Source of the DNA: Saprospiraceae bacterium UBA7328
GTDB taxonomy: Bacteria; Bacteroidota; Bacteroidia; Chitinophagales; Saprospiraceae
DNA: 54,030 bases
Reading direction: 5' to 3'
Assembly: GCA_002471345.1 (NCBI GenBank)
Contig: DKPS01000012.1
Location: 1 to 54,030, forward strand
The notes below the pieces were generated by a model that was given only the letters and a program-made list of their open reading frames with translations, ran no database searches and had not been told where the DNA came from. The position numbers and the translations under genes are program-made. Below are positions 1-54,030 of this stretch, in pieces; the stretch's first letter is position 1; each line of letters opens with the position of its first letter.

Positions 1-477
1 ACAAATGACGCGGTTATGGGAAGAATTGAGCTTTCAGATGATATAGGCTTATCAAATGTCATGGTAAGCCTCAGTGATGGACGTCAGTTTATGGCTGATT
101 CTGATGGTAGTTTTATTTTAGATAGCATAGGTCATGATTCTACTCTTACGCTCACATTTAGTAGAAATGATAATCATGCTAATGGAATATCAGCTATTGA
201 TTTGGTACAGATAATTAATCACATACTTGGAAAATCTTCGTTTGATGATGAAATCAAAGAATTAGCAGCCGATGCTGATGGAAATGGGTCTATATCAGCC
301 CTTGATTTAGTTCACATCAGAAATGTTCTTTTGGGTATTTGGCCTGAGTTTACTTCTAATGAATCATGGGGCTTTTTACCAAAAAGTATAAAAATTTTGG
401 ATGTGTTAGAAAACGAAGATATCAATATTCGAGCCTATAAAGTCGGTGATGTGAATGGAAATGCAACCCCTAATTAA
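1..477 (+). CDS. C-terminal part of a dockerin-like surface protein (cut by window edge)
   Basis: The reading frame is open from base 1, so this is the last 158 residues of a longer protein; the ATG at 16 is probably internal. The first part (GRIEL...GLSNVMVSLSDG, then DSDGSF) resembles a carboxypeptidase-regulatory/SdrB-like beta-sandwich. Two dockerin-type-I/EF-hand-like segments follow: NGISAIDLVQIINHILGK and ADADGNGSISALDLVHIRN. The second has the D-x-D-x-N-G-x-I/S pattern of a calcium loop. The end (KVGDVNGNA) is common in exported Bacteroidota multidomain proteins. A role in cell-surface binding or assembly is an inference; the catalytic or adhesive part lies outside the window. The next gene starts 3 bases after the stop. 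Confidence 0.7.
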   Translation, partial: TNDAVMGRIELSDDIGLSNVMVSLSDGRQFMADSDGSFILDSIGHDSTLTLTFSRNDNHANGISAIDLVQIINHILGKSSFDDEIKELAADADGNGSISALDLVHIRNVLLGIWPEFTSNESWGFLPKSIKILDVLENEDINIRAYKVGDVNGNATPN

Positions 478-480
478 TTT

Positions 481-1008
481 ATGAATATTCAATTCAGGGA
501 GGCGTCCTTTGCAGATTGGAAAGGTATAGCAGACATACATATATTAAGTTGGCAAGAAAACTATCGAGGGATTTTTACTGATGACTTTTTAGATCATGAT
601 ATCTATAAGAATAGAAAAGAAATTTGGCATGATAGATTTCAAAATCCTCCCAATAATCAGTTTGTCTTGATAGCAGAAGTGGAAGAGTTCTTGGTGGGTT
701 TTGCATGTACATATTGTCATTATAAAGAAGAGAAGATTCATTATTTGGACAATCTTCATGTTAGGAGTCAATTACGTGGAAAGAGAATAGGGGAGAACCT
801 GCTTTCCCAGTCAGCATTGCATGCTTTTCAAAAAGACCCATTAAGTCCTTTCTACCTTTTAGTTTTTGAAGAAAATGAAAGTGCTATTCGATTTTATAAA
901 CGGATGGGGGCATTGGTATCAGACCCGTTCGAACATGTAAATGAAGATGGAACTCGTTCAAAAGTAGTAAGATGTACTTGGCCATCACTGAATGCATTTA
1001 GCAATTAG
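481..1008 (+). CDS. GNAT-family N-acetyltransferase
   Basis: A 175-residue GCN5-related acetyltransferase, predicted cytoplasmic, that would move an acetyl group from acetyl-CoA to an amine. The acetyl-CoA loop is visible as R-S-Q-L-R-G-K-R-I-G-E-N-L, a Q/RxxGxG/A-type motif, preceded by the strand IHYLDNLHV. The C-terminal LLVFEENESAIRFYKRMGA is the usual alpha4/beta6 region, with the N-x-x-A-I-x-F-Y-x-x-x-G signature. Length is normal for the family. The substrate cannot be read from the sequence. It starts 3 bases after the upstream stop, so it may be co-transcribed with the surface-protein gene, though a functional link is not obvious. Confidence 0.85.
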   Translation: MNIQFREASFADWKGIADIHILSWQENYRGIFTDDFLDHDIYKNRKEIWHDRFQNPPNNQFVLIAEVEEFLVGFACTYCHYKEEKIHYLDNLHVRSQLRGKRIGENLLSQSALHAFQKDPLSPFYLLVFEENESAIRFYKRMGALVSDPFEHVNEDGTRSKVVRCTWPSLNAFSN

Positions 1009-1085
1009 TTTCTAAGTATTTCACAATTAACTTTTCATTGGCACACCATTTGCATCTTCATATGTACACTAAATGACATTTGTAG

Positions 1086-1634
1086 ATGTACGCTTTTTTA
1101 TTGGTAGGATTCTTAGTATTTGGAGGACCAAATATTATAGACAAAGGAGAAGAAACTGTAACGATTAAAGTTGTAGAAGGAAAGACCTATCTGGTAAATG
1201 TAGATGAGTCAGGAAATGTGCTTCATACATATATGGAGATAACAGAAAGTACGGATACAAAAGATGACATTGATAGTCGGGTAGAAAAAGCTAAAAAAGA
1301 ATATGAAGCACTTAGGGAAAGAGAAAAAGACCAAATAAGGTTTATAGCATATGACTTCCTTTCAGATGAAGTAGGACCATTAGCTTCGAATCATCTTTCT
1401 GATTTGGCAGACCATTATAGTAATACCTATGCTAATCAAATAGTCATCACCCTAGGAAAAAGACCTGGGAATGAGGAGTTTTTAAAAGAAAAAGAAAACC
1501 TTCTGGTAGTAGCATTGATAAACCTAAGTATACCAGCTGAAGATATAGAAGTGAGATATAAATGGGACAGAGGACCTGACCCAACGGAATTTATCAAAGT
1601 AAATACCACTTTGAGAAAATTGCCATCCACATAA
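1086..1634 (+). CDS. Hypothetical protein, probably exported or membrane-anchored
   Basis: I do not recognise this 182-residue protein. It begins with a short hydrophobic stretch (YAFLLVGFLVFGG) that may be an uncleaved anchor or a weak signal peptide. A strand-rich piece follows (TVTIKVVEGKTYLVNV), then a charged helix (about residues 60-85, rich in K/E/R). The C-terminal half (NQIVITLGKRPGN...EDIEVRYKWDRGPDPTEFIKV) looks like an alternating strand/helix domain and weakly recalls OmpA-like folds, but I would not assign it. A hairpin terminator follows the stop, so the gene is probably transcribed alone. Confidence 0.55.
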   Translation: MYAFLLVGFLVFGGPNIIDKGEETVTIKVVEGKTYLVNVDESGNVLHTYMEITESTDTKDDIDSRVEKAKKEYEALREREKDQIRFIAYDFLSDEVGPLASNHLSDLADHYSNTYANQIVITLGKRPGNEEFLKEKENLLVVALINLSIPAEDIEVRYKWDRGPDPTEFIKVNTTLRKLPST

Positions 1635-1671
1635 AAATTTAGAAACCACCTATTAAGAGAATGAAAACCAT

Positions 1672-1695
1672 GGTCATACACTTGTGTGTATGGCC
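1672..1695 (+). terminator. Rho-independent terminator-like hairpin
   Basis: A 10-bp stem, GGTCATACAC paired with GTGTATGGCC (one G-U pair), with a 4-base loop TTGT, is followed by ATTTTCATT. It lies 37 bases after the stop of the 182-residue hypothetical gene. The run of T is short, so termination could be partial. Confidence 0.6.
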
Positions 1696-1776
1696 ATTTT
1701 CATTATATATAATACACCTCAGCAGTCAAAATATACACTTCGCCATTTAGACCTAATTAGGCTCTACTGATATGCT

Positions 1777-1784
1777 CATATTTG
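1777..1784 (+). promoter_or_regulatory. Possible -7 box (CATATTTG)
   Basis: CATATTTG differs from the Bacteroidota -7 consensus TAnnTTTG only in its first base. It lies 37 bp upstream of the ATG of the 145-residue exported protein. I see no TTG at the -33 distance, so this is weak. Confidence 0.25.
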
Positions 1785-1821
1785 AATTGTCATCATTATT
1801 CAATTTAAAAAGAAACATATC

Positions 1822-2259
1822 ATGAAAAAGGAACGAATTTATTCAACTGTCTATGGTCTTGTACTCGTATTCACACTTGCAGCTACGTCTATGATGGGGC
1901 AAATCGCCTATAACACAGCCCAACCTACAGATGTGCTGATTGACTACTCTGAAGTGAAAAGTGCCGTTATAGTAGCTAATGTGAATACCTCTGCTATAGC
2001 AACAATTTCTAATCACCTGAAAACTAAGATTACAGATCTTAAAGAAAGAATAGGAATATCTGAAAGGGGGACATGGATAGTTGAAGTAACAATATCAAAA
2101 TTGGGTGAAATTAAATCCACAACAGTATCGAGAAATGATAGAGTAGGGGATTTGATCCAAGACATCATTTCAGATATTTCAGAGGTAGAGCCTATCACAT
2201 ATAATGGAGTAGCGAAAGAAAAAACAATTCAAATTCCTGTTGTTTTATCTAAAAGATAG
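1822..2259 (+). CDS. Exported small protein with TonB-C-like region
   Basis: The protein has 145 residues. A basic start and hydrophobic stretch (KKERIYSTVYGLVLVFTLAATSMMGQ) form a signal peptide with cleavage near residue 26. The rest has the layout of a minimal TonB C-terminal domain: a strand with GTWIVEVTISKLGEIKSTTV, a helix (DLIQDIISDISEV), then P-x-x-Y-N-G-V and a final strand TIQIPVVLSKR. I infer a periplasmic or cell-surface role, possibly in energy coupling or as a stand-alone TonB-like adaptor, but it lacks the long proline-rich spanner and a stable membrane anchor of true TonB. A hairpin terminator directly follows. Confidence 0.5.
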   Translation: MKKERIYSTVYGLVLVFTLAATSMMGQIAYNTAQPTDVLIDYSEVKSAVIVANVNTSAIATISNHLKTKITDLKERIGISERGTWIVEVTISKLGEIKSTTVSRNDRVGDLIQDIISDISEVEPITYNGVAKEKTIQIPVVLSKR

Positions 2260-2300
2260 AATGAAGGGACAAAATTATTTCTTTGCTAATATATTTTTGA

Positions 2301-2324
2301 GGAGGTTATGCTTGCATGACCTCC
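2301..2324 (+). terminator. Strong hairpin just upstream of the sensor kinase gene
   Basis: GGAGGTTATGC pairs with GCATGACCTCC over 11 bp (one T-G pair) around a 2-base loop and is followed by CTTAATATTTT. It serves as a terminator for the upstream exported-protein gene. Its 3' arm ends only 16 bases before the kinase ATG, so it could also affect kinase expression from read-through transcripts. Confidence 0.65.
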
Positions 2325-2340
2325 CTTAATATTTTGAGGA

Positions 2341-3426
2341 ATGCGCAGAAACAAAAAATACCTAGCTCAAGAATATATCGGTTTTGATGACCGAAAGTTC
2401 ATGATAGGTGGCATCTTTATTATTGCATTTGTCTTATTCCCAGTTTTCTCAGGAATGGATTTGGCTACTTATTATAAGCACGCTTTAGCTGAAGTGCCAG
2501 AGGGCTTTATTCTTTCTACATTTTTTTGGCTTTTTTACAGATATGTCACAATTAGGCTTAGGAAAAAATTTCCTAAAATAGAAGATACGAAGAAGCGAGT
2601 GATCAAATTGCTGCTTCTAATGCTGATTGTATCACCAATAATTGGAAAATTATTAACCGGAGTAACCCATCTTTTTATTGAATTATTTGGAATGTCCGAT
2701 TGTGTTCATATGGGATTTGTAAGAGAGATAATAGTGACTTATTTCTTGTCATTTTCTGTACTTGCTACTTATGAAGCTATCTATTTCTTTGTAAAATACA
2801 AAGAAGCACTTCAAGAGAAAGAAAGACTTCAGACCGCCCATGTTCAGTCAGAGCTTGATAATCTTAGAAACCAGATAAATCCTCATTTTCTTTTCAATAG
2901 CTTAAATACCTTGATGAATTTAATTCCAAAGGATTCTGATAGAGCCGTGTCCTATTTAGGAAAATTAAGTAAGTTTTATAGGTACTCCGTTGGTAAACAC
3001 GAAGAGTCATTAGTGCCATTATCCGATGAGTTAGAAAATGCTAAACTATATGGCGCTTTACTTGCAGAAAGGTTTGGTGATAATATTACAATTGAAATTC
3101 AAGATGTGGATTCTAATGCTAAAGTTGTCCCATTAAGTTTGCAACTTATGATTGAAAATGCAGTAAAACATAACGTAGTTTCAAAAAATAAACCTTTGCA
3201 TATACTAGTGAAATATAACCCTGAAACGGATTATGTTTACATAAAAAATAACCTTCAGATTAAAATTCAGCAAGTGAGTTCAACAGGTGTTGGTCTAGCG
3301 AATATCACAAAGCGGTATTCGTATTTTACAGATAAAGAGGTAATAGTGGAGAAATCTGAAACTGAATTTAGGGTAGGGATACCTTTAATTTATAAATCAA
3401 CAATCTCTAATACTCAAGATGCCTAA
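2341..3426 (+). CDS. LytS-type membrane sensor histidine kinase
   Basis: A 361-residue kinase with about four hydrophobic segments in the first 150 residues (for example FMIGGIFIIAFVLFPVF and VIKLLLLMLIVSPIIG), then a coiled linker and the His_kinase domain typical of the LytS/YehU family. The phosphoacceptor is His182 in Q-I-N-P-H-F-L-F-N-S-L-N. The ATPase part has the N-box IENAVKHN and a G2-like TGVGLANI. No extra sensor domain is visible, so the membrane region itself probably senses the signal. The ATG directly follows TTGAGGA, too close for a normal Shine-Dalgarno; the Met at residue 21 is a less likely alternative. It forms an operon with the LytTR regulator 9 bases downstream. Confidence 0.9.
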   Translation: MRRNKKYLAQEYIGFDDRKFMIGGIFIIAFVLFPVFSGMDLATYYKHALAEVPEGFILSTFFWLFYRYVTIRLRKKFPKIEDTKKRVIKLLLLMLIVSPIIGKLLTGVTHLFIELFGMSDCVHMGFVREIIVTYFLSFSVLATYEAIYFFVKYKEALQEKERLQTAHVQSELDNLRNQINPHFLFNSLNTLMNLIPKDSDRAVSYLGKLSKFYRYSVGKHEESLVPLSDELENAKLYGALLAERFGDNITIEIQDVDSNAKVVPLSLQLMIENAVKHNVVSKNKPLHILVKYNPETDYVYIKNNLQIKIQQVSSTGVGLANITKRYSYFTDKEVIVEKSETEFRVGIPLIYKSTISNTQDA

Positions 3427-3435
3427 AAAAGAATA

Positions 3436-4191
3436 ATGAGAACAATCATAGTAGAAGACGAGATAAATGCTTTTGAATATCTCTCAGGAATAGCTAAGGA
3501 TGTCATGCCAGAAATGGAATTGATACAGCATTTGGATAGTGTAGAAGATTCGATTAATTGGTTGCATGAGCACAAAGAAAAAGTTGATTTGATATTTTTA
3601 GATATTCAACTTTCAGATGGACTGAGCTTTGAGATATTCAATCATGTAGAAGTAGATGCACCGATTATTTTCACCACAGCCTATGATGATTATGCTTTAA
3701 AGGCTTTCAAGCTTAATAGTATTGATTATTTACTAAAGCCGATTATCAAGGATGACTTGGCTCAAGCTGTTAGTAAATTAAAGAATGGGCACAATGGGAA
3801 TGGTAAGACTGCTGATATCAAGGAGTTTATGAAGTCTTATGATGTATCTACAAGAAATCGTTTTTTGGTTAAAAAAGGAAATCATTTTGAATTCGTAAAT
3901 GCCACTAACGTTGCTTTTATTCATTCTGAAGATAGTCTCACTTTTCTTTACATGACTGATGGAAGGAGGCATCTTTATGCCCAGACAGTGGCCCAACTAG
4001 AACAAGAATTAGATGAAGAAATATTTTTTCAAATCAATAGGAAGCAAATTATTAATATCAACTCTGTAAATAAAATTCATCCTTATCTCAATCAACGGTT
4101 AAAATTAGATTTGGGCAGAAACAATGGTGGAGTGGACTTCATTGTAAGTCGAAATAGGACAATGGAGTTCAAACATTGGGTGGACAGATAG
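3436..4191 (+). CDS. LytTR-family response regulator
   Basis: A 251-residue DNA-binding regulator that pairs with the LytS-type kinase just upstream. The N-terminal receiver (about residues 1-115) has the acidic pair at EDE, phosphoacceptor Asp56 in FLDIQLSDG, the T in FTTAYDDYA, and Lys101 in YLLKPI. The C-terminal LytTR domain (about 145-250) shows the expected FLVKKGNHFEFV start, a YMTDGRRHLY strand and the QINRKQIININSV region. Autoregulation or control of nearby surface genes would be usual for the family, but no target site is evident here. It ends in a 154-bp intergenic stretch before the convergent galactonate dehydratase gene. Confidence 0.92.
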   Translation: MRTIIVEDEINAFEYLSGIAKDVMPEMELIQHLDSVEDSINWLHEHKEKVDLIFLDIQLSDGLSFEIFNHVEVDAPIIFTTAYDDYALKAFKLNSIDYLLKPIIKDDLAQAVSKLKNGHNGNGKTADIKEFMKSYDVSTRNRFLVKKGNHFEFVNATNVAFIHSEDSLTFLYMTDGRRHLYAQTVAQLEQELDEEIFFQINRKQIININSVNKIHPYLNQRLKLDLGRNNGGVDFIVSRNRTMEFKHWVDR

Positions 4192-4345
4192 GCCTTCTGA
4201 TTTTCCTTATAGTGCCTTTTAAATTAATCTTCAATTGAGTTCTGAACATTTAGAAATTAGTGAAACGGATTTTTTTTATTGATTTAGATAGAATGACATT
4301 ATTTAAAAAATGAAGTATGAATGGTCTTATTTAGGTTTTTTAAAG

Positions 4346-5494
4346 TTACCATTCTGCAAAACTTCCGTCTTGATTTCTCCATATAGGGTTCTTCCAGTCG
4401 TGACCTTTTTTTGCTGCTTCTTTGAGCTTTTCTTCATTCATTTCAACTCCTAATCCAGGACCTGTAAGCAGATTAATATACCCTTCATGCAAGTTAAATA
4501 TTTCTGGGTTGAGCATATAATCTAGGAGATCGTAATTCTTATTGTAATGGATAGACAGACTGCTCTCTTGTACTATAGCATTTATTGATACGAAATCTAA
4601 ATGCAATGCAGATGCTAATGAAATTGGTCCTAAAGGACAATGAGGTGCTACTGCTACGTCATATGCTTCAGCCATAGCCGTTATTCGTCTCGCCTCAGAT
4701 ATTCCTCCAGCATGACTCAAATCTGGTTGAATAATATCCACAACCCCTTGATGTAGAATTTCCTTGAAATCCCATCTTGAATAAAGTCTTTCACCTGTGG
4801 CAATGGGAATACTAGTGTAGTCGTAAATAGCTTTGAGCGCATCATTATTTTCTGATAATACGGGCTCTTCTATAAATAGCGGATCAAATGGAGCGACTTC
4901 ATCAATGAGCCTCTTTACCATAGGTTTGTGGACCCTTCCATGAAAATCCAAGCCGATGTCAAGTTCATGCCCAAATTCATTTCTAAGTAGCGCAATGTTC
5001 TGTGCAACTTTTTTAACGTCTTTTACAGACGAAATCCATTCCATTGCCCCTGTAGCATTCATCTTCACTACCTTATACCCTTGGTTTACCTTTTCTTGTG
5101 CTTGTTCCAAAATAACCTTAGGATTGTCGCCACCAATCCAACAATACATTTTCATTTTGTCTCTGACAGCACCACCGAGTAAATCATATACTGGTACGTT
5201 TAGGGCCTTTCCTTTAATATCCCAAAGTGCTTGGTCGATTCCTGATAAGGCACTCATAAGAATAGGGCCTCCTCTATAGAACCCTCCTCGATATATGATC
5301 TGCCATATATCTTCTATGCGCCGAGCATCCTTTCCCAATATGTATGCTTCTAGCTCTCTTACACAAGCAGCTACTGTCTCGGCTCGCCCTTCTACAACAG
5401 GTTCTCCCCAGCCACATATACCAGTATCAGTTGTTATTTTTAGAAACAGCCACCTCGGTGGGACTTTGTATAAATCTATTCGTTCTATTTTCAT
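4346..5494 (-). CDS. dgoD: D-galactonate dehydratase
   Basis: A 382-residue enolase-superfamily enzyme that dehydrates D-galactonate to 2-dehydro-3-deoxy-D-galactonate in the De Ley-Doudoroff route. From memory, it matches Escherichia coli DgoD closely in length and in long conserved blocks (VPPRWLFLKI, FYRGGPILMSA, QPDLSHAGGI, APHCPLGPI, WRNQDGSFAEW). The metal ligands fall at D183, E209 and E235, and the catalytic bases at H185 (DFHG) and H285 (APHCP), the same numbering I recall for the E. coli enzyme. The 2-keto-3-deoxygalactonate kinase and aldolase genes are not in the window. The leader carries a direct repeat and a -7-like box, described separately. Confidence 0.93.
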   Translation of the reverse strand: MKIERIDLYKVPPRWLFLKITTDTGICGWGEPVVEGRAETVAACVRELEAYILGKDARRIEDIWQIIYRGGFYRGGPILMSALSGIDQALWDIKGKALNVPVYDLLGGAVRDKMKMYCWIGGDNPKVILEQAQEKVNQGYKVVKMNATGAMEWISSVKDVKKVAQNIALLRNEFGHELDIGLDFHGRVHKPMVKRLIDEVAPFDPLFIEEPVLSENNDALKAIYDYTSIPIATGERLYSRWDFKEILHQGVVDIIQPDLSHAGGISEARRITAMAEAYDVAVAPHCPLGPISLASALHLDFVSINAIVQESSLSIHYNKNYDLLDYMLNPEIFNLHEGYINLLTGPGLGVEMNEEKLKEAAKKGHDWKNPIWRNQDGSFAEW

Positions 5495-5518
5495 TTACTT
5501 TTTGGATTCTAGTTGCTT

Positions 5519-5549
5519 CCTCAATTAATTTTAAAAGTCCCTCAATTAA
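5519..5549 (-). promoter_or_regulatory. 10-bp direct repeat in the dgoD leader
   Basis: CCTCAATTAA occurs at 5519-5528 and again at 5540-5549, a 21-bp period (two helical turns). On the dgoD strand it reads TTAATTGAGG-N11-TTAATTGAGG and sits between the -7-like box and the dgoD ATG. This is a plausible position for a repressor; the bound protein is unknown. Confidence 0.4.
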
Positions 5550-5574
5550 ATGGGTTTTTTATAAATAGGTATCT

Positions 5575-5582
5575 CAAACTTA
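5575..5582 (-). promoter_or_regulatory. -7 box TAAGTTTG upstream of dgoD
   Basis: On the minus strand the sequence reads TAAGTTTG, an exact match to the Bacteroidota -7 consensus TAnnTTTG, 80 bp upstream of the dgoD ATG. No TTG is found at the usual -33 distance. Confidence 0.4.
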
Positions 5583-5735
5583 ACAGGAAGTATATATGTG
5601 TTTCTGAGTAAAATACATCATCTGAAAGAAAAAAAGGAAGAAAATCTCTGGTGAATTAGATTAGCATTGAAAATGAAAGGACACCATTAGCCCTGTTTTG
5701 AATTCACCTTGAGTGGTTTCCATTTGGTGTGCTTA

Positions 5736-6143
5736 TCAATGCTCATCTCCTTGATAGATCCACATTGATTGAGTCTCTCCACCTTTTACAAATCCACACT
5801 TTTCATAGAAATCAATTGCTTTTCCATCAGCTACTAATATCTGCTGGTGAAAATCTTTATAAGTCTTTTGAAATTCGGCAACTATCTTTTGGCCAATTCC
5901 CATTCTATGATATTCAGGGTGAATTAAGAGGTGTGGATAATACACCACTAAGTGTCCATCGGATAGTGCATTCCCTAGTCCCACGAGCATGCTGTTTATT
6001 CTTGCCGTAACTAGCATTGATGAATTAATCAAGCCATCATAAAGTAGATCTGGTTTCTTTGCTGAAGACCATTGGTTTGAAGCATAAAGTTCAATGACTT
6101 CATCTTTTTTAGGAGTATCCCGAGATGTGATTTTCACATTCAT
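5736..6143 (-). CDS. GNAT-family N-acetyltransferase
   Basis: A 135-residue acetyltransferase. The acetyl-CoA-binding stretch is visible as the strand LVVYYPHLLIHPEYH followed by R-M-G-I-G-Q-K-I-V (the QxxGxG/A-type loop). The C-terminal QILVADGKAIDFYEKCGFVKGG has the A-x-x-F-Y-x-x-x-G-F signature. The length is short but complete for the small, PanZ-like type of GNAT. The substrate is unknown. It is transcribed in the same direction as dgoD and the molybdoenzyme gene but separated from dgoD by about 240 bp, so it is not clearly in an operon with either. Confidence 0.82.
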   Translation of the reverse strand: MNVKITSRDTPKKDEVIELYASNQWSSAKKPDLLYDGLINSSMLVTARINSMLVGLGNALSDGHLVVYYPHLLIHPEYHRMGIGQKIVAEFQKTYKDFHQQILVADGKAIDFYEKCGFVKGGETQSMWIYQGDEH

Positions 6144-6189
6144 AAATTAGACTTTATACTATGTCGATTTGAAATCGTCCTATTTATTC

Positions 6190-8316
6190 TTATGAAGCTG
6201 CAGATAGAACGACATCTACTGGAATTGCACTCAAAACTGTAACTCCTGTTAGCTCTTCTACAAACATTTCATCAGTAAGGTCATTTAAGCTAACACCAGC
6301 ATGCTTTTGAGCTACTGATAATTTCACTCCTTTGCGATTGTGCCCCCATCCATGAGGAATACTTATAACACCTTTGGCTATTGTTTTGGTTACCTCAGCG
6401 GGTAGGTCTACGGTACCTACTCTAGATGAGACAGAGATTACATCACCATTCGAAATGCCTCTTTTTTCTGCATCGTCCGGATGAATAAGAGCGGTGCATC
6501 TTTTAGGTCCTTTTACAAGACGATGACTATTGTGCATCCATGAGTTATTGCTTCTAAGATGTCTTCGTCCAATAAGATCTAATTTGGTTTGATCTGTCAA
6601 TTTTTCTTCTTTTACTTTTTGAATTTCTTCAATATAGATTTTAGGTAGAAGGTCAATTTTCTTGTCAGGAGTAATAATTCTTTCTTCTATGCAAGGGGTA
6701 AGGGCGCCTAAATCAATGCCATGTGGGTATTTCCTTAATTCATCAACTGTAAGATTATATCTTCCAGTACCCATCACCTTGTCTAGCATCATTTGAGGAG
6801 TGATATGATACATCATTTCCATACTTTGACGAGCAATGGGGTCTTTAGGTAACACATCTTTTTGAATGGCTTTTATAAGACCTTGAAAAATTTGATAATC
6901 ATATAGAGTTCCTTCCTCTTTTGGAATTATTGGATCACTATACTTTACTGTGTTTCGTATGGCTAAATTGTTAAATCCAATATCAAAGTGGGCTACTTCC
7001 AGGCCTGCTGCTGGAGGTAAGATGTAATCGGCATGGGATGTTGTCTCATTGATGTAAATATCAATGGAAACCATAAATTCTAAGCTGTCTAATGCCTTAT
7101 CCAGTTGCTTACCATTTGGAGTAGAAAGAACAGGGTTACCGCAATTTGTAAATAGTGCTTTAATCTGTCCCTCTCCAGGAGTTAAAATTTCTTCGGCTAA
7201 AGTTGCAGAAGGCAATTCTCCCCCATATTCAGGAAGGTTTCTAATTCTGCTTTTCCATCGTCCAAATTTGGGTGACATTTGTTTGCCTGCCACACTATCA
7301 AATGCAGGAGCTGGAAACATAGCGCCTCCTTTTTTATCCAAGTTTCCAGTAAGTATGTTTAATGCATTTACTGCCCATTGGCTGAGACTTCCATATTTTA
7401 CGGTTGATACACCTAACCTTCCATAGCAGACTGCAGATTTTGCAGTAGCGTATGAATGAGCCAATCGTTTAATATTTCGCTCTGAAATTCCTGTATGTTC
7501 TGAAGCTAATTTTATTGTACAAAATGAAACTAATTCACTAATCTTTGAAATAGTATTTGACTCCAACATTTTATCCAAATGGCCAAGGTTTACATAGCCA
7601 TTATTAATAACCTCGTTAATCATGGCTAGTAAAAGCCAAACATCAGTTCCTGGTTTTATAAAAAGATGCTTCGTTGCTCTCTCGGCAGTTTCAGTATACC
7701 TTGGATCTACCACCACTATTTTACCGTCACGGTTGATAATATCTTTCATTCTATTGCCAATGTCCGGAGCAGTCATAATACTTCCATTAGAAACCATGGG
7801 GTTGCCACCGAGGATCAGCCAAAAATCTGTATGATCAATATCTGGAACAGGAAGAATAATGCCATTGCCAAACATATAATGGGCAGCCAAGTGATGTGAT
7901 AATTGATCGACAGAAGTTGCTGAAAATCTATTTTTAGTCTTTAATGCTCTGAGAAATTGAGGTACAAATAGGGTGGCTCCTAAATTGTGAATGGTTGGAT
8001 TGCCATTGTACATGGCAATGGCATCTTTGCTATATTGTTTTTGAATATCGACTACTTTTTCAGATATTTCATCAAATGCGGTTTGCCAGTCTATTTTTTT
8101 CCAACCATTCGGGGTTTTCTTCACAGGTCTTTTAAGCCTGTCTGGATCTTTATGAATATCAATAAGTGCTACTGCCTTTGGACAAATATGGCCTCTACTA
8201 AAAGGGTCTTTTTTGTCTCCTCGTATTTTGATCGGTTCATTGTTTTGTAGTTCGATTTCAATACCACACATTGCTTCGCATAAGTGGCAAGTTCTATATT
8301 TTAAGGTTTTTGACAT
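6190..8316 (-). CDS. Molybdopterin (bis-MGD) oxidoreductase, [4Fe-4S]-containing
   Basis: A 708-residue member of the DMSO-reductase superfamily. The N-terminal motif C-H-L-C-E-A-M-C and the later GHICPKA give the C-x2-C-x3-C-x27-C ligands of one [4Fe-4S] cluster. Core molybdopterin domains follow (ALKTKNRFSATSVDQLSHH; LGGNPMVSNG; VVDPRYTETA). The C-terminal MGD-binding domain begins around NSWMHNSHRLV and includes LIHPDDAEKRGI. There is no Tat or Sec signal, so it is probably cytoplasmic. At the position of the metal-ligating Cys/Sec of nitrate reductases and formate dehydrogenases I see S-V-D-Q rather than a cysteine. I chose the ATG at 8316 because it has GAGAAG upstream; an in-frame TTG at 8355 only adds 13 non-conserved residues. 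Electron donor and substrate are unknown. Confidence 0.85.
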   Translation of the reverse strand: MSKTLKYRTCHLCEAMCGIEIELQNNEPIKIRGDKKDPFSRGHICPKAVALIDIHKDPDRLKRPVKKTPNGWKKIDWQTAFDEISEKVVDIQKQYSKDAIAMYNGNPTIHNLGATLFVPQFLRALKTKNRFSATSVDQLSHHLAAHYMFGNGIILPVPDIDHTDFWLILGGNPMVSNGSIMTAPDIGNRMKDIINRDGKIVVVDPRYTETAERATKHLFIKPGTDVWLLLAMINEVINNGYVNLGHLDKMLESNTISKISELVSFCTIKLASEHTGISERNIKRLAHSYATAKSAVCYGRLGVSTVKYGSLSQWAVNALNILTGNLDKKGGAMFPAPAFDSVAGKQMSPKFGRWKSRIRNLPEYGGELPSATLAEEILTPGEGQIKALFTNCGNPVLSTPNGKQLDKALDSLEFMVSIDIYINETTSHADYILPPAAGLEVAHFDIGFNNLAIRNTVKYSDPIIPKEEGTLYDYQIFQGLIKAIQKDVLPKDPIARQSMEMMYHITPQMMLDKVMGTGRYNLTVDELRKYPHGIDLGALTPCIEERIITPDKKIDLLPKIYIEEIQKVKEEKLTDQTKLDLIGRRHLRSNNSWMHNSHRLVKGPKRCTALIHPDDAEKRGISNGDVISVSSRVGTVDLPAEVTKTIAKGVISIPHGWGHNRKGVKLSVAQKHAGVSLNDLTDEMFVEELTGVTVLSAIPVDVVLSAAS

Positions 8317-8410
8317 AGGTCTTCTCTTTGTGACCAAAATACAAGTTATATCCAAAATGATAGAACAGCTTTCTGTCCATTTTCAAATTCTTATATCTGG
8401 AAAAGAAAAA

Positions 8411-8443
8411 AGCCCAAATCAATACATCGCACTGAATTGGGCT
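8411..8443 (-). terminator. Rho-independent terminator of the basic-tail protein gene
   Basis: AGCCCAA (8411-8417) pairs with TTGGGCT (8437-8443), with partial pairing inside. On the minus strand it is followed by a run of T interrupted by one C. It lies 54 bases past the stop of the gene at 8498-9586. Confidence 0.7.
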
Positions 8444-8497
8444 GCTTCTCTAGAAATAGGCAAAGTCAAGCCTCTTTCTAATGACTCTATTCAACCA

Positions 8498-9586
8498 TTA
8501 ATTCTTTTTCTTTTTCACTTTTTTCTTTTTCACTTTTGTCTTTTTTACAGCCTTCTTCCCATTCTTCGACTTTACTTTGGTTGTTTTCGTTTTTTTCTTC
8601 CTTGCTACTTTTGTTTTTCCATTAGTTCCTACTGCCTGGCTTGTACTTCTATCCACAACAGCTTTCTTGTTCCCATCAGTGGCGACGGCTTTTCTTGAAG
8701 TTTTGTCTACAACAGTTTTACGATTCCCATCTTTAGCAATGACCTTTCTATTCGATTTAGTTACAATTGATTTATTATTGGTAGAGGACGTTTTTATCCC
8801 TTTTGTTGTTCTTACGGTTTTTCTTTTTGCTACGTAATTGGTTTTGTTCACTTTGTATCTATTTACTACCGTGACAGAGGTTGTTCTTCGAGGTGTATAG
8901 ATTCTGCGTGCTCTTGTAAGCCTTAGAGTTGGTGTAACTCTATATCCTATGCGCCATGTAGATACTCTTGGACCATAAAAGGCCCATGAAAGTGGCTTCC
9001 ATGGTCTCCACCATCCTGGATAGTAACCCCAAGAAAATGGAGAGACATACGCTCTATATGTGGGTCTGTACATGTATCTTACAGATGGCCAGAACCAGAC
9101 ATTTACAACTACTCTTGACACAGTATATTCAGCCGATGGACCTCCTTTTCCATCACTTGAGCCCACTTCACCAAAGGGCTCAATGATAACTTCCTCCCCA
9201 TAAATTTCTTCATCACCTATGATTTGAAGTGTGGCATTGTCTTGTCCTGTTTTTTCTATTGCGATCACAGCAATATCCTGGGCATCATTTTTACCAATTG
9301 GTACTTGTAAAGTTATGGCATGGGCATCTTCTTCAAGGTGATCAATAACGCGTATATAGTCAATATCACCATCTTCATTAAGGTCAAGATTGTTGACCTG
9401 ACCATCTTCTTTGTTTAAGAGTTCTTCAAAGTGTTCGGGAGATTCAGCTGTTTTAAAAAGTTCCAGAGCTCCTTCCAAACTGAAATTGTCGCCAGGCATT
9501 CCAGATTGTTTCTCTTGTGCTGTGGTGAATGAAACACTCAATAAAAGTGCAGCTAGAATGCTTGTTAAATGGTTAATCGGAGTCAT
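8498..9586 (-). CDS. Exported protein with low-complexity lysine-rich C-terminus
   Basis: A 362-residue protein with a signal peptide (SILAALLLSVSFTTAQ, cleavage near residue 24). Residues about 35-150 form an acidic domain with LDLNEDGDIDYIRV and repeated strand-like pieces. A Tyr/Trp-rich section follows (VNVWFWPSVRYMYRP, WGYYPGWWRPWKP). From about residue 235 the protein is Arg/Lys/Thr-rich, including about three copies of an 18-residue unit (R-K-x-V-x-x-x-D-G-N-x-K-x-V-V-D) and a final almost pure K/V/T tail ending KVKKKKVKKKKN. I infer a cell-envelope protein whose basic tail binds something anionic such as polysaccharide or DNA; no enzyme signature is seen. Confidence 0.7.
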   Translation of the reverse strand: MTPINHLTSILAALLLSVSFTTAQEKQSGMPGDNFSLEGALELFKTAESPEHFEELLNKEDGQVNNLDLNEDGDIDYIRVIDHLEEDAHAITLQVPIGKNDAQDIAVIAIEKTGQDNATLQIIGDEEIYGEEVIIEPFGEVGSSDGKGGPSAEYTVSRVVVNVWFWPSVRYMYRPTYRAYVSPFSWGYYPGWWRPWKPLSWAFYGPRVSTWRIGYRVTPTLRLTRARRIYTPRRTTSVTVVNRYKVNKTNYVAKRKTVRTTKGIKTSSTNNKSIVTKSNRKVIAKDGNRKTVVDKTSRKAVATDGNKKAVVDRSTSQAVGTNGKTKVARKKKTKTTKVKSKNGKKAVKKTKVKKKKVKKKKN

Positions 9587-9898
9587 AACTGATTGTTTTT
9601 TAGATGTTAAAAATGCCTTCTCAAGTAAGGGCTGACGTAATGTTAGATGTCTTCATAATGGAAAGGTTTAATGCTGGGGATGAAAAAATATGAAGTTTTC
9701 TTCGATTCAGGGCAAAATTATTTATCTGTATTTTTTAATTAATTCATTATCAATAGATTATAAATTATATATATTTGTAATATGTAATTAGTCTTATACT
9801 TTGAACATCCCCTCAAGTCCATTTAATAAGACAATTCAATTTCTAATTGAGAAGCTAAAACAGATTAATAAGGTTGCATAAGCCACCTTATAAGAAGT
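9587..9898. other. Divergent intergenic region (312 bp)
   Basis: This stretch separates the minus-strand basic-tail protein gene from the plus-strand HYR gene. It is AT-rich and carries one exact -7 match, TATATTTG at 9770-9777, pointing toward the HYR gene. I see no ORF, RNA gene or clear hairpin in it. Confidence 0.6.
9770..9777 (+). promoter_or_regulatory. -7 box TATATTTG upstream of the HYR gene
   Basis: TATATTTG matches TAnnTTTG exactly and lies 121 bp before the ATG of the HYR-repeat gene, giving a long leader if used. The -33 TTG is not evident. Confidence 0.35.
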
Positions 9899-12800
9899 AT
9901 GAATTGTATGAGTTTCAAAACTTCAGTTTTATTTAAAGTCATAATTGCCATTGGGCTTATTGTCCTCTTGGCCTTCGACTATACCGACTACGTTATTGAT
10001 AAGCCCAATACGAATGTTTTGAAGTTGGTTAAATCAGTAGATTTTTCAATCTCATCCGAATATTTTGACAAACAATCAAATTGGATATGTGATTGTGAAA
10101 AAAGGGTTCCAATTACAATAAATGGAGGGGCGACTTTGCTGACAGATTATCAGGTTAAATTACAAGTACCGAAGAGCCCTGAAATAAATTCCGCTTATTC
10201 AAATATTCAATTTACATCAAGTAATCAAACCTCTGTAATTGAGCATTGGACACAGACTTTTAATGCAACGAATGGAGTAGTTTGGGTTGAAATACCATCA
10301 ATTCCAACGACTGGTACAACTATATATATGTATTATGGAGGATGTGGATCTGCTGGGGATGCTAGTAACGTTTTTGAATACTTTAATGACTTTACCTCCA
10401 GTGCTGGTATAGTAGATGCTGGAAGTGGTGATTTCTCTACTGGGATGTATGCAGGACTATCCGTATTGAAAAAAGAAAATGAATGTGATCCTAATGGTGC
10501 AGAAATCGCTTTAAATTTCTCTCTAAATGATTATGTTTTAGTCTCTAAGGAAGTCCGACCAAATGATGGGAATTCTAATGCTGGCTGTTCATTGAATAGA
10601 TATGGCGTAGAAAATAGTAGTTATAATGGATATGGGATTAACAGAAATGGACATACAGGGAGTAATTTCGCGATTGAAAGAAGAAGTAATGCTAGAGGAG
10701 GAAATAGCTCGAGTGTAAATTTAAATCCGATTATACCCAGAGATACATTTGTAATAACAGAACTCAGACGATGTACTGCTAATAATGAAAATGAAGGAGA
10801 GCTTTTTAATAATCAAGGAGAATCTCTAGCACAAGTAACTAGTAGTATTACCAGTCGTAATTATTCAGGTTTTGATAGGATCATGGTTCGTGGAGGCTAT
10901 GATTTTTATGTGGATTATGTTGTTCTAGCCAAATATAGTTGCAACCCTCCTACCTATTCTTTTGGCTCCTCAGAAGTCGATGGGCCAGAGGCTATATGTC
11001 AAGATGTTTCAGTTTCATTGGATGCAAGAGGATCTATCACAGTTGACCCTAATTCAGTTGACAACAACTCATCTGACAATTGTGACAACGACCTTTCACT
11101 TTCTCTGTCAAAACCTTCATTTGATTGCAGTGAGGTAGGCATGACAATAGTTACATTGACGGTAACTGATGACGAAGGCAACACCGATCAATGCACAAGT
11201 ACAATTACTATTTCAGATAATACTTCTCCAACCATTTCTTGTCCATCAGATACAACTTATTATGTGTCATCAGGATCATGCACTGTCAGTGGAGTAAGTA
11301 TCGGTAGTGCAACCACCTCAGATAATTGTGGAATTAGTAGTGTGGATAATGATGGTTTAGCCACATACCCATTGGAAGAGACCACCGTTTTTTGGACAGT
11401 AGAAGATAACTCAGGAAATACTGCTACCTGCACACAAGTAATAGAAGTAGTAGATAATATTGATCCTATCATAAGTTGTCCATCAGATACAACCTACAAT
11501 GTATCATCAGGATCATGCACAGTAAGTGGAGTAAGTATTGGTAGTGCAATCACCTCAGATAATTGTGGAATTAGTAGTGTGGACAATGATGGTTTAGGCA
11601 CCTATCCATTGGAAGAGACCACAGTATTGTGGACAGTAGAAGATAACTCAGGAAATACCGCTACCTGCAGTCAAAAGATCACTGTATTAGATAAGATCCA
11701 ACCAGCTCTGGTCTGTGCAGATACCTTAAAAGTTAATGTAGATGGAGGCTTGTGTACAGCAAGTAGCTTAACATTAGCAATCCCAACCATCACAGACAAT
11801 TGCACATTAGTAGATACAAGTAACAATGAATCAGCGATATACCCACTTGGCATTACAGAAGTCACCTGGACAGCAGAGGACAACTCTGGCAATACAAATA
11901 CTTGTATTCAGGTAGTAGAAGTAAAAGATAACATAGCTCCGAGCATTACTTGTCCAACAGACACCACTTATTATGTGTCATCAGTAGAGTGTACAGTAAG
12001 TGGAGTAGATATAGGAAATGCTCTGACCTCAGATAATTGTGGAGTAGATACAGTATATAATGATGGATTAACAGTTTACCCATTAGGAGAAACAACGGTA
12101 ACTTGGACAGTAGAAGATGAGAATGGATTAAGCAATAACTGCAACCAAAAGATCACTTTATTAGATACCATCCAGCCAGTTCTGGTCTGTGCAGACACCT
12201 TAAAAGTAAATGTACATGGAGGCTTGTGTACAGCTAGTGGATTTACATTAGCCACACCAACCATCACAGACAATTGCATTGTTGTAGATACAAGTAATAA
12301 TGAATTAGCTTCATATCCATTAGGAATTACAGAAGTAACTTGGGCTGCAGCAGACAACTCAGGAAACACCAATACATGCATTCAAATAGTAGAAGTAACA
12401 GATAACATAGTTCCGAGCATTACTTGTCCATCAGACACCACTTATTATGTGACATCAGTAGAGTGTACAGTAAGTGGAGTAGATATAGGAAATGCTCTGA
12501 CCTCAGATAATTGTGGAGTAGATACGGTATACAATGATGGACTGACAATATACCCACTAGGAGAAACCACAGTTCTGTGGACGTTAGAAGATGACAATGA
12601 ATTAAGCAATAACTGCAGTCAAAAGATCACAGTATTAGATACCATCCAACCAGTTCTAGTATGTGCAGATACCTTAAAAGTAAATGTAGATGGAGGCTTG
12701 TGTACAGCAAGTGGATTGATCTTAAGCATCCCAACCATCACAGACAATTGCACATTAGTAGATACAAGTAATAATGAATCAGCGATATACCCACTTGGCA

Positions 12801-14065
12801 TCACAGAAGTCACCTGGACAGCAGAAGACAACTCAGGCAATACCAACACTTGTATTCAAGTAGTAGAAGTAACAGATAACATAGCTCCGAGTATTACCTG
12901 TCCATCAGACACCACTTATTATGTGACATCAGGAGAGTGTGCAGTAAGTGGAGTAGATATAGGAAATTCTCTGACCTCAGATAATTGTGGAGTAGATACA
13001 GTTTACAATGATGGATTAACAGTTTATCCATTAGGAGAGGCCACAGTAATGTGGACAGTAGAAGATGACAATGGCTTGAGTAATAACTGTAGCCAAAAGA
13101 TAACAGTAATTGATACGATCCAACCAGTTCTGGTATGTGCTGATACTTTAAAAGTGAATGTAGATGTAGGCTTGTGTGCAGCAAGTGGATTGACTCTAAC
13201 CATCCCAACCATCACAGACAATTGCACATTAGTCGATACCAGCAACAATGCACCATCAACCTATCCACTTGGAATTACAGAAGTCACCTGGACAGCAGAA
13301 GACAACTCAGGCAATTCCAACACTTGTATTCAAGTAGTAGAAGTAACAGATAACATAGCTCCGAGCATTACCTGCCCATCAGACACCACTTATTATGTGT
13401 CATCAGTATCCTGTTCAATTAGTGGAGTAGATATAGGAAATGCTCTGACCTCAGATAATTGTGGAGTTGACACAGTATACAATGATGGATTAACAGTTTA
13501 TCCATTAGGAGAGATCACAGTAATGTGGACAGTAGAAGATGACAATGGATTAAGCAATAACTGCAACCAAAAGATTACAGTATTAGATACAATCCAACCT
13601 GTTCTTGTATGTGCAGACACTTTAAAAGTAAATGTAGATGTAGGCTTGTGTACAGGAAGTGGCTTAACATTAGCAATACCAACCATCACAGACAATTGCA
13701 CCTTAGTTGATAAAAGTAACAATGCGCTATCAACATATCCACTAGGAATCACAGAAGTATCCTGGACAGCAGAAGACAACTCAGGCAATACCAATACTTG
13801 TATTCAAGTAGTAGAAGTAACAGACAACATAGCTCCAAGTATCACATGTCCATCAGACACTACTTATTATGTGACATCAGGAGAGTGTGCAGTAAGTGGA
13901 GTAGATATAGAAAATTCTCTGACCTCAGATAATTGTGGAGCAGATACAGTTTACAATGATGGATTAACAGTTTACCCATTAGGAGAAACAACGGTAACTT
14001 GGACGGTAGAAGATGACAATGGATTAAGTAATAACTGCAGCCAAAAGATGCATATCATGGTCTGA
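9899..14065 (+). CDS. Large HYR-repeat surface protein with DUF2341 domain, 3' end broken
   Basis: The protein has 1388 residues. A hydrophobic segment (LFKVIIAIGLIVLLAF) is followed by a DUF2341-type domain (about residues 60-160, starting CDCEKRVPITI) and a concanavalin/laminin-like sandwich to about 355. About thirteen HYR (immunoglobulin-like hyalin) repeats follow. From about 11,950 they alternate as two types, APSITCPSDTTYYV and QPVLVCADTLKVNV, forming a 158-residue super-repeat. HYR arrays act as adhesive stalks on secreted proteins. The array stops mid-repeat: after SNNCSQK the frame reads MHIMV and stops, while another frame carries sensor-kinase sequence. No C-terminal sorting domain (T9SS or CHU_C type) is present, so the real C-terminus is missing through rearrangement or misassembly. 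Confidence 0.85.
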   Translation: MNCMSFKTSVLFKVIIAIGLIVLLAFDYTDYVIDKPNTNVLKLVKSVDFSISSEYFDKQSNWICDCEKRVPITINGGATLLTDYQVKLQVPKSPEINSAYSNIQFTSSNQTSVIEHWTQTFNATNGVVWVEIPSIPTTGTTIYMYYGGCGSAGDASNVFEYFNDFTSSAGIVDAGSGDFSTGMYAGLSVLKKENECDPNGAEIALNFSLNDYVLVSKEVRPNDGNSNAGCSLNRYGVENSSYNGYGINRNGHTGSNFAIERRSNARGGNSSSVNLNPIIPRDTFVITELRRCTANNENEGELFNNQGESLAQVTSSITSRNYSGFDRIMVRGGYDFYVDYVVLAKYSCNPPTYSFGSSEVDGPEAICQDVSVSLDARGSITVDPNSVDNNSSDNCDNDLSLSLSKPSFDCSEVGMTIVTLTVTDDEGNTDQCTSTITISDNTSPTISCPSDTTYYVSSGSCTVSGVSIGSATTSDNCGISSVDNDGLATYPLEETTVFWTVEDNSGNTATCTQVIEVVDNIDPIISCPSDTTYNVSSGSCTVSGVSIGSAITSDNCGISSVDNDGLGTYPLEETTVLWTVEDNSGNTATCSQKITVLDKIQPALVCADTLKVNVDGGLCTASSLTLAIPTITDNCTLVDTSNNESAIYPLGITEVTWTAEDNSGNTNTCIQVVEVKDNIAPSITCPTDTTYYVSSVECTVSGVDIGNALTSDNCGVDTVYNDGLTVYPLGETTVTWTVEDENGLSNNCNQKITLLDTIQPVLVCADTLKVNVHGGLCTASGFTLATPTITDNCIVVDTSNNELASYPLGITEVTWAAADNSGNTNTCIQIVEVTDNIVPSITCPSDTTYYVTSVECTVSGVDIGNALTSDNCGVDTVYNDGLTIYPLGETTVLWTLEDDNELSNNCSQKITVLDTIQPVLVCADTLKVNVDGGLCTASGLILSIPTITDNCTLVDTSNNESAIYPLGITEVTWTAEDNSGNTNTCIQVVEVTDNIAPSITCPSDTTYYVTSGECAVSGVDIGNSLTSDNCGVDTVYNDGLTVYPLGEATVMWTVEDDNGLSNNCSQKITVIDTIQPVLVCADTLKVNVDVGLCAASGLTLTIPTITDNCTLVDTSNNAPSTYPLGITEVTWTAEDNSGNSNTCIQVVEVTDNIAPSITCPSDTTYYVSSVSCSISGVDIGNALTSDNCGVDTVYNDGLTVYPLGEITVMWTVEDDNGLSNNCNQKITVLDTIQPVLVCADTLKVNVDVGLCTGSGLTLAIPTITDNCTLVDKSNNALSTYPLGITEVSWTAEDNSGNTNTCIQVVEVTDNIAPSITCPSDTTYYVTSGECAVSGVDIENSLTSDNCGADTVYNDGLTVYPLGETTVTWTVEDDNGLSNNCSQKMHIMV
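11951..14046 (+). repeat. 474-bp tandem coding repeat array
   Basis: Equivalent bases of the CP[ST]DTT motif fall at 11951, 12425, 12899, 13373 and 13847, exactly 474 bp (158 codons) apart each time. Each unit encodes one A-type and one B-type HYR domain with high base identity. The last copy ends after only 200 bp, at the junction with kinase sequence. Confidence 0.92.
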
Positions 14066-14517
14066 GAGCAAGGGATACTAAATTTAATGCTGAGATGATA
14101 ACGAACTATGACAAAACCATGACTTTGATTAAGGTGATTCCACAGGATATAGGGAGAGTGTTTTTAAATCTCATAACTAATGCTTTTCATGCTGTAATGA
14201 ATAAAAAGGAGCAAAGTGAAAACAATGAATTTAAACCTGCCGTTACGGTTTCTACAATAAGTCACTCTGGAACTAGGAATGATAAAAATAGGTTCATTGA
14301 AATTATAGTAGAGGATAATGGCTATGTAATTAATGATGAAATTCGAGACAAAATATTCGAACCATTTTTCACTACTAAACCAACAGGGCAAGGTACTGGA
14401 TTAGGGCTGTCCTTGAGTTATGATATTGTGAAAGCACATGGAGGAGAATTGAATGTGGAATCGAAAAATGGAAACGGAACGAAATTTATTGTTAAATTAC
14501 CTGTAGGAGAAAAATAA
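14047..14517 (+). pseudogene. Truncated sensor histidine kinase (ATPase half only)
   Basis: From 14047 this frame reads DAYHGLRARDTKFNAEM without a start codon, then continues into the C-terminal ATPase domain of a Bacteroidota-type hybrid sensor kinase. It has the N-box NLITNAFHAV and the F/G2 region KIFEPFFTTKPTGQGTGLGLSLSYDI, ending KFIVKLPVGEK. The dimerisation/phosphoacceptor helix and any sensor domain are absent. An ATG at 14095 could start a 140-residue product, but it would lie inside the ATPase fold. The G1 box reads E-D-N-G-Y-V-I where E/D-N-G-x-G-I is usual. Two response regulators follow directly, which fits a real kinase operon whose front part has been lost at the junction. Confidence 0.8.
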
Positions 14518-14544
14518 TCTTAATTACCAATTAATAAAGAACCA

Positions 14545-14919
14545 ATGAAAATACTAATAGTAGATGACGAGGAGGACGTGCAAATGCTCTTCAAACAACG
14601 ATTCCGAAAAGAGATAAGGAATGGAGAGATGAGGTTGGAATTTGCCTTGTCAGGCCAAGAAGCTATTGATACTTTGAATAATATGGAGATAAAAGCTGAT
14701 TTGATTCTTTCAGATATCAATATGCCTGGAATGAGTGGTCTTGAGCTTTTAGAATACTTGAAAAAGAAATATGTTGTCCCCCCTCCAGTAGTCATGATGA
14801 TATCAGCTTATGGAGATCAGAGTAACATGAATACTGCTGAATCTCTAGGGGCGGATGAATTCTTTACTAAACCTTTAGACTTCAATCAATTAAAAGAAAA
14901 ACTTAAAACCTTGAATTAG
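14545..14919 (+). CDS. Single-domain response regulator (CheY-like)
   Basis: A 124-residue stand-alone receiver. The acidic pocket is VDDEED near the N-terminus, the phosphoacceptor Asp57 lies in LILSDINMPG, the switch residues are in MISAYG, and the conserved Lys is in FFTKPLD. There is no output domain, so it must act by protein contact, most likely with the regulator encoded one base downstream or with the truncated kinase upstream. The next gene's ATG follows the TAG stop after a single base, indicating a tight operon. Confidence 0.93.
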   Translation: MKILIVDDEEDVQMLFKQRFRKEIRNGEMRLEFALSGQEAIDTLNNMEIKADLILSDINMPGMSGLELLEYLKKKYVVPPPVVMMISAYGDQSNMNTAESLGADEFFTKPLDFNQLKEKLKTLN

Positions 14920-14920
14920 G

Positions 14921-15961
14921 ATGGCGCGCATCTTAGTAGTAGATGATGAAAAAGATCTACAAGATCTTATTAGACAAAAGTTTAGAAAAAAAATTAGAGC
15001 TGAAGAATACAGCTTTCTTTTTGCTTTAAATGGACGGGAAGCTCTTGAGGCCATAGATGCTAATCATGACATTGATATCGTCTTGAGCGACATCAATATG
15101 CCAGAAATGGATGGTTTAACCTTGCTATCTAATCTCAAAGAAAGAAATGAACTTCTAAAAACGGTAATTGTATCAGCATATGGTGATATGAAAAACCTGA
15201 GAGTGGCTATGAATAGGGGAGCTTTCGATTTCGTAACAAAACCAATTGACTTTGAAGACCTCGAATTGACAATTCAAAAAACTTTGAATCATGTCGACTC
15301 ACTTAGAAGGACAATTGCTGCAATGAAGGAGAATAATATTATGAAACTGTACGTAGATGATACAGTTCTTAATTTTATGTCGGGCAAAGAATTTGAAAGT
15401 GCTATTACAGGAAATGAATTGATCAATGCCTCTGTTTCATTTATAGATATCTGCAAATTCACTTCTATAAGTGAACAGATTAAACCTGATGAACTCGTCA
15501 ATCTCTTGAATACCTATTTCGAAGTTATTGTCAAAGAGATTTTAGATCATGATGGATATGTAGATAAATTTATTGGAGACGCTGTAATGGCTGTGTTTAG
15601 AGGTGAAGGTCATGAAGTCAATGCAGCCAAGTGCGCATTAGCGATCAGAAACGATATAGAGAAAATGGAAGCAAACCCATTAGGACTCAACTATTCCCCT
15701 CAAGTGAGTATTGGAATAAATTGTGGAGAAATGGTATCAGGAAATATAGGGTCTACTTCACTTAAAAGACTAGACTATACCGTTCTTGGAGATGTGGTTA
15801 ATACTTCGCAAAGGTTGCAATCAGCTGCGGAGGATGGTCAAATATTGGTGAATGAACTGATGAATGAGATAATAAAATCTGTTTTGAATACTAATAACAT
15901 AGGGAATAAACCCTTGAAAAATAAAGCCAACCCTGTAGAGCTTTTTGAAGTTTTGGATTGA
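14921..15961 (+). CDS. Response regulator with class III adenylate/guanylate cyclase output
   Basis: The protein has 346 residues. The receiver (1-125) has phosphoacceptor Asp57 in LSDINMPEMDG and Lys in FVTKPID. A short helical linker leads to a class III nucleotide cyclase domain (about 165-345). The two metal-binding aspartates are Asp176 (SFIDICKFT) and Asp220 (DKFIGDAVMAVF). The Lys in VDKFIGD and the Thr in LDYTVLGD match substrate-specifying residues of bacterial (class IIIb-type) adenylate cyclases, so cAMP is the likelier product. VVNTSQRLQ contains the transition-state N/R pair. Phosphorylation of the receiver probably controls cyclase activity. It is downstream of the truncated kinase and CheY-like gene in one operon. 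Confidence 0.93.
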   Translation: MARILVVDDEKDLQDLIRQKFRKKIRAEEYSFLFALNGREALEAIDANHDIDIVLSDINMPEMDGLTLLSNLKERNELLKTVIVSAYGDMKNLRVAMNRGAFDFVTKPIDFEDLELTIQKTLNHVDSLRRTIAAMKENNIMKLYVDDTVLNFMSGKEFESAITGNELINASVSFIDICKFTSISEQIKPDELVNLLNTYFEVIVKEILDHDGYVDKFIGDAVMAVFRGEGHEVNAAKCALAIRNDIEKMEANPLGLNYSPQVSIGINCGEMVSGNIGSTSLKRLDYTVLGDVVNTSQRLQSAAEDGQILVNELMNEIIKSVLNTNNIGNKPLKNKANPVELFEVLD

Positions 15962-16090
15962 GAATTAGAATAGTTGAAGTGATTTTATATGTTAACTTCT
16001 CATTGAACCTGCATTTGAATTTTGATTAGTCAAACATCCTATCTTTTGAGATTACGATCGGACGCATTGTCAGAGGTTTTGTAATCTTAA

Positions 16091-16687
16091 TTAAGACTCT
16101 GTGAACCATAATATACACATGAATACAAAGATGTAGACGACGTCAGAATGTGTAAAAAGATAATTTCTTACAAAGTTCGAAGCTTTCGCTAAATGAGCTT
16201 TAACGGTATTGGGAGAGATATCTAACTCCTTAGCTATTTGATCATTCGTCATATGATTTTGATAACGCATTTGAAAAACTTGTTTTCTTTTTGGAGGCAT
16301 CGTATTTATGACTTTCCCAATCACCTCTAAGCTCTCTTTAAAATGTATTTCTTCTTCTATTGCATTAGAAAGACTTTCTTTATAATGACTTAGATATAAA
16401 TCTCTTAGCTCTCTAGATCGGGCCGTTTTGCGTAGATGATCAATACAATAGTCTCTTGCTATTTTATAAAGCAGTCCATTTGCAGAAAATCCCTTTTCTA
16501 ATCGGTCCCTCCTTTCCCAGAATTTCACAAATACGTCGGCAGTGATTTCATCAACTACTTCTTTCTGTCTTATATATTTGAAACAATAATGGTAGACCTT
16601 GTCATGATATTCATCATAGATCCAACGGAAACTATTCATGTCTCCATTTTTCACTTTTAGTAAATGAAAAGCCTCCTTATGTTTCAT
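16091..16687 (-). CDS. ECF RNA polymerase sigma factor (SusCD-linked type)
   Basis: A 198-residue ECF sigma factor. Region 2 covers about residues 15-85 (FRWIYDEYHDKVYHYCFKY; DEITADVFVKFWERR) and region 4 about 125-175 (MPPKRKQVFQMRYQNHMTN, then the helix-turn-helix DQIAKELDISPNTVKAHL). The C-terminus adds a hydrophobic tail (VVYIFVFMCILWF), a feature I associate with some sigma factors of Bacteroidota SusCD loci. It is divergent from the FecR anti-sigma gene, and the SusC downstream has an STN signalling domain. The expected loop is outer-membrane substrate sensing by SusC, then FecR, then sigma release and expression of the locus. Confidence 0.92.
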   Translation of the reverse strand: MKHKEAFHLLKVKNGDMNSFRWIYDEYHDKVYHYCFKYIRQKEVVDEITADVFVKFWERRDRLEKGFSANGLLYKIARDYCIDHLRKTARSRELRDLYLSHYKESLSNAIEEEIHFKESLEVIGKVINTMPPKRKQVFQMRYQNHMTNDQIAKELDISPNTVKAHLAKASNFVRNYLFTHSDVVYIFVFMCILWFTES

Positions 16688-16731
16688 TGGATAAAGCTTT
16701 TGGTCTTTACAATGGTAGATATTTATTTGCT

Positions 16732-16742
16732 AAAAAGCATTC
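16732..16742 (+). promoter_or_regulatory. Shared 11-mer, possible motif of the sigma/FecR/SusC locus
   Basis: AAAAAGCATTC occurs here in the sigma-fecR divergent region and again at 17825-17835 before susC; an inverted core AATGCTTT lies at 16779-16786. It could be part of an ECF-dependent promoter or a chance AT-rich match. Confidence 0.2.
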
Positions 16743-16838
16743 TTTTTAAAAAAAAATGACCTTAGAGTAATCCTTTTCAATGCTTTATTCGGAACACTTA
16801 CTATAACACACTCTTAAAACGAAGAGACTTGCTATAAT

Positions 16839-17822
16839 ATGGATACACAGAAAAGATTATTAGAAAAGCTTTTCAGAAGCGAGTGCACTGAAACTGAGCT
16901 CATTATTCTTTTGAATCTCTTCAAGGATGAAAAAGGCAAACATTATGATGATGTAATGCAAAGACTTTGGGAGGAAATACAACAATGCCCTTCTTTACAA
17001 AGCAAACATTCAGAACTGATATATGATAAGACTATTTCTAAGATAAGGCAGAACTCAACAAATGTAAAAACGATAAAAACTGCTATCATTTCTAGAAGAG
17101 GAAAATTTTTGAAAAGACTTTCCGCGGCAGCGGCAATTTTAATAATAGGTGGGTATGCTTGGAATTGGCAATCTGAAGATCAGCTGGTTCTAATTTCGAC
17201 AGCATATGCAGAAACGAAAACAGTACAATTGCCTGATGGATCAACTGTAGAATTAAATGCAGGCTCTGAGCTTAGTTATCAAGAAAGCTGGTGTAATACA
17301 TGTGATCGTCAAGTATATCTGAAAGGTGAAGCTTTTTTTGAAGTAGAGAAAAAGCAAACAACAGGTCAAAAATTTCAAGTGGTTACTTCTGATCTTGCCG
17401 TAGAAGTCCTTGGTACATCCTTCAATGTAAATACTCTACATGATCAAACTCAAGTAATTCTTGAAGAAGGTAAGGTTAAGCTTGATCTGAAAGAAGAAAA
17501 AGAAACATTGTTAATGGAGCCAGGTGATATCGTCACTTATTCTTTTCAAACGAAAAAAAGAGAAAAACAATACTTTAAAAAGGATGGGTCCATTGTATGG
17601 AGAGATGGATTTACAAGTATGCAAAATATTTCTCTGATTCATATCCTACAGAAAGTAGAAGACATCTATGGCCAAAAGTTCGATGTCGTCAATGATGACA
17701 ATCTAAGTCGAAAGTTTACTGTAGGAATTCCAGTTGACAACATTGAGACCACTATAGCAGTACTCAAAGAAGTAACCAAACTTGAAATCACGAAACATGA
17801 AAATATCTATAGGGTAGAATAA
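16839..17822 (+). CDS. FecR-family anti-sigma factor
   Basis: A 327-residue inner-membrane regulator. The N-terminal cytoplasmic part (1-85) would bind the sigma factor. A single membrane span lies around 92-107 (SAAAAILIIGGYAW). The periplasmic FecR domain starts near KTVQLPDGSTVELNAGSELSY and contains YLKGEAFFEVEK and the GTSFNVN segment. A C-terminal DUF4974-type domain (about 255-327; IVWRDGFTSMQNISLIHIL) contacts the STN domain of the receptor in this family. It lies between the divergent ECF sigma gene and susC, 46 bp upstream of the latter, as expected for a transmembrane signalling unit. Confidence 0.93.
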   Translation: MDTQKRLLEKLFRSECTETELIILLNLFKDEKGKHYDDVMQRLWEEIQQCPSLQSKHSELIYDKTISKIRQNSTNVKTIKTAIISRRGKFLKRLSAAAAILIIGGYAWNWQSEDQLVLISTAYAETKTVQLPDGSTVELNAGSELSYQESWCNTCDRQVYLKGEAFFEVEKKQTTGQKFQVVTSDLAVEVLGTSFNVNTLHDQTQVILEEGKVKLDLKEEKETLLMEPGDIVTYSFQTKKREKQYFKKDGSIVWRDGFTSMQNISLIHILQKVEDIYGQKFDVVNDDNLSRKFTVGIPVDNIETTIAVLKEVTKLEITKHENIYRVE

Positions 17823-17868
17823 CCAAAAAGCATTCATAAACAATCATTATCAAAAAACGTGTTTAACT

Positions 17869-20800
17869 ATGAAACTATCTAAAATCTACAAACCGCCTAA
17901 ACTGATTTTACTTTTCTGTATTCTGCTCACAACATGGTTGCCAGTAGCTCATGCAGAATCAGAATCAAACAGTGATACTCGTCAACTTATCGAAGTTTTG
18001 GATGAGATGAGTAAGAGATATCAAATAGCATTTTCGTATGAAACAAAGCTGCTTAAGGACATTGAAGTTATTTTTGATTTTCAAGAAAGTGAGGACTTGG
18101 AAAATGCAGTGGATAGACTACTCAATCGTACGGGTTTTAAGTATCGAGCTATTGGACTTAAATATTTTGTAATTCATGAGGCCAATAGAAAAGGAGTCAA
18201 AAATGCTAAAAAACTTGAGCGGAAACTCAAGCAGATTGAGAAGTTAGAAAAGAAGGGTAAGCTTAGTTTGCAAAAAACAAGTACAGAAAAGAAAGCTCAA
18301 TTTCTTAACATCACGGAGTCATTAATAGCTCTAAATCAAGTTATAGAAATTAGTGGGACGGTATTAGGACCAGATGGATTGCCATTAATTGGTGCAACTA
18401 TTCAAGTAAAAGGAACAACCACGGGTACAGCAACTGATCTTGATGGATCATTTTCTCTATCTGCTCCAGATAATGCAACAACACTAGTGGTAGCATATTT
18501 GGGATATGCCACTCAAGAAGTATTAATCAATGGTAGAACAGTAATCGATATCACTTTGTCAGAAGATGCAAGTGCATTGGATGAAGTAATAGTGGTGGGT
18601 TATGGCCGACAACAGAAAAGAAACATTACAGGTGCGGTGACAACGATTTCTGCGAGTCAGATATCTGATATTGCCGTAACTAATTTTGAAAATGCGATTC
18701 AAGGTCAAATGGCAGGTGTCCAGGTAAGTGAAACGAGTGGAGAGCCAGGGGCAGGACCTACTGTAAGAGTCAGAGGTGTAGGTTCTATCACAGCAGGAAA
18801 CGAACCACTTTATGTTATAGATGGATTCCCAGTATCTAAGAATGTGGATCTTGGAGTACAAGGTGATAACTTTAGAAGAGGAGCTGGAAGGTTCAGACCT
18901 CCAACTGCAAATCCATTAGGAACGCTTAGTCCTAACGATATAGAATCTATACAAGTATTAAAAGATGCCTCAGCTGCTTCAATTTATGGATCTAGAGGAT
19001 CTAATGGTGTTATTCTGATTACTACTAAAACAGGGAACAAAACGGGTAAACCTGTCATTTCATATGATTCATATGTTGGATCTCAGACTGTAGCTAATAA
19101 GTTGGATTTAATGAATGCAGCTCAATTGATAGACTACAATCTAGACGCGACTAATAATGCCTATCTTCAGAATGGACCAGAGGGTGCAAGTGCCAGTGAT
19201 CCTAATTCAGTAAGAACTAATGGAGCTTGGAGAATAGCGGATGATATTCAAAACCCAGATGGAACCGATACGGATTGGCAAGATGTAATGTTTAGATCTG
19301 CTATGCTACAAAGTCATAACCTTTCGGTTTCTGGAGGTGCGGATAATGTGAGTTATTATCTGGCAGGTAATTTTTATAATCAAGAAGGAATTATCGAAAA
19401 GTCCGGCTTTGACAGATATAGTTTTAGAATGAATATTCAAGCAGATATCAGTAATAAACTAAGAGTAGGATTTAATTTGAACCCATCTTATACTTCATCG
19501 GATAAGCTGCCAGCAGGCTCTCCTTACTTTGCTCGGCCTCCCGGTATTGTTTATTCTGGAATCATTCATTCTCCGACTGTAAGACCATTAAATGCAGATG
19601 GCACGCCGAATCAATTGGATAATCAAAGTTATTTGAGAACAAGTGATGACCAATCTTCATCCATGACCTCAGCAAGTAATCCTTTGGCTATTATCGAAGC
19701 TGTAGATGATCAGTTAAATCAATTCAGAACATTCAGCAGCGGATATTTGAAGTTTGATTTTATGGATAATTTGACATTCAAGACTTATGTTGGAGTCGAT
19801 GTCAATAACTATAAGAGGAATTTCTATAGAGCAAATACATTGCTATATAGAACAGCTACATCTGGTGAACCTTATGGACAATCTAGTTCGTCTGAAAGTG
19901 TAAGTTGGGTAGCAGAGCAGACTTTGTCTTATAATACCAAAATAGGTGAAGAGCATAACATTAATGCTGTAGCAGGAGTAACAGCGCAAAAGGAGAAAAT
20001 AGATATCAATACCATCATTGCTGATAATTTTCCTGATGATTTGGTTACAACTGTAAGTGGTGGTCAAGTTGTGCAAGGAACTGCTGCGCAAGAAGAATGG
20101 TCATTGTTCTCATTGTTAGCAAGAGTTAATTATGATTACAATGACAGATTTTTAGTAACGGCCTCTATAAGATCGGATAAATCATCTCGCTTTGGAGCTG
20201 GCAATAAGACAGGTATCTTCCCTTCTGCATCAGTAGGCTGGAGAATTTCAAATGATATCAAATCTGCTGATTGGTTGAGTGATTTGAAATTGAGGGCCAG
20301 TTGGGGGAAAACAGGAAACTTCCTCATTCCAAATTATGCGTCTATAGGGTTGCTAGGTCAATCAAATTATACATTCGGAGGCTCACTGACAAATGGTATT
20401 TCTCCTTCTACTATTAGCAATCAAGATTTGAGTTGGGAGAAGACAAGTTCATATGACATAGGACTAGATTTTGGATTTTTAGAAGATAGGATTTACGGTA
20501 CAGTTGAATATTTTAAAAGTACGACAACAGATTTGTTGTTAGCTGTACAAGTGCCGGCTGCTTTAGGATTTACTAACGCCTTAACTAACATAGGTGAAGT
20601 CGTAAATAAGGGAATTGAACTTCAGATAACAAGTAGAAATACTACTGGGAAATTGAGATGGACTACTGATTTGAATTTTTCTACAATTGATAATGAAGTT
20701 ACGAAACTAGGCCCATCTGGTGATCCAATATTAAGTTCAGGCGGTGCAGGAAACCGTCACATCACTCAGATTGGCGAACCAATAGGAAGTTATTTTGGAT

Positions 20801-21459
20801 ATCAGACTGATGGAATATATCAATCTCAGGCGGAAATAGATGCAGGGCCTACAGATCAGATTGCAACGCCAAGACCTGGAGATTTTAGATGGAAGGATAT
20901 TAATAATGATGGTGTGATCAATGCTTCTGATAGAACAACTGTAGGTAATTATTTACCTGATTTTACATATGGTATTACGAATACTTTCTCATATGAAAAT
21001 GTAAGTCTGAGCTTTCTAATCCAAGGTGTAGAAGGAGCAGAAGTTCTTAACTTAACGAGAAGGCACATGGGTAATGGAGAAGCCAATTATAATAGTTATG
21101 CTGACTGGGTGAACAGATGGAGGTCTCCTTCTGATCCTGGTAATGGAGAAATTCCTAGAGCTAACCGGCAAACTGGAAACAGCAACAACAGGCCATCTAA
21201 TTATCAAGTAGAAGATGCTTCATACATCAGATTAAGAAATGTGACAATGGCTTATAATTTTCCTCAGTCTGCTTTAGGAGATGTATTCTCTAGTTTAAGA
21301 CTTTATGTGTCAGGTACTAATCTAATCACGTTTACTGACTATTTAGGATTCAATCCTGAGGTGAATAATAATGATGATAATGTTAATGTACAGGGAGAAG
21401 ATTATGGTGCATATCCATTATCCAGAGTAATGACTTTTGGCGTCAATGCCTCATTTTAA
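17869..21459 (+). CDS. SusC/RagA-type TonB-dependent outer-membrane transporter with STN domain
   Basis: The protein has 1196 residues. A signal peptide (KLILLFCILLTTWLPVAHA) is followed by an STN signalling domain (about 40-105), a carboxypeptidase-D-like domain (about 162-240; ISGTVLGPDGLPLIGATI), and the SusC hallmark DEVIVVGYGRQQKRNITGAVTTIS that carries the TonB box region. The plug (QMAGVQVSETSGEPGAGPTVRVRG; YVIDGFPV; DASAASIYGSRGSNGVILITTK) and the 22-strand barrel follow, ending in an aromatic F. It imports an oligomeric substrate in partnership with the SusD lipoprotein encoded 26 bp downstream. The STN domain means it also signals to FecR. Confidence 0.95.
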   Translation: MKLSKIYKPPKLILLFCILLTTWLPVAHAESESNSDTRQLIEVLDEMSKRYQIAFSYETKLLKDIEVIFDFQESEDLENAVDRLLNRTGFKYRAIGLKYFVIHEANRKGVKNAKKLERKLKQIEKLEKKGKLSLQKTSTEKKAQFLNITESLIALNQVIEISGTVLGPDGLPLIGATIQVKGTTTGTATDLDGSFSLSAPDNATTLVVAYLGYATQEVLINGRTVIDITLSEDASALDEVIVVGYGRQQKRNITGAVTTISASQISDIAVTNFENAIQGQMAGVQVSETSGEPGAGPTVRVRGVGSITAGNEPLYVIDGFPVSKNVDLGVQGDNFRRGAGRFRPPTANPLGTLSPNDIESIQVLKDASAASIYGSRGSNGVILITTKTGNKTGKPVISYDSYVGSQTVANKLDLMNAAQLIDYNLDATNNAYLQNGPEGASASDPNSVRTNGAWRIADDIQNPDGTDTDWQDVMFRSAMLQSHNLSVSGGADNVSYYLAGNFYNQEGIIEKSGFDRYSFRMNIQADISNKLRVGFNLNPSYTSSDKLPAGSPYFARPPGIVYSGIIHSPTVRPLNADGTPNQLDNQSYLRTSDDQSSSMTSASNPLAIIEAVDDQLNQFRTFSSGYLKFDFMDNLTFKTYVGVDVNNYKRNFYRANTLLYRTATSGEPYGQSSSSESVSWVAEQTLSYNTKIGEEHNINAVAGVTAQKEKIDINTIIADNFPDDLVTTVSGGQVVQGTAAQEEWSLFSLLARVNYDYNDRFLVTASIRSDKSSRFGAGNKTGIFPSASVGWRISNDIKSADWLSDLKLRASWGKTGNFLIPNYASIGLLGQSNYTFGGSLTNGISPSTISNQDLSWEKTSSYDIGLDFGFLEDRIYGTVEYFKSTTTDLLLAVQVPAALGFTNALTNIGEVVNKGIELQITSRNTTGKLRWTTDLNFSTIDNEVTKLGPSGDPILSSGGAGNRHITQIGEPIGSYFGYQTDGIYQSQAEIDAGPTDQIATPRPGDFRWKDINNDGVINASDRTTVGNYLPDFTYGITNTFSYENVSLSFLIQGVEGAEVLNLTRRHMGNGEANYNSYADWVNRWRSPSDPGNGEIPRANRQTGNSNNRPSNYQVEDASYIRLRNVTMAYNFPQSALGDVFSSLRLYVSGTNLITFTDYLGFNPEVNNNDDNVNVQGEDYGAYPLSRVMTFGVNASF

Positions 21460-21485
21460 TATTATTCATTATAAAAATATTTGAA

Positions 21486-22853
21486 ATGAAAAATAAATAT
21501 ATAATATCAATAATAATCTTTTCTGGATTGATGTCTTGTTCAGAGAGCTTTACTGATCTTGCTCCAATTTCTCAAAGGAATGCTGGAAATTTCTATAATA
21601 CTGCATCTGATATGGAAGTAGCAGTAAGTGCAATTTACAATTCATTAAAAGCTGATGGATGTTATAACCAAAGTTATTGGGTCCTTCAAGAGTTACGGTC
21701 AGACAATACTTTTTGGGATGGAACTGGGTTGGCTGAAGAAATAACTGTGTTCGATAAGTTTACTGATATCTCTACAAGTGATATAACTGAAGCTGCCTGG
21801 AATGATTCTTATTTAGGAATTTCAAGAGCTAATATAGTTCTAAGCAGAATAGACGCGGTGGATATGGACGCTGGATTGAAATCTCAATACAAAGGGGAAG
21901 CATTATTTCTTAGATCTCTTTATTATTATCATTTAGCAGTTGGGTTTGGCAATATTCCATTAGTACTAACAGAAACAGCTTCGGTAGATGAAGGATTAGA
22001 GCATGTCCAAGTAAGTCAAGATGTAGTATTTAATCATATTATTAATGATCTGACTAGTGCTGCTGCCAGTCTGCCATCAAGTTATAGCGGAAGCGATGTA
22101 GGTAGAGCTACTAAAGGAGCTGCCAATACGTTGTTAGGCAGAGTATACCTTACCATTGGTGATGATACCAATGCCGCTGCTGCTTTGAGACAAGTTGTTT
22201 CTGGTGGTTATAGCTTGGTAAGTGAATTCGCTAATCTCTGGGGAGTGGAAAATGAACACAATTCTGAATCCATATTTGAAGTGGAGTTTGAAGGTGGTTT
22301 TGGTGATCAAGGAAATAATTTCACTAATCAGTTTAATGGTGACCTTGCAGCAGCTGTTACCTCTGGGCAGAGAAATATTCCTGAAGCAGATTTAATTGCT
22401 GAATATGAAGAGGGTGATTCCAGATTAAATTTAATAGATGGATTGACTGAGATTAGTCCTTGGACCTTAAAATATGGGTCGACTAATTCTTTCAGTGATG
22501 ACGATGCTCCTAATAATTGGGTGGTATTTAGATATGCTGATGTACTTTTGATGTTAGCGGAGGCTGTTGGTGAAGGTTCTGAAGGTTACGATCTTATAAA
22601 TCAGGTAAGAACCAGAGCGGGATTAAGTGGAATTGATAGTAGTACTCCAGGTTCTTTTAACGAGAAGTTGCTTCATGAGAGAAGGGTAGAGTTGGCTTTT
22701 GAGAATCATAGATGGGCCGATTTATTAAGATTTGGAGTAGCTGAAAGTGTAATGGCAGCACAGGGGAAATCTGTAAATGGGAAATTACTATTTGCCATTC
22801 CACAGAGAGAACTGGATTTGAATACGAATTTCACTCAAAATCCAGGGTACTAA
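21486..22853 (+). CDS. SusD/RagB-family substrate-binding lipoprotein
   Basis: A 455-residue surface lipoprotein with lipobox L-M-S-C (Cys18), followed by the SusD N-terminal signature (FTDLAPISQRNAGNFYNTASDMEVAVSAIYNSL). The TPR-like helices include AEALFLRSLYYYHLAVGFGNIPLV-type sequence at about 136-160, and the C-terminal RagB domain ends LLHERRVELAFENHRWADLLRFG and AIPQRELDLN. It caps the SusC barrel and binds the glycan. It is slightly short for the family (often 480-600). The glycan cannot be identified from the sequence. A strong terminator follows, so the susCD transcript may be partly separated from the enzyme genes. Confidence 0.95.
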   Translation: MKNKYIISIIIFSGLMSCSESFTDLAPISQRNAGNFYNTASDMEVAVSAIYNSLKADGCYNQSYWVLQELRSDNTFWDGTGLAEEITVFDKFTDISTSDITEAAWNDSYLGISRANIVLSRIDAVDMDAGLKSQYKGEALFLRSLYYYHLAVGFGNIPLVLTETASVDEGLEHVQVSQDVVFNHIINDLTSAAASLPSSYSGSDVGRATKGAANTLLGRVYLTIGDDTNAAAALRQVVSGGYSLVSEFANLWGVENEHNSESIFEVEFEGGFGDQGNNFTNQFNGDLAAAVTSGQRNIPEADLIAEYEEGDSRLNLIDGLTEISPWTLKYGSTNSFSDDDAPNNWVVFRYADVLLMLAEAVGEGSEGYDLINQVRTRAGLSGIDSSTPGSFNEKLLHERRVELAFENHRWADLLRFGVAESVMAAQGKSVNGKLLFAIPQRELDLNTNFTQNPGY

Positions 22854-22884
22854 GAATTTCATACGTTTTCATACATACAATTAT

Positions 22885-22914
22885 TAGCCCACAGATAAAG
22901 CTGTGGGCTATTTT
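22885..22914 (+). terminator. Rho-independent terminator after susD
   Basis: A perfect 10-bp stem, TAGCCCACAG paired with CTGTGGGCTA, with loop ATAAAG, is followed by TTTT. It lies 31 bases past the susD stop and 44 bases before the deacetylase ATG, probably reducing read-through into the downstream enzyme genes. Confidence 0.85.
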
Positions 22915-22957
22915 ACACAAACAGAACAATTTGAAAATATTTACTAAATCATAGAGA

Positions 22958-23869
22958 ATGAAAAATATTTACTTAATTCCAATAGTACTGTTAATGTCAG
23001 CAGCAATGTTGTTTGGACAGTCTAAACCATTGAATATCATCGCTATTGGGGCACATCCCGATGATTGTGATTCTAAGTTTGGAGGCACAGCTGCTCTTTT
23101 TGCAGAGATGGGACATAATGTAAAATTCTTAGCTTTGACAAGTGGTGATGCAGGTCATCAATCTCAAGGAGGAGGAGCGCTTGGTAACCGTAGAAGAGAA
23201 GAAGCTGCCGAAGCAGGTAGAAGGTTAGGTATAGCTGAGTATGAGACATTAGACAATCACGATGGAGAACTGATGCCTACCTTGCATGTCAGACATCAAG
23301 TGATCAGGGCAATTAGGAATTGGGATGCAGACATCGTTTTAGGGCTTAGGTCAAATGATTATCATCCTGATCATAGAAATGCAGGAAAGGTCGTAATGGA
23401 TGCATCATATATGGTCATTGTACCAAATGTATGTCCAGATACTCCACCGCTTAACAAGAATCCATTGTTCTTATACATGCAAGATCGCTTTCAAAAACCG
23501 TATCCACATACTCCAGATTTAGTTGTAGCTATTGATAAGGTTATAGAAAAGAAGGTAGATGCCATGGATGCTCATTACTCACAGATGTATGAATGGGGCC
23601 CTTGGACAAATGGTGGTGATGCGAGTGTGGCAAAAGTGCCAAAAGGTGATAAAGCAAAAAGGGAGTGGCTTTCAAAAAGAGTAAAAAGGAATCCAGGGAA
23701 AATGTCACCAGAAAGAAAAGCTTCTTTAGAAAAATGGTATGGTGAAGAAGAAGCAAAAGAAATAAAATATACGGAGGCTTTTGAAATTGCTGAATATGGA
23801 ATGCAGCCATCACAAGCTGACCTATTAAAATTCTTTCCAATGTTCAAGCAGCCTGTAAACAAACCTTAG
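22958..23869 (+). CDS. Exported PIG-L/LmbE-family deacetylase
   Basis: A 303-residue zinc-dependent N-acetylglucosaminyl deacetylase-fold enzyme with a signal peptide (IVLLMSAAMLFGQ). The zinc and catalytic residues are His33, Asp35 and Asp36 in GAHPDDCDSKFGG and His136/His139 in DYHPDHRNAG. The LTSGDAGHQ strand and RRREEAAEAGRRLG helix are standard for the family. The C-terminal KFFPMFKQP is part of an extension with charged helices. Family members remove N-acetyl groups from amino sugars or similar amides, so the locus may target a glycan with N-acetylated sugars; that is an inference. The MFS gene starts 16 bp after its stop. Confidence 0.88.
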   Translation: MKNIYLIPIVLLMSAAMLFGQSKPLNIIAIGAHPDDCDSKFGGTAALFAEMGHNVKFLALTSGDAGHQSQGGGALGNRRREEAAEAGRRLGIAEYETLDNHDGELMPTLHVRHQVIRAIRNWDADIVLGLRSNDYHPDHRNAGKVVMDASYMVIVPNVCPDTPPLNKNPLFLYMQDRFQKPYPHTPDLVVAIDKVIEKKVDAMDAHYSQMYEWGPWTNGGDASVAKVPKGDKAKREWLSKRVKRNPGKMSPERKASLEKWYGEEEAKEIKYTEAFEIAEYGMQPSQADLLKFFPMFKQPVNKP

Positions 23870-23885
23870 AAAAAAGCCTCAATAG

Positions 23886-25145
23886 ATGAAACGTAATTTT
23901 TTTATTGTAGGACTTATCATCCTCACATTCTTTGTCATCTCTTTTTTGACAAATATTATAGGCCCATTAGTGCCTGATATCATAGATAGTTATGACCTCA
24001 GTCTAACGATGGTCGCAGTGCTTCCATTTGCTTTTTTCATTGCATATGGAGTCATGTCTATACCTAGTGGAGTAATGGTTGAGAGATTGGGAGAAAAAAC
24101 TGTGATGGTAATTGCTTTTCTGCTAAGCAGTTTAGGGGCGTTTATTTTTGCCTCAAATCCTACTTATGCGATGTATATCGTTTCATTGTTCCTAATTGGT
24201 TCAGGCATGGCAATGTTACAAGTAGCAATTAATCCATTGTTGAGGATTGCTGGTGGTGAAGAGCATTTCGCATTCACATCAGTAATTGGACAATTGTTCT
24301 TTGGTCTTGCTTCATTTTTGAGCCCATTGGTTTACTCATATCTCGTTCTTAATCTTAAAGCAGGCAATACGTCATCTTGGTTTTTAGATTCTATGAGTAG
24401 TCTTGTCCCTTCTGAATTACCTTGGATATCATTGTATTGGGTCTTTGCTGGGGTATCGCTTATCATGGTCTTAGTCATAGGCTTGACCTCTTTTCCATCA
24501 GTAGAAAGAAAAGATGATGAGAAAGTGGGAGCAATGAATACTCATGTGATGTTACTCAAAAAACCCATGGTTTGGATGTACTTTTTGGCCGTGTTTTGCT
24601 ATGTAGGGTCAGAGCAAGGTGTAGCCAATTGGATTTCAGAATTTCTTCAAACTTATCATGAAGTGGACCCACAGACCACTGGTGCTCGAACTGTAGCATT
24701 GTTTTGGGGGCTCATGACAGCAGGAACTATATTAGGACTCGTGCTTCTCAAGGTCATGGACAGTAGAAAAGTGCTGATTGGGTTTTCAGGAGCAGCTATA
24801 GTCTCTCTCATTTTAGCTTTGTTTGGAAGTAAAAGTATTGCCCTAATCTCTTTTCCTATGGTTGGATTTTTTGCTTCAGTAATGTGGTCGATAATAATAT
24901 CATTGGCTCTTAATTCTGTGACAAATAATCATGGTTCACTATCTGGAACATTAGTGACTGGTATTGCCGGAGGAGCCGTTTTACCGTTAATCGTTGGCTC
25001 ATTAGGTGATGTCTTCGGATTGAGAATTGGAATGTTATTTCTCTTTATCTCATTGGGATATATTATGAGTATTGGATTTTGGTCAAAACCACTAATTACC
25101 AATCAATTAATGACAAGTTCTCTTCAAAAAAAGACCAAAGAATGA
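23886..25145 (+). CDS. Sugar MFS transporter (FucP-like)
   Basis: A 419-residue inner-membrane transporter with about 12 predicted membrane helices. The N-terminal half resembles the L-fucose permease branch: NIIGPLVPDIIDSYDLS, FAFFIAYGVMSIPSGVMVERLGEK (the MFS loop 2-3 region) and LLIGSGMAMLQVAINPLLR-type sequence. It probably brings the mono- or disaccharide released by the SusCD-linked enzymes into the cytoplasm by proton symport. Its stop codon overlaps the start of the ROK kinase gene (ATGA arrangement), so the two are translationally coupled and probably act in sequence. Confidence 0.88.
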   Translation: MKRNFFIVGLIILTFFVISFLTNIIGPLVPDIIDSYDLSLTMVAVLPFAFFIAYGVMSIPSGVMVERLGEKTVMVIAFLLSSLGAFIFASNPTYAMYIVSLFLIGSGMAMLQVAINPLLRIAGGEEHFAFTSVIGQLFFGLASFLSPLVYSYLVLNLKAGNTSSWFLDSMSSLVPSELPWISLYWVFAGVSLIMVLVIGLTSFPSVERKDDEKVGAMNTHVMLLKKPMVWMYFLAVFCYVGSEQGVANWISEFLQTYHEVDPQTTGARTVALFWGLMTAGTILGLVLLKVMDSRKVLIGFSGAAIVSLILALFGSKSIALISFPMVGFFASVMWSIIISLALNSVTNNHGSLSGTLVTGIAGGAVLPLIVGSLGDVFGLRIGMLFLFISLGYIMSIGFWSKPLITNQLMTSSLQKKTKE

Positions 25146-26044
25146 ATTCACAACATAGTGAAATCAAAATTATAGGAGTTGATTTAGGAGGTACTAAGGT
25201 ACATGTGGCGGAGATTGATAATGATGTTCTTAGTGGGGGAAAAATAAAAAATCAGCATAAAGTAAATATTGATGCTTCAGGTACGGAACAAGAAGTTTTG
25301 TCAGAATTAAAATCAGCCATCAAAGAAGTTTGGAATGATGGTATACAAGGAATTGGACTAGGGATACCTAGTGTTTGTGATATTCAAAAAGGTATTGTCT
25401 ATGATGTTTCAAATATTCAATCTTGGAAAGAAGTACATCTGAAAGCCATACTCGAAAATGAATTTAAGGTTCCTGTCTACTTGAACAATGATGCAAACTG
25501 CTTCGCAATTGGTGAAAAGTATTTTGGACATGGAAAAAAATATAAAAACTTTATTGGATTGATAATGGGGACAGGTATGGCAGGAGGAATCATAATTAAT
25601 CATAAGCTCTATAATGGTATTAATTGTGGAAGTGGAGAATTTGGGATGATGCCTTACAAAAAACACTTTTACGAGTATTATTGTACCGGAAGGTATTTCA
25701 CAAGAAACTATAATTTGAAAGGTGAGGAAATGGCAGTAATGGCAGCGTCAGGACATCAAAAAGCCATAAAGGCATTTAAGAAATTTGGCAAGCATGTTGG
25801 AAATGCTATATCGGCGATAATGTATGCTTACGATCCAGAAGGTATAATTCTGGGAGGCTCAGTAAGTAAATCATATACCTATTTTAAAGATGAAGTGGCA
25901 AATGTCTTAGCAGATTTTGCCTACACTCCAATTCGTGAGAATTTCAAAATTGAGGTTTCTGAAAACTTGGACATACCCGTATTGGGAGCAGCAGCATTGT
26001 TTCTTGATAATTTGGGAAATAACAAAAATGACGGGAATGGGTAA
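25142..26044 (+). CDS. ROK-family sugar kinase
   Basis: A 300-residue kinase. The ATP-phosphate loop is GVDLGGTKVHVAEID near the N-terminus. The sugar-site NNDAN is in VPVYLNNDANCFAIGEKYFG, followed by GLIMGTGMAGGIIINHKLYNG and the late GGSVSKSY. The classic zinc motif CxCGxxGCxE is missing; in its place is GEFGMMPYKKHFYEYYCTGRYF. It would phosphorylate the sugar imported by the MFS protein. I chose the ATG at 25142, which overlaps the MFS stop, rather than an upstream TTG at 25079. The end overlaps the start of the next gene by 17 bp. Confidence 0.88.
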   Translation: MNSQHSEIKIIGVDLGGTKVHVAEIDNDVLSGGKIKNQHKVNIDASGTEQEVLSELKSAIKEVWNDGIQGIGLGIPSVCDIQKGIVYDVSNIQSWKEVHLKAILENEFKVPVYLNNDANCFAIGEKYFGHGKKYKNFIGLIMGTGMAGGIIINHKLYNGINCGSGEFGMMPYKKHFYEYYCTGRYFTRNYNLKGEEMAVMAASGHQKAIKAFKKFGKHVGNAISAIMYAYDPEGIILGGSVSKSYTYFKDEVANVLADFAYTPIRENFKIEVSENLDIPVLGAAALFLDNLGNNKNDGNG

Positions 26045-28682
26045 AAGTATTTGTATCACTATAGTATTAATAATTGTTCCATTTGTCCTAGCCGCTTCTA
26101 CCAAAATACCTATAAAGATAGAACAGCACCTAGATGGTGCTCCTATTACTCTTGGTATACCTTTTAAAAAAGGAGAACTTCTGTCTCCAGATCATGCACG
26201 AGTTCTGAATAGTGAAGGAAATGAAATACCTTCTCAGATCACACAGGTAACAACATGGGAGCCAGTAGATTACAGTACTAAATGGATTTGGGTTTTCTTC
26301 TTTGCAGAAGAAGGAGATAATTATACTTTAGAATATGGTCCTGAGATACAGAGGGCACAGATACAAGGTCATCGTGTAAAAATTAAAAATGGACAAAGAC
26401 GAGGTCAACCGGCAATAGTGGAAACAGGTTTGCTCAGATTTACAGTCAATAAACGTACAGGTGGATTTATTGATGATGTCATGTTGGATTTAGAAGGAAA
26501 TGGATATGATGCCAATGATACTATTGCAACTAGTAAAAACAATAGGGGGTCTTTTCTTGATATTCTAGATGATAAGGGAATAGATCTCTCAACTGCGCAT
26601 ATACTTCGAACTGTGAAAGAAAAAGGTTCGGGCCCACTGCATAGTATTCTTCGTATCGAAGGCGAGTATGAATATAATGATGAAAATAACAATGCTTCTC
26701 CTTTTACAATCAGAATACATGTATATGCGGGTAAATCCTACATTAAAGTTTATCATACCATAACCTATACAGGCAATCCTGATAAACATACTGCAGTAGA
26801 AGGTGAACATATGATGGTAGCGCTTTCAGACGGTCTTATGAAACCTGATAACGAAAGCGATGATAAGGGATGGTTAGAGCCAGACGACCGAATAAAGTCA
26901 ACAGGAATAACTCTAGATTATAATCTCTCTGGACAGAAAATTTTTAAATCTGGATATTTGCAAGGTGAATGGTATAATGCTAAGGATCCTCAACTTTTTA
27001 ACACAGAGATCATTGATCAAAAAAATATTTATGTATTTCAAAATGGCCCAAAACCTGATCGTATACCACCTGTACCCAACTCTACAGAAGATTCAAGGAT
27101 CGACGGTTTTAATGGTGTCATTTCAGATAATCTAAAAGAACATAAAAGTGTCGACAAAGTCCAAGGCTGGTCTGACATCTCTGACGGGAAGTGGGGTATA
27201 GGCATAGGCATTAAAAATTTCATCGAGGAATATCCTAAAGAGATAAATGTTGATATTGAAAATAGTAGTTGTACTGCCTTTACGTGGTCGCCAAAAGCTG
27301 ATCCAATGAGCTTTGCACGCAGCAGTGGTAGAAGAGATCAACAGATGGTAGCTAATATGGCACAAGGAGTGACTAAAACGAGTGAAATGGTGGTATACTT
27401 TCATGATGCCAATGAGAATAATGACGGATTAAAAAGAACATTAGATTATGTCATTAATCCTCCCGTACCTCACGCTGCACCGGAGACATATAGCAATAGT
27501 ATGGTGTATGGTAGATTCTCACCTGAGTCAAACAGTTATTCTGAATTAGAGAGGTCATTAGAGTACAAATTTGATTGGAACATTTACAATCAGCATTGGG
27601 AACCATGGTACGGCATGTTTGACTATGGTGATCATAAAAATAGATATGGTCGCGGAGATTGGTTTCGATGGGTGAATAATGAGCCCGCAGTAGATTTCCA
27701 ATATTGGATTCAGTTTATGCGAACTGGAGATCCGAAATATTATAAAGCAGGAGAGGCGATGAGCAGACATACGATGGATGTCGATAATATACATTGGCCT
27801 ACAAACCCAAAATACTATGGTGATACAAATCCATCTTTGGATTGGTGGCAAAATCAAAGTGACCAGGATCAAGCAACACCGTATTTAGGAGTAGGAAGAA
27901 GACATGCTAATCAGCATTGGTCGGCGATCCTTAGTGCTCATGTATGGCTTGAAGGGTGGGTTGCTTCTTACTACCTCACAGGATATCATAGAGGGCTTGA
28001 TATTGCCCGACTTACCGCGGACTCATACATAAGACGAATTTGGGGAGATCATGACCTCACAGGAAGGCGGTTGTATTTAGCTATATGGAATCTAGTCGAA
28101 GCTTGGGATGCGACAAAAGATCAAAGATATCTAGAAGATCTAAGAGAACGGGTAGACAGGATCATAGCATTGCAGAATGGACCAGATCAGTACGATGCCT
28201 TAGTGATAGATAGATATGGATACAGTCAAATATATGCTTCTCATGGATTATACAAGTATTATCAGCTTACAGGAGAAGAAAGAGTGCGTCAATCATTGAT
28301 AAGACATGCAAGAGCTATCAGAGATATTCCACCTTATAATCACGACTATGAGTCATTTTTTTCATCCATTCATAGCCTTTTAATAGGATACGAATTTACT
28401 GGGGAGCCTAGTTTTTTGAATGAAGCAAGAATCCGGTCTGAGCAAATGAAAACTGATAAATTGAACAAAAGCTTTGCTGAACTTGGAAGTCAAGGCATGA
28501 TCGCAGAAGCTTTGCATTCAGTAAGTCATTTGCCAAATAAAGGAGACTTTTCTAAGCCTTCTAGATTTGGTGTGAATTGGAGTGTGACCGAAGGTTTAAG
28601 AGTCTTTGGATGGACTCATATTTATAATGTACCATGGCTATTGTATTGGTTAAGGGAAGAGAACATGAAAGTTAAAGAATAG
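26028..28682 (+). CDS. Exported PcRGLX/YetA-like putative polysaccharide lyase
   Basis: An 884-residue protein with a signal peptide (SICITIVLIIVPFVLAA). The N-terminal region (GAPITLGIPFKKGELLSPDHARV...EIPSQITQVTTW) resembles the first domain of the PcRGLX/YetA family (exo-rhamnogalacturonan lyase of Penicillium and Bacillus YetA). A central beta-sandwich follows, then a helical toroid from about residue 500 (HWEPWYGMFDYGDHKNRYGRGDW; TGDPKYYKAGEAMSRHTMDVDNIHW; GRRHANQHWSAILSAHVWLEGW). I infer a periplasmic or surface lyase or hydrolase acting on the SusCD substrate. The family call is from recognised patterns, not an alignment. I set the start at the ATG at 26028, which overlaps the kinase gene; 26037 is an alternative. 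Confidence 0.65.
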   Translation: MTGMGKSICITIVLIIVPFVLAASTKIPIKIEQHLDGAPITLGIPFKKGELLSPDHARVLNSEGNEIPSQITQVTTWEPVDYSTKWIWVFFFAEEGDNYTLEYGPEIQRAQIQGHRVKIKNGQRRGQPAIVETGLLRFTVNKRTGGFIDDVMLDLEGNGYDANDTIATSKNNRGSFLDILDDKGIDLSTAHILRTVKEKGSGPLHSILRIEGEYEYNDENNNASPFTIRIHVYAGKSYIKVYHTITYTGNPDKHTAVEGEHMMVALSDGLMKPDNESDDKGWLEPDDRIKSTGITLDYNLSGQKIFKSGYLQGEWYNAKDPQLFNTEIIDQKNIYVFQNGPKPDRIPPVPNSTEDSRIDGFNGVISDNLKEHKSVDKVQGWSDISDGKWGIGIGIKNFIEEYPKEINVDIENSSCTAFTWSPKADPMSFARSSGRRDQQMVANMAQGVTKTSEMVVYFHDANENNDGLKRTLDYVINPPVPHAAPETYSNSMVYGRFSPESNSYSELERSLEYKFDWNIYNQHWEPWYGMFDYGDHKNRYGRGDWFRWVNNEPAVDFQYWIQFMRTGDPKYYKAGEAMSRHTMDVDNIHWPTNPKYYGDTNPSLDWWQNQSDQDQATPYLGVGRRHANQHWSAILSAHVWLEGWVASYYLTGYHRGLDIARLTADSYIRRIWGDHDLTGRRLYLAIWNLVEAWDATKDQRYLEDLRERVDRIIALQNGPDQYDALVIDRYGYSQIYASHGLYKYYQLTGEERVRQSLIRHARAIRDIPPYNHDYESFFSSIHSLLIGYEFTGEPSFLNEARIRSEQMKTDKLNKSFAELGSQGMIAEALHSVSHLPNKGDFSKPSRFGVNWSVTEGLRVFGWTHIYNVPWLLYWLREENMKVKE

Positions 28683-28806
28683 AGATTCTAATCTTATTTA
28701 TCCTTAGTTTGATTCTGTTTGCTTTAAATCTTTGAATTATGAATTCATAAATCAATGGAAAATGATAGATTCAACAATTCTAATTAAAATTCCCAATAAA
28801 CACATT

Positions 28807-29640
28807 ATGAGTTTAGATAAAGCAAAGACTCCTATTTTTTGGCTCTCTTTATCGAGTTGCTTTTGCATATTGCTATTTTCTTGTCACTCGTCTAATTCTT
28901 CTTCTGTTTCTGATGTAAAAAAAATGGCAAATTCTAAAGAGCAGCTCAAAATCGAATATATTGCTCATGCTAGCTTTTTATTGACTTATAGAGATCACAC
29001 TTTGCTTCTGGATCCTTTTGCAGATTCTGTATGGATCAGTTACACCTTTCCGAGAAACATAAAGGCAGATGCAATTTTTAGTACACATCCACACTACGAT
29101 CATGATGGAGGGTTATTCAGAGACTTGAAGCCTTACTGGGAAAGTGAAATTGCATTTTATCAAGACCCTGGAAACTACGAAATTGGCAACTTTAGAATTC
29201 AAGGGATAAAAGGAAAGCATTGTGAACCATATGGTTATGAATTTGATCAAAAGAACACCATTTTTATTTTTGAAGTTGCTGATTTAAGAATTGCTCATTG
29301 GGGTGATAATGAACCAATTAATGATGCTTTAGCTGAGCAGCTTACCGATATAGATGTTTTAATGTTGCCTATTGATGATTCCTATCACATTCTAAAAGCA
29401 GACGAAACAGCCGAAGTTATTAATCGTATCAATCCTAAAGTTATAATACCGATGCATTACAAAATTACAGATTTAGAACCTACTCCAGATAAACCTAAAA
29501 ACCTCGAGACAATAGATAAATATATAGGTGTTCGTCAAAATGTAATTAAGCTGGAAGGAAACAAAAAAGAAATAACGCGATCTGACTTACCTTCTTCTCA
29601 GGAGTACTGGGTTTTTAAACATTCTCCATTAGTTAAATGA
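28807..29640 (+). CDS. Metallo-beta-lactamase-fold lipoprotein (UlaG-like)
   Basis: A 277-residue lipoprotein; the signal ends in L-L-F-S-C-H with the lipidated Cys near residue 24. The MBL core begins IEYIAHASFLLTY, TLLLDPF, and has the metal motif H94-P-H96-Y-D98-H99, then a later Asp/His (RIAHWGD; IIPMHYK). The order of strands fits the UlaG/ComA-like branch of small-molecule hydrolases. The substrate is unknown. An in-frame TTG at 28732 would give a 25-residue-longer protein but displace the lipobox from a normal distance, so I prefer the ATG at 28807. It lies at the end of the glycan locus but after a 124-bp gap, so membership is uncertain. Confidence 0.8.
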   Translation: MSLDKAKTPIFWLSLSSCFCILLFSCHSSNSSSVSDVKKMANSKEQLKIEYIAHASFLLTYRDHTLLLDPFADSVWISYTFPRNIKADAIFSTHPHYDHDGGLFRDLKPYWESEIAFYQDPGNYEIGNFRIQGIKGKHCEPYGYEFDQKNTIFIFEVADLRIAHWGDNEPINDALAEQLTDIDVLMLPIDDSYHILKADETAEVINRINPKVIIPMHYKITDLEPTPDKPKNLETIDKYIGVRQNVIKLEGNKKEITRSDLPSSQEYWVFKHSPLVK

Positions 29641-29761
29641 AGTGCTGTTTTGTGCATATATTTTCAATCTGCGATTCCCTAATAAAGGATTCATGCTGGA
29701 GTAATACGAATGTTTATAGCTTTAATGTAATTTTTATCTATTTATACTTCAAGACTAACCA

Positions 29762-30592
29762 ATGAGAATATATTTAGTCATATTCTTTGTTTTATGCCAA
29801 ATAGCACTTTTGGAAGCTCAATCCAAAAGTCTATTTGAACAAATTAGAGATCATAATGAGGGGATAGGTCTGTGGTGGGCAGGTCATAATGGATGGATAA
29901 TAAAGTCTGAAGGGCTAGTAATCTCCACGGATATACTTTTAGATTATAGACTGCGAACTAAGCCATCTTCGATTACCAATAAAGAGTTCTCTGAGCTGAT
30001 AGATATTTCTTTTATCACTCATGGTCACCGTGATCATTTCAGTAGGTCAACTTCAGCATATCTCGCAGAACATTCTGATTGTATGTTTGTGATTCCAGAG
30101 AGTTGTGTAACTATTGCTGAGGAATTGAAATTGCCAAAGGAAAGAATAAAAGTAGCGTCCCCAAGGGAGCCATTTCAGATTATGGGAGTTCAAGTAGAAC
30201 CTTTGAGGGCCATTCATGGAAATGCTAATTTTGCGATTTACTATGAAGCCAACCTTAAAGATTGTGGTTATGTCATCAATGTAGATGGAATACGGTTTTT
30301 ACAGCCAGGAGATTCTTATCTGCTCGAAGATCATCTTTTTCTGAAAGATATAGATGTCCTCTTTTTTTCACCTACAGAACACAATATGTACATAGACAGA
30401 TCAATAATATTGATCAATACATTAGATCCTGATTATATTTTTCCACAACATCACAGCACTGCTGAAATAACAGAATCTAATAGATTTTGGGCAAAGGCCT
30501 ATCAAGATGAGGTAAAGCTCAGGTTATCTAATTCACTGAAAGAAAGATATCATATACCGAAACAGGGAGAAATGTTTTTGATTAAAAAATAA
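29762..30592 (+). CDS. Exported metallo-beta-lactamase-fold protein
   Basis: A 276-residue protein with a signal peptide (YLVIFFVLCQIALLEAQ). The MBL core starts GLWWAGHNGWIIKSEGLVISTD and has H87-G-H89-R-D91-H92 as the metal motif. Later metal-ligand candidates are in RAIHGNANF, LQPGDSY and FPQHHST. It resembles its upstream neighbour in fold but not closely in sequence, so it is probably not a recent duplicate. The substrate is unknown; location outside the inner membrane suggests an extracellular lactone, ester or phosphoester. Confidence 0.8.
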   Translation: MRIYLVIFFVLCQIALLEAQSKSLFEQIRDHNEGIGLWWAGHNGWIIKSEGLVISTDILLDYRLRTKPSSITNKEFSELIDISFITHGHRDHFSRSTSAYLAEHSDCMFVIPESCVTIAEELKLPKERIKVASPREPFQIMGVQVEPLRAIHGNANFAIYYEANLKDCGYVINVDGIRFLQPGDSYLLEDHLFLKDIDVLFFSPTEHNMYIDRSIILINTLDPDYIFPQHHSTAEITESNRFWAKAYQDEVKLRLSNSLKERYHIPKQGEMFLIKK

Positions 30593-30736
30593 TGGGCATT
30601 CTGTTTTAATCAGATCTATTATAGTTCTGTATCAAAAAGGCTTCATTGCTTTGAAGTAAGAAGAATAATAAATATTTCGACCCATGACATTAACAGTCCA
30701 AGACTTGGAAACATAATAGACATAAGAATCAATTTA

Positions 30737-31360
30737 TTATTTCAAAAGCTGTGGAAACTTGGCTTGAAATTTTTTTAATCTCGGAATAGATACACCTCTC
30801 ACATAAGGCTGATTTGGATTTTTTCTTTCGTAATCTTGATGATAATCTTCAGCATCCCAAAATGCCTCAAATGGAACAATCTCGGTGACAATTGGCTTAT
30901 CATATTCAGGAGCGATTTTAGCTTTCCATTTTTCAGAGATAGCTTTTTCTTCTTCATTTTGAAAATAGATCATAGATCTATAAGCACTCCCAAAATCAGG
31001 CTTTTGTCCAAATGTTGTTGGATCTTGTGAGCCATAATACACTTCTACTAAAGTCTCAAAACTCACAATTTGGTCATCATAGTATATTTCTACTGCTTCA
31101 GCATGACCTGTAGTACCCGATCCCACTTCTCTATAAGTTGGGTTTTTAGTCTGACCCCCAGAATATCCTGATATCACTTCCTCTACTCCTTTGACGCTTT
31201 CGAAAATGATTTCGACACACCAAAAGCATCCACTGGCAAAATAAGCCTTGCTAAGATCATCCGATAGTACTTTAGCTGGTGCTTCTTGAAGTTGCTTCCC
31301 ACTTTGAGAATTACAATTTGCAAGTGAGAATAGTAGAAAAAAAAAGGGTAATAATTTCAT
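30737..31360 (-). CDS. msrA: Peptide-methionine (S)-S-oxide reductase, lipoprotein
   Basis: A 207-residue MsrA that repairs methionine-S-sulfoxide in proteins. The catalytic Cys45 lies in GCFWCVE, followed by the family blocks GVEEVISGYSGG, NPTYREVGSGTTGHAEAVE, DPTTFGQKPDFGSAYRS and AEDYHQDYERKNP. The N-terminus is a lipoprotein signal with lipobox L-A-N-C (Cys16), so the enzyme is exported and anchored in the envelope. Cys48 is next to the active site; I see no separate C-terminal resolving cysteine. It is transcribed alone. Confidence 0.95.
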   Translation of the reverse strand: MKLLPFFFLLFSLANCNSQSGKQLQEAPAKVLSDDLSKAYFASGCFWCVEIIFESVKGVEEVISGYSGGQTKNPTYREVGSGTTGHAEAVEIYYDDQIVSFETLVEVYYGSQDPTTFGQKPDFGSAYRSMIYFQNEEEKAISEKWKAKIAPEYDKPIVTEIVPFEAFWDAEDYHQDYERKNPNQPYVRGVSIPRLKKFQAKFPQLLK

Positions 31361-31412
31361 TTAAGTATGTTTCTATTACTAAATGATTAAACAAGGGATT
31401 TGTTGTGTCTTC

Positions 31413-31936
31413 TTACTGACGATAGTAGACGAAATCGACTCCTTCTGGCTCTTTTTCGCCAATGATCACGTTCACAATCATTTTTTTATCACTGATACGC
31501 TCAAAAGTCAGATCGTCAAACCATATTTTGTCTTTCTCCATTTTGATTAATGGAAATCTATAGTCTTGTCTTTTTCTTCCCATCCTTTCATGTCTTTATG
31601 AAAGTGTTTCAATTGTAAAATGAGAGAGTTATTAATTTCTCTGATAACCATAAGTTTGTAAAAAGTAGGTTGATCATCATTGATTAGCCTGAACATTCCC
31701 ATCATCGCTCCTCCGTCAGGTGCTGACCATATTTCTTCAACTTCGCCACCGAATGCTTTTCCCTTCCATTGACCTTCAATCCAGGAGACATCTTCTATTG
31801 AGGCCACTGCAGGTCCAACTAATTCATTTTGGGTAGTTGAAATCTCATTTGTTCTTGTATTTGGTTGACATAGTGCGCTATTTGAAATGAAAACGAATGA
31901 AAGCAAAATGAATATATAAACATGGATGTTATTCAT
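31413..31936 (-). pseudogene. Frameshifted exported DUF6265-like protein
   Basis: The intact frame (31936 down to 31547) encodes 129 residues: a signal peptide (FILLSFVFISNSALCQ) and a lipocalin/DUF6265-like domain (VSWIEGQWKGKAFGGEVEEIWSAPDGGAMMGMFRL; LILQLKHFHKDMKGWEEKD), stopping after TIDFH. One frame over, the sequence continues in family style without a gap as PLIKMEKDKIWFDDLTF, ERISDKKMIVNVIIGEK and EPEGVDFVYYRQ, ending at 31413. One extra C at about 31549 (TTCC to TTCCC) would restore one reading frame. This is either a recent pseudogene or a sequencing/assembly error. Function is unknown. Confidence 0.8.
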
Positions 31937-32043
31937 GGCGTGAAACTTTATTCAACAAGTACGCTCAAAATATTCAGATTAACCATAAAAAAAATTGCTT
32001 AAGAATACATTAAGAAAAAACATATTAATAATAATCGAATATG

Positions 32044-32051
32044 TACATTTG
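32044..32051 (+). promoter_or_regulatory. -7 box TACATTTG upstream of the trypsin-fold protein
   Basis: TACATTTG matches TAnnTTTG exactly, 26 bp before the ATG at 32078. No TTG lies at the normal -33 distance. Confidence 0.4.
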
Positions 32052-32077
32052 TATTTTGAACAAAATGTTGAAACAGC

Positions 32078-32689
32078 ATGAGATACGCTTTAAGTATTTT
32101 AATAATATTTACTTTTTTAGTTGCAAATTCCCAATCTAAAAGCACAATTTCAGATTCGAGAATCGGAATATTGAAAACACAAACCAATGAGATTTTAGGC
32201 TATGGTTTTGTAGCTATGAATAAGAATGTCGTCTTCACGGCTGCTCACAATATCACATTTGAGCAGAATATGATTTTTGAAGATTCAAAGGGTAATCAGC
32301 ATACAATGAGAGTTGTTGCCACAGATAATATCGGTGATATTGGAGTCTTGATGACCAATAATGATATTCATGAGGATCCTTTCGCTTTGAACCTGAACTA
32401 TACTATTGGTCAGGAGACAAGTTTATTTGGATTTGGTATGGATAATTCATCTAATTCTCAGGTTAAACAGGGAGTAGAACTCAAGGGAAAATCTAGTAAA
32501 ATAGAGAAGAAAAAGGAGTTTAAGTCAATTGACATTGTGGTCAATAATGCACCTCAGAGAGCAGGTATGCCACTCCTAAATGCATATAATGAAGTCGTGG
32601 GAATCGTTATTGATTCTAAGTTGGAAAAGAAAGGAATTCACAATTGCAAAGTGAGTATCCTTGATAGCGATATGTGGAAAAAAATGTAA
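32078..32689 (+). CDS. Exported trypsin-fold protein lacking the catalytic serine
   Basis: A 203-residue protein with a signal peptide (LSILIIFTFLVANSQ). The fold is that of S1/HtrA-like proteases: GYGFVAMNKNVVFTAAHNIT holds the catalytic His57, and NIGDIGVLM holds the Asp (Asp87). Where G-N-S-G-G-P should give the nucleophile, the sequence reads Q-R-A-G-M-P-L-L-N, with Ala162 at the Ser position, followed by the usual EVVGIVI strand. It therefore looks like a pseudoprotease that may bind peptides or another protein. Length is right for a single protease domain with no PDZ. Confidence 0.7.
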   Translation: MRYALSILIIFTFLVANSQSKSTISDSRIGILKTQTNEILGYGFVAMNKNVVFTAAHNITFEQNMIFEDSKGNQHTMRVVATDNIGDIGVLMTNNDIHEDPFALNLNYTIGQETSLFGFGMDNSSNSQVKQGVELKGKSSKIEKKKEFKSIDIVVNNAPQRAGMPLLNAYNEVVGIVIDSKLEKKGIHNCKVSILDSDMWKKM

Positions 32690-32740
32690 TGAACTGATAA
32701 TTCTCCTCAGGATACGATTGTCGTATATCTGAAATATCAA

Positions 32741-34312
32741 TTACAATATTTTGGGGCCGTATAAAACGGCTCCATTTTTTTTGTCCAAGAATTGTTCATC
32801 TTTTACTGAGAATTTACCATTAATTATGACATGGATGATTCCTACAGGAAAGTGATGTGGGTCAGTAAATGTGCCCACTTCAGCAACCGTATTAGGATCG
32901 AAAATTGTGATGTCAGCTTTGTAACCTGCTCTAATCAATCCTTTATCTCTAAATCCCATTCTGTTAGCAGGAAGGCTTGTCATCTTGCGTATAGCATCTT
33001 CTAGAGTAAGGACTTTTTCTTCTCTCACATATTTACCTAATACTCTTACAAATGTGCCATAAGATCTTGGATGAGGAGACCCATCTCCTTTTTGAGATAA
33101 CCTTCCATCAGATGCGATAGCAGTGTGAGGATATTTCATAATGTTGCGGACATCATCTTCAGACATAGCATGATAAATACAACTTGCACCGCCACTAAAC
33201 TGAGCTCTGATTACTAATTCTGCACCATTTTCTAATGATGGTTCCATTCCTTCCATTATGCACCAGTCGTGTAGCGTTTTTGCTTCTAAATCTTTGTTCC
33301 ATGCAACTTTGGAAAATTGGATTCTTCTCAAATCTGATCCACCTCTATCATTTAGGATATTGTATATGATTTGTTTTTTAATGCTGTCTTTTAATACAGG
33401 ATTTGCTATGCGCTGTCTATATTTTCCATTACCTCCAGCTCTAGCCCATGACGGAATCAGGATTCCTATACCTGTATGACTAGCTGCATATGGATATTGA
33501 TCGGCCATTACATCTAATCCATTGGCTCTAGCTTCATCTATGAGTGCTAAGGACTCACTACTTCTTCCCCACATTGGCTTTCCAATGGCTTTGTGGTGAG
33601 TGAGGACTACAGGGATATTAGCTTTTTCACAAATTTCAATTGCTTCACCGACGCCATTTAACAGCCCTTCTCCTTCGTCTCTTAGGTGACTTGTATATAT
33701 ACCTCCATTTTCAGCAGCTACTTTAGAAATTTCGATTACCTCATCGATTTTGGCAAAAGTGCCTGGTAAATATTTCAAACCTGTAGATATCCCAAATGCC
33801 CCTTCATTCATAGCTATTTGCATCTGAGATTTCATACTGTCTAATTCAACTGAGGTCGGAGCTCGGTTTTCAAGCCCCATCACATTTGCTCTTATCTTAT
33901 TATGCCCCATTAGGAATCCAACATTCATTCCGACACCAATAGATTTTAGGGTGTCCAAGTAATTTTTAAATGGCCATGGTCCTCCACCATCAGGTCCACC
34001 TATCGCAGTGGTAACTCCCTGTCTGATATGACTTTCGCAATTTGACAATTCTAAAATGGGATCAAGATGAGCATGGATATCCACAAACCCAGGGGAAACT
34101 ACTAATCCAGTGGCGTCGATTATTTCTGTGTCTGAATTGGGAGATATTTTTCCAATATGCACAATTCTATCATCTATGATCCCTATGTCAGTAAGTTCTG
34201 ACGGATCTCCATTGCCACTATGTACTTGGCCATTAATAATGACCAGGTCATATTTTTTTCCACATGACAATACTGAAATGGCAATAACAATGAGTAGGAG
34301 TCGATTTTTCAT
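32741..34312 (-). CDS. N-acyl-D-amino-acid deacylase (amidohydrolase), lipoprotein
   Basis: A 523-residue amidohydrolase-superfamily enzyme that would release D-amino acids from N-acyl forms, perhaps in peptidoglycan or D-peptide turnover. The lipobox VLSC places the lipid anchor at Cys17. Key features are GFVDIHAHLDP (metal-binding HxH), the SHLRDEG segment, VVLTHHKAIG, a later IASDGRLSQKG with the catalytic Asp, and the closing AGYKADITIFDP typical of this branch. It runs opposite to the acyltransferase gene and is not part of the lipid locus. Confidence 0.87.
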   Translation of the reverse strand: MKNRLLLIVIAISVLSCGKKYDLVIINGQVHSGNGDPSELTDIGIIDDRIVHIGKISPNSDTEIIDATGLVVSPGFVDIHAHLDPILELSNCESHIRQGVTTAIGGPDGGGPWPFKNYLDTLKSIGVGMNVGFLMGHNKIRANVMGLENRAPTSVELDSMKSQMQIAMNEGAFGISTGLKYLPGTFAKIDEVIEISKVAAENGGIYTSHLRDEGEGLLNGVGEAIEICEKANIPVVLTHHKAIGKPMWGRSSESLALIDEARANGLDVMADQYPYAASHTGIGILIPSWARAGGNGKYRQRIANPVLKDSIKKQIIYNILNDRGGSDLRRIQFSKVAWNKDLEAKTLHDWCIMEGMEPSLENGAELVIRAQFSGGASCIYHAMSEDDVRNIMKYPHTAIASDGRLSQKGDGSPHPRSYGTFVRVLGKYVREEKVLTLEDAIRKMTSLPANRMGFRDKGLIRAGYKADITIFDPNTVAEVGTFTDPHHFPVGIIHVIINGKFSVKDEQFLDKKNGAVLYGPKIL

Positions 34313-34457
34313 TTTAGAAAAATAATGATTTCGGCTTTGAATTGAGCATAGTTTTATGAGAACTTATAATTTGAATTGTCTAGAGAATAGAATAAAAATG
34401 AAACCTCTCTATTTTATCCGACTAATTTGAATTAAGTTAGGCTTATATAGAGTGCGC

Positions 34458-37400
34458 ATGGATCAAATTCTTGAAGACAGTAAATTTCAAAAGACATTAG
34501 AAGCTATATCTGAGTCTAGTGATCAATCGATAGAACAAATAAATAGAGAGGCTTCTGAATACCTGAAAGAGCTGTATTGTGAACAAAAACCCCTTGTTAA
34601 TGCAATCACATTACAGATATCACAATTTATTCTTGAAAGGGCTTATGACAAATCGATCGATGTAAAAGCATCAGAGATTAAGAACTTAAGCAAGCTTATG
34701 AGGCGACATCCTGTTGCTTTTGTAATGACCCACAAGACCTATATTGATATGATGGTCCTCGGAGCTGTTCTGATTCGTTATGGGTTGGAGCTCCCTTATA
34801 CTTTTGCTGGTATTAATATGAGCTTCCTTGGACTTGGTGAGTTAGGCAGAAAATCTGGGGTAATTTTTATCAGAAGATCATTTAAAGATAATCTTGTATA
34901 TAAAGCTACGCTTCGACACTTTATAAGTCATTTAGTTGGAAATAAGAGTCATTTCATGTGGGCTATAGAAGGTACCAGGTCGAGAACAGGAAAGCTAGTC
35001 TGGCCACAAATGGGCATACTTAAGTATATAGCTGAAGGAGATGAACAATCAGATAAAGAAGTAAAATATGTGCCAATATCCGTAGTGTATGATCTGATAC
35101 CTGATGTCCAAGACATGACAGAAGAGGGTAGAGGCAAGGATAAGAAATCAGAAAGCTTGATGTGGTTTTTAAACTATATCAAAAACATGAGCGGTGATTT
35201 TGGAAGAATTTCGCTCAGGATAGGAGAACCAATAGAGCGTTCTGCAGACCAAATGGCTTCTATTCCACTTGAAGAAGATTCACTTTACAGTAAAAAATAT
35301 TCGCTACCTCGATTCGCCTTTGAATTGGTTCATGGAATTAATCAAATTACTCCTGTCACTACTTCATCATTAGTATGTACGACTCTGTTGAGCAAATTTG
35401 CGGCACATAAAAATGATATAGAATCGGACGTCCATGAATTGATGTCTATTGTGGAACACATCAGACCAGATGCTTTAGTAGATAGAGGTAAATCGATTAA
35501 TGAAAGTGTTCAGTCTGCCCTCAACCTTATGATACAAGGTGGAATAATTCAGCAATTGGGCCAAGGAGTAAAGGCTAAATATTCTATTGTAACCAGAAAT
35601 TATTTGTCAGCTATTTATTATTCGAATATGGCTGTGCATCATCTTTATCATAGGGCATTTATTGAGATGGCACTATTCAAAGTGTCTAATGCAAAAAGTA
35701 ATAGACTAAATACTTTTTGGGAAGAGATTATGAACTTGAGAGACCTCTTCAAATTTGAATTTTTCTATTCCAGAAAATCGGAATTTACGGACGAAATAGA
35801 ACAAAATCTCACTCTTCTTTCTTCAGATTGGGAAAGTCAATTAAGTGATTCTTCTTATGACATCAAAAGCAAAATATCTAGCCAAGCTACCTTGGTTTCA
35901 CTTGTAATACTTAATCCATATATAGAAGCCTATAAAGTTGTCATTCATGCCCTTCGTACATTAGAGCACGATGCATATGAAGATGAGAAATCTTTACTTG
36001 AGGCCTGTATCTTCGTAGGGGAGGAGATGCATTGGATGGGACAAATACATCGTGTAGAATCTGTATCTAAACCTTTCCTGCAAAATGGAATTAGATTGGC
36101 CAAAAATCGTGGATTGATTCCTAGTCCTTCAAAACCAAATAAAAGAGGCCTTTCATCTTTTGCTAAAGAATTAGATTCCTATTCTTCAAGACTAAAGGAT
36201 CTACAATCCATATCGCTAAAAGTCAATTCAAAAAGAAAAACAAGGACCATTCATATTGATAAATATGTAGTACCTGGAACTCAAAGTGCTTCAGTTTCTA
36301 CAGATGTTATGAATGCTGAAGGAGGAGCAAACATCGGCGCTTTCTTTGATCTGGACCGTACGTTAATAAAAGGATTTTCTGCCAAAGAATTTTTCCAAGA
36401 AAGGCTCTTAAGTGGTAAAATGTCTGGTCGGGAGGTTGCTGCTCAATTTTCTGGTGTATTGGTATATGCCATAGGGAATAAAAATTTTGCAGGCCTTGCA
36501 GCCACAAGTGCACAAGGAGTAAAAGGTGTAAATGAAAAGATATTTATTGATCTAGGAGAAGAGGTCTATTTAAAACATCTTGCAGACGCGATTTATCCAG
36601 AGTCTAGAGCCCTAGTAAAATCACATATGGCTAAAGGGCACACGGTGGCAATTATATCGGCAGCAACACCTTATCAGGTGAATCCTGTAGCGAGAGATTT
36701 AGGTACAGAGCATGTGATGTGTACTCGTATGGAAGTAAAGAATGGAAAGTTTACAGGAGAGATTGTAGAGCCAGCATGCTGGGGAGAAGGAAAATATATC
36801 GCCGCGAAGGAATTAGCAGATAAATTCGACCTAGATCTAAGTAAGTCATATTTCTACACTGACAGTCATGAAGATCTTCCTCTTCTAGAAATGGTAGGAA
36901 ATCCAAGACCTATAAATCCTGATAATGAGTTACAGAGTTTAGCTTTTCAAAATGATTGGCCCGTTTTAAGATTTAATGACGAAATCCAACCAGGAGTTTC
37001 AAATATTGTAAGAACGGCTCTTACAATGGGAAGTATAATCCCAGCAGCATTGACAGGCATGGCGTCTACGATGCTCACAGGCTCTAAAAGGGATGGAGTG
37101 AATTCCATGATGGCCACATTAGGAGAACTCGGAACAAAGGTGGCAGGAATAAAAATGTCTGTTAAAGGAAAAGACAATCTTTGGTCTCATCGTCCGGCAG
37201 TTTTCCTTTTTAATCATCAGAGTAGTGCAGACCTTTTCATCGTGAGTAAATTACTTAAAAAAGATGCAGTTGCTATTGCAAAAAAAGAACTAAAATCGTC
37301 TCCTATTGGACCTTTGATGACAGCTGCTGGGGTCATTTTTATTGATAGGGCGAATAAGGATAAGGCTATAGAGGCCATGAAACCAGCTATAGAAGCTTTA

Positions 37401-37718
37401 AAAACCGGAACATCTGTAGCTATTGCTCCTGAGGGAACTAGGAGTTATGATTATAAGTTGGGTCCTTTCAAGAAGGGAGCTTTTCATCTTGCCATGGCAG
37501 CAGGGGTTCCTGTCGTTCCTATTGTCATCAAGAACGCTCATGATGTAATGCCAAGAGGTAGAAGCCTTGTAAGACCGTCTGTTGTAGAAGTGGTGATTTT
37601 GAAACCAGTGTCTGTGGCTGACTGGACGAAAGAAAATATGAATGAAAGGATTGCAGATGTAAGATCTCTTTATCTAAGAGAATTACAACAAGATACCTTG
37701 GGGCCAATAAGTAGCTAA
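34458..37718 (+). CDS. Fused glycerol-3-phosphate acyltransferase / HAD phosphatase / lysophosphatidate acyltransferase
   Basis: A 1086-residue fusion. Residues about 60-280 form a PlsB-like acyltransferase with H92-K-T-Y-I-D97 (HX4D) and E171-G-T-R. A helical region follows. At about 625-830 is a HAD subclass-IB phosphatase: F-F-D631-L-D633-R-T-L-I, SAATPYQVNPVARDLG, and Y-T-D-S-H-E-D-L-P. At about 895-1060 is a PlsC-like acyltransferase with H920-Q-S-S-A-D925 and P-E992-G-T-R. Together they could turn glycerol-3-phosphate into lysophosphatidate, phosphatidate and diacylglycerol. In mycobacteria similar parts are separate neighbouring genes (plsB2; a HAD-PlsC protein) beside a WS/DGAT gene. 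I chose the ATG at 34458 over a GTG at 34452. It converges on the WS/DGAT gene, 19 bp apart. Confidence 0.9.
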   Translation: MDQILEDSKFQKTLEAISESSDQSIEQINREASEYLKELYCEQKPLVNAITLQISQFILERAYDKSIDVKASEIKNLSKLMRRHPVAFVMTHKTYIDMMVLGAVLIRYGLELPYTFAGINMSFLGLGELGRKSGVIFIRRSFKDNLVYKATLRHFISHLVGNKSHFMWAIEGTRSRTGKLVWPQMGILKYIAEGDEQSDKEVKYVPISVVYDLIPDVQDMTEEGRGKDKKSESLMWFLNYIKNMSGDFGRISLRIGEPIERSADQMASIPLEEDSLYSKKYSLPRFAFELVHGINQITPVTTSSLVCTTLLSKFAAHKNDIESDVHELMSIVEHIRPDALVDRGKSINESVQSALNLMIQGGIIQQLGQGVKAKYSIVTRNYLSAIYYSNMAVHHLYHRAFIEMALFKVSNAKSNRLNTFWEEIMNLRDLFKFEFFYSRKSEFTDEIEQNLTLLSSDWESQLSDSSYDIKSKISSQATLVSLVILNPYIEAYKVVIHALRTLEHDAYEDEKSLLEACIFVGEEMHWMGQIHRVESVSKPFLQNGIRLAKNRGLIPSPSKPNKRGLSSFAKELDSYSSRLKDLQSISLKVNSKRKTRTIHIDKYVVPGTQSASVSTDVMNAEGGANIGAFFDLDRTLIKGFSAKEFFQERLLSGKMSGREVAAQFSGVLVYAIGNKNFAGLAATSAQGVKGVNEKIFIDLGEEVYLKHLADAIYPESRALVKSHMAKGHTVAIISAATPYQVNPVARDLGTEHVMCTRMEVKNGKFTGEIVEPACWGEGKYIAAKELADKFDLDLSKSYFYTDSHEDLPLLEMVGNPRPINPDNELQSLAFQNDWPVLRFNDEIQPGVSNIVRTALTMGSIIPAALTGMASTMLTGSKRDGVNSMMATLGELGTKVAGIKMSVKGKDNLWSHRPAVFLFNHQSSADLFIVSKLLKKDAVAIAKKELKSSPIGPLMTAAGVIFIDRANKDKAIEAMKPAIEALKTGTSVAIAPEGTRSYDYKLGPFKKGAFHLAMAAGVPVVPIVIKNAHDVMPRGRSLVRPSVVEVVILKPVSVADWTKENMNERIADVRSLYLRELQQDTLGPISS

Positions 37719-37737
37719 GACAATTAAAACTTATCTA

Positions 37738-39555
37738 CTATTTCATTGGTGGAACCTTACTCAAAATTTTACCCAAATTCATCGCCATTGCAGAATCACC
37801 ACCTACTGCTAACCTTCCTTGAATTACTGCAGTTTGAACTTTAAGGTCACCTTTTACAATTTTTAAGAAGTTCTTATCTTGAACAGTAAAGGTGACATCA
37901 GGACTTTTTGTTTTTCCTCTATTCAAAGATGGTTTCGCCCCAGTTAGGTCTAATACCCATTCTGAAGATTTGGGGCCAGCAATATTAAATTGAAAAAGAC
38001 CTCCTTTTTCAATTGTCTTCGCATTTTTCTTTAAGTATTTATTGAGGTGGTCAAAGAACTTGTCGGATTCTGGAGTTTGTTCTTTTTTAGATTTTTTTGC
38101 CTCTATTTCATCTTGTTTTTCTAAGATTATTTTTTCTAATTCATTGGCAGATTCTCTTAGATACTTTGTGAAAACCTTTACATCCGGCATGGAATTGCTA
38201 TCTGATGTAGCACTTATATTCACTTCTCCGTTATAACTAAAGATGGTTATAATTAGTCCCATACCATCCATAATTGGTGCCATACTCATTACCGCATAGA
38301 GCTTATGACCTTGCATGTATAGTGGAAATTGAGGGCCAGGAACATTGGTAATTACGCAATTAAATACGGGATTATGCATTTTTGCCATATTGTATCTGGA
38401 ATAGATCTTAGCTGCTTGATTAGCTATTCCATAAGGTACTACTTCAGCCATATTTGCCAATGATTTAGCCCCCATTGCTCCTTGGTAAGTTTTCCCTTTT
38501 ATCGTGTTCTCATAAATATTCTCTAGCCTTTCTATAGGGTCTTCTATATGAGTACCTAGTTGTACCAACATATTGGATACTTTGTTCCCTCCTTCATTTT
38601 CTTCAGATTTTTGACGGACTGAGATAGGGACCATGGCTACAAGTGGTTTTGAAGGCAGCTTGTCTTTTTCAAGCAAGTATCTTCTTAATGCTCCAGCACA
38701 TATCCCAAGAATTACATCATTCAGTGTAGTGCCCATAATTTTTTTCAATGCTTTCATCCTCTCTAAAGAAAGCATTATGCCACTCCATTTTCTCTGTGCT
38801 GAAATAATGCCATTTATTGGAGTTTTAGGAGCAGTAAATGGAGCAGTAGGTAAATCTATATGTTGAACTCTCGTAAGCATTCCTGCTTTCGCAGTGGCGG
38901 ATACTGTATTAGCTATGATCTTTGGAAATTTAAGAGGATTTCGAGCAAAACTTATTGCACTTCTCGCTGCTAAGGAAAGTTCATTTGGAAGTGGTTCAGG
39001 TTTGAATGGCCTTGGTTCTTTTATTTCTCCTGACAAGTCCGTTCCGTCAAAAATAAGACTTAACATTCCAGCTCCTGCAACTCCATCGACAGCCACATGA
39101 TGAATTTTGCCAATTATTGCGACGGATCCCTTGGGTACTTGATTTATGGCATCGAGACCTTCCACAAAAGTATAATGCCAAAGGGCTCTAGATCGATCTA
39201 ATGGTTCACTAAATATATCAGAGGCGATGTCTCTCAGACTGTCCCAATCTCCAGGCCTTGGAAGAGCAATATGATTCACATGTAAATCAAGATTAAAATT
39301 TGGATCATCCACCCAATAGGGGTAATCCACGCCCAGGGGAACTGACATTAACCTTTTTCTTAATAATGGAAACTGATGAATTCTAGCGGCAATCGTACTT
39401 TTAAATGTGTCATATTTAAGTGATCCTTCTATAATACATACACTTCCTACATGCATAGGACTTGTGGATGACTCTCCAAACAAAAAAGTTGCATCAAGTC
39501 CAGTAATGGGTTTGATGTTAGAAAGATTTAAGCCTTCAAGAAGTTTATCTACCAT
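37738..39555 (-). CDS. Wax ester synthase/diacylglycerol acyltransferase with C-terminal SCP2 domain
   Basis: A 605-residue enzyme of the WS/DGAT (bacterial DGAT) family that esterifies acyl-CoA to diacylglycerol or fatty alcohol, making triacylglycerol or wax esters. The catalytic motif is H152-H153-V-A-V-D157-G158, supported by the N-terminal PITGLDATFLFGE, PLDRSRALWHYTF, TLNDVILGICAGALRRYL and NVPGPQFPLYMQGHKL. Family members are usually about 450-480 residues. Here a Lys/Glu-rich linker (about 465-500) leads to an SCP2 sterol-carrier-like domain (about 505-605: FQFNIAGPKSSEWVLDLTG; VQTAVIQGRLAVGGDSAMAMNLGKIL) that could bind or deliver lipid. It is convergent with the acyltransferase fusion. 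Confidence 0.92.
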   Translation of the reverse strand: MVDKLLEGLNLSNIKPITGLDATFLFGESSTSPMHVGSVCIIEGSLKYDTFKSTIAARIHQFPLLRKRLMSVPLGVDYPYWVDDPNFNLDLHVNHIALPRPGDWDSLRDIASDIFSEPLDRSRALWHYTFVEGLDAINQVPKGSVAIIGKIHHVAVDGVAGAGMLSLIFDGTDLSGEIKEPRPFKPEPLPNELSLAARSAISFARNPLKFPKIIANTVSATAKAGMLTRVQHIDLPTAPFTAPKTPINGIISAQRKWSGIMLSLERMKALKKIMGTTLNDVILGICAGALRRYLLEKDKLPSKPLVAMVPISVRQKSEENEGGNKVSNMLVQLGTHIEDPIERLENIYENTIKGKTYQGAMGAKSLANMAEVVPYGIANQAAKIYSRYNMAKMHNPVFNCVITNVPGPQFPLYMQGHKLYAVMSMAPIMDGMGLIITIFSYNGEVNISATSDSNSMPDVKVFTKYLRESANELEKIILEKQDEIEAKKSKKEQTPESDKFFDHLNKYLKKNAKTIEKGGLFQFNIAGPKSSEWVLDLTGAKPSLNRGKTKSPDVTFTVQDKNFLKIVKGDLKVQTAVIQGRLAVGGDSAMAMNLGKILSKVPPMK

Positions 39556-39704
39556 GTCCTTTTATAATAATCTGATCCAAAATATAACAAATTAAAGTTA
39601 TCAACCTTATAGATAAAAATAGTTTCATCTTAGGCGAGTTTAATAGTCTTTTTGAGCCTTTACTAATAACGTGTTAATTGTAAAAAAATATAAAACTCAA
39701 AACA

Positions 39705-40481
39705 TCACATAGATGGGTAAAACATCATCTCTTGAATTCTGGTCTCTGGAGAAAATGGAGCCCAAATTGCTTCACTATACTGTAACCTGTCTGCTATTAT
39801 TTCAAGAACAGAAGGGTTCACTCCGAGGCCAAAATGACTTCCTCTGACCTGAACATTTTGGTGAATATTGCTTTCTTGTTGTTCCATACATGTTTGCCAT
39901 GGTACCACACCATCTTCTTTGGAGTAAATAGCAGTAGTCGGAACTGGTGCAGGGTTTGGAATATCATTTAAAAGTAATGGATCTATATCTTGTGCTGACT
40001 TTCCATTTGTAATAAATTTATATATCCATGCTGCATTATTTGGAAGGTTTATCCCTCTGAAAGGCGAGCCTAATGTGATAATCTGTCTAATTAAGTGAGG
40101 TCTTTTCTTTGCTATTTGTCGGGCAAATACTCCACCTAGGCTCCAGCCAATTATACTAATTGGCTCTCCACTTACTTTATATATATCTTCGACTTTTTCA
40201 AGGAGGAGGTCCACATAATCTTCATTTGCATAGTTCCTTCCAATATCCCATCCATAAGATTGATAACCTATCTTTTTTAGAAACCTTCGAAGGGGTTGAG
40301 TAGAAACATCTGTAGCCATAAAACCTGGTAATACAAGTACAGCATGACCATCTCCTGTTTCTTCCTGTTTCTTTAAGAAGTTATAAGGAAAAAAAGTCCC
40401 ATATTCAAATACAGCTCTACTTGCTTCTGTCATTAACCAAAATAAAGATGGCTTTTTGATTGGGTTCTGTTCTTCAGTCAT
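39705..40481 (-). CDS. Alpha/beta hydrolase, lipase-like
   Basis: A 258-residue alpha/beta-hydrolase. The nucleophile elbow is G112-W-S114-L-G116; a catalytic Asp is probable in TTAIYSKEDGVVPWQ and His in VRGSHFGLGVNP. The oxyanion strand is AVLVLPGFMATD. It has no signal peptide. Similar proteins are encoded beside WS/DGAT genes in other bacteria, and neighbouring carboxylesterases occur in the mycobacterial plsB2-plsC-WS/DGAT region. Here it would serve turnover of stored acylglycerols or acyl transfer. It lies upstream of the WS/DGAT gene in the same direction, 149 bp away. Confidence 0.8.
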   Translation of the reverse strand: MTEEQNPIKKPSLFWLMTEASRAVFEYGTFFPYNFLKKQEETGDGHAVLVLPGFMATDVSTQPLRRFLKKIGYQSYGWDIGRNYANEDYVDLLLEKVEDIYKVSGEPISIIGWSLGGVFARQIAKKRPHLIRQIITLGSPFRGINLPNNAAWIYKFITNGKSAQDIDPLLLNDIPNPAPVPTTAIYSKEDGVVPWQTCMEQQESNIHQNVQVRGSHFGLGVNPSVLEIIADRLQYSEAIWAPFSPETRIQEMMFYPSM

Positions 40482-40686
40482 GGTGATAGTTTAAGTTGGA
40501 ATAATTGATCCACAAAATGTGATCAGATTACTCTTCTCATTCAAAATTCTAGAAAAACTGCATATTACAACAATGTTGAATGTTTCAGCAATATTGTCTT
40601 ATAATTAATGCAAAGTGGAACGTAAATTACTAGTGTTTAAAATAGGATAAAATATTGTAAATCAATTACTTAAGGGCGTAAAACAC

Positions 40687-40723
40687 CAAGGGCCAAATTA
40701 CCTATTTGATAATTCAGCCCTTG
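40687..40723 (-). terminator. Hairpin terminator after the small phasin-like gene
   Basis: CAAGGGC (40687-40693) pairs with GCCCTTG (40717-40723), with further AATTA/TAATT-type pairing inside. On the minus strand it is followed by GTGTTTT. It lies just past the stop of the gene at 40745-41062. Confidence 0.6.
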
Positions 40724-40744
40724 ATAATCTTGCTGGGATTATAA

Positions 40745-41062
40745 TTAGTTCTTACTGAACAAACCTTTAATTCTAGATCTGCTATCTAACATTTGACCTT
40801 TTAAAGAGTCTAATGTGTCGAATACAATATCTTGTGTATTTGCTGTTAATTTCAAGCCACCTTTTACAGCTTTAGACGCTACATTTTGCCATTGTTCTCC
40901 TCTTACCACTGCCTCTTTGATTAGGTCATCAGAATTGTCAAGCATAAAGTCATTAACGTCTTTTGCTCCTTCGATAACTCTATCTACAACATTAGTAATA
41001 TTGAAGTTTTGAGCTGCTTTTGTTGCTGTCTTAGCTGTTTTCTTTGCTGTCGTGTTTGCCAT
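40745..41062 (-). CDS. Phasin-like granule protein (small)
   Basis: A 105-residue protein, nearly all amphipathic helix, with an Ala/Lys/Thr-rich start (ANTTAKKTAKTATKAAQ). The core (about 20-100) has phasin-like character and aligns by eye with the first half of the protein encoded just upstream: EQWQNVASKAVKGGLKL... and SRSRIKGLFSK here match EKWQNMFSKGF... and SGQRVKSLLG there. Phasins coat polyester or neutral-lipid granules. With WS/DGAT genes next door, a coat on triacylglycerol/wax ester droplets is likely but inferred. Its promoter carries a SARP-type direct repeat. Confidence 0.7.
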   Translation of the reverse strand: MANTTAKKTAKTATKAAQNFNITNVVDRVIEGAKDVNDFMLDNSDDLIKEAVVRGEQWQNVASKAVKGGLKLTANTQDIVFDTLDSLKGQMLDSRSRIKGLFSKN

Positions 41063-41098
41063 GATATTTTTTTTATTGATTATTTTTTAATTATAGTT

Positions 41099-41106
41099 CA
41101 AATATA
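41099..41106 (-). promoter_or_regulatory. -7 box TATATTTG of the small phasin-like gene
   Basis: On the minus strand this reads TATATTTG, an exact TAnnTTTG match 36 bp upstream of the ATG at 41062. It lies 9 bp downstream of the direct repeat at 41116-41133. No -33 TTG is present, as expected for an activator-dependent promoter. Confidence 0.6.
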
Positions 41107-41115
41107 TATTCAGCC

Positions 41116-41133
41116 AGTTACAGCTGAGTTACA
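41116..41133 (-). promoter_or_regulatory. SARP-type operator candidate A: TGTAACT-N4-TGTAACT
   Basis: On the minus strand TGTAACT CAGC TGTAACT forms two heptamers with an 11-bp period. The identical 18 bp occurs at 41831-41848. SARP-family activators bind heptamer direct repeats with 11- or 22-bp period whose 3' copy lies about 8 bp from the -10 box; here the gap to the -7 box is 9 bp. A SARP-like regulator is encoded at 41880-42695. Confidence 0.7.
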
Positions 41134-41144
41134 TTATCTCAGAT

Positions 41145-41780
41145 CTACTTTGTAATTGCCTTAGCCTGATTCACCCATGTACTCGAATCGTGCATTTGAA
41201 ATCTTGGCCCTGCTGTTTTAAGTACTTTTTCTAAAGTTTCCATTTTTGCTGTAGCTAAATCAGCAATACTTTTAATGCCAACTTCATTTAGCAATCCTGC
41301 TATTTTTGGTCCTATTCCAGTAATGTCAGTAAGTTTTGATGGAGTTTTAATAGTCTTAGTTTTAGGAGCTCCAGTAACTTTTTTTGTCTTTGGTGTTAAA
41401 GCCGTTGTTTTAGGCGCAAAAGCAGTAACTTTTTTTGTCTTTGATGTTGATATGGTTGCTTTAGGTGCAGCGGTAATAACTTTATTAGTAATGTTCTCAT
41501 TCTTTCCTAGACCTAAAAGTGATTTTACTCTTTGTCCACTTGATCTGTATTGATCCCATAGCGTTTCTGCTACTGTAAAAGATAAATCAATCCCCTTTTC
41601 TACTAAAGGAGTACTAGCAGTAAATCCTTTAGAAAACATATTTTGCCATTTTTCTAGGTTATCTACAGTAACTTCTACAGTTTCTTTTGATACATTGATA
41701 ACTCTATCATGAATTTTACCGTACTCCTTTTTCAGGTTCTTTCTAGTAATATTCTTCTTGATCTTTGTTGCTGTTGACAT
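41145..41780 (-). CDS. Phasin-like protein with basic linker and helix-hairpin-helix domain
   Basis: The protein has 211 residues in three parts. Residues 1-95 form a phasin-like helical domain related to the small neighbour (EKWQNMFSKG; AETLWDQYRSSGQRVKSLLG). Residues 98-146 form a low-complexity Lys/Thr/Pro/Ala linker with repeated APKT and SKTKKV/PKTKKV units, like histone-like tails. Residues 147-211 are a helix-hairpin-helix domain (LTDITGIGPKIAGLLNEVGI, ending GPRFQMHDSSTWVNQAKAI). The layout suggests a granule-coat protein that also touches DNA, comparable in idea to PhaF or PhaM, which tether polyester granules to the nucleoid. It carries the same operator as the small phasin-like gene. 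Confidence 0.7.
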   Translation of the reverse strand: MSTATKIKKNITRKNLKKEYGKIHDRVINVSKETVEVTVDNLEKWQNMFSKGFTASTPLVEKGIDLSFTVAETLWDQYRSSGQRVKSLLGLGKNENITNKVITAAPKATISTSKTKKVTAFAPKTTALTPKTKKVTGAPKTKTIKTPSKLTDITGIGPKIAGLLNEVGIKSIADLATAKMETLEKVLKTAGPRFQMHDSSTWVNQAKAITK

Positions 41781-41813
41781 GCTAAATACTTTCTGTTTGT
41801 AATAATTTTATAA

Positions 41814-41821
41814 CAAAGATG
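41814..41821 (-). promoter_or_regulatory. -7-like box CATCTTTG of the large phasin-like gene
   Basis: On the minus strand this reads CATCTTTG, one mismatch from TAnnTTTG, again exactly 9 bp downstream of the direct repeat (41831-41848) and 33 bp upstream of the ATG at 41780. Confidence 0.45.
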
Positions 41822-41830
41822 AAAGTCGAT

Positions 41831-41848
41831 AGTTACAGCTGAGTTACA
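41831..41848 (-). promoter_or_regulatory. SARP-type operator candidate B: TGTAACT-N4-TGTAACT
   Basis: An identical 18-bp copy (plus-strand AGTTACAGCTGAGTTACA) of the site at 41116-41133, in the promoter of the large phasin-like gene. The flanking bases differ, so the 18 bp is the conserved unit rather than part of a longer duplication. Confidence 0.7.
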
Positions 41849-41879
41849 GGTGTTGAATGGTATTAAGATAAAAGAAGGA

Positions 41880-42695
41880 TTAACTTATTTGTTCAATACT
41901 TTTAAGGAGAGCTTTTGTTCTTGGTAAAGGAGATATTCCGAATTCTTCATCCAAAACCTTTTCACATTCAGCATATGTTCTTAAAGCTTGAGGTCTGTTA
42001 CCATTCACGAGATAGGCTTCCATTTGAATACGGTATGCATCTTCCCAAGTTTTGTCTATAAGTAAGGCACTCTTTGACAATCGGATGCTTTCCATAGGAT
42101 TGGACGGAATCAATAATTCAGCCAGATTGATAATTCCACTTAATGTTATTACTTGGATTCTTTCTCTTTCTTCACTGCACCAATCTTCATACATTCTTTC
42201 TGGTAAGAAGGGGCCTTCATATAGCTTTATTGCTGCAGTGTAAGCTTGAATGGCCTTATCTTTTTGATTGTTAATAAAGTTGTTTCCCATTTCAATAAGC
42301 TTTTCCATGATGTCTAGATCAAGCCAGATATATTCCATGTTAAGCTGATAAGTGAGTCCCTGTCTTAATACATATTTGGGGTCAGTTCTGTTTGGTCGAT
42401 TTGGTTCGAGGGCTTTATTGATACCATGCATGGCTACTTTGAAATCTCTGTCTCCTGATACTTTGTTTGAATCCTCCCATAGTCGATTAACAATTTGTTC
42501 TTTATGAAGACCGCCTCTGTGACGTGCATTAATCAGGAATTGAAGGAGTTGGAGCGTTTTATCTCGACCCCAATATTTTTTATCAACACTGTAACCTTCT
42601 ACTATTGCTTCAAACCTTCCTAATGTATAGAGTCTTAGATCCTTAGATGGATTATCCTTAATAAGACTCTCTATTTCATTGAAGTTTTCTGACAT
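41880..42695 (-). CDS. SARP-like transcriptional regulator (winged helix + BTAD)
   Basis: A 271-residue regulator. The N-terminal part (about 18-105: LRLYTLGRFEAIVEG; YWGRDKTLQLLQFLINARH; HKEQIVNRLWED; FKVAMHGINKAL) is an OmpR/SARP-type winged helix. The C-terminal part (about 115-265: LDLDIMEKLIEMGN; AAIKLYEGPFLPERMYEDWCSEERERI; AYRIQMEAYLVNGNRPQALRTYAECEKVLDEEFGISPLPRT) is a bacterial transcriptional activation domain with TPR-like helices. SARPs act as monomeric-domain dimers on direct repeats. It is the likely activator of the two phasin-like genes. It is in an operon with the upstream 165-residue protein (25 bp apart). Confidence 0.88.
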   Translation of the reverse strand: MSENFNEIESLIKDNPSKDLRLYTLGRFEAIVEGYSVDKKYWGRDKTLQLLQFLINARHRGGLHKEQIVNRLWEDSNKVSGDRDFKVAMHGINKALEPNRPNRTDPKYVLRQGLTYQLNMEYIWLDLDIMEKLIEMGNNFINNQKDKAIQAYTAAIKLYEGPFLPERMYEDWCSEERERIQVITLSGIINLAELLIPSNPMESIRLSKSALLIDKTWEDAYRIQMEAYLVNGNRPQALRTYAECEKVLDEEFGISPLPRTKALLKSIEQIS

Positions 42696-42720
42696 TGTAA
42701 AATGCTATGATTTTGATTCT

Positions 42721-43218
42721 CTAGCTTTTTATTTTGTCAATTTTTTTATCTAGAAGAACAATCTTGTCTGAAATGGATTTCATTTCTGATAAGATATTTT
42801 GAATATCTGATCTAGAAGCTGTTCTCCAAGAGTCAATTTCTAATTTTTGTCCAATTTCTTCGCCTACATCAGTGAGTTGTTCCTTAATATTTGCTACTTG
42901 TGCTTGTGGATCTTTGATAGTCTCCATCATCATCTTTGGAGCGTTTTTGGCCATTTTTTTCCAAATGTCAAAACTTTTACTCAAGAGCCCGTCTTGTTCT
43001 TCTTTAGTCTTATGTGAAGTGGATGAAAGTGTCAGTGAAGTGAGATTTTCTTGAATAAATGATAATGCGTCCTCAAGTTCTGAGAAGTTTTTCTCTTTTC
43101 CACCTTGTATATGGGAGATTTTACCTCTCCATTGTACATTTTCTTCACCTGTATTATCCTCAAAAAATTGTTGGGTGAATCGTATCATAAAAGAGGCAGT
43201 ATTTTTATTATCAGGCAT
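42721..43218 (-). CDS. Unknown protein linked to granule regulator
   Basis: I do not recognise this 165-residue cytoplasmic protein. The N-terminal 60 residues hold a compact domain (SFMIRFTQQFFED; VQWRGKISHIQGGKEKNFSELEDALSFIQENL). A middle helix rich in K/M follows (FDIWKKMAKNAPKMMMETIKDP), and the C-terminus is a coiled coil (IQNILSEMKSISDKIVLLDKKIDKI). The amphipathic helices recall phasins or granule-associated regulators. It is the first gene of a two-gene operon with the SARP-like regulator, so a role in sensing or coating granules is plausible but inferred. Confidence 0.6.
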   Translation of the reverse strand: MPDNKNTASFMIRFTQQFFEDNTGEENVQWRGKISHIQGGKEKNFSELEDALSFIQENLTSLTLSSTSHKTKEEQDGLLSKSFDIWKKMAKNAPKMMMETIKDPQAQVANIKEQLTDVGEEIGQKLEIDSWRTASRSDIQNILSEMKSISDKIVLLDKKIDKIKS

Positions 43219-43260
43219 GATCGAAATTTAGCGTTTAAGTTAAGAAGATAATTTAAATCA

Positions 43261-43298
43261 AAAAATCGCCGACATATCTAATAATGTCGACGATTTTT
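43261..43298 (-). terminator. Strong bidirectional-type terminator
   Basis: AAAAATCGCCGACAT (43261-43275) pairs with ATGTCGACGATTTTT (43284-43298), one mismatch in 15, loop of 8 bases. On the minus strand it ends in a T-run and lies 22 bases after the stop of the TonB receptor gene; it separates that gene from the granule-regulator operon. Confidence 0.85.
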
Positions 43299-43320
43299 GG
43301 CATTTATTTATTGAGTCTTT

Positions 43321-46300
43321 CTATTTGAAAATATACCTCAAGCCAATTTGTGCTTGCCATCTGCTGTTCAACCCGAAATCATTAAAGAAAGTAGATGTTT
43401 GTGCTTGATTAAAAGTGTATACCGGAGAATCACCTGAAGCATTCACTGCAATTGGTTGCGCCAATCCAGTAGTGGTAGCTCGTTGTCTTACTCCCCATGA
43501 ACTACTTATCAAATTTCCAATATTTAGTACATCAAGACTAATTTGAAACTTATTTCCATCAGATATACCCACATCTTGTAGTATTCTTAAATCCCATTGA
43601 GAATACAATGGGGACAGTGCTCCATATCTCTCAGCATATTCTCCTCTTTTTTCAGAAAGATAACCGTCCTGGGCAATGTATGATTTGAAAGCTGATCTTT
43701 GAGATGCTTGGCTGGAATTATCTCCAGAAAATGTCATTAGATCAATTTCTCCGTCAGTAGGAATATAGAGAAGATCATTTAATACTGATCCATCATTGTT
43801 AATATCACCAGCATATACATAGCTATACCTTCCTCCTTTTGCATATTCTGCAAATAGACTCACTGTTGTCGCTAATCTAGTACCATATTCAAATTTCTTT
43901 GAGAAAGCTCCAATTAATCTGTGTTGATTACCATACAAAGAATTGGCTAAATCTGCTTGGTTTGTATGACTGATATTCGCTGGATTACGATCATAAGCAT
44001 CTGATGAAATTTCTGCATCAATAGAATTTACTTCTTCAGCTTTCAAGTAATTATAGCCTATCATAGCGAAGTTGTTGCCCCATGATCTTTGCATTTGAAA
44101 CGATGCATTGAAGGAATACCCTTTTGTTGTATTAGTGAAAACATATGCGTTTGTAGATCCTCCAAAAGGTCCCTGAGCTCTATCTTCAGCTCTATAAACA
44201 GGCCTATTATCTACTCCGGATAGTGTTCCACCTGGTAGTCTCAATCCTTGATTTTGTACCATCTGAGCTTGGAGGTCTTTGGTATAAAGTAGGTCTACCG
44301 TTCCTGTCCATTCTCCAATTTTAGTATCATATCCTAGACTTGTTCTCCAGACTTGTGGAAATTTGAAGTCTGGATCTGTCATATTATAGAAGAAGAAGTC
44401 TGGGTTAGCCACTTGATTACCAATCCACACTGCAGGAAACCTTCCTGCGAATAGGCCTGTTCCACCTCTCAGTTGAGTAGTTCTATCTCCATTCATATCG
44501 TAGTTAAAACCGATTCTTGGATTTATTAGAATATTGCCAGTTGGAAGGTCTGTATGGTTGTATTGTACTGCATCACCATCAGCATTGTAATAAGTTACAT
44601 CAGGGGCATATACACCACCAGCCGAAATGTCGCCTCCTTTTCTATCGATATTTTCCTGAATTAAATCAGCAGTGTTGAAATATAAAGGTAGATCAAATCG
44701 AAGGCCAAATGTTAATGACAATTGATCATTGGCTTGTATTTCGTCCTGAATGTAAGCTGACCATTGTCCTAAATTTGTTTCTGCAAGAGCCCATGAGTCA
44801 TTAGAATTATTATTGGAAAAGGCATCTCTAGCTGCTAGAACCTCACCTACAAAATCAGCAGATCTTATTAAATCAGGGGCATCAGCTATATCTACACCTG
44901 GAAAGAATACTCTAAACCCATATGATGTTAAATTGAAAGAATTATCAAAATTAAACCTTTCAAAAGCAGTTCCGAATGTCCAAGTATGCTTTCCAGCATA
45001 TAAATTGAAAATGTTTTTAACCTGAAGTACATCTTGTCCAAGTACATTATTAACTGAGAATGGCTCATGACCCGCAATAATGTAATTGATACCATCTTTT
45101 GCAATGTTTAATACAGGAAATGGTTCAGAAAAAGGATCTCTGTGATCTCTAAAAGAGGTGTAACCTATTTGCAGGTTATTTGCCATATTGTCTCCTAAAA
45201 TGGATTTGAGTTCTACAATACCAGAATTGATTTTATTATTGATTCTATAGCCACTATTTTGAAATTGTAAGGTGATATTATCAGGACCTCTTCTACCGAT
45301 AGCAGATGGATGTGCAGGTTGTTCTTTAAATGCATCAAGGAAATTATACGTTGCGGATAAAGTGTGATTCTTATTTAAGTTAAAATCTAATTTTATCAAT
45401 GCTTTCGTATTATCACTATTGTATCTAAAATTTGAGAATGCACCTGTCTCATAATTATGTTCAGATCTGAGCAAATCAGAAATCATTTGCATATCACTTG
45501 CTAAAACTCTAGATTCATTGCTTGCCCCCGATCCGGAATTTGGTTCAAATAAAGAACCTAAATCTGATCGCTTTGTAACTTCAAGGTTAGCAAAGAAGAA
45601 AACTTTGTTTTGCACAATAGGCCCTCCTACTGCAAATCCGTACTGAGTAGATGAAAGATCACCTTTTGGAACATCAGTTCCATCTACTTTTCCACCTGTC
45701 ATTCCACTATTTCTAAAAAAACCATATGCCGTTCCTTCAAAATTGTTTGTACCTGATTTTGTTACAGCGTTCACACTTGCCCCTGTAAATCCAGATTGGG
45801 TAACATCATATGGAGCAATGTTTACACTTATTTGATCTATAGCATCTAGGGAAACAGGCTGAGCATCAGATTGTCCTCCAGGAGTTGCAGCATCGAGACC
45901 AAAAGGATTATTAAATATTGTACCATTTAGACTGTAGTTGTTAAATTGATCATTTCTTCCGGCAAATGAACCACCTTCTGCAGACATAGGATTGAGTCTC
46001 GTGTAATCATCAGCTGATCTTGATATAGTGGGCAGATTTTGAAGCTGATCTCTTCCAATTGTGGTAGATGCACCGGTCTTATCACCATTAAGAATGGGAT
46101 CTGTAATTCCTATAATTACTACTTCATCTACAGTAACCCCTTCGGTCTTAAGTTCTATATTGAGATTCAATTTTTGACCTAATGAAAGAAAAATATCTTC
46201 TTGAACATCGCTTGAGTATCCAAGAAAACTAGTTTCTATTCTATATGGTCCACCTACCCTCATATTAGGTATGTTATATGTGCCATTATCAAGAGTGGAC

Positions 46301-46467
46301 ACACCATAAAACGTACCTGATGGAACATGAGTAGCTGTTACAGTCGCTCCAATTAATGATGCATCATCAGCACTAAATATTTTACCAGTCATACTTGCTG
46401 TGGTAATTTGAGCATTTGCATTAATGCATAGCATCAGAGCAAATATTAAAATGAGACAATTTTTCAA
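43321..46467 (-). CDS. Oar-like TonB-dependent outer-membrane receptor
   Basis: A 1048-residue receptor of the Oar type: signal peptide (LILIFALMLCINANAQ), carboxypeptidase-D-like domain (about 25-105; MTGKIFSADDASLIGATVTA), the DEVVIIGITDP segment, plug (NQFNNYSLNGTIFNNPFGLD-type; VTQSGFTGASVNAVTKSGTN) and a large barrel ending RYIFK. The substrate is unknown; Oar proteins are surface transporters also linked to protease export. I put the start at the TTG at 46467: a longer TTG start at 46515 would place the -7 box TACCTTTG inside the coding region and weaken the signal peptide. No SusD partner lies beside it. Confidence 0.9.
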   Translation of the reverse strand: MKNCLILIFALMLCINANAQITTASMTGKIFSADDASLIGATVTATHVPSGTFYGVSTLDNGTYNIPNMRVGGPYRIETSFLGYSSDVQEDIFLSLGQKLNLNIELKTEGVTVDEVVIIGITDPILNGDKTGASTTIGRDQLQNLPTISRSADDYTRLNPMSAEGGSFAGRNDQFNNYSLNGTIFNNPFGLDAATPGGQSDAQPVSLDAIDQISVNIAPYDVTQSGFTGASVNAVTKSGTNNFEGTAYGFFRNSGMTGGKVDGTDVPKGDLSSTQYGFAVGGPIVQNKVFFFANLEVTKRSDLGSLFEPNSGSGASNESRVLASDMQMISDLLRSEHNYETGAFSNFRYNSDNTKALIKLDFNLNKNHTLSATYNFLDAFKEQPAHPSAIGRRGPDNITLQFQNSGYRINNKINSGIVELKSILGDNMANNLQIGYTSFRDHRDPFSEPFPVLNIAKDGINYIIAGHEPFSVNNVLGQDVLQVKNIFNLYAGKHTWTFGTAFERFNFDNSFNLTSYGFRVFFPGVDIADAPDLIRSADFVGEVLAARDAFSNNNSNDSWALAETNLGQWSAYIQDEIQANDQLSLTFGLRFDLPLYFNTADLIQENIDRKGGDISAGGVYAPDVTYYNADGDAVQYNHTDLPTGNILINPRIGFNYDMNGDRTTQLRGGTGLFAGRFPAVWIGNQVANPDFFFYNMTDPDFKFPQVWRTSLGYDTKIGEWTGTVDLLYTKDLQAQMVQNQGLRLPGGTLSGVDNRPVYRAEDRAQGPFGGSTNAYVFTNTTKGYSFNASFQMQRSWGNNFAMIGYNYLKAEEVNSIDAEISSDAYDRNPANISHTNQADLANSLYGNQHRLIGAFSKKFEYGTRLATTVSLFAEYAKGGRYSYVYAGDINNDGSVLNDLLYIPTDGEIDLMTFSGDNSSQASQRSAFKSYIAQDGYLSEKRGEYAERYGALSPLYSQWDLRILQDVGISDGNKFQISLDVLNIGNLISSSWGVRQRATTTGLAQPIAVNASGDSPVYTFNQAQTSTFFNDFGLNSRWQAQIGLRYIFK

Positions 46468-46767
46468 AGTAGTTTTTTCAATAAATAATAATGCAAAGGT
46501 ACATGCAAAAAACAAATTGTTAATATTTTAATATCAACAGTGAAAGTAGTGCGTAAAATATTCAAGTCTGAAAAATAATAATTTACAGAATTGATATTCA
46601 AGACAGATATTTATCCTTAAATGTTGATCTGAAATGATATCGATAGAAAATTGATGAACTTATCAAATCAGAGGGGATTGAAATATGATACTATTTTATT
46701 TAGCTCTTCTAATACCAAGTTAACTCAGTCTCCAACATTTAGTTCTATCTTTTCACCTCGCTAAAAG
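46468..46767. other. Divergent intergenic region (300 bp)
   Basis: This region lies between the Oar-like receptor and the dehydratase-like gene. On the minus strand it contains the exact -7 match TACCTTTG for the receptor at 46494-46501. It is AT-rich, with no ORF, RNA gene or stable hairpin that I can see. Confidence 0.6.
46494..46501 (-). promoter_or_regulatory. -7 box TACCTTTG of the Oar-like receptor
   Basis: Reads TACCTTTG on the minus strand, an exact TAnnTTTG match 26 bp upstream of the TTG start at 46467, implying a short leader. No TTG at the -33 distance. Confidence 0.5.
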
Positions 46768-48294
46768 ATGCAGAAGAAAATGAAGAAAATAGTCACAGGA
46801 GAAGATTATGTCAATTCTTTGAGAAATCGAAAACTGAATATTTATTTACTTGGAGAAAAGGTAGATAACTATGTAGACCATCCTACGATTAGACCATCTA
46901 TAAATGCTCTTGCTAAAACCTATGACTTAGCGGTAGAAAACCCTGATTTAGCTTCAGTTATCTCACCTCTAACCGGTCAAAGAATAAGTAGGTTTTTGCA
47001 TGTTTCCGAGAGTGCTGAGGATCTTGTGATGCAAAATAAGATGCAAAGAAAATTAGGTCAACTTACTGGTACATGTTTTCAAAGGTGTGTTGGGATGGAC
47101 GCTTTCAATGCTTTGCATTCTACGACATTTGAAATTGATGACAAGTATGGGACAAATTATCATCAGAAACTTATATCCTTCTTAACTGAAATGCATAAGT
47201 ATAATTATGTAGTTGGTGGAGCAATGACAGATGTAAAAGGTGATAGAGGACTTCCTCCTCATGCTCAAGAGGATCAAGATATGTATGTGAGGGTGTCAAA
47301 AAGATCAGATAAGGGAGTTTACATTACAGGTGCTAAAGCTCATCAGACTGGATGTATAAATTCTCATTGGATGATTGTGATGCCTACGATTAGACTTCAA
47401 GAGGAGGATAAAGAATTTGCAATTATTGGAGCTGTACCTGTTGATGCTGATGGTATTACTTATATCTATGGTAGACAAAGTTGTGATAGAAGAAGTATGG
47501 AGGGTGGAGATATAGACGTTGGAAATGCCCAATATGGAGGACAAGAAGCAATGGTCATTTTTGAAGATGTGTTCATTTCAAATGATCACATTTTCATGGA
47601 TGGTGAGTATGATTTTGCCTCTTTGCTGGTAGAAAGATTTACCAATTATCATAGGAGAAGTTATGTCTGCAAGAGCGGAGTAGGGGATGTGCTAATTGGA
47701 GCGGCAGGAGCAATAGCCGATATGAATGGTGTTCCCAAAGCATCACACATTAAGGACAAGTTAGTAGAGATGACGCACCTTAATGAGACGATCTATGCCA
47801 CTGGAATAGCTGCATCTTACCAAGGTTATGAAATGAAATCTGGATGTTATATGTGCGATCCAATGCTAGCTAATGTATGTAAACATCATGTTACTAAACT
47901 TCCATATGATATAAGTCGATTAGCTCAGGATTTAGGAGGAGGGCTGGTAGCAACAATGCCTTCCGAGAAGGATTTGAATCATCCTGAAATTGGGAAGCTT
48001 GTAAAGAAATATCTTAAGGGAAAAGCAGATGTGAGCACAGAAGATAGAATGCGCATTCTGAGATTAATCGAAAATATGACTTTGGGAAGGAATGCAGTAG
48101 GATATCTTACTGAGAGTATGCATGGAGCTGGATCTCCCCAAGCACAAAGAATACAAATTTCAAGAATGGCGCAAATGGAATACAAAAAAAGATTAGCCAA
48201 GATACTTGCAGGAATAAGAATCAAAGAGAATAAAGAAAATATAGTGGAAGAAATGGGTGGCTACTTTGCTAGAGTATTCAAAGTAATCAAGTAA
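46768..48294 (+). CDS. 4-hydroxybutyryl-CoA dehydratase-like flavoprotein
   Basis: A 508-residue member of the 4-hydroxyphenylacetate hydroxylase/4-hydroxybutyryl-CoA dehydratase family. The dehydratase branch carries a [4Fe-4S] cluster and FAD and acts on CoA esters. Here the cluster-type residues are Cys103 and Cys107 (TGTCFQRCVGMD), His295 and Cys301 (YHRRSYVCKSG). In the Clostridium enzyme I recall ligands at C99, C103, H292 and C299, so the His-Cys spacing here is one residue shorter. Other conserved blocks are TDVKGDRGLPPHAQ, ITGAKAHQTG and LGGGLVATMPSEKD. The neighbouring carboxyltransferase supports a CoA-ester substrate. It may be a dehydratase or vinylacetyl-CoA isomerase for a related acyl-CoA. 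Confidence 0.82.
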   Translation: MQKKMKKIVTGEDYVNSLRNRKLNIYLLGEKVDNYVDHPTIRPSINALAKTYDLAVENPDLASVISPLTGQRISRFLHVSESAEDLVMQNKMQRKLGQLTGTCFQRCVGMDAFNALHSTTFEIDDKYGTNYHQKLISFLTEMHKYNYVVGGAMTDVKGDRGLPPHAQEDQDMYVRVSKRSDKGVYITGAKAHQTGCINSHWMIVMPTIRLQEEDKEFAIIGAVPVDADGITYIYGRQSCDRRSMEGGDIDVGNAQYGGQEAMVIFEDVFISNDHIFMDGEYDFASLLVERFTNYHRRSYVCKSGVGDVLIGAAGAIADMNGVPKASHIKDKLVEMTHLNETIYATGIAASYQGYEMKSGCYMCDPMLANVCKHHVTKLPYDISRLAQDLGGGLVATMPSEKDLNHPEIGKLVKKYLKGKADVSTEDRMRILRLIENMTLGRNAVGYLTESMHGAGSPQAQRIQISRMAQMEYKKRLAKILAGIRIKENKENIVEEMGGYFARVFKVIK

Positions 48295-48408
48295 TTATTT
48301 ATCAAAATGCATTAAAAAACGTCACATTTCCTATTGCTGATTGGTAAGAGTAAGGAATAATGAATTTGAAATTCTTACCTTTTGTGCCACAAGTATGAAA
48401 TTGTTTTT

Positions 48409-49722
48409 ATGAGCCAATCTAGTTCTTCTTCTGATCCTATTTTTTCTAATAAGTACAAAGGGTATATTCTTTTGGTTTTGACAGGTGTTTATACCTTCAA
48501 CTTTTTAGATCGACAACTGCTGGTAATTTTACAAGAATCCATCAAAGCAGAATTGGGTCTTTCGGATACTCAACTTGGTGCTCTTACTGGATTGATGTTT
48601 GCCGCATTTTATGTCATTTTAGGCATTCCAATAGCTAGATGGGCTGATAAGAGCAATAGAAAAAATATAGTGGCTGGTTCTCTGGCCATTTGGAGTCTCA
48701 TGACAGCACTTTCAGGATTTGTCACAAACTACTTCCAATTAGCTCTTGCGAGGCTTGGGGTGGGAGTAGGAGAGGCTGGAGGAAGTCCTCCTTCACATTC
48801 TATCATATCAGATTATTTTCCTCCAGATAAGCGTGCAACTGCTCTCTCTGTATATTCTATGGGAATATATATCGGTATTTTATTCGGGTATGCGTTAGGA
48901 GGTTGGATTGATGAGAATTATGGATGGCGTGTGGCTTTCATGGCGATTGGAATACCTGGGATTATATATGCTTTAGTCTTGTTCTTCACAGTAAAAGAGC
49001 CACCCAAAGGTCATTCTGACCCTCAAGCTTTAAAAACAACAGAAGAATCCTCGTTTTGGGATGTCATTTGGCTTTTGCTTTCTAAAAAATCTTTTGTCTT
49101 TTTAGCCTTAGGTTGTGGTCTTCATACTTTTGGTACTTATGGAGTAGGTAACTGGTTTGCTCCTTTTCTAGCCAGAGTTCATGAAATGCCAATTTCCGAA
49201 ATTGGATTAGCCTTAGGTCTAGTGACTGGATTGGGAGGAATGCTGGGAACTTTTGGAGGAGGTTTTCTTTCAGATTTTATGGTTAAAAAGGATGTTCGCT
49301 TTTATTTCTGGATTCCAATTGTAGCAGGAATCATTAATTTGCCATTTGCTCTTCTATCGTTTTTCTCTCCTAATACAACCCTTGTTATTGGTTTGCATTT
49401 CTTTACAGCTTTGTTTACTGCTGTGTTTTTAGCTCCTTGTTTAGCAGCTACTCATAATCTGGTAGATGCAAAGAAAAGAGCATTAGCTTCTGCAATTTTG
49501 TTTCTGATTTTAAATGCGATAGGATTAGGATTGGGGCCATTGTTAATCGGATATGTCAGCGATCTTTTATCTCCACAATATGGTGCCGAATCTCTTAGGT
49601 ATGCTTTCTGCATTACCCTTGTGACAGGAGTTGTTGCAATGATATTTTTTCTGCTTGCTGCAAAACATTATAAAGCCGAAAGTGAAGTGTTAATCGCACA
49701 TATTGATTCTCAATCTATATAA
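48409..49722 (+). CDS. MFS transporter (spinster-like)
   Basis: A 437-residue, about 12-helix inner-membrane transporter. The N-terminal FNFLDRQLLVILQESIKAELGLSDTQLG and LGIPIARWADKSNRKNI (MFS loop 2-3) followed by ARLGVGVGEAGGSPPSHSIISDYFP are typical of the spinster-like and related organic-acid/lipid MFS branch. It probably imports the acid that the flanking CoA-ester enzymes process. The ATG at 48409 is preferred over a TTG at 48382. The carboxyltransferase gene starts 17 bp after its stop. Confidence 0.85.
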   Translation: MSQSSSSSDPIFSNKYKGYILLVLTGVYTFNFLDRQLLVILQESIKAELGLSDTQLGALTGLMFAAFYVILGIPIARWADKSNRKNIVAGSLAIWSLMTALSGFVTNYFQLALARLGVGVGEAGGSPPSHSIISDYFPPDKRATALSVYSMGIYIGILFGYALGGWIDENYGWRVAFMAIGIPGIIYALVLFFTVKEPPKGHSDPQALKTTEESSFWDVIWLLLSKKSFVFLALGCGLHTFGTYGVGNWFAPFLARVHEMPISEIGLALGLVTGLGGMLGTFGGGFLSDFMVKKDVRFYFWIPIVAGIINLPFALLSFFSPNTTLVIGLHFFTALFTAVFLAPCLAATHNLVDAKKRALASAILFLILNAIGLGLGPLLIGYVSDLLSPQYGAESLRYAFCITLVTGVVAMIFFLLAAKHYKAESEVLIAHIDSQSI

Positions 49723-49739
49723 TAATATCCAACGAAGTT

Positions 49740-51317
49740 ATGGCGAAGAGAGAAAAGAAAGACTTAGACCCTTATGTGAAAGAACTTCTAGAGAGGAAAC
49801 GATTTTTGAACGATGCTTCGAGATCTGAAGCTGTAAATAAAAGACATTCTAAAGGTGGAAGAACCGCAAGAGAAAATGTGAAGGATTTAGTCGACGAAGG
49901 AACTTTCTTAGAATACGGTTCACTTACTGTTGCTGCGCAAAGAACGCGTAGAACGATGGAGGATCTGATGAAGAATACTCCTGCTGATGGCTTAATAGCA
50001 GGTGTAGGATCAATTAATGGAGCATTTTTTCCTCAAGAAAGAAGCCAATGTGCTGTACTAAGCTACGACTACACTGTCCTTGCAGGAACTCAAGGTGCTT
50101 TTAATCATAAAAAAACAGATAGACTTCTTCAGATTGTAAATGAAACCAATATTCCAATCATATTTTTTGTGGAAGGAGGAGGAGGTCGACCTGGAGATGT
50201 AGATATGGACTTGGTGCATCTTGGAGGACTGGATATTAAGACTTTTAGTGGATATGCTAGACTTAATGGGCAAGTACCAAGAGTTGCCATAGTATCAGGA
50301 TACTGCTTTGCAGGAAATGCTGCTTTAGCAGGTTGTTCTGATGTGATTATAGCGACAGAGAATATCTCGTTAGGAATGGGTGGGCCAGCTATGATAGAGG
50401 GTGGAGGCCTCGGTAGGTTTCATCCAAAAGATGTTGGGCCTATCCAAATGCAACGTGAAAATGGGGTTGTAGACATTGCAGTGAAAGATGAAATAGAAGC
50501 GGTTTCTACAGCAAAAAAATACATTTCCTATTTTCAAGGATCATTAAAAGATTGGAATTGTAACAACCAAGAGAGTCTTCGAGACCTAATACCTCAGGAT
50601 AGAAAATATGCTTATAATATTAGGAAAATTATTCACTCCTTGTGCGACACAGATAGTGCTATGGAGCTGCGATCTGATTTCGGAAGAAATATGTTCACAG
50701 GGTTCATCAGGATTGAAGGCCATCCTTTTGGCCTTATCGCCAATGACTCAAGGCATTTAGGCGGAGCTATTGATTCTGATGCTTCGGATAAAGCAGCAAG
50801 GTTTATGCAATTATGTGATGCATTTGGGATACCTATCGTTTCTTTGTGTGATGCTCCAGGATTTATGGTCGGCCCAGATCATGAAAAATCTGGATTAGTA
50901 AGACATACCTCAAGAATGTTTTTAGTTGGAGCACACCTTGATGTTCCTTTTATGTGTATAGTGCTAAGAAAAGCTTATGGATTAGGGGCAATGGCGATGG
51001 CAGGAGGAGGATTCCATGATTCAATTTTTACGGTCTCATGGCCTAGTGGAGAATTTGGGGCAATGGGTATAGAAGGAGCGGTAAAGCTTGGTTTTTCAAA
51101 AGAACTTGCAGCAGTGAAAAATGTAAAAGCCAAACAAGAACTCTACGAAAAATTTGTTGCCGAAGCTTATCAGAAAGGAAAAGCTATTAATGCAGCATCT
51201 TTTTTAGAATTTGATGAAGTTATAGATCCAAAGGATACTAGAAAATGGATTATGAAAGGATATCATATAACAAAGCACAAAAGAAAAAAAAGAAAGAAAT
51301 TTATTGATGCCTTCTAA
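49740..51317 (+). CDS. Acyl-CoA carboxylase, carboxyltransferase (beta) subunit
   Basis: A 525-residue biotin-dependent carboxyltransferase with both crotonase-like halves: the N-terminal acyl-CoA site (VEGGGGRPGD; VSGYCFAGNAALAGCSDV; MGGPAMIEGGGLGRFHP) and the C-terminal biotin site (FGLIANDSRHLGGAID; LCDAPGFMVGPDHEKSG; RKAYGLGAMAMAGGG; WPSGEFGAMGIEGAVKLG). It resembles propionyl-/methylcrotonyl-CoA carboxylase beta subunits. No biotin carboxylase or biotin carrier gene is adjacent, so it must use subunits encoded elsewhere. With the dehydratase-like enzyme and transporter it forms a probable acid or CoA-ester catabolic operon. Confidence 0.9.
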   Translation: MAKREKKDLDPYVKELLERKRFLNDASRSEAVNKRHSKGGRTARENVKDLVDEGTFLEYGSLTVAAQRTRRTMEDLMKNTPADGLIAGVGSINGAFFPQERSQCAVLSYDYTVLAGTQGAFNHKKTDRLLQIVNETNIPIIFFVEGGGGRPGDVDMDLVHLGGLDIKTFSGYARLNGQVPRVAIVSGYCFAGNAALAGCSDVIIATENISLGMGGPAMIEGGGLGRFHPKDVGPIQMQRENGVVDIAVKDEIEAVSTAKKYISYFQGSLKDWNCNNQESLRDLIPQDRKYAYNIRKIIHSLCDTDSAMELRSDFGRNMFTGFIRIEGHPFGLIANDSRHLGGAIDSDASDKAARFMQLCDAFGIPIVSLCDAPGFMVGPDHEKSGLVRHTSRMFLVGAHLDVPFMCIVLRKAYGLGAMAMAGGGFHDSIFTVSWPSGEFGAMGIEGAVKLGFSKELAAVKNVKAKQELYEKFVAEAYQKGKAINAASFLEFDEVIDPKDTRKWIMKGYHITKHKRKKRKKFIDAF

Positions 51318-51331
51318 ATTTACTAAAATAT

Positions 51332-52639
51332 TTACTTGTCCATAGCTCTATCTATCAGGGTTTGAGGGAGTTCTTTTTTTACCTTTACACCCAATTTTTT
51401 CAATTTTTCAGCTCGTGTAATTAAATCTCCTCGACCAGTATGTAATTTTTTCATTGAATCCTGATAATGATCTTTAGTTTGGTCAATCTTTTTGCCCAAT
51501 TGAATAAGGTCATCAATAAGTCCTGCAAATTTATCATACATTTTACCAGCCTCATCCGCTATTTCAATAGCATGAAGTTGTTGCTTTTCATTTTTCCAAA
51601 GGGTATCTATTGTTTTGAGTGTAGCAAGTAATGTAGCAGGAGTGACCACTACAATGTTTTTATCGAAAGCATATGAATACAAATTTGGGTTATTTCTTAG
51701 TGCTGCTGAAAATGCTGTATCCATAGGAAGAAACATCAAAACAAAATCAGGGCTTTCCATTTTATAGATGTCATAATAATTTTTAGCTGCTAATTGATCA
51801 ATATGATTTTTGATAGAAATACCATGAGCTTTGAGCATGTTTACCTGATCATCCGCATTTACTGCATTTATTAGCTTTTCATATGCTGTAATTGATGCTT
51901 TAGAATCTATTATTATTTTCTTGTTTTGTGGAAGATGAATAATGACATCAGGTCTTTGTCTACTTCCTTCTTCATTTATAAATGAAGATTGAATAAAATA
52001 TTCTCTGCCCTTTTCTAATCCTGATTTTTCAAGAATAGATTCTAGAATCAATTCACCCCAGTTTCCTTGGGTCTTGCTGTCTCCTTTAAGAGCACGGGTA
52101 AGGTTTGTAGTTTCATTTGTAATACGTTCATTGAGTTCTTTAAGAGATATTATCTCTGTCTTCAGGGAAGAATGCCTAGCAATAGACTCTTTTATATTGT
52201 TTTCTACTTTTTCTTCGAAAGATTTAATTTTTTCTTTCAAAGGATTTAGAGTTGTTTCCAAGCTCCTTTTTTGTTCTCTATCAAACTTCTCAGCTTTTGA
52301 ATCGAGGATTTTATTTGCTAATGCTTCAAATTTCTGTTGCATACCGTGACCATCATTTATGATCTCATGATATTTCTCTTGAAGGTTTAAGAGATCTCTT
52401 TCTTTTGATGAAATTTGAATCCTTAATTCGGAAATTTCACTATTGGCATTTTTGAGTAAAGCTTTTTCTTGATCTAACTCTTGATTCAAAATTACTTTTT
52501 GGTCATCAAGAGTTTTTACGATTTGATCATAAAGCGTTGCTTTGCCTTGCCATATAATATAGGCTATCGCGACAACAAGAAACATACATATTAGGCAGAT
52601 CCCAATCATTGTAACAACAGAGATACTTTCAATTATCAT
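51332..52639 (-). CDS. rmuC: RmuC-family DNA recombination protein
   Basis: A 435-residue protein with an N-terminal membrane anchor (SVVTMIGICLICMFLVVAIAYIIWQ), a long coiled coil (about 45-185) and the RmuC nuclease-like core (about 195-405: GNWGELILESILEKSGLEKGREYF; RPDVIIHLPQNKKIIIDSKAS; FVLMFLPMDTAFSAAL; VVVTPATLLATLKTID). RmuC restricts recombination between inverted repeats; its PD-(D/E)XK-like motif is visible as DVIIHLPQNKKIIIDSKA. It is convergent with the carboxyltransferase gene. Confidence 0.93.
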   Translation of the reverse strand: MIIESISVVTMIGICLICMFLVVAIAYIIWQGKATLYDQIVKTLDDQKVILNQELDQEKALLKNANSEISELRIQISSKERDLLNLQEKYHEIINDGHGMQQKFEALANKILDSKAEKFDREQKRSLETTLNPLKEKIKSFEEKVENNIKESIARHSSLKTEIISLKELNERITNETTNLTRALKGDSKTQGNWGELILESILEKSGLEKGREYFIQSSFINEEGSRQRPDVIIHLPQNKKIIIDSKASITAYEKLINAVNADDQVNMLKAHGISIKNHIDQLAAKNYYDIYKMESPDFVLMFLPMDTAFSAALRNNPNLYSYAFDKNIVVVTPATLLATLKTIDTLWKNEKQQLHAIEIADEAGKMYDKFAGLIDDLIQLGKKIDQTKDHYQDSMKKLHTGRGDLITRAEKLKKLGVKVKKELPQTLIDRAMDK

Positions 52640-52722
52640 ATTAAGAATTTACATAATATGAAATTAGGAAAAGTGTATGTTACTTGCCCAAGTATTTAAA
52701 AATTGAAAATAGGAAGAGTTGA

Positions 52723-53100
52723 TTAACCCCCTGTTTCGATCTTTAGTTTGGTTATTTGTGCTTCCCAAAGAGATCTTTGTTCTTCTTCTTCACCTTCGTC
52801 ACAGAAATCGGTGACTTCTACAATGGTTTCATTGGTGACTCCAGATTTATACAGTCTGAATTCCATATATTCTCCAGGGTCATTGTCTGTAAATATATAT
52901 CTTACTCTTTCTTCTTCGAGATCGTCTACCAATTCTGCTTCTTCTTCTGATCCTTGCCAATCAAATACGTATATGTCATTAGTGACATCTACATCATCAC
53001 AAAACCATCTGACTAAGCATTCATTGGATGTGATGAATTTATAAAGAATAGCAGGTGAAGCACGAAAGATAAATTCCATATCGACTTTCACTCTCTTCAT
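52723..53100 (-). CDS. START-like domain protein
   Basis: A 125-residue SRPBCC/START-like protein of a type common in Bacteroidota, usually found as a conserved housekeeping gene. It begins KVDMEFIFRASPAILYKFITSNECLVRWFCDDVD and has the strands YVFDWQGSEEEAELVD and EYMEFRLYKSG, ending with an amphipathic helix (SLWEAQITKLKIETG). It is acidic and has no signal peptide. It probably binds a small hydrophobic ligand or a protein partner; the ligand is unknown. It lies between rmuC and the divergent rpoD gene. Confidence 0.8.
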   Translation of the reverse strand: MKRVKVDMEFIFRASPAILYKFITSNECLVRWFCDDVDVTNDIYVFDWQGSEEEAELVDDLEEERVRYIFTDNDPGEYMEFRLYKSGVTNETIVEVTDFCDEGEEEEQRSLWEAQITKLKIETGG

Positions 53101-53264
53101 GATGTTTATTTAAGGTTTTTAGAAGATTATTTCGATCTCCTATAATTTTCATTAACTAAGTGCGGCAATAAAAGGGAAAAAAATGAATAATCAAAATTCA
53201 TATAGAAAATATCATTTATTTATTTGCTCAATAGTGAAAAGTTCTAATATTAAATATTTGGCAC

Positions 53265-53280
53265 TTGAAGTATACTTCAA
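53265..53280. promoter_or_regulatory. Perfect 16-bp palindrome in the rpoD upstream region
   Basis: TTGAAGTATACTTCAA is a perfect palindrome 54 bp upstream of the rpoD start. Its first TTG lies 20 bp before CATATTTG (53288-53295), so it overlaps the putative -33 element. It is flanked by inverted GGCAC (53260-53264) and GTGCC (53296-53300). Confidence 0.5.
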
Positions 53281-53295
53281 AATGTTCCATATTTG
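53265..53295 (+). promoter_or_regulatory. Putative rpoD promoter (TTG-N20-CATATTTG)
   Basis: TTG at 53265-53267 and CATATTTG at 53288-53295 approximate the Bacteroidota -33/-7 layout with one mismatch in the -7 box, giving a leader of about 30 bases before the rpoD ATG. Confidence 0.4.
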
Positions 53296-53333
53296 GTGCC
53301 GCATTTAGTACTTACATAAACAGATTGAAATAA

Positions 53334-54030
53334 ATGAGGCAGCTTAAGATTACTAAATCAATAACGAACCGAGAAAGCCAATCTTTAGAAAAATACTTAC
53401 AAGAAATAGGAAAAGTCGATTTGCTTACTCCAGAAGAGGAAGTAGATTTAGCTAGAAGAATCAAAGAAGGTGATCAAATAGCATTAGAAAAACTGACAAA
53501 AGCAAACTTAAGATTTGTGGTTTCTGTTGCGAAACAATACCAAAATCAGGGACTTTCATTAAGTGATTTGATTAATGAAGGAAACCTTGGCCTTATAAAG
53601 GCTGCTAAAAGATTTGATGAAACGAGAGGATTCAAATTCATTTCATATGCAGTATGGTGGATTAGACAGTCTATTCTCCAAGCTCTAGCTGAACAATCTC
53701 GAATAGTAAGGCTTCCGCTCAATAAAGTAGGTAGCTTAAATAAAATTAATAGAGCATTTTCTGAATTAGAACAAGAGTACGAAAGAGAACCTTCTGCCGA
53801 AGAACTTGCAGATCTCTTGGATATTAGTTCTGATGAAGTGGAAACTACTCTTGGTGTTGCTGCTAGACATGTATCAATGGATGCGCCATTTGTAGATGGT
53901 GAGGACAATTCCTTGTTAGATGTTCTTGAGAACAACAAAATACCTGGAACAGATACACAATTGGAATATGTAGAGTCATTGAGAGGTGAAATTGAAAGAT
54001 CTCTTGGTACGCTTACTGAACGTCAATGTG
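53334..54030 (+). CDS. rpoD: Primary sigma factor RpoD, cut by the right window edge
   Basis: The first 232 residues of the Bacteroidota-type primary sigma factor (complete ones are about 287 residues). The start [27 protein letters not shown] is the conserved N-terminus of this group. Region 1.2 is [16 protein letters not shown], region 2 includes [51 protein letters not shown], and region 3 is about 110-190 ([32 protein letters not shown]). Region 4, needed for -33 recognition, begins at the window end (LGTLTERQC). The gene runs off the window in frame, so no stop is seen. Confidence 0.95.

What the first reader, a model, noticed from the sequence alone, without database searches (positions are those of the whole stretch)
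41116..41848. Identical SARP-type direct repeats in both phasin-like promoters beside a SARP-like gene
Seen: TGTAACT-N4-TGTAACT occurs identically upstream of both phasin-like genes (41116-41133 and 41831-41848), each time ending 9 bp before a -7-like box (TATATTTG, CATCTTTG), with no -33 TTG. Known: SARP activators bind heptamer direct repeats of 11- or 22-bp period close to the -10 box, near weak -35 sites. Inference: the adjacent BTAD regulator activates these genes through this site, a transfer of SARP logic to Bacteroidota promoters.
Basis: partly seen in the sequence, partly recalled or inferred. Interest (0 to 1): 0.8.

Follow-up and report, generated by a model that had tools for sequence, protein, structure and literature searches.

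The report
Phylum-wide SARP-type switch for storage granules
Two granule-coat-like genes in this bacterium carry the same paired DNA tag in front of their promoters; the tag and a neighbouring regulator gene recur together in related bacteria, so one dedicated activator, of a kind known from antibiotic-making Streptomyces, probably switches on storage-droplet or bioplastic genes there.

Summary
TGTAACT-N4-TGTAACT occurs exactly twice in the 5.1-Mb genome, at the two reported places (0.05 expected). The prediction 'same repeat beside orthologues' is met. The 271-aa regulator is modelled with the SARP fold (AfsR and EmbR are the best full-length matches) and is the only BTAD protein found in the genome. 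Among 100 genomes (own plus 99 relatives) 13 have its orthologue; the same 13 have the phasin-like core and all 13 have WS/DGAT. Exact repeats occur in 10 of those 13 and 1 of the other 87. In 53 of 54 collected promoters the last heptamer ends exactly 9 bp before a TAnnTTTG-like box; the other gap is 8. In 20 regulator-bearing genomes (78 Mb) the composite pattern hits 36 times, always in these promoters. The site persists where phasin-like genes lie away from the regulator. In a Rhodothermia-like lineage regulator and site precede a PHB-type gene run. Best reading: SARP-type activation of promoters without a -33 TTG. Binding and activation are inferred, not shown.

The parts
41831..41848 (-). 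SARP-type operator B: TGTAACT-CAGC-TGTAACT, upstream of phasin-like gene B
   Evidence: conserved in relatives
41814..41821 (-). -7 box CATCTTTG (1 mismatch to TAnnTTTG), 9 bp after operator B
41116..41133 (-). SARP-type operator A, identical 18-mer, upstream of phasin-like gene A
41099..41106 (-). -7 box TATATTTG, 9 bp after operator A
40745..41062 (-). phasin-like protein A, 105 aa (no Pfam family at E<=0.01)
41145..41780 (-). phasin-like protein B, 211 aa, with C-terminal helix-hairpin-helix domain (HHH_5)
41880..42695 (-). SARP-type regulator, 271 aa: winged-helix DNA-binding domain + BTAD; the only BTAD match in the genome
42721..43218 (-). E165: 165-aa protein encoded beside the regulator in the window and in 31 of 31 fetched relative loci; function unknown
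37738..39555 (-). WS/DGAT wax ester/triacylglycerol synthase with SCP2 domain; no operator match of its own in the window; context
39705..40481 (-). alpha/beta hydrolase, context
34452..37718 (+). fused GPAT / HAD phosphatase / acylglycerol-phosphate acyltransferase, context

Best explanation
The 271-aa SARP-type protein binds as side-by-side monomers to TGyAACT heptamers repeated every 11 bp (one helical turn). The last heptamer lies 9 bp upstream of the -7 box (TAnnTTTG), so the protein covers the place where sigma would otherwise read the -33 TTG. It activates these promoters by giving RNA polymerase an alternative dock, as AfsR does at afsS. Its regulon is very narrow: the phasin-like genes, in some species the gene pair E165-regulator itself, and in a Rhodothermia-like lineage a PHB-type gene run. 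Shown here: sequence, position, conservation, co-occurrence, predicted fold. Inferred: binding, cooperativity, activation, contact with sigma.
Against: No binding or expression data; no transcription start mapped in these genomes. The two AfsR residues that read bases (R92, T88) are not conserved (G91, V87). Regulator and phasin-like core co-occur perfectly (13 of 13, 0 of 87), so no genome with the phasins but without the regulator shows that the site decays; the profile A2 was itself built from regulator genomes, which favours finding phasins there. Loose matches are no commoner than the reversed control. Flavobacteriaceae promoters do not show the third heptamer (1 of 22 at -11, 2 of 22 at -12). 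The relatives are not independent. The 54 promoters come from loci that hold the regulator or the pattern, and I fixed the register in G099 by the 9-bp gap.
Confidence: 0.85

Rival explanations
1. The regulator binds the same operator but represses: it blocks the -33 region and is released when granule surface forms, as the PHA repressor PhaR does at phasin promoters (PhaR recalled, not from a call).
For: The operator overlaps the -33 region. The regulated genes look like granule-coat genes, the usual PhaR targets (recalled). A SARP with repressive function, Atr32, is mentioned in PMC10972967 (passage).
Against: SARP fold; no TTG -33 element at usual spacing in any of 54 promoters, and a fixed gap to the -7 box, which an activator needs and a repressor does not.
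Confidence: 0.07
2. The site belongs to another conserved DNA-binding protein and the BTAD gene is only a neighbour.
For: No direct binding evidence; E165 lies beside the regulator in all fetched loci, and a Winogradskyella locus also holds a TetR-type gene.
Against: Exact promoter sites stay with phasin-like genes away from the regulator gene, and among 100 genomes only in those that have it; the geometry is that of SARP operators; E165 has no confident fold match of any kind; in the window no frame of that size is left unassigned between regulator and WS/DGAT.
Confidence: 0.06
3. Chance repeat or recent promoter duplication.
For: With up to 2 mismatches the window shuffles give two hits in 10 of 100 cases, and the reversed control is commoner than the pattern.
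Against: Exact pairs expected 0.05 times per genome; flanks of the two promoters differ; conserved in other families and in a Rhodothermia-like lineage.
Confidence: 0.01

Closest known systems
AfsR/SARP activators of Streptomyces (AfsR, PimR, DnrI, ActII-ORF4)
   Same: Fold; heptamer direct repeats of 11-bp period, two or three copies; position beside the -10/-7 box and, for most, over the -35/-33 region (PMC10936776, PMC5930380, PMC10972967, passages).
   Different: Bacteroidota host and TAnnTTTG promoter; heptamer TGTAACT against CGTT(T/C)ATCGNN units (AfsR, PMC10972967) or CGGCAAG (PimR, PMC5930380); base-reading residues R92/T88 absent; targets are granule genes, not antibiotic clusters; small fixed regulon.
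EmbR of Mycobacterium tuberculosis (same two domains plus FHA)
   Different: No FHA domain here; targets not compared.
PhaR-type repressors of phasin genes (recalled)
   Same: Control of granule-coat genes.
   Different: Recalled as a repressor of another fold; not compared here.
HilA of Salmonella (OmpR-like DNA-binding domain with direct-repeat box; recalled, one search gave nothing usable)
   Same: Example outside Actinobacteria of a related design (recalled).
   Different: Not compared here; different host, box and targets.

Membership tests
SARP (AfsR/SARP) regulators | N-terminal OmpR-type winged helix plus C-terminal BTA domain | tested here: met
   BTAD 65.4 bits, 27 of 27 rows of A1, window included (A1 holds 27 of 32 available sequences). 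Trans_reg_C is below its cut-off in the window protein (16.2 against 26.2 bits; 22 of 27 rows hit at E<=1), but the model aligns full length to AfsR and EmbR
SARP (AfsR/SARP) regulators | Operator of heptamer direct repeats with 11- or 22-bp period | tested here: met
   pair at 11 bp; third copy at -11 in 9 of 15 promoters of the window's order, 1 of 22 in Flavobacteriaceae
SARP (AfsR/SARP) regulators | 3' repeat 8 bp from the -10 element, overlapping the -35 region | tested here: met
   9 bp to TAnnTTTG (at most 1 mismatch) in 53 of 54, 8 bp in 1; 1 bp off the literal value, with a different box definition; start sites not mapped
SARP (AfsR/SARP) regulators | Base-contacting residues R92 and T88 of AfsR | tested here: not met
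   G91 and V87 at these places by HMM alignment; read as changed specificity, not loss of the fold
SARP (AfsR/SARP) regulators | Binds its operator and activates transcription | not testable with these tools
   needs gel shift and reporter
SARP (AfsR/SARP) regulators | Control of secondary metabolism in Streptomyces/Actinobacteria | tested here: not met
   Bacteroidota; sites precede phasin-like and PHB-type genes
Phasins (PF05597, PF09361, PF09602) | Match over the curated Pfam cut-off | tested here: not met
   none for the two window proteins; in A2 2 of 22 members hit each family weakly (best E 1e-4, 0.022, 0.011; cut-offs not shown for those); NCBIfam PhaH 26.6 of 250 bits for protein B
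Bacteroidota sigma-A promoter | TAnnTTTG -7 box with TTG at -33 (the -33 part recalled) | tested here: not met
   -7-like box present, TTG absent at spacings 15-24 in 54 of 54

The most novel reading that the evidence does not exclude
A one-regulator switch older than the split between Bacteroidia and a Rhodothermia-like lineage: a SARP protein that takes over the -33 function of sigma, dedicated to carbon-storage granules, with E165 as a granule-surface sensor that holds the activator back until granules form. It would have stayed with the coat proteins while the stored polymer changed between PHB (PhaC genes) and wax ester/TAG (WS/DGAT). The deep spread of the regulator-site pair is supported; its age by descent, the E165 role and the direction of change are guesses.
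Probability: 0.25. Interest if true: 0.85.

Novelty: new variant of a known kind. Interest (0 to 1): 0.72.

Why it matters
SARPs are described as activators of antibiotic clusters in Streptomyces, and a 2024 review calls them genus-specific (PMC10972967, abstract passage). Here nearly the same operator geometry, within 1 bp, sits on a different kind of promoter and in front of storage-granule genes in another phylum. That makes the 'sigma adaptation' model testable with the RNA polymerase of another phylum and suggests a defined 35-bp on-switch for Bacteroidota. It also points to regulated coat genes for neutral-lipid storage in Bacteroidota, which a 2023 study calls unexplored there (PMC10351704, passage).

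Tried and rejected
The phylum sample with the -7-box pattern gave exact hits only in G000 of 395 genomes, 1-mismatch hits in five genomes without the orthologue (G261, G321, G368, G370, G430; not followed up), and missed three genomes with the orthologue (G111, G131, G227), whose sites differ at two pattern positions; these were found by reading the loci and by a wider pattern. In one search, 13 of 395 genomes matched at E<=1e-30; only four (with G000) are orthologue-grade, the other nine are parts of longer frames. Of ten stretches fetched for pattern hits, four (L119, L121, L122, L123) showed no promoter-type pair. Class III PHA synthase as partner in the window's order: rejected, over cut-off in 8 of 100 genomes and in none of the 13 with the regulator; other PHA-synthase classes were not searched with their own models. 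WS/DGAT is in all 13 and in 7 others, one of these weak. E165: no confident fold relative (model pLDDT 71, no Foldseek match at E<=0.001). Sequence-only PDB search with the single protein found no SARP and reached AfsR weakly with the profile (E 0.011). A terminator-like hairpin overlaps operator A (41110-41127); none was listed at operator B, taken as chance. Literature: no paper on this regulator or site was seen in the listings of searches (open-access library; PMC8213781 and PMC10100984, which hold the words, were not opened); the BTAD hits in PMC12843772 are reference strings. 'Bacteroidetes Order II. Incertae sedis' was not found in the taxonomy; its link to Rhodothermia is recalled.

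Full report
Observation. In the whole assembly (5,098,250 bases, 288 contigs) the exact pair occurs only there; of 36 hits with up to 2 mismatches one has one mismatch and lies in a coding frame, and 33 have two. A first-order model expects 0.05 exact pairs per genome. Outside the 18-mer 27 of 68 aligned promoter columns agree. Loose matches are not enriched: the reversed control gives 91 hits against 36 in the own genome and 218 against 126 in 100 genomes with up to 1 mismatch.

The genes. The operators precede two phasin-like genes. They have no curated phasin match; weak hits among 22 related proteins include apolipoprotein, rubber elongation factor and phasin models, so 'phasin-like' rests on size, composition, mutual similarity and context. 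Gene B ends in a helix-hairpin-helix domain. Upstream lie the BTAD regulator and E165; downstream an alpha/beta hydrolase, a WS/DGAT-SCP2 protein and a fused GPAT-HAD-acyltransferase.

Orthologous loci. Of 100 genomes (own included) 18 match the regulator at E<=0.001; 13 form a clear group (E<=7e-83; my cut), in 13 genera and three families; the other five have weak matches to other BTAD proteins. Nineteen named loci from Saprospiraceae and Flavobacteriaceae were also fetched; one, L068, is the same contig as L074 of G019. In a scan of 42 loci, 60 pairs with at most 2 mismatches, outside long frames and with a gene start within 400 bp downstream, precede phasin-like genes (57), E165 (2) or an unlabelled 84-aa frame (1). 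Overlapping registers and the L068/L074 duplicate count separately, and ten loci had been fetched because they carry the pattern (four of these gave no such pair), so this count is descriptive.

Co-occurrence. Exact sites occur in 11 of 100 genomes: 10 of the 13 with the regulator and 1 of 87 without, the latter inside a 1302-codon frame. The other three regulator genomes (G019, G042, G061) have 1-mismatch sites before the phasin-like gene. The phasin-like core is found in exactly the same 13 genomes; two further hits (G005, G023) cover only the tail of the model; the profile was built from regulator genomes, which favours this result. Fisher values 1.8e-10 and 1.4e-16 ignore relatedness. In G030, G050 and G061 the phasin-like genes are on other contigs than the regulator (draft assemblies, distance unknown), in G014 and G016 about 17 and 48 kb away, and they still carry the site.

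Geometry. For 54 promoters (15 from the window's order, 34 Flavobacteriaceae from 17 loci, 2 E165, 3 Rhodothermia-like) the box at a gap of exactly 9 matches TAnnTTTG with no mismatch in 40 and one in 13; the remaining one (G016) has a perfect box at gap 8. At other gaps from 2 to 21 a match of 5 or 6 of 6 occurs at most twice per gap. No promoter has a TTG at spacings 15-24. In 9 of 15 promoters of the window's order a third heptamer-like match (at least 5 of 7) lies exactly 11 bp upstream; other distances from 7 to 39 give 0 to 2, with none at 10 or 12 (two at 22 are in register). Flavobacteriaceae do not show it (1 of 22 at 11, 2 of 22 at 12). The logo of 35 promoters is TGyAACTCAnnTGTAACT-N9-TAnnTTTG with little conservation just upstream.

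Specificity. In 20 whole genomes holding the regulator (16 Flavobacteriaceae by record title, one Saprospiraceae MAG, three Rhodothermia-like; about 78 Mb) TGYAACYN4TGTAACYN13TTYG with up to 1 mismatch gives 36 hits: two in each Flavobacteriaceae genome and one in each other, all inside the loci already described; the reversed control gives 2. A 21st genome, of L070, was not held. The pattern was built from these sites, so the informative part is the absence of other hits. In 395 genomes across the phylum the narrower pattern has exact hits only in G000 and 1-mismatch hits in five genomes without the orthologue.

Deep spread. G111, G131 and G227 have a 238-255-bit orthologue. Directly after it lie TGTAACC-N4-TGTAACY, 9 bp, TACYTTYG, then E165 and, on the same strand, a 130-132-aa protein and further genes. 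In G131 (L150), the one of the three whose genes were scanned, these are PhaC (490 bits, over cut-off 365) and PhaE-, PhaB- and PhaA-like proteins whose best models stay below their cut-offs (83 of 155, 368 of 436, 630 of 740; PhaA passes the general thiolase model). The frames of L149 and L151 were matched by eye. An NCBI source names this lineage 'Bacteroidetes Order II. Incertae sedis', recalled as the Rhodothermia group. None of the 13 genomes of the window's order has class III PhaC over cut-off (8 of 100 do); all 13 have WS/DGAT (20 of 100 do). So the regulator goes with PHB genes in one lineage and probably with wax ester/TAG in the other.

Mechanism. SARP operators are repeats 11 or 22 bp apart, the 3' repeat 8 bp from the -10 element; the afs box units lie at -40..-30 and -29..-19, and sigma region 4 sits on the SARP dimer instead of the -35 groove (PMC10936776, passages). 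With the sigma-A box at -12..-5 (PMC9723704, passage), the present units lie at -39..-29 and -28..-18. I therefore infer cooperative binding of two or more monomers and sigma docking on the protein instead of a -33 TTG. Binding, activation, start site and signal are not shown.

Verdict. Observation confirmed, interpretation supported. New variant of a known kind: a SARP-type regulator with its own operator, host phylum, promoter class and regulon. No earlier report was seen in the listings of searches of an open-access library.

Noticed in passing
L149:6040-12811, L150:6826-13720, L151:1387-8315: Regulator, site, E165, a small phasin-like frame, then PhaE-like, PhaC, PhaB-like and PhaA-like genes in one run in a Rhodothermia-like lineage (L150 scanned with family models; L149 and L151 by look only).
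   Followed up: partly
window 42721-43218; orthologues in alignment A3: E165 is encoded beside the regulator in every fetched orthologous locus; N-terminal three-strand/helix domain with motif GESxVQWRGxVSHVQGG plus a helical tail; no fold relative found.
   Followed up: partly
after the -7 box; window 41083-41098 and 41798-41813, minus strand: Bases after TTTG are also conserved (roughly YAYCRTAA, mainly in Flavobacteriaceae; the window's promoters fit poorly), perhaps around the transcription start.
   Followed up: no
window 41223-41336: C-terminal helix-hairpin-helix domain on phasin-like protein B suggests a link between granule and DNA.
   Followed up: no
L072:9806 and L077:9621: In G030 and G014 a 1-mismatch site between E165 and the divergent WS/DGAT gene points at the E165-regulator pair, suggesting self-activation; absent in the window.
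   Followed up: partly
window 34452-37718: Single 1088-aa frame fusing GPAT, HAD phosphatase and acylglycerol-phosphate acyltransferase near WS/DGAT, a possible one-chain route to diacylglycerol.
   Followed up: no
window 9899-14065: 1388-aa protein with many similar repeats (SDNCG...YNDGL...YPLGET type).
   Followed up: no
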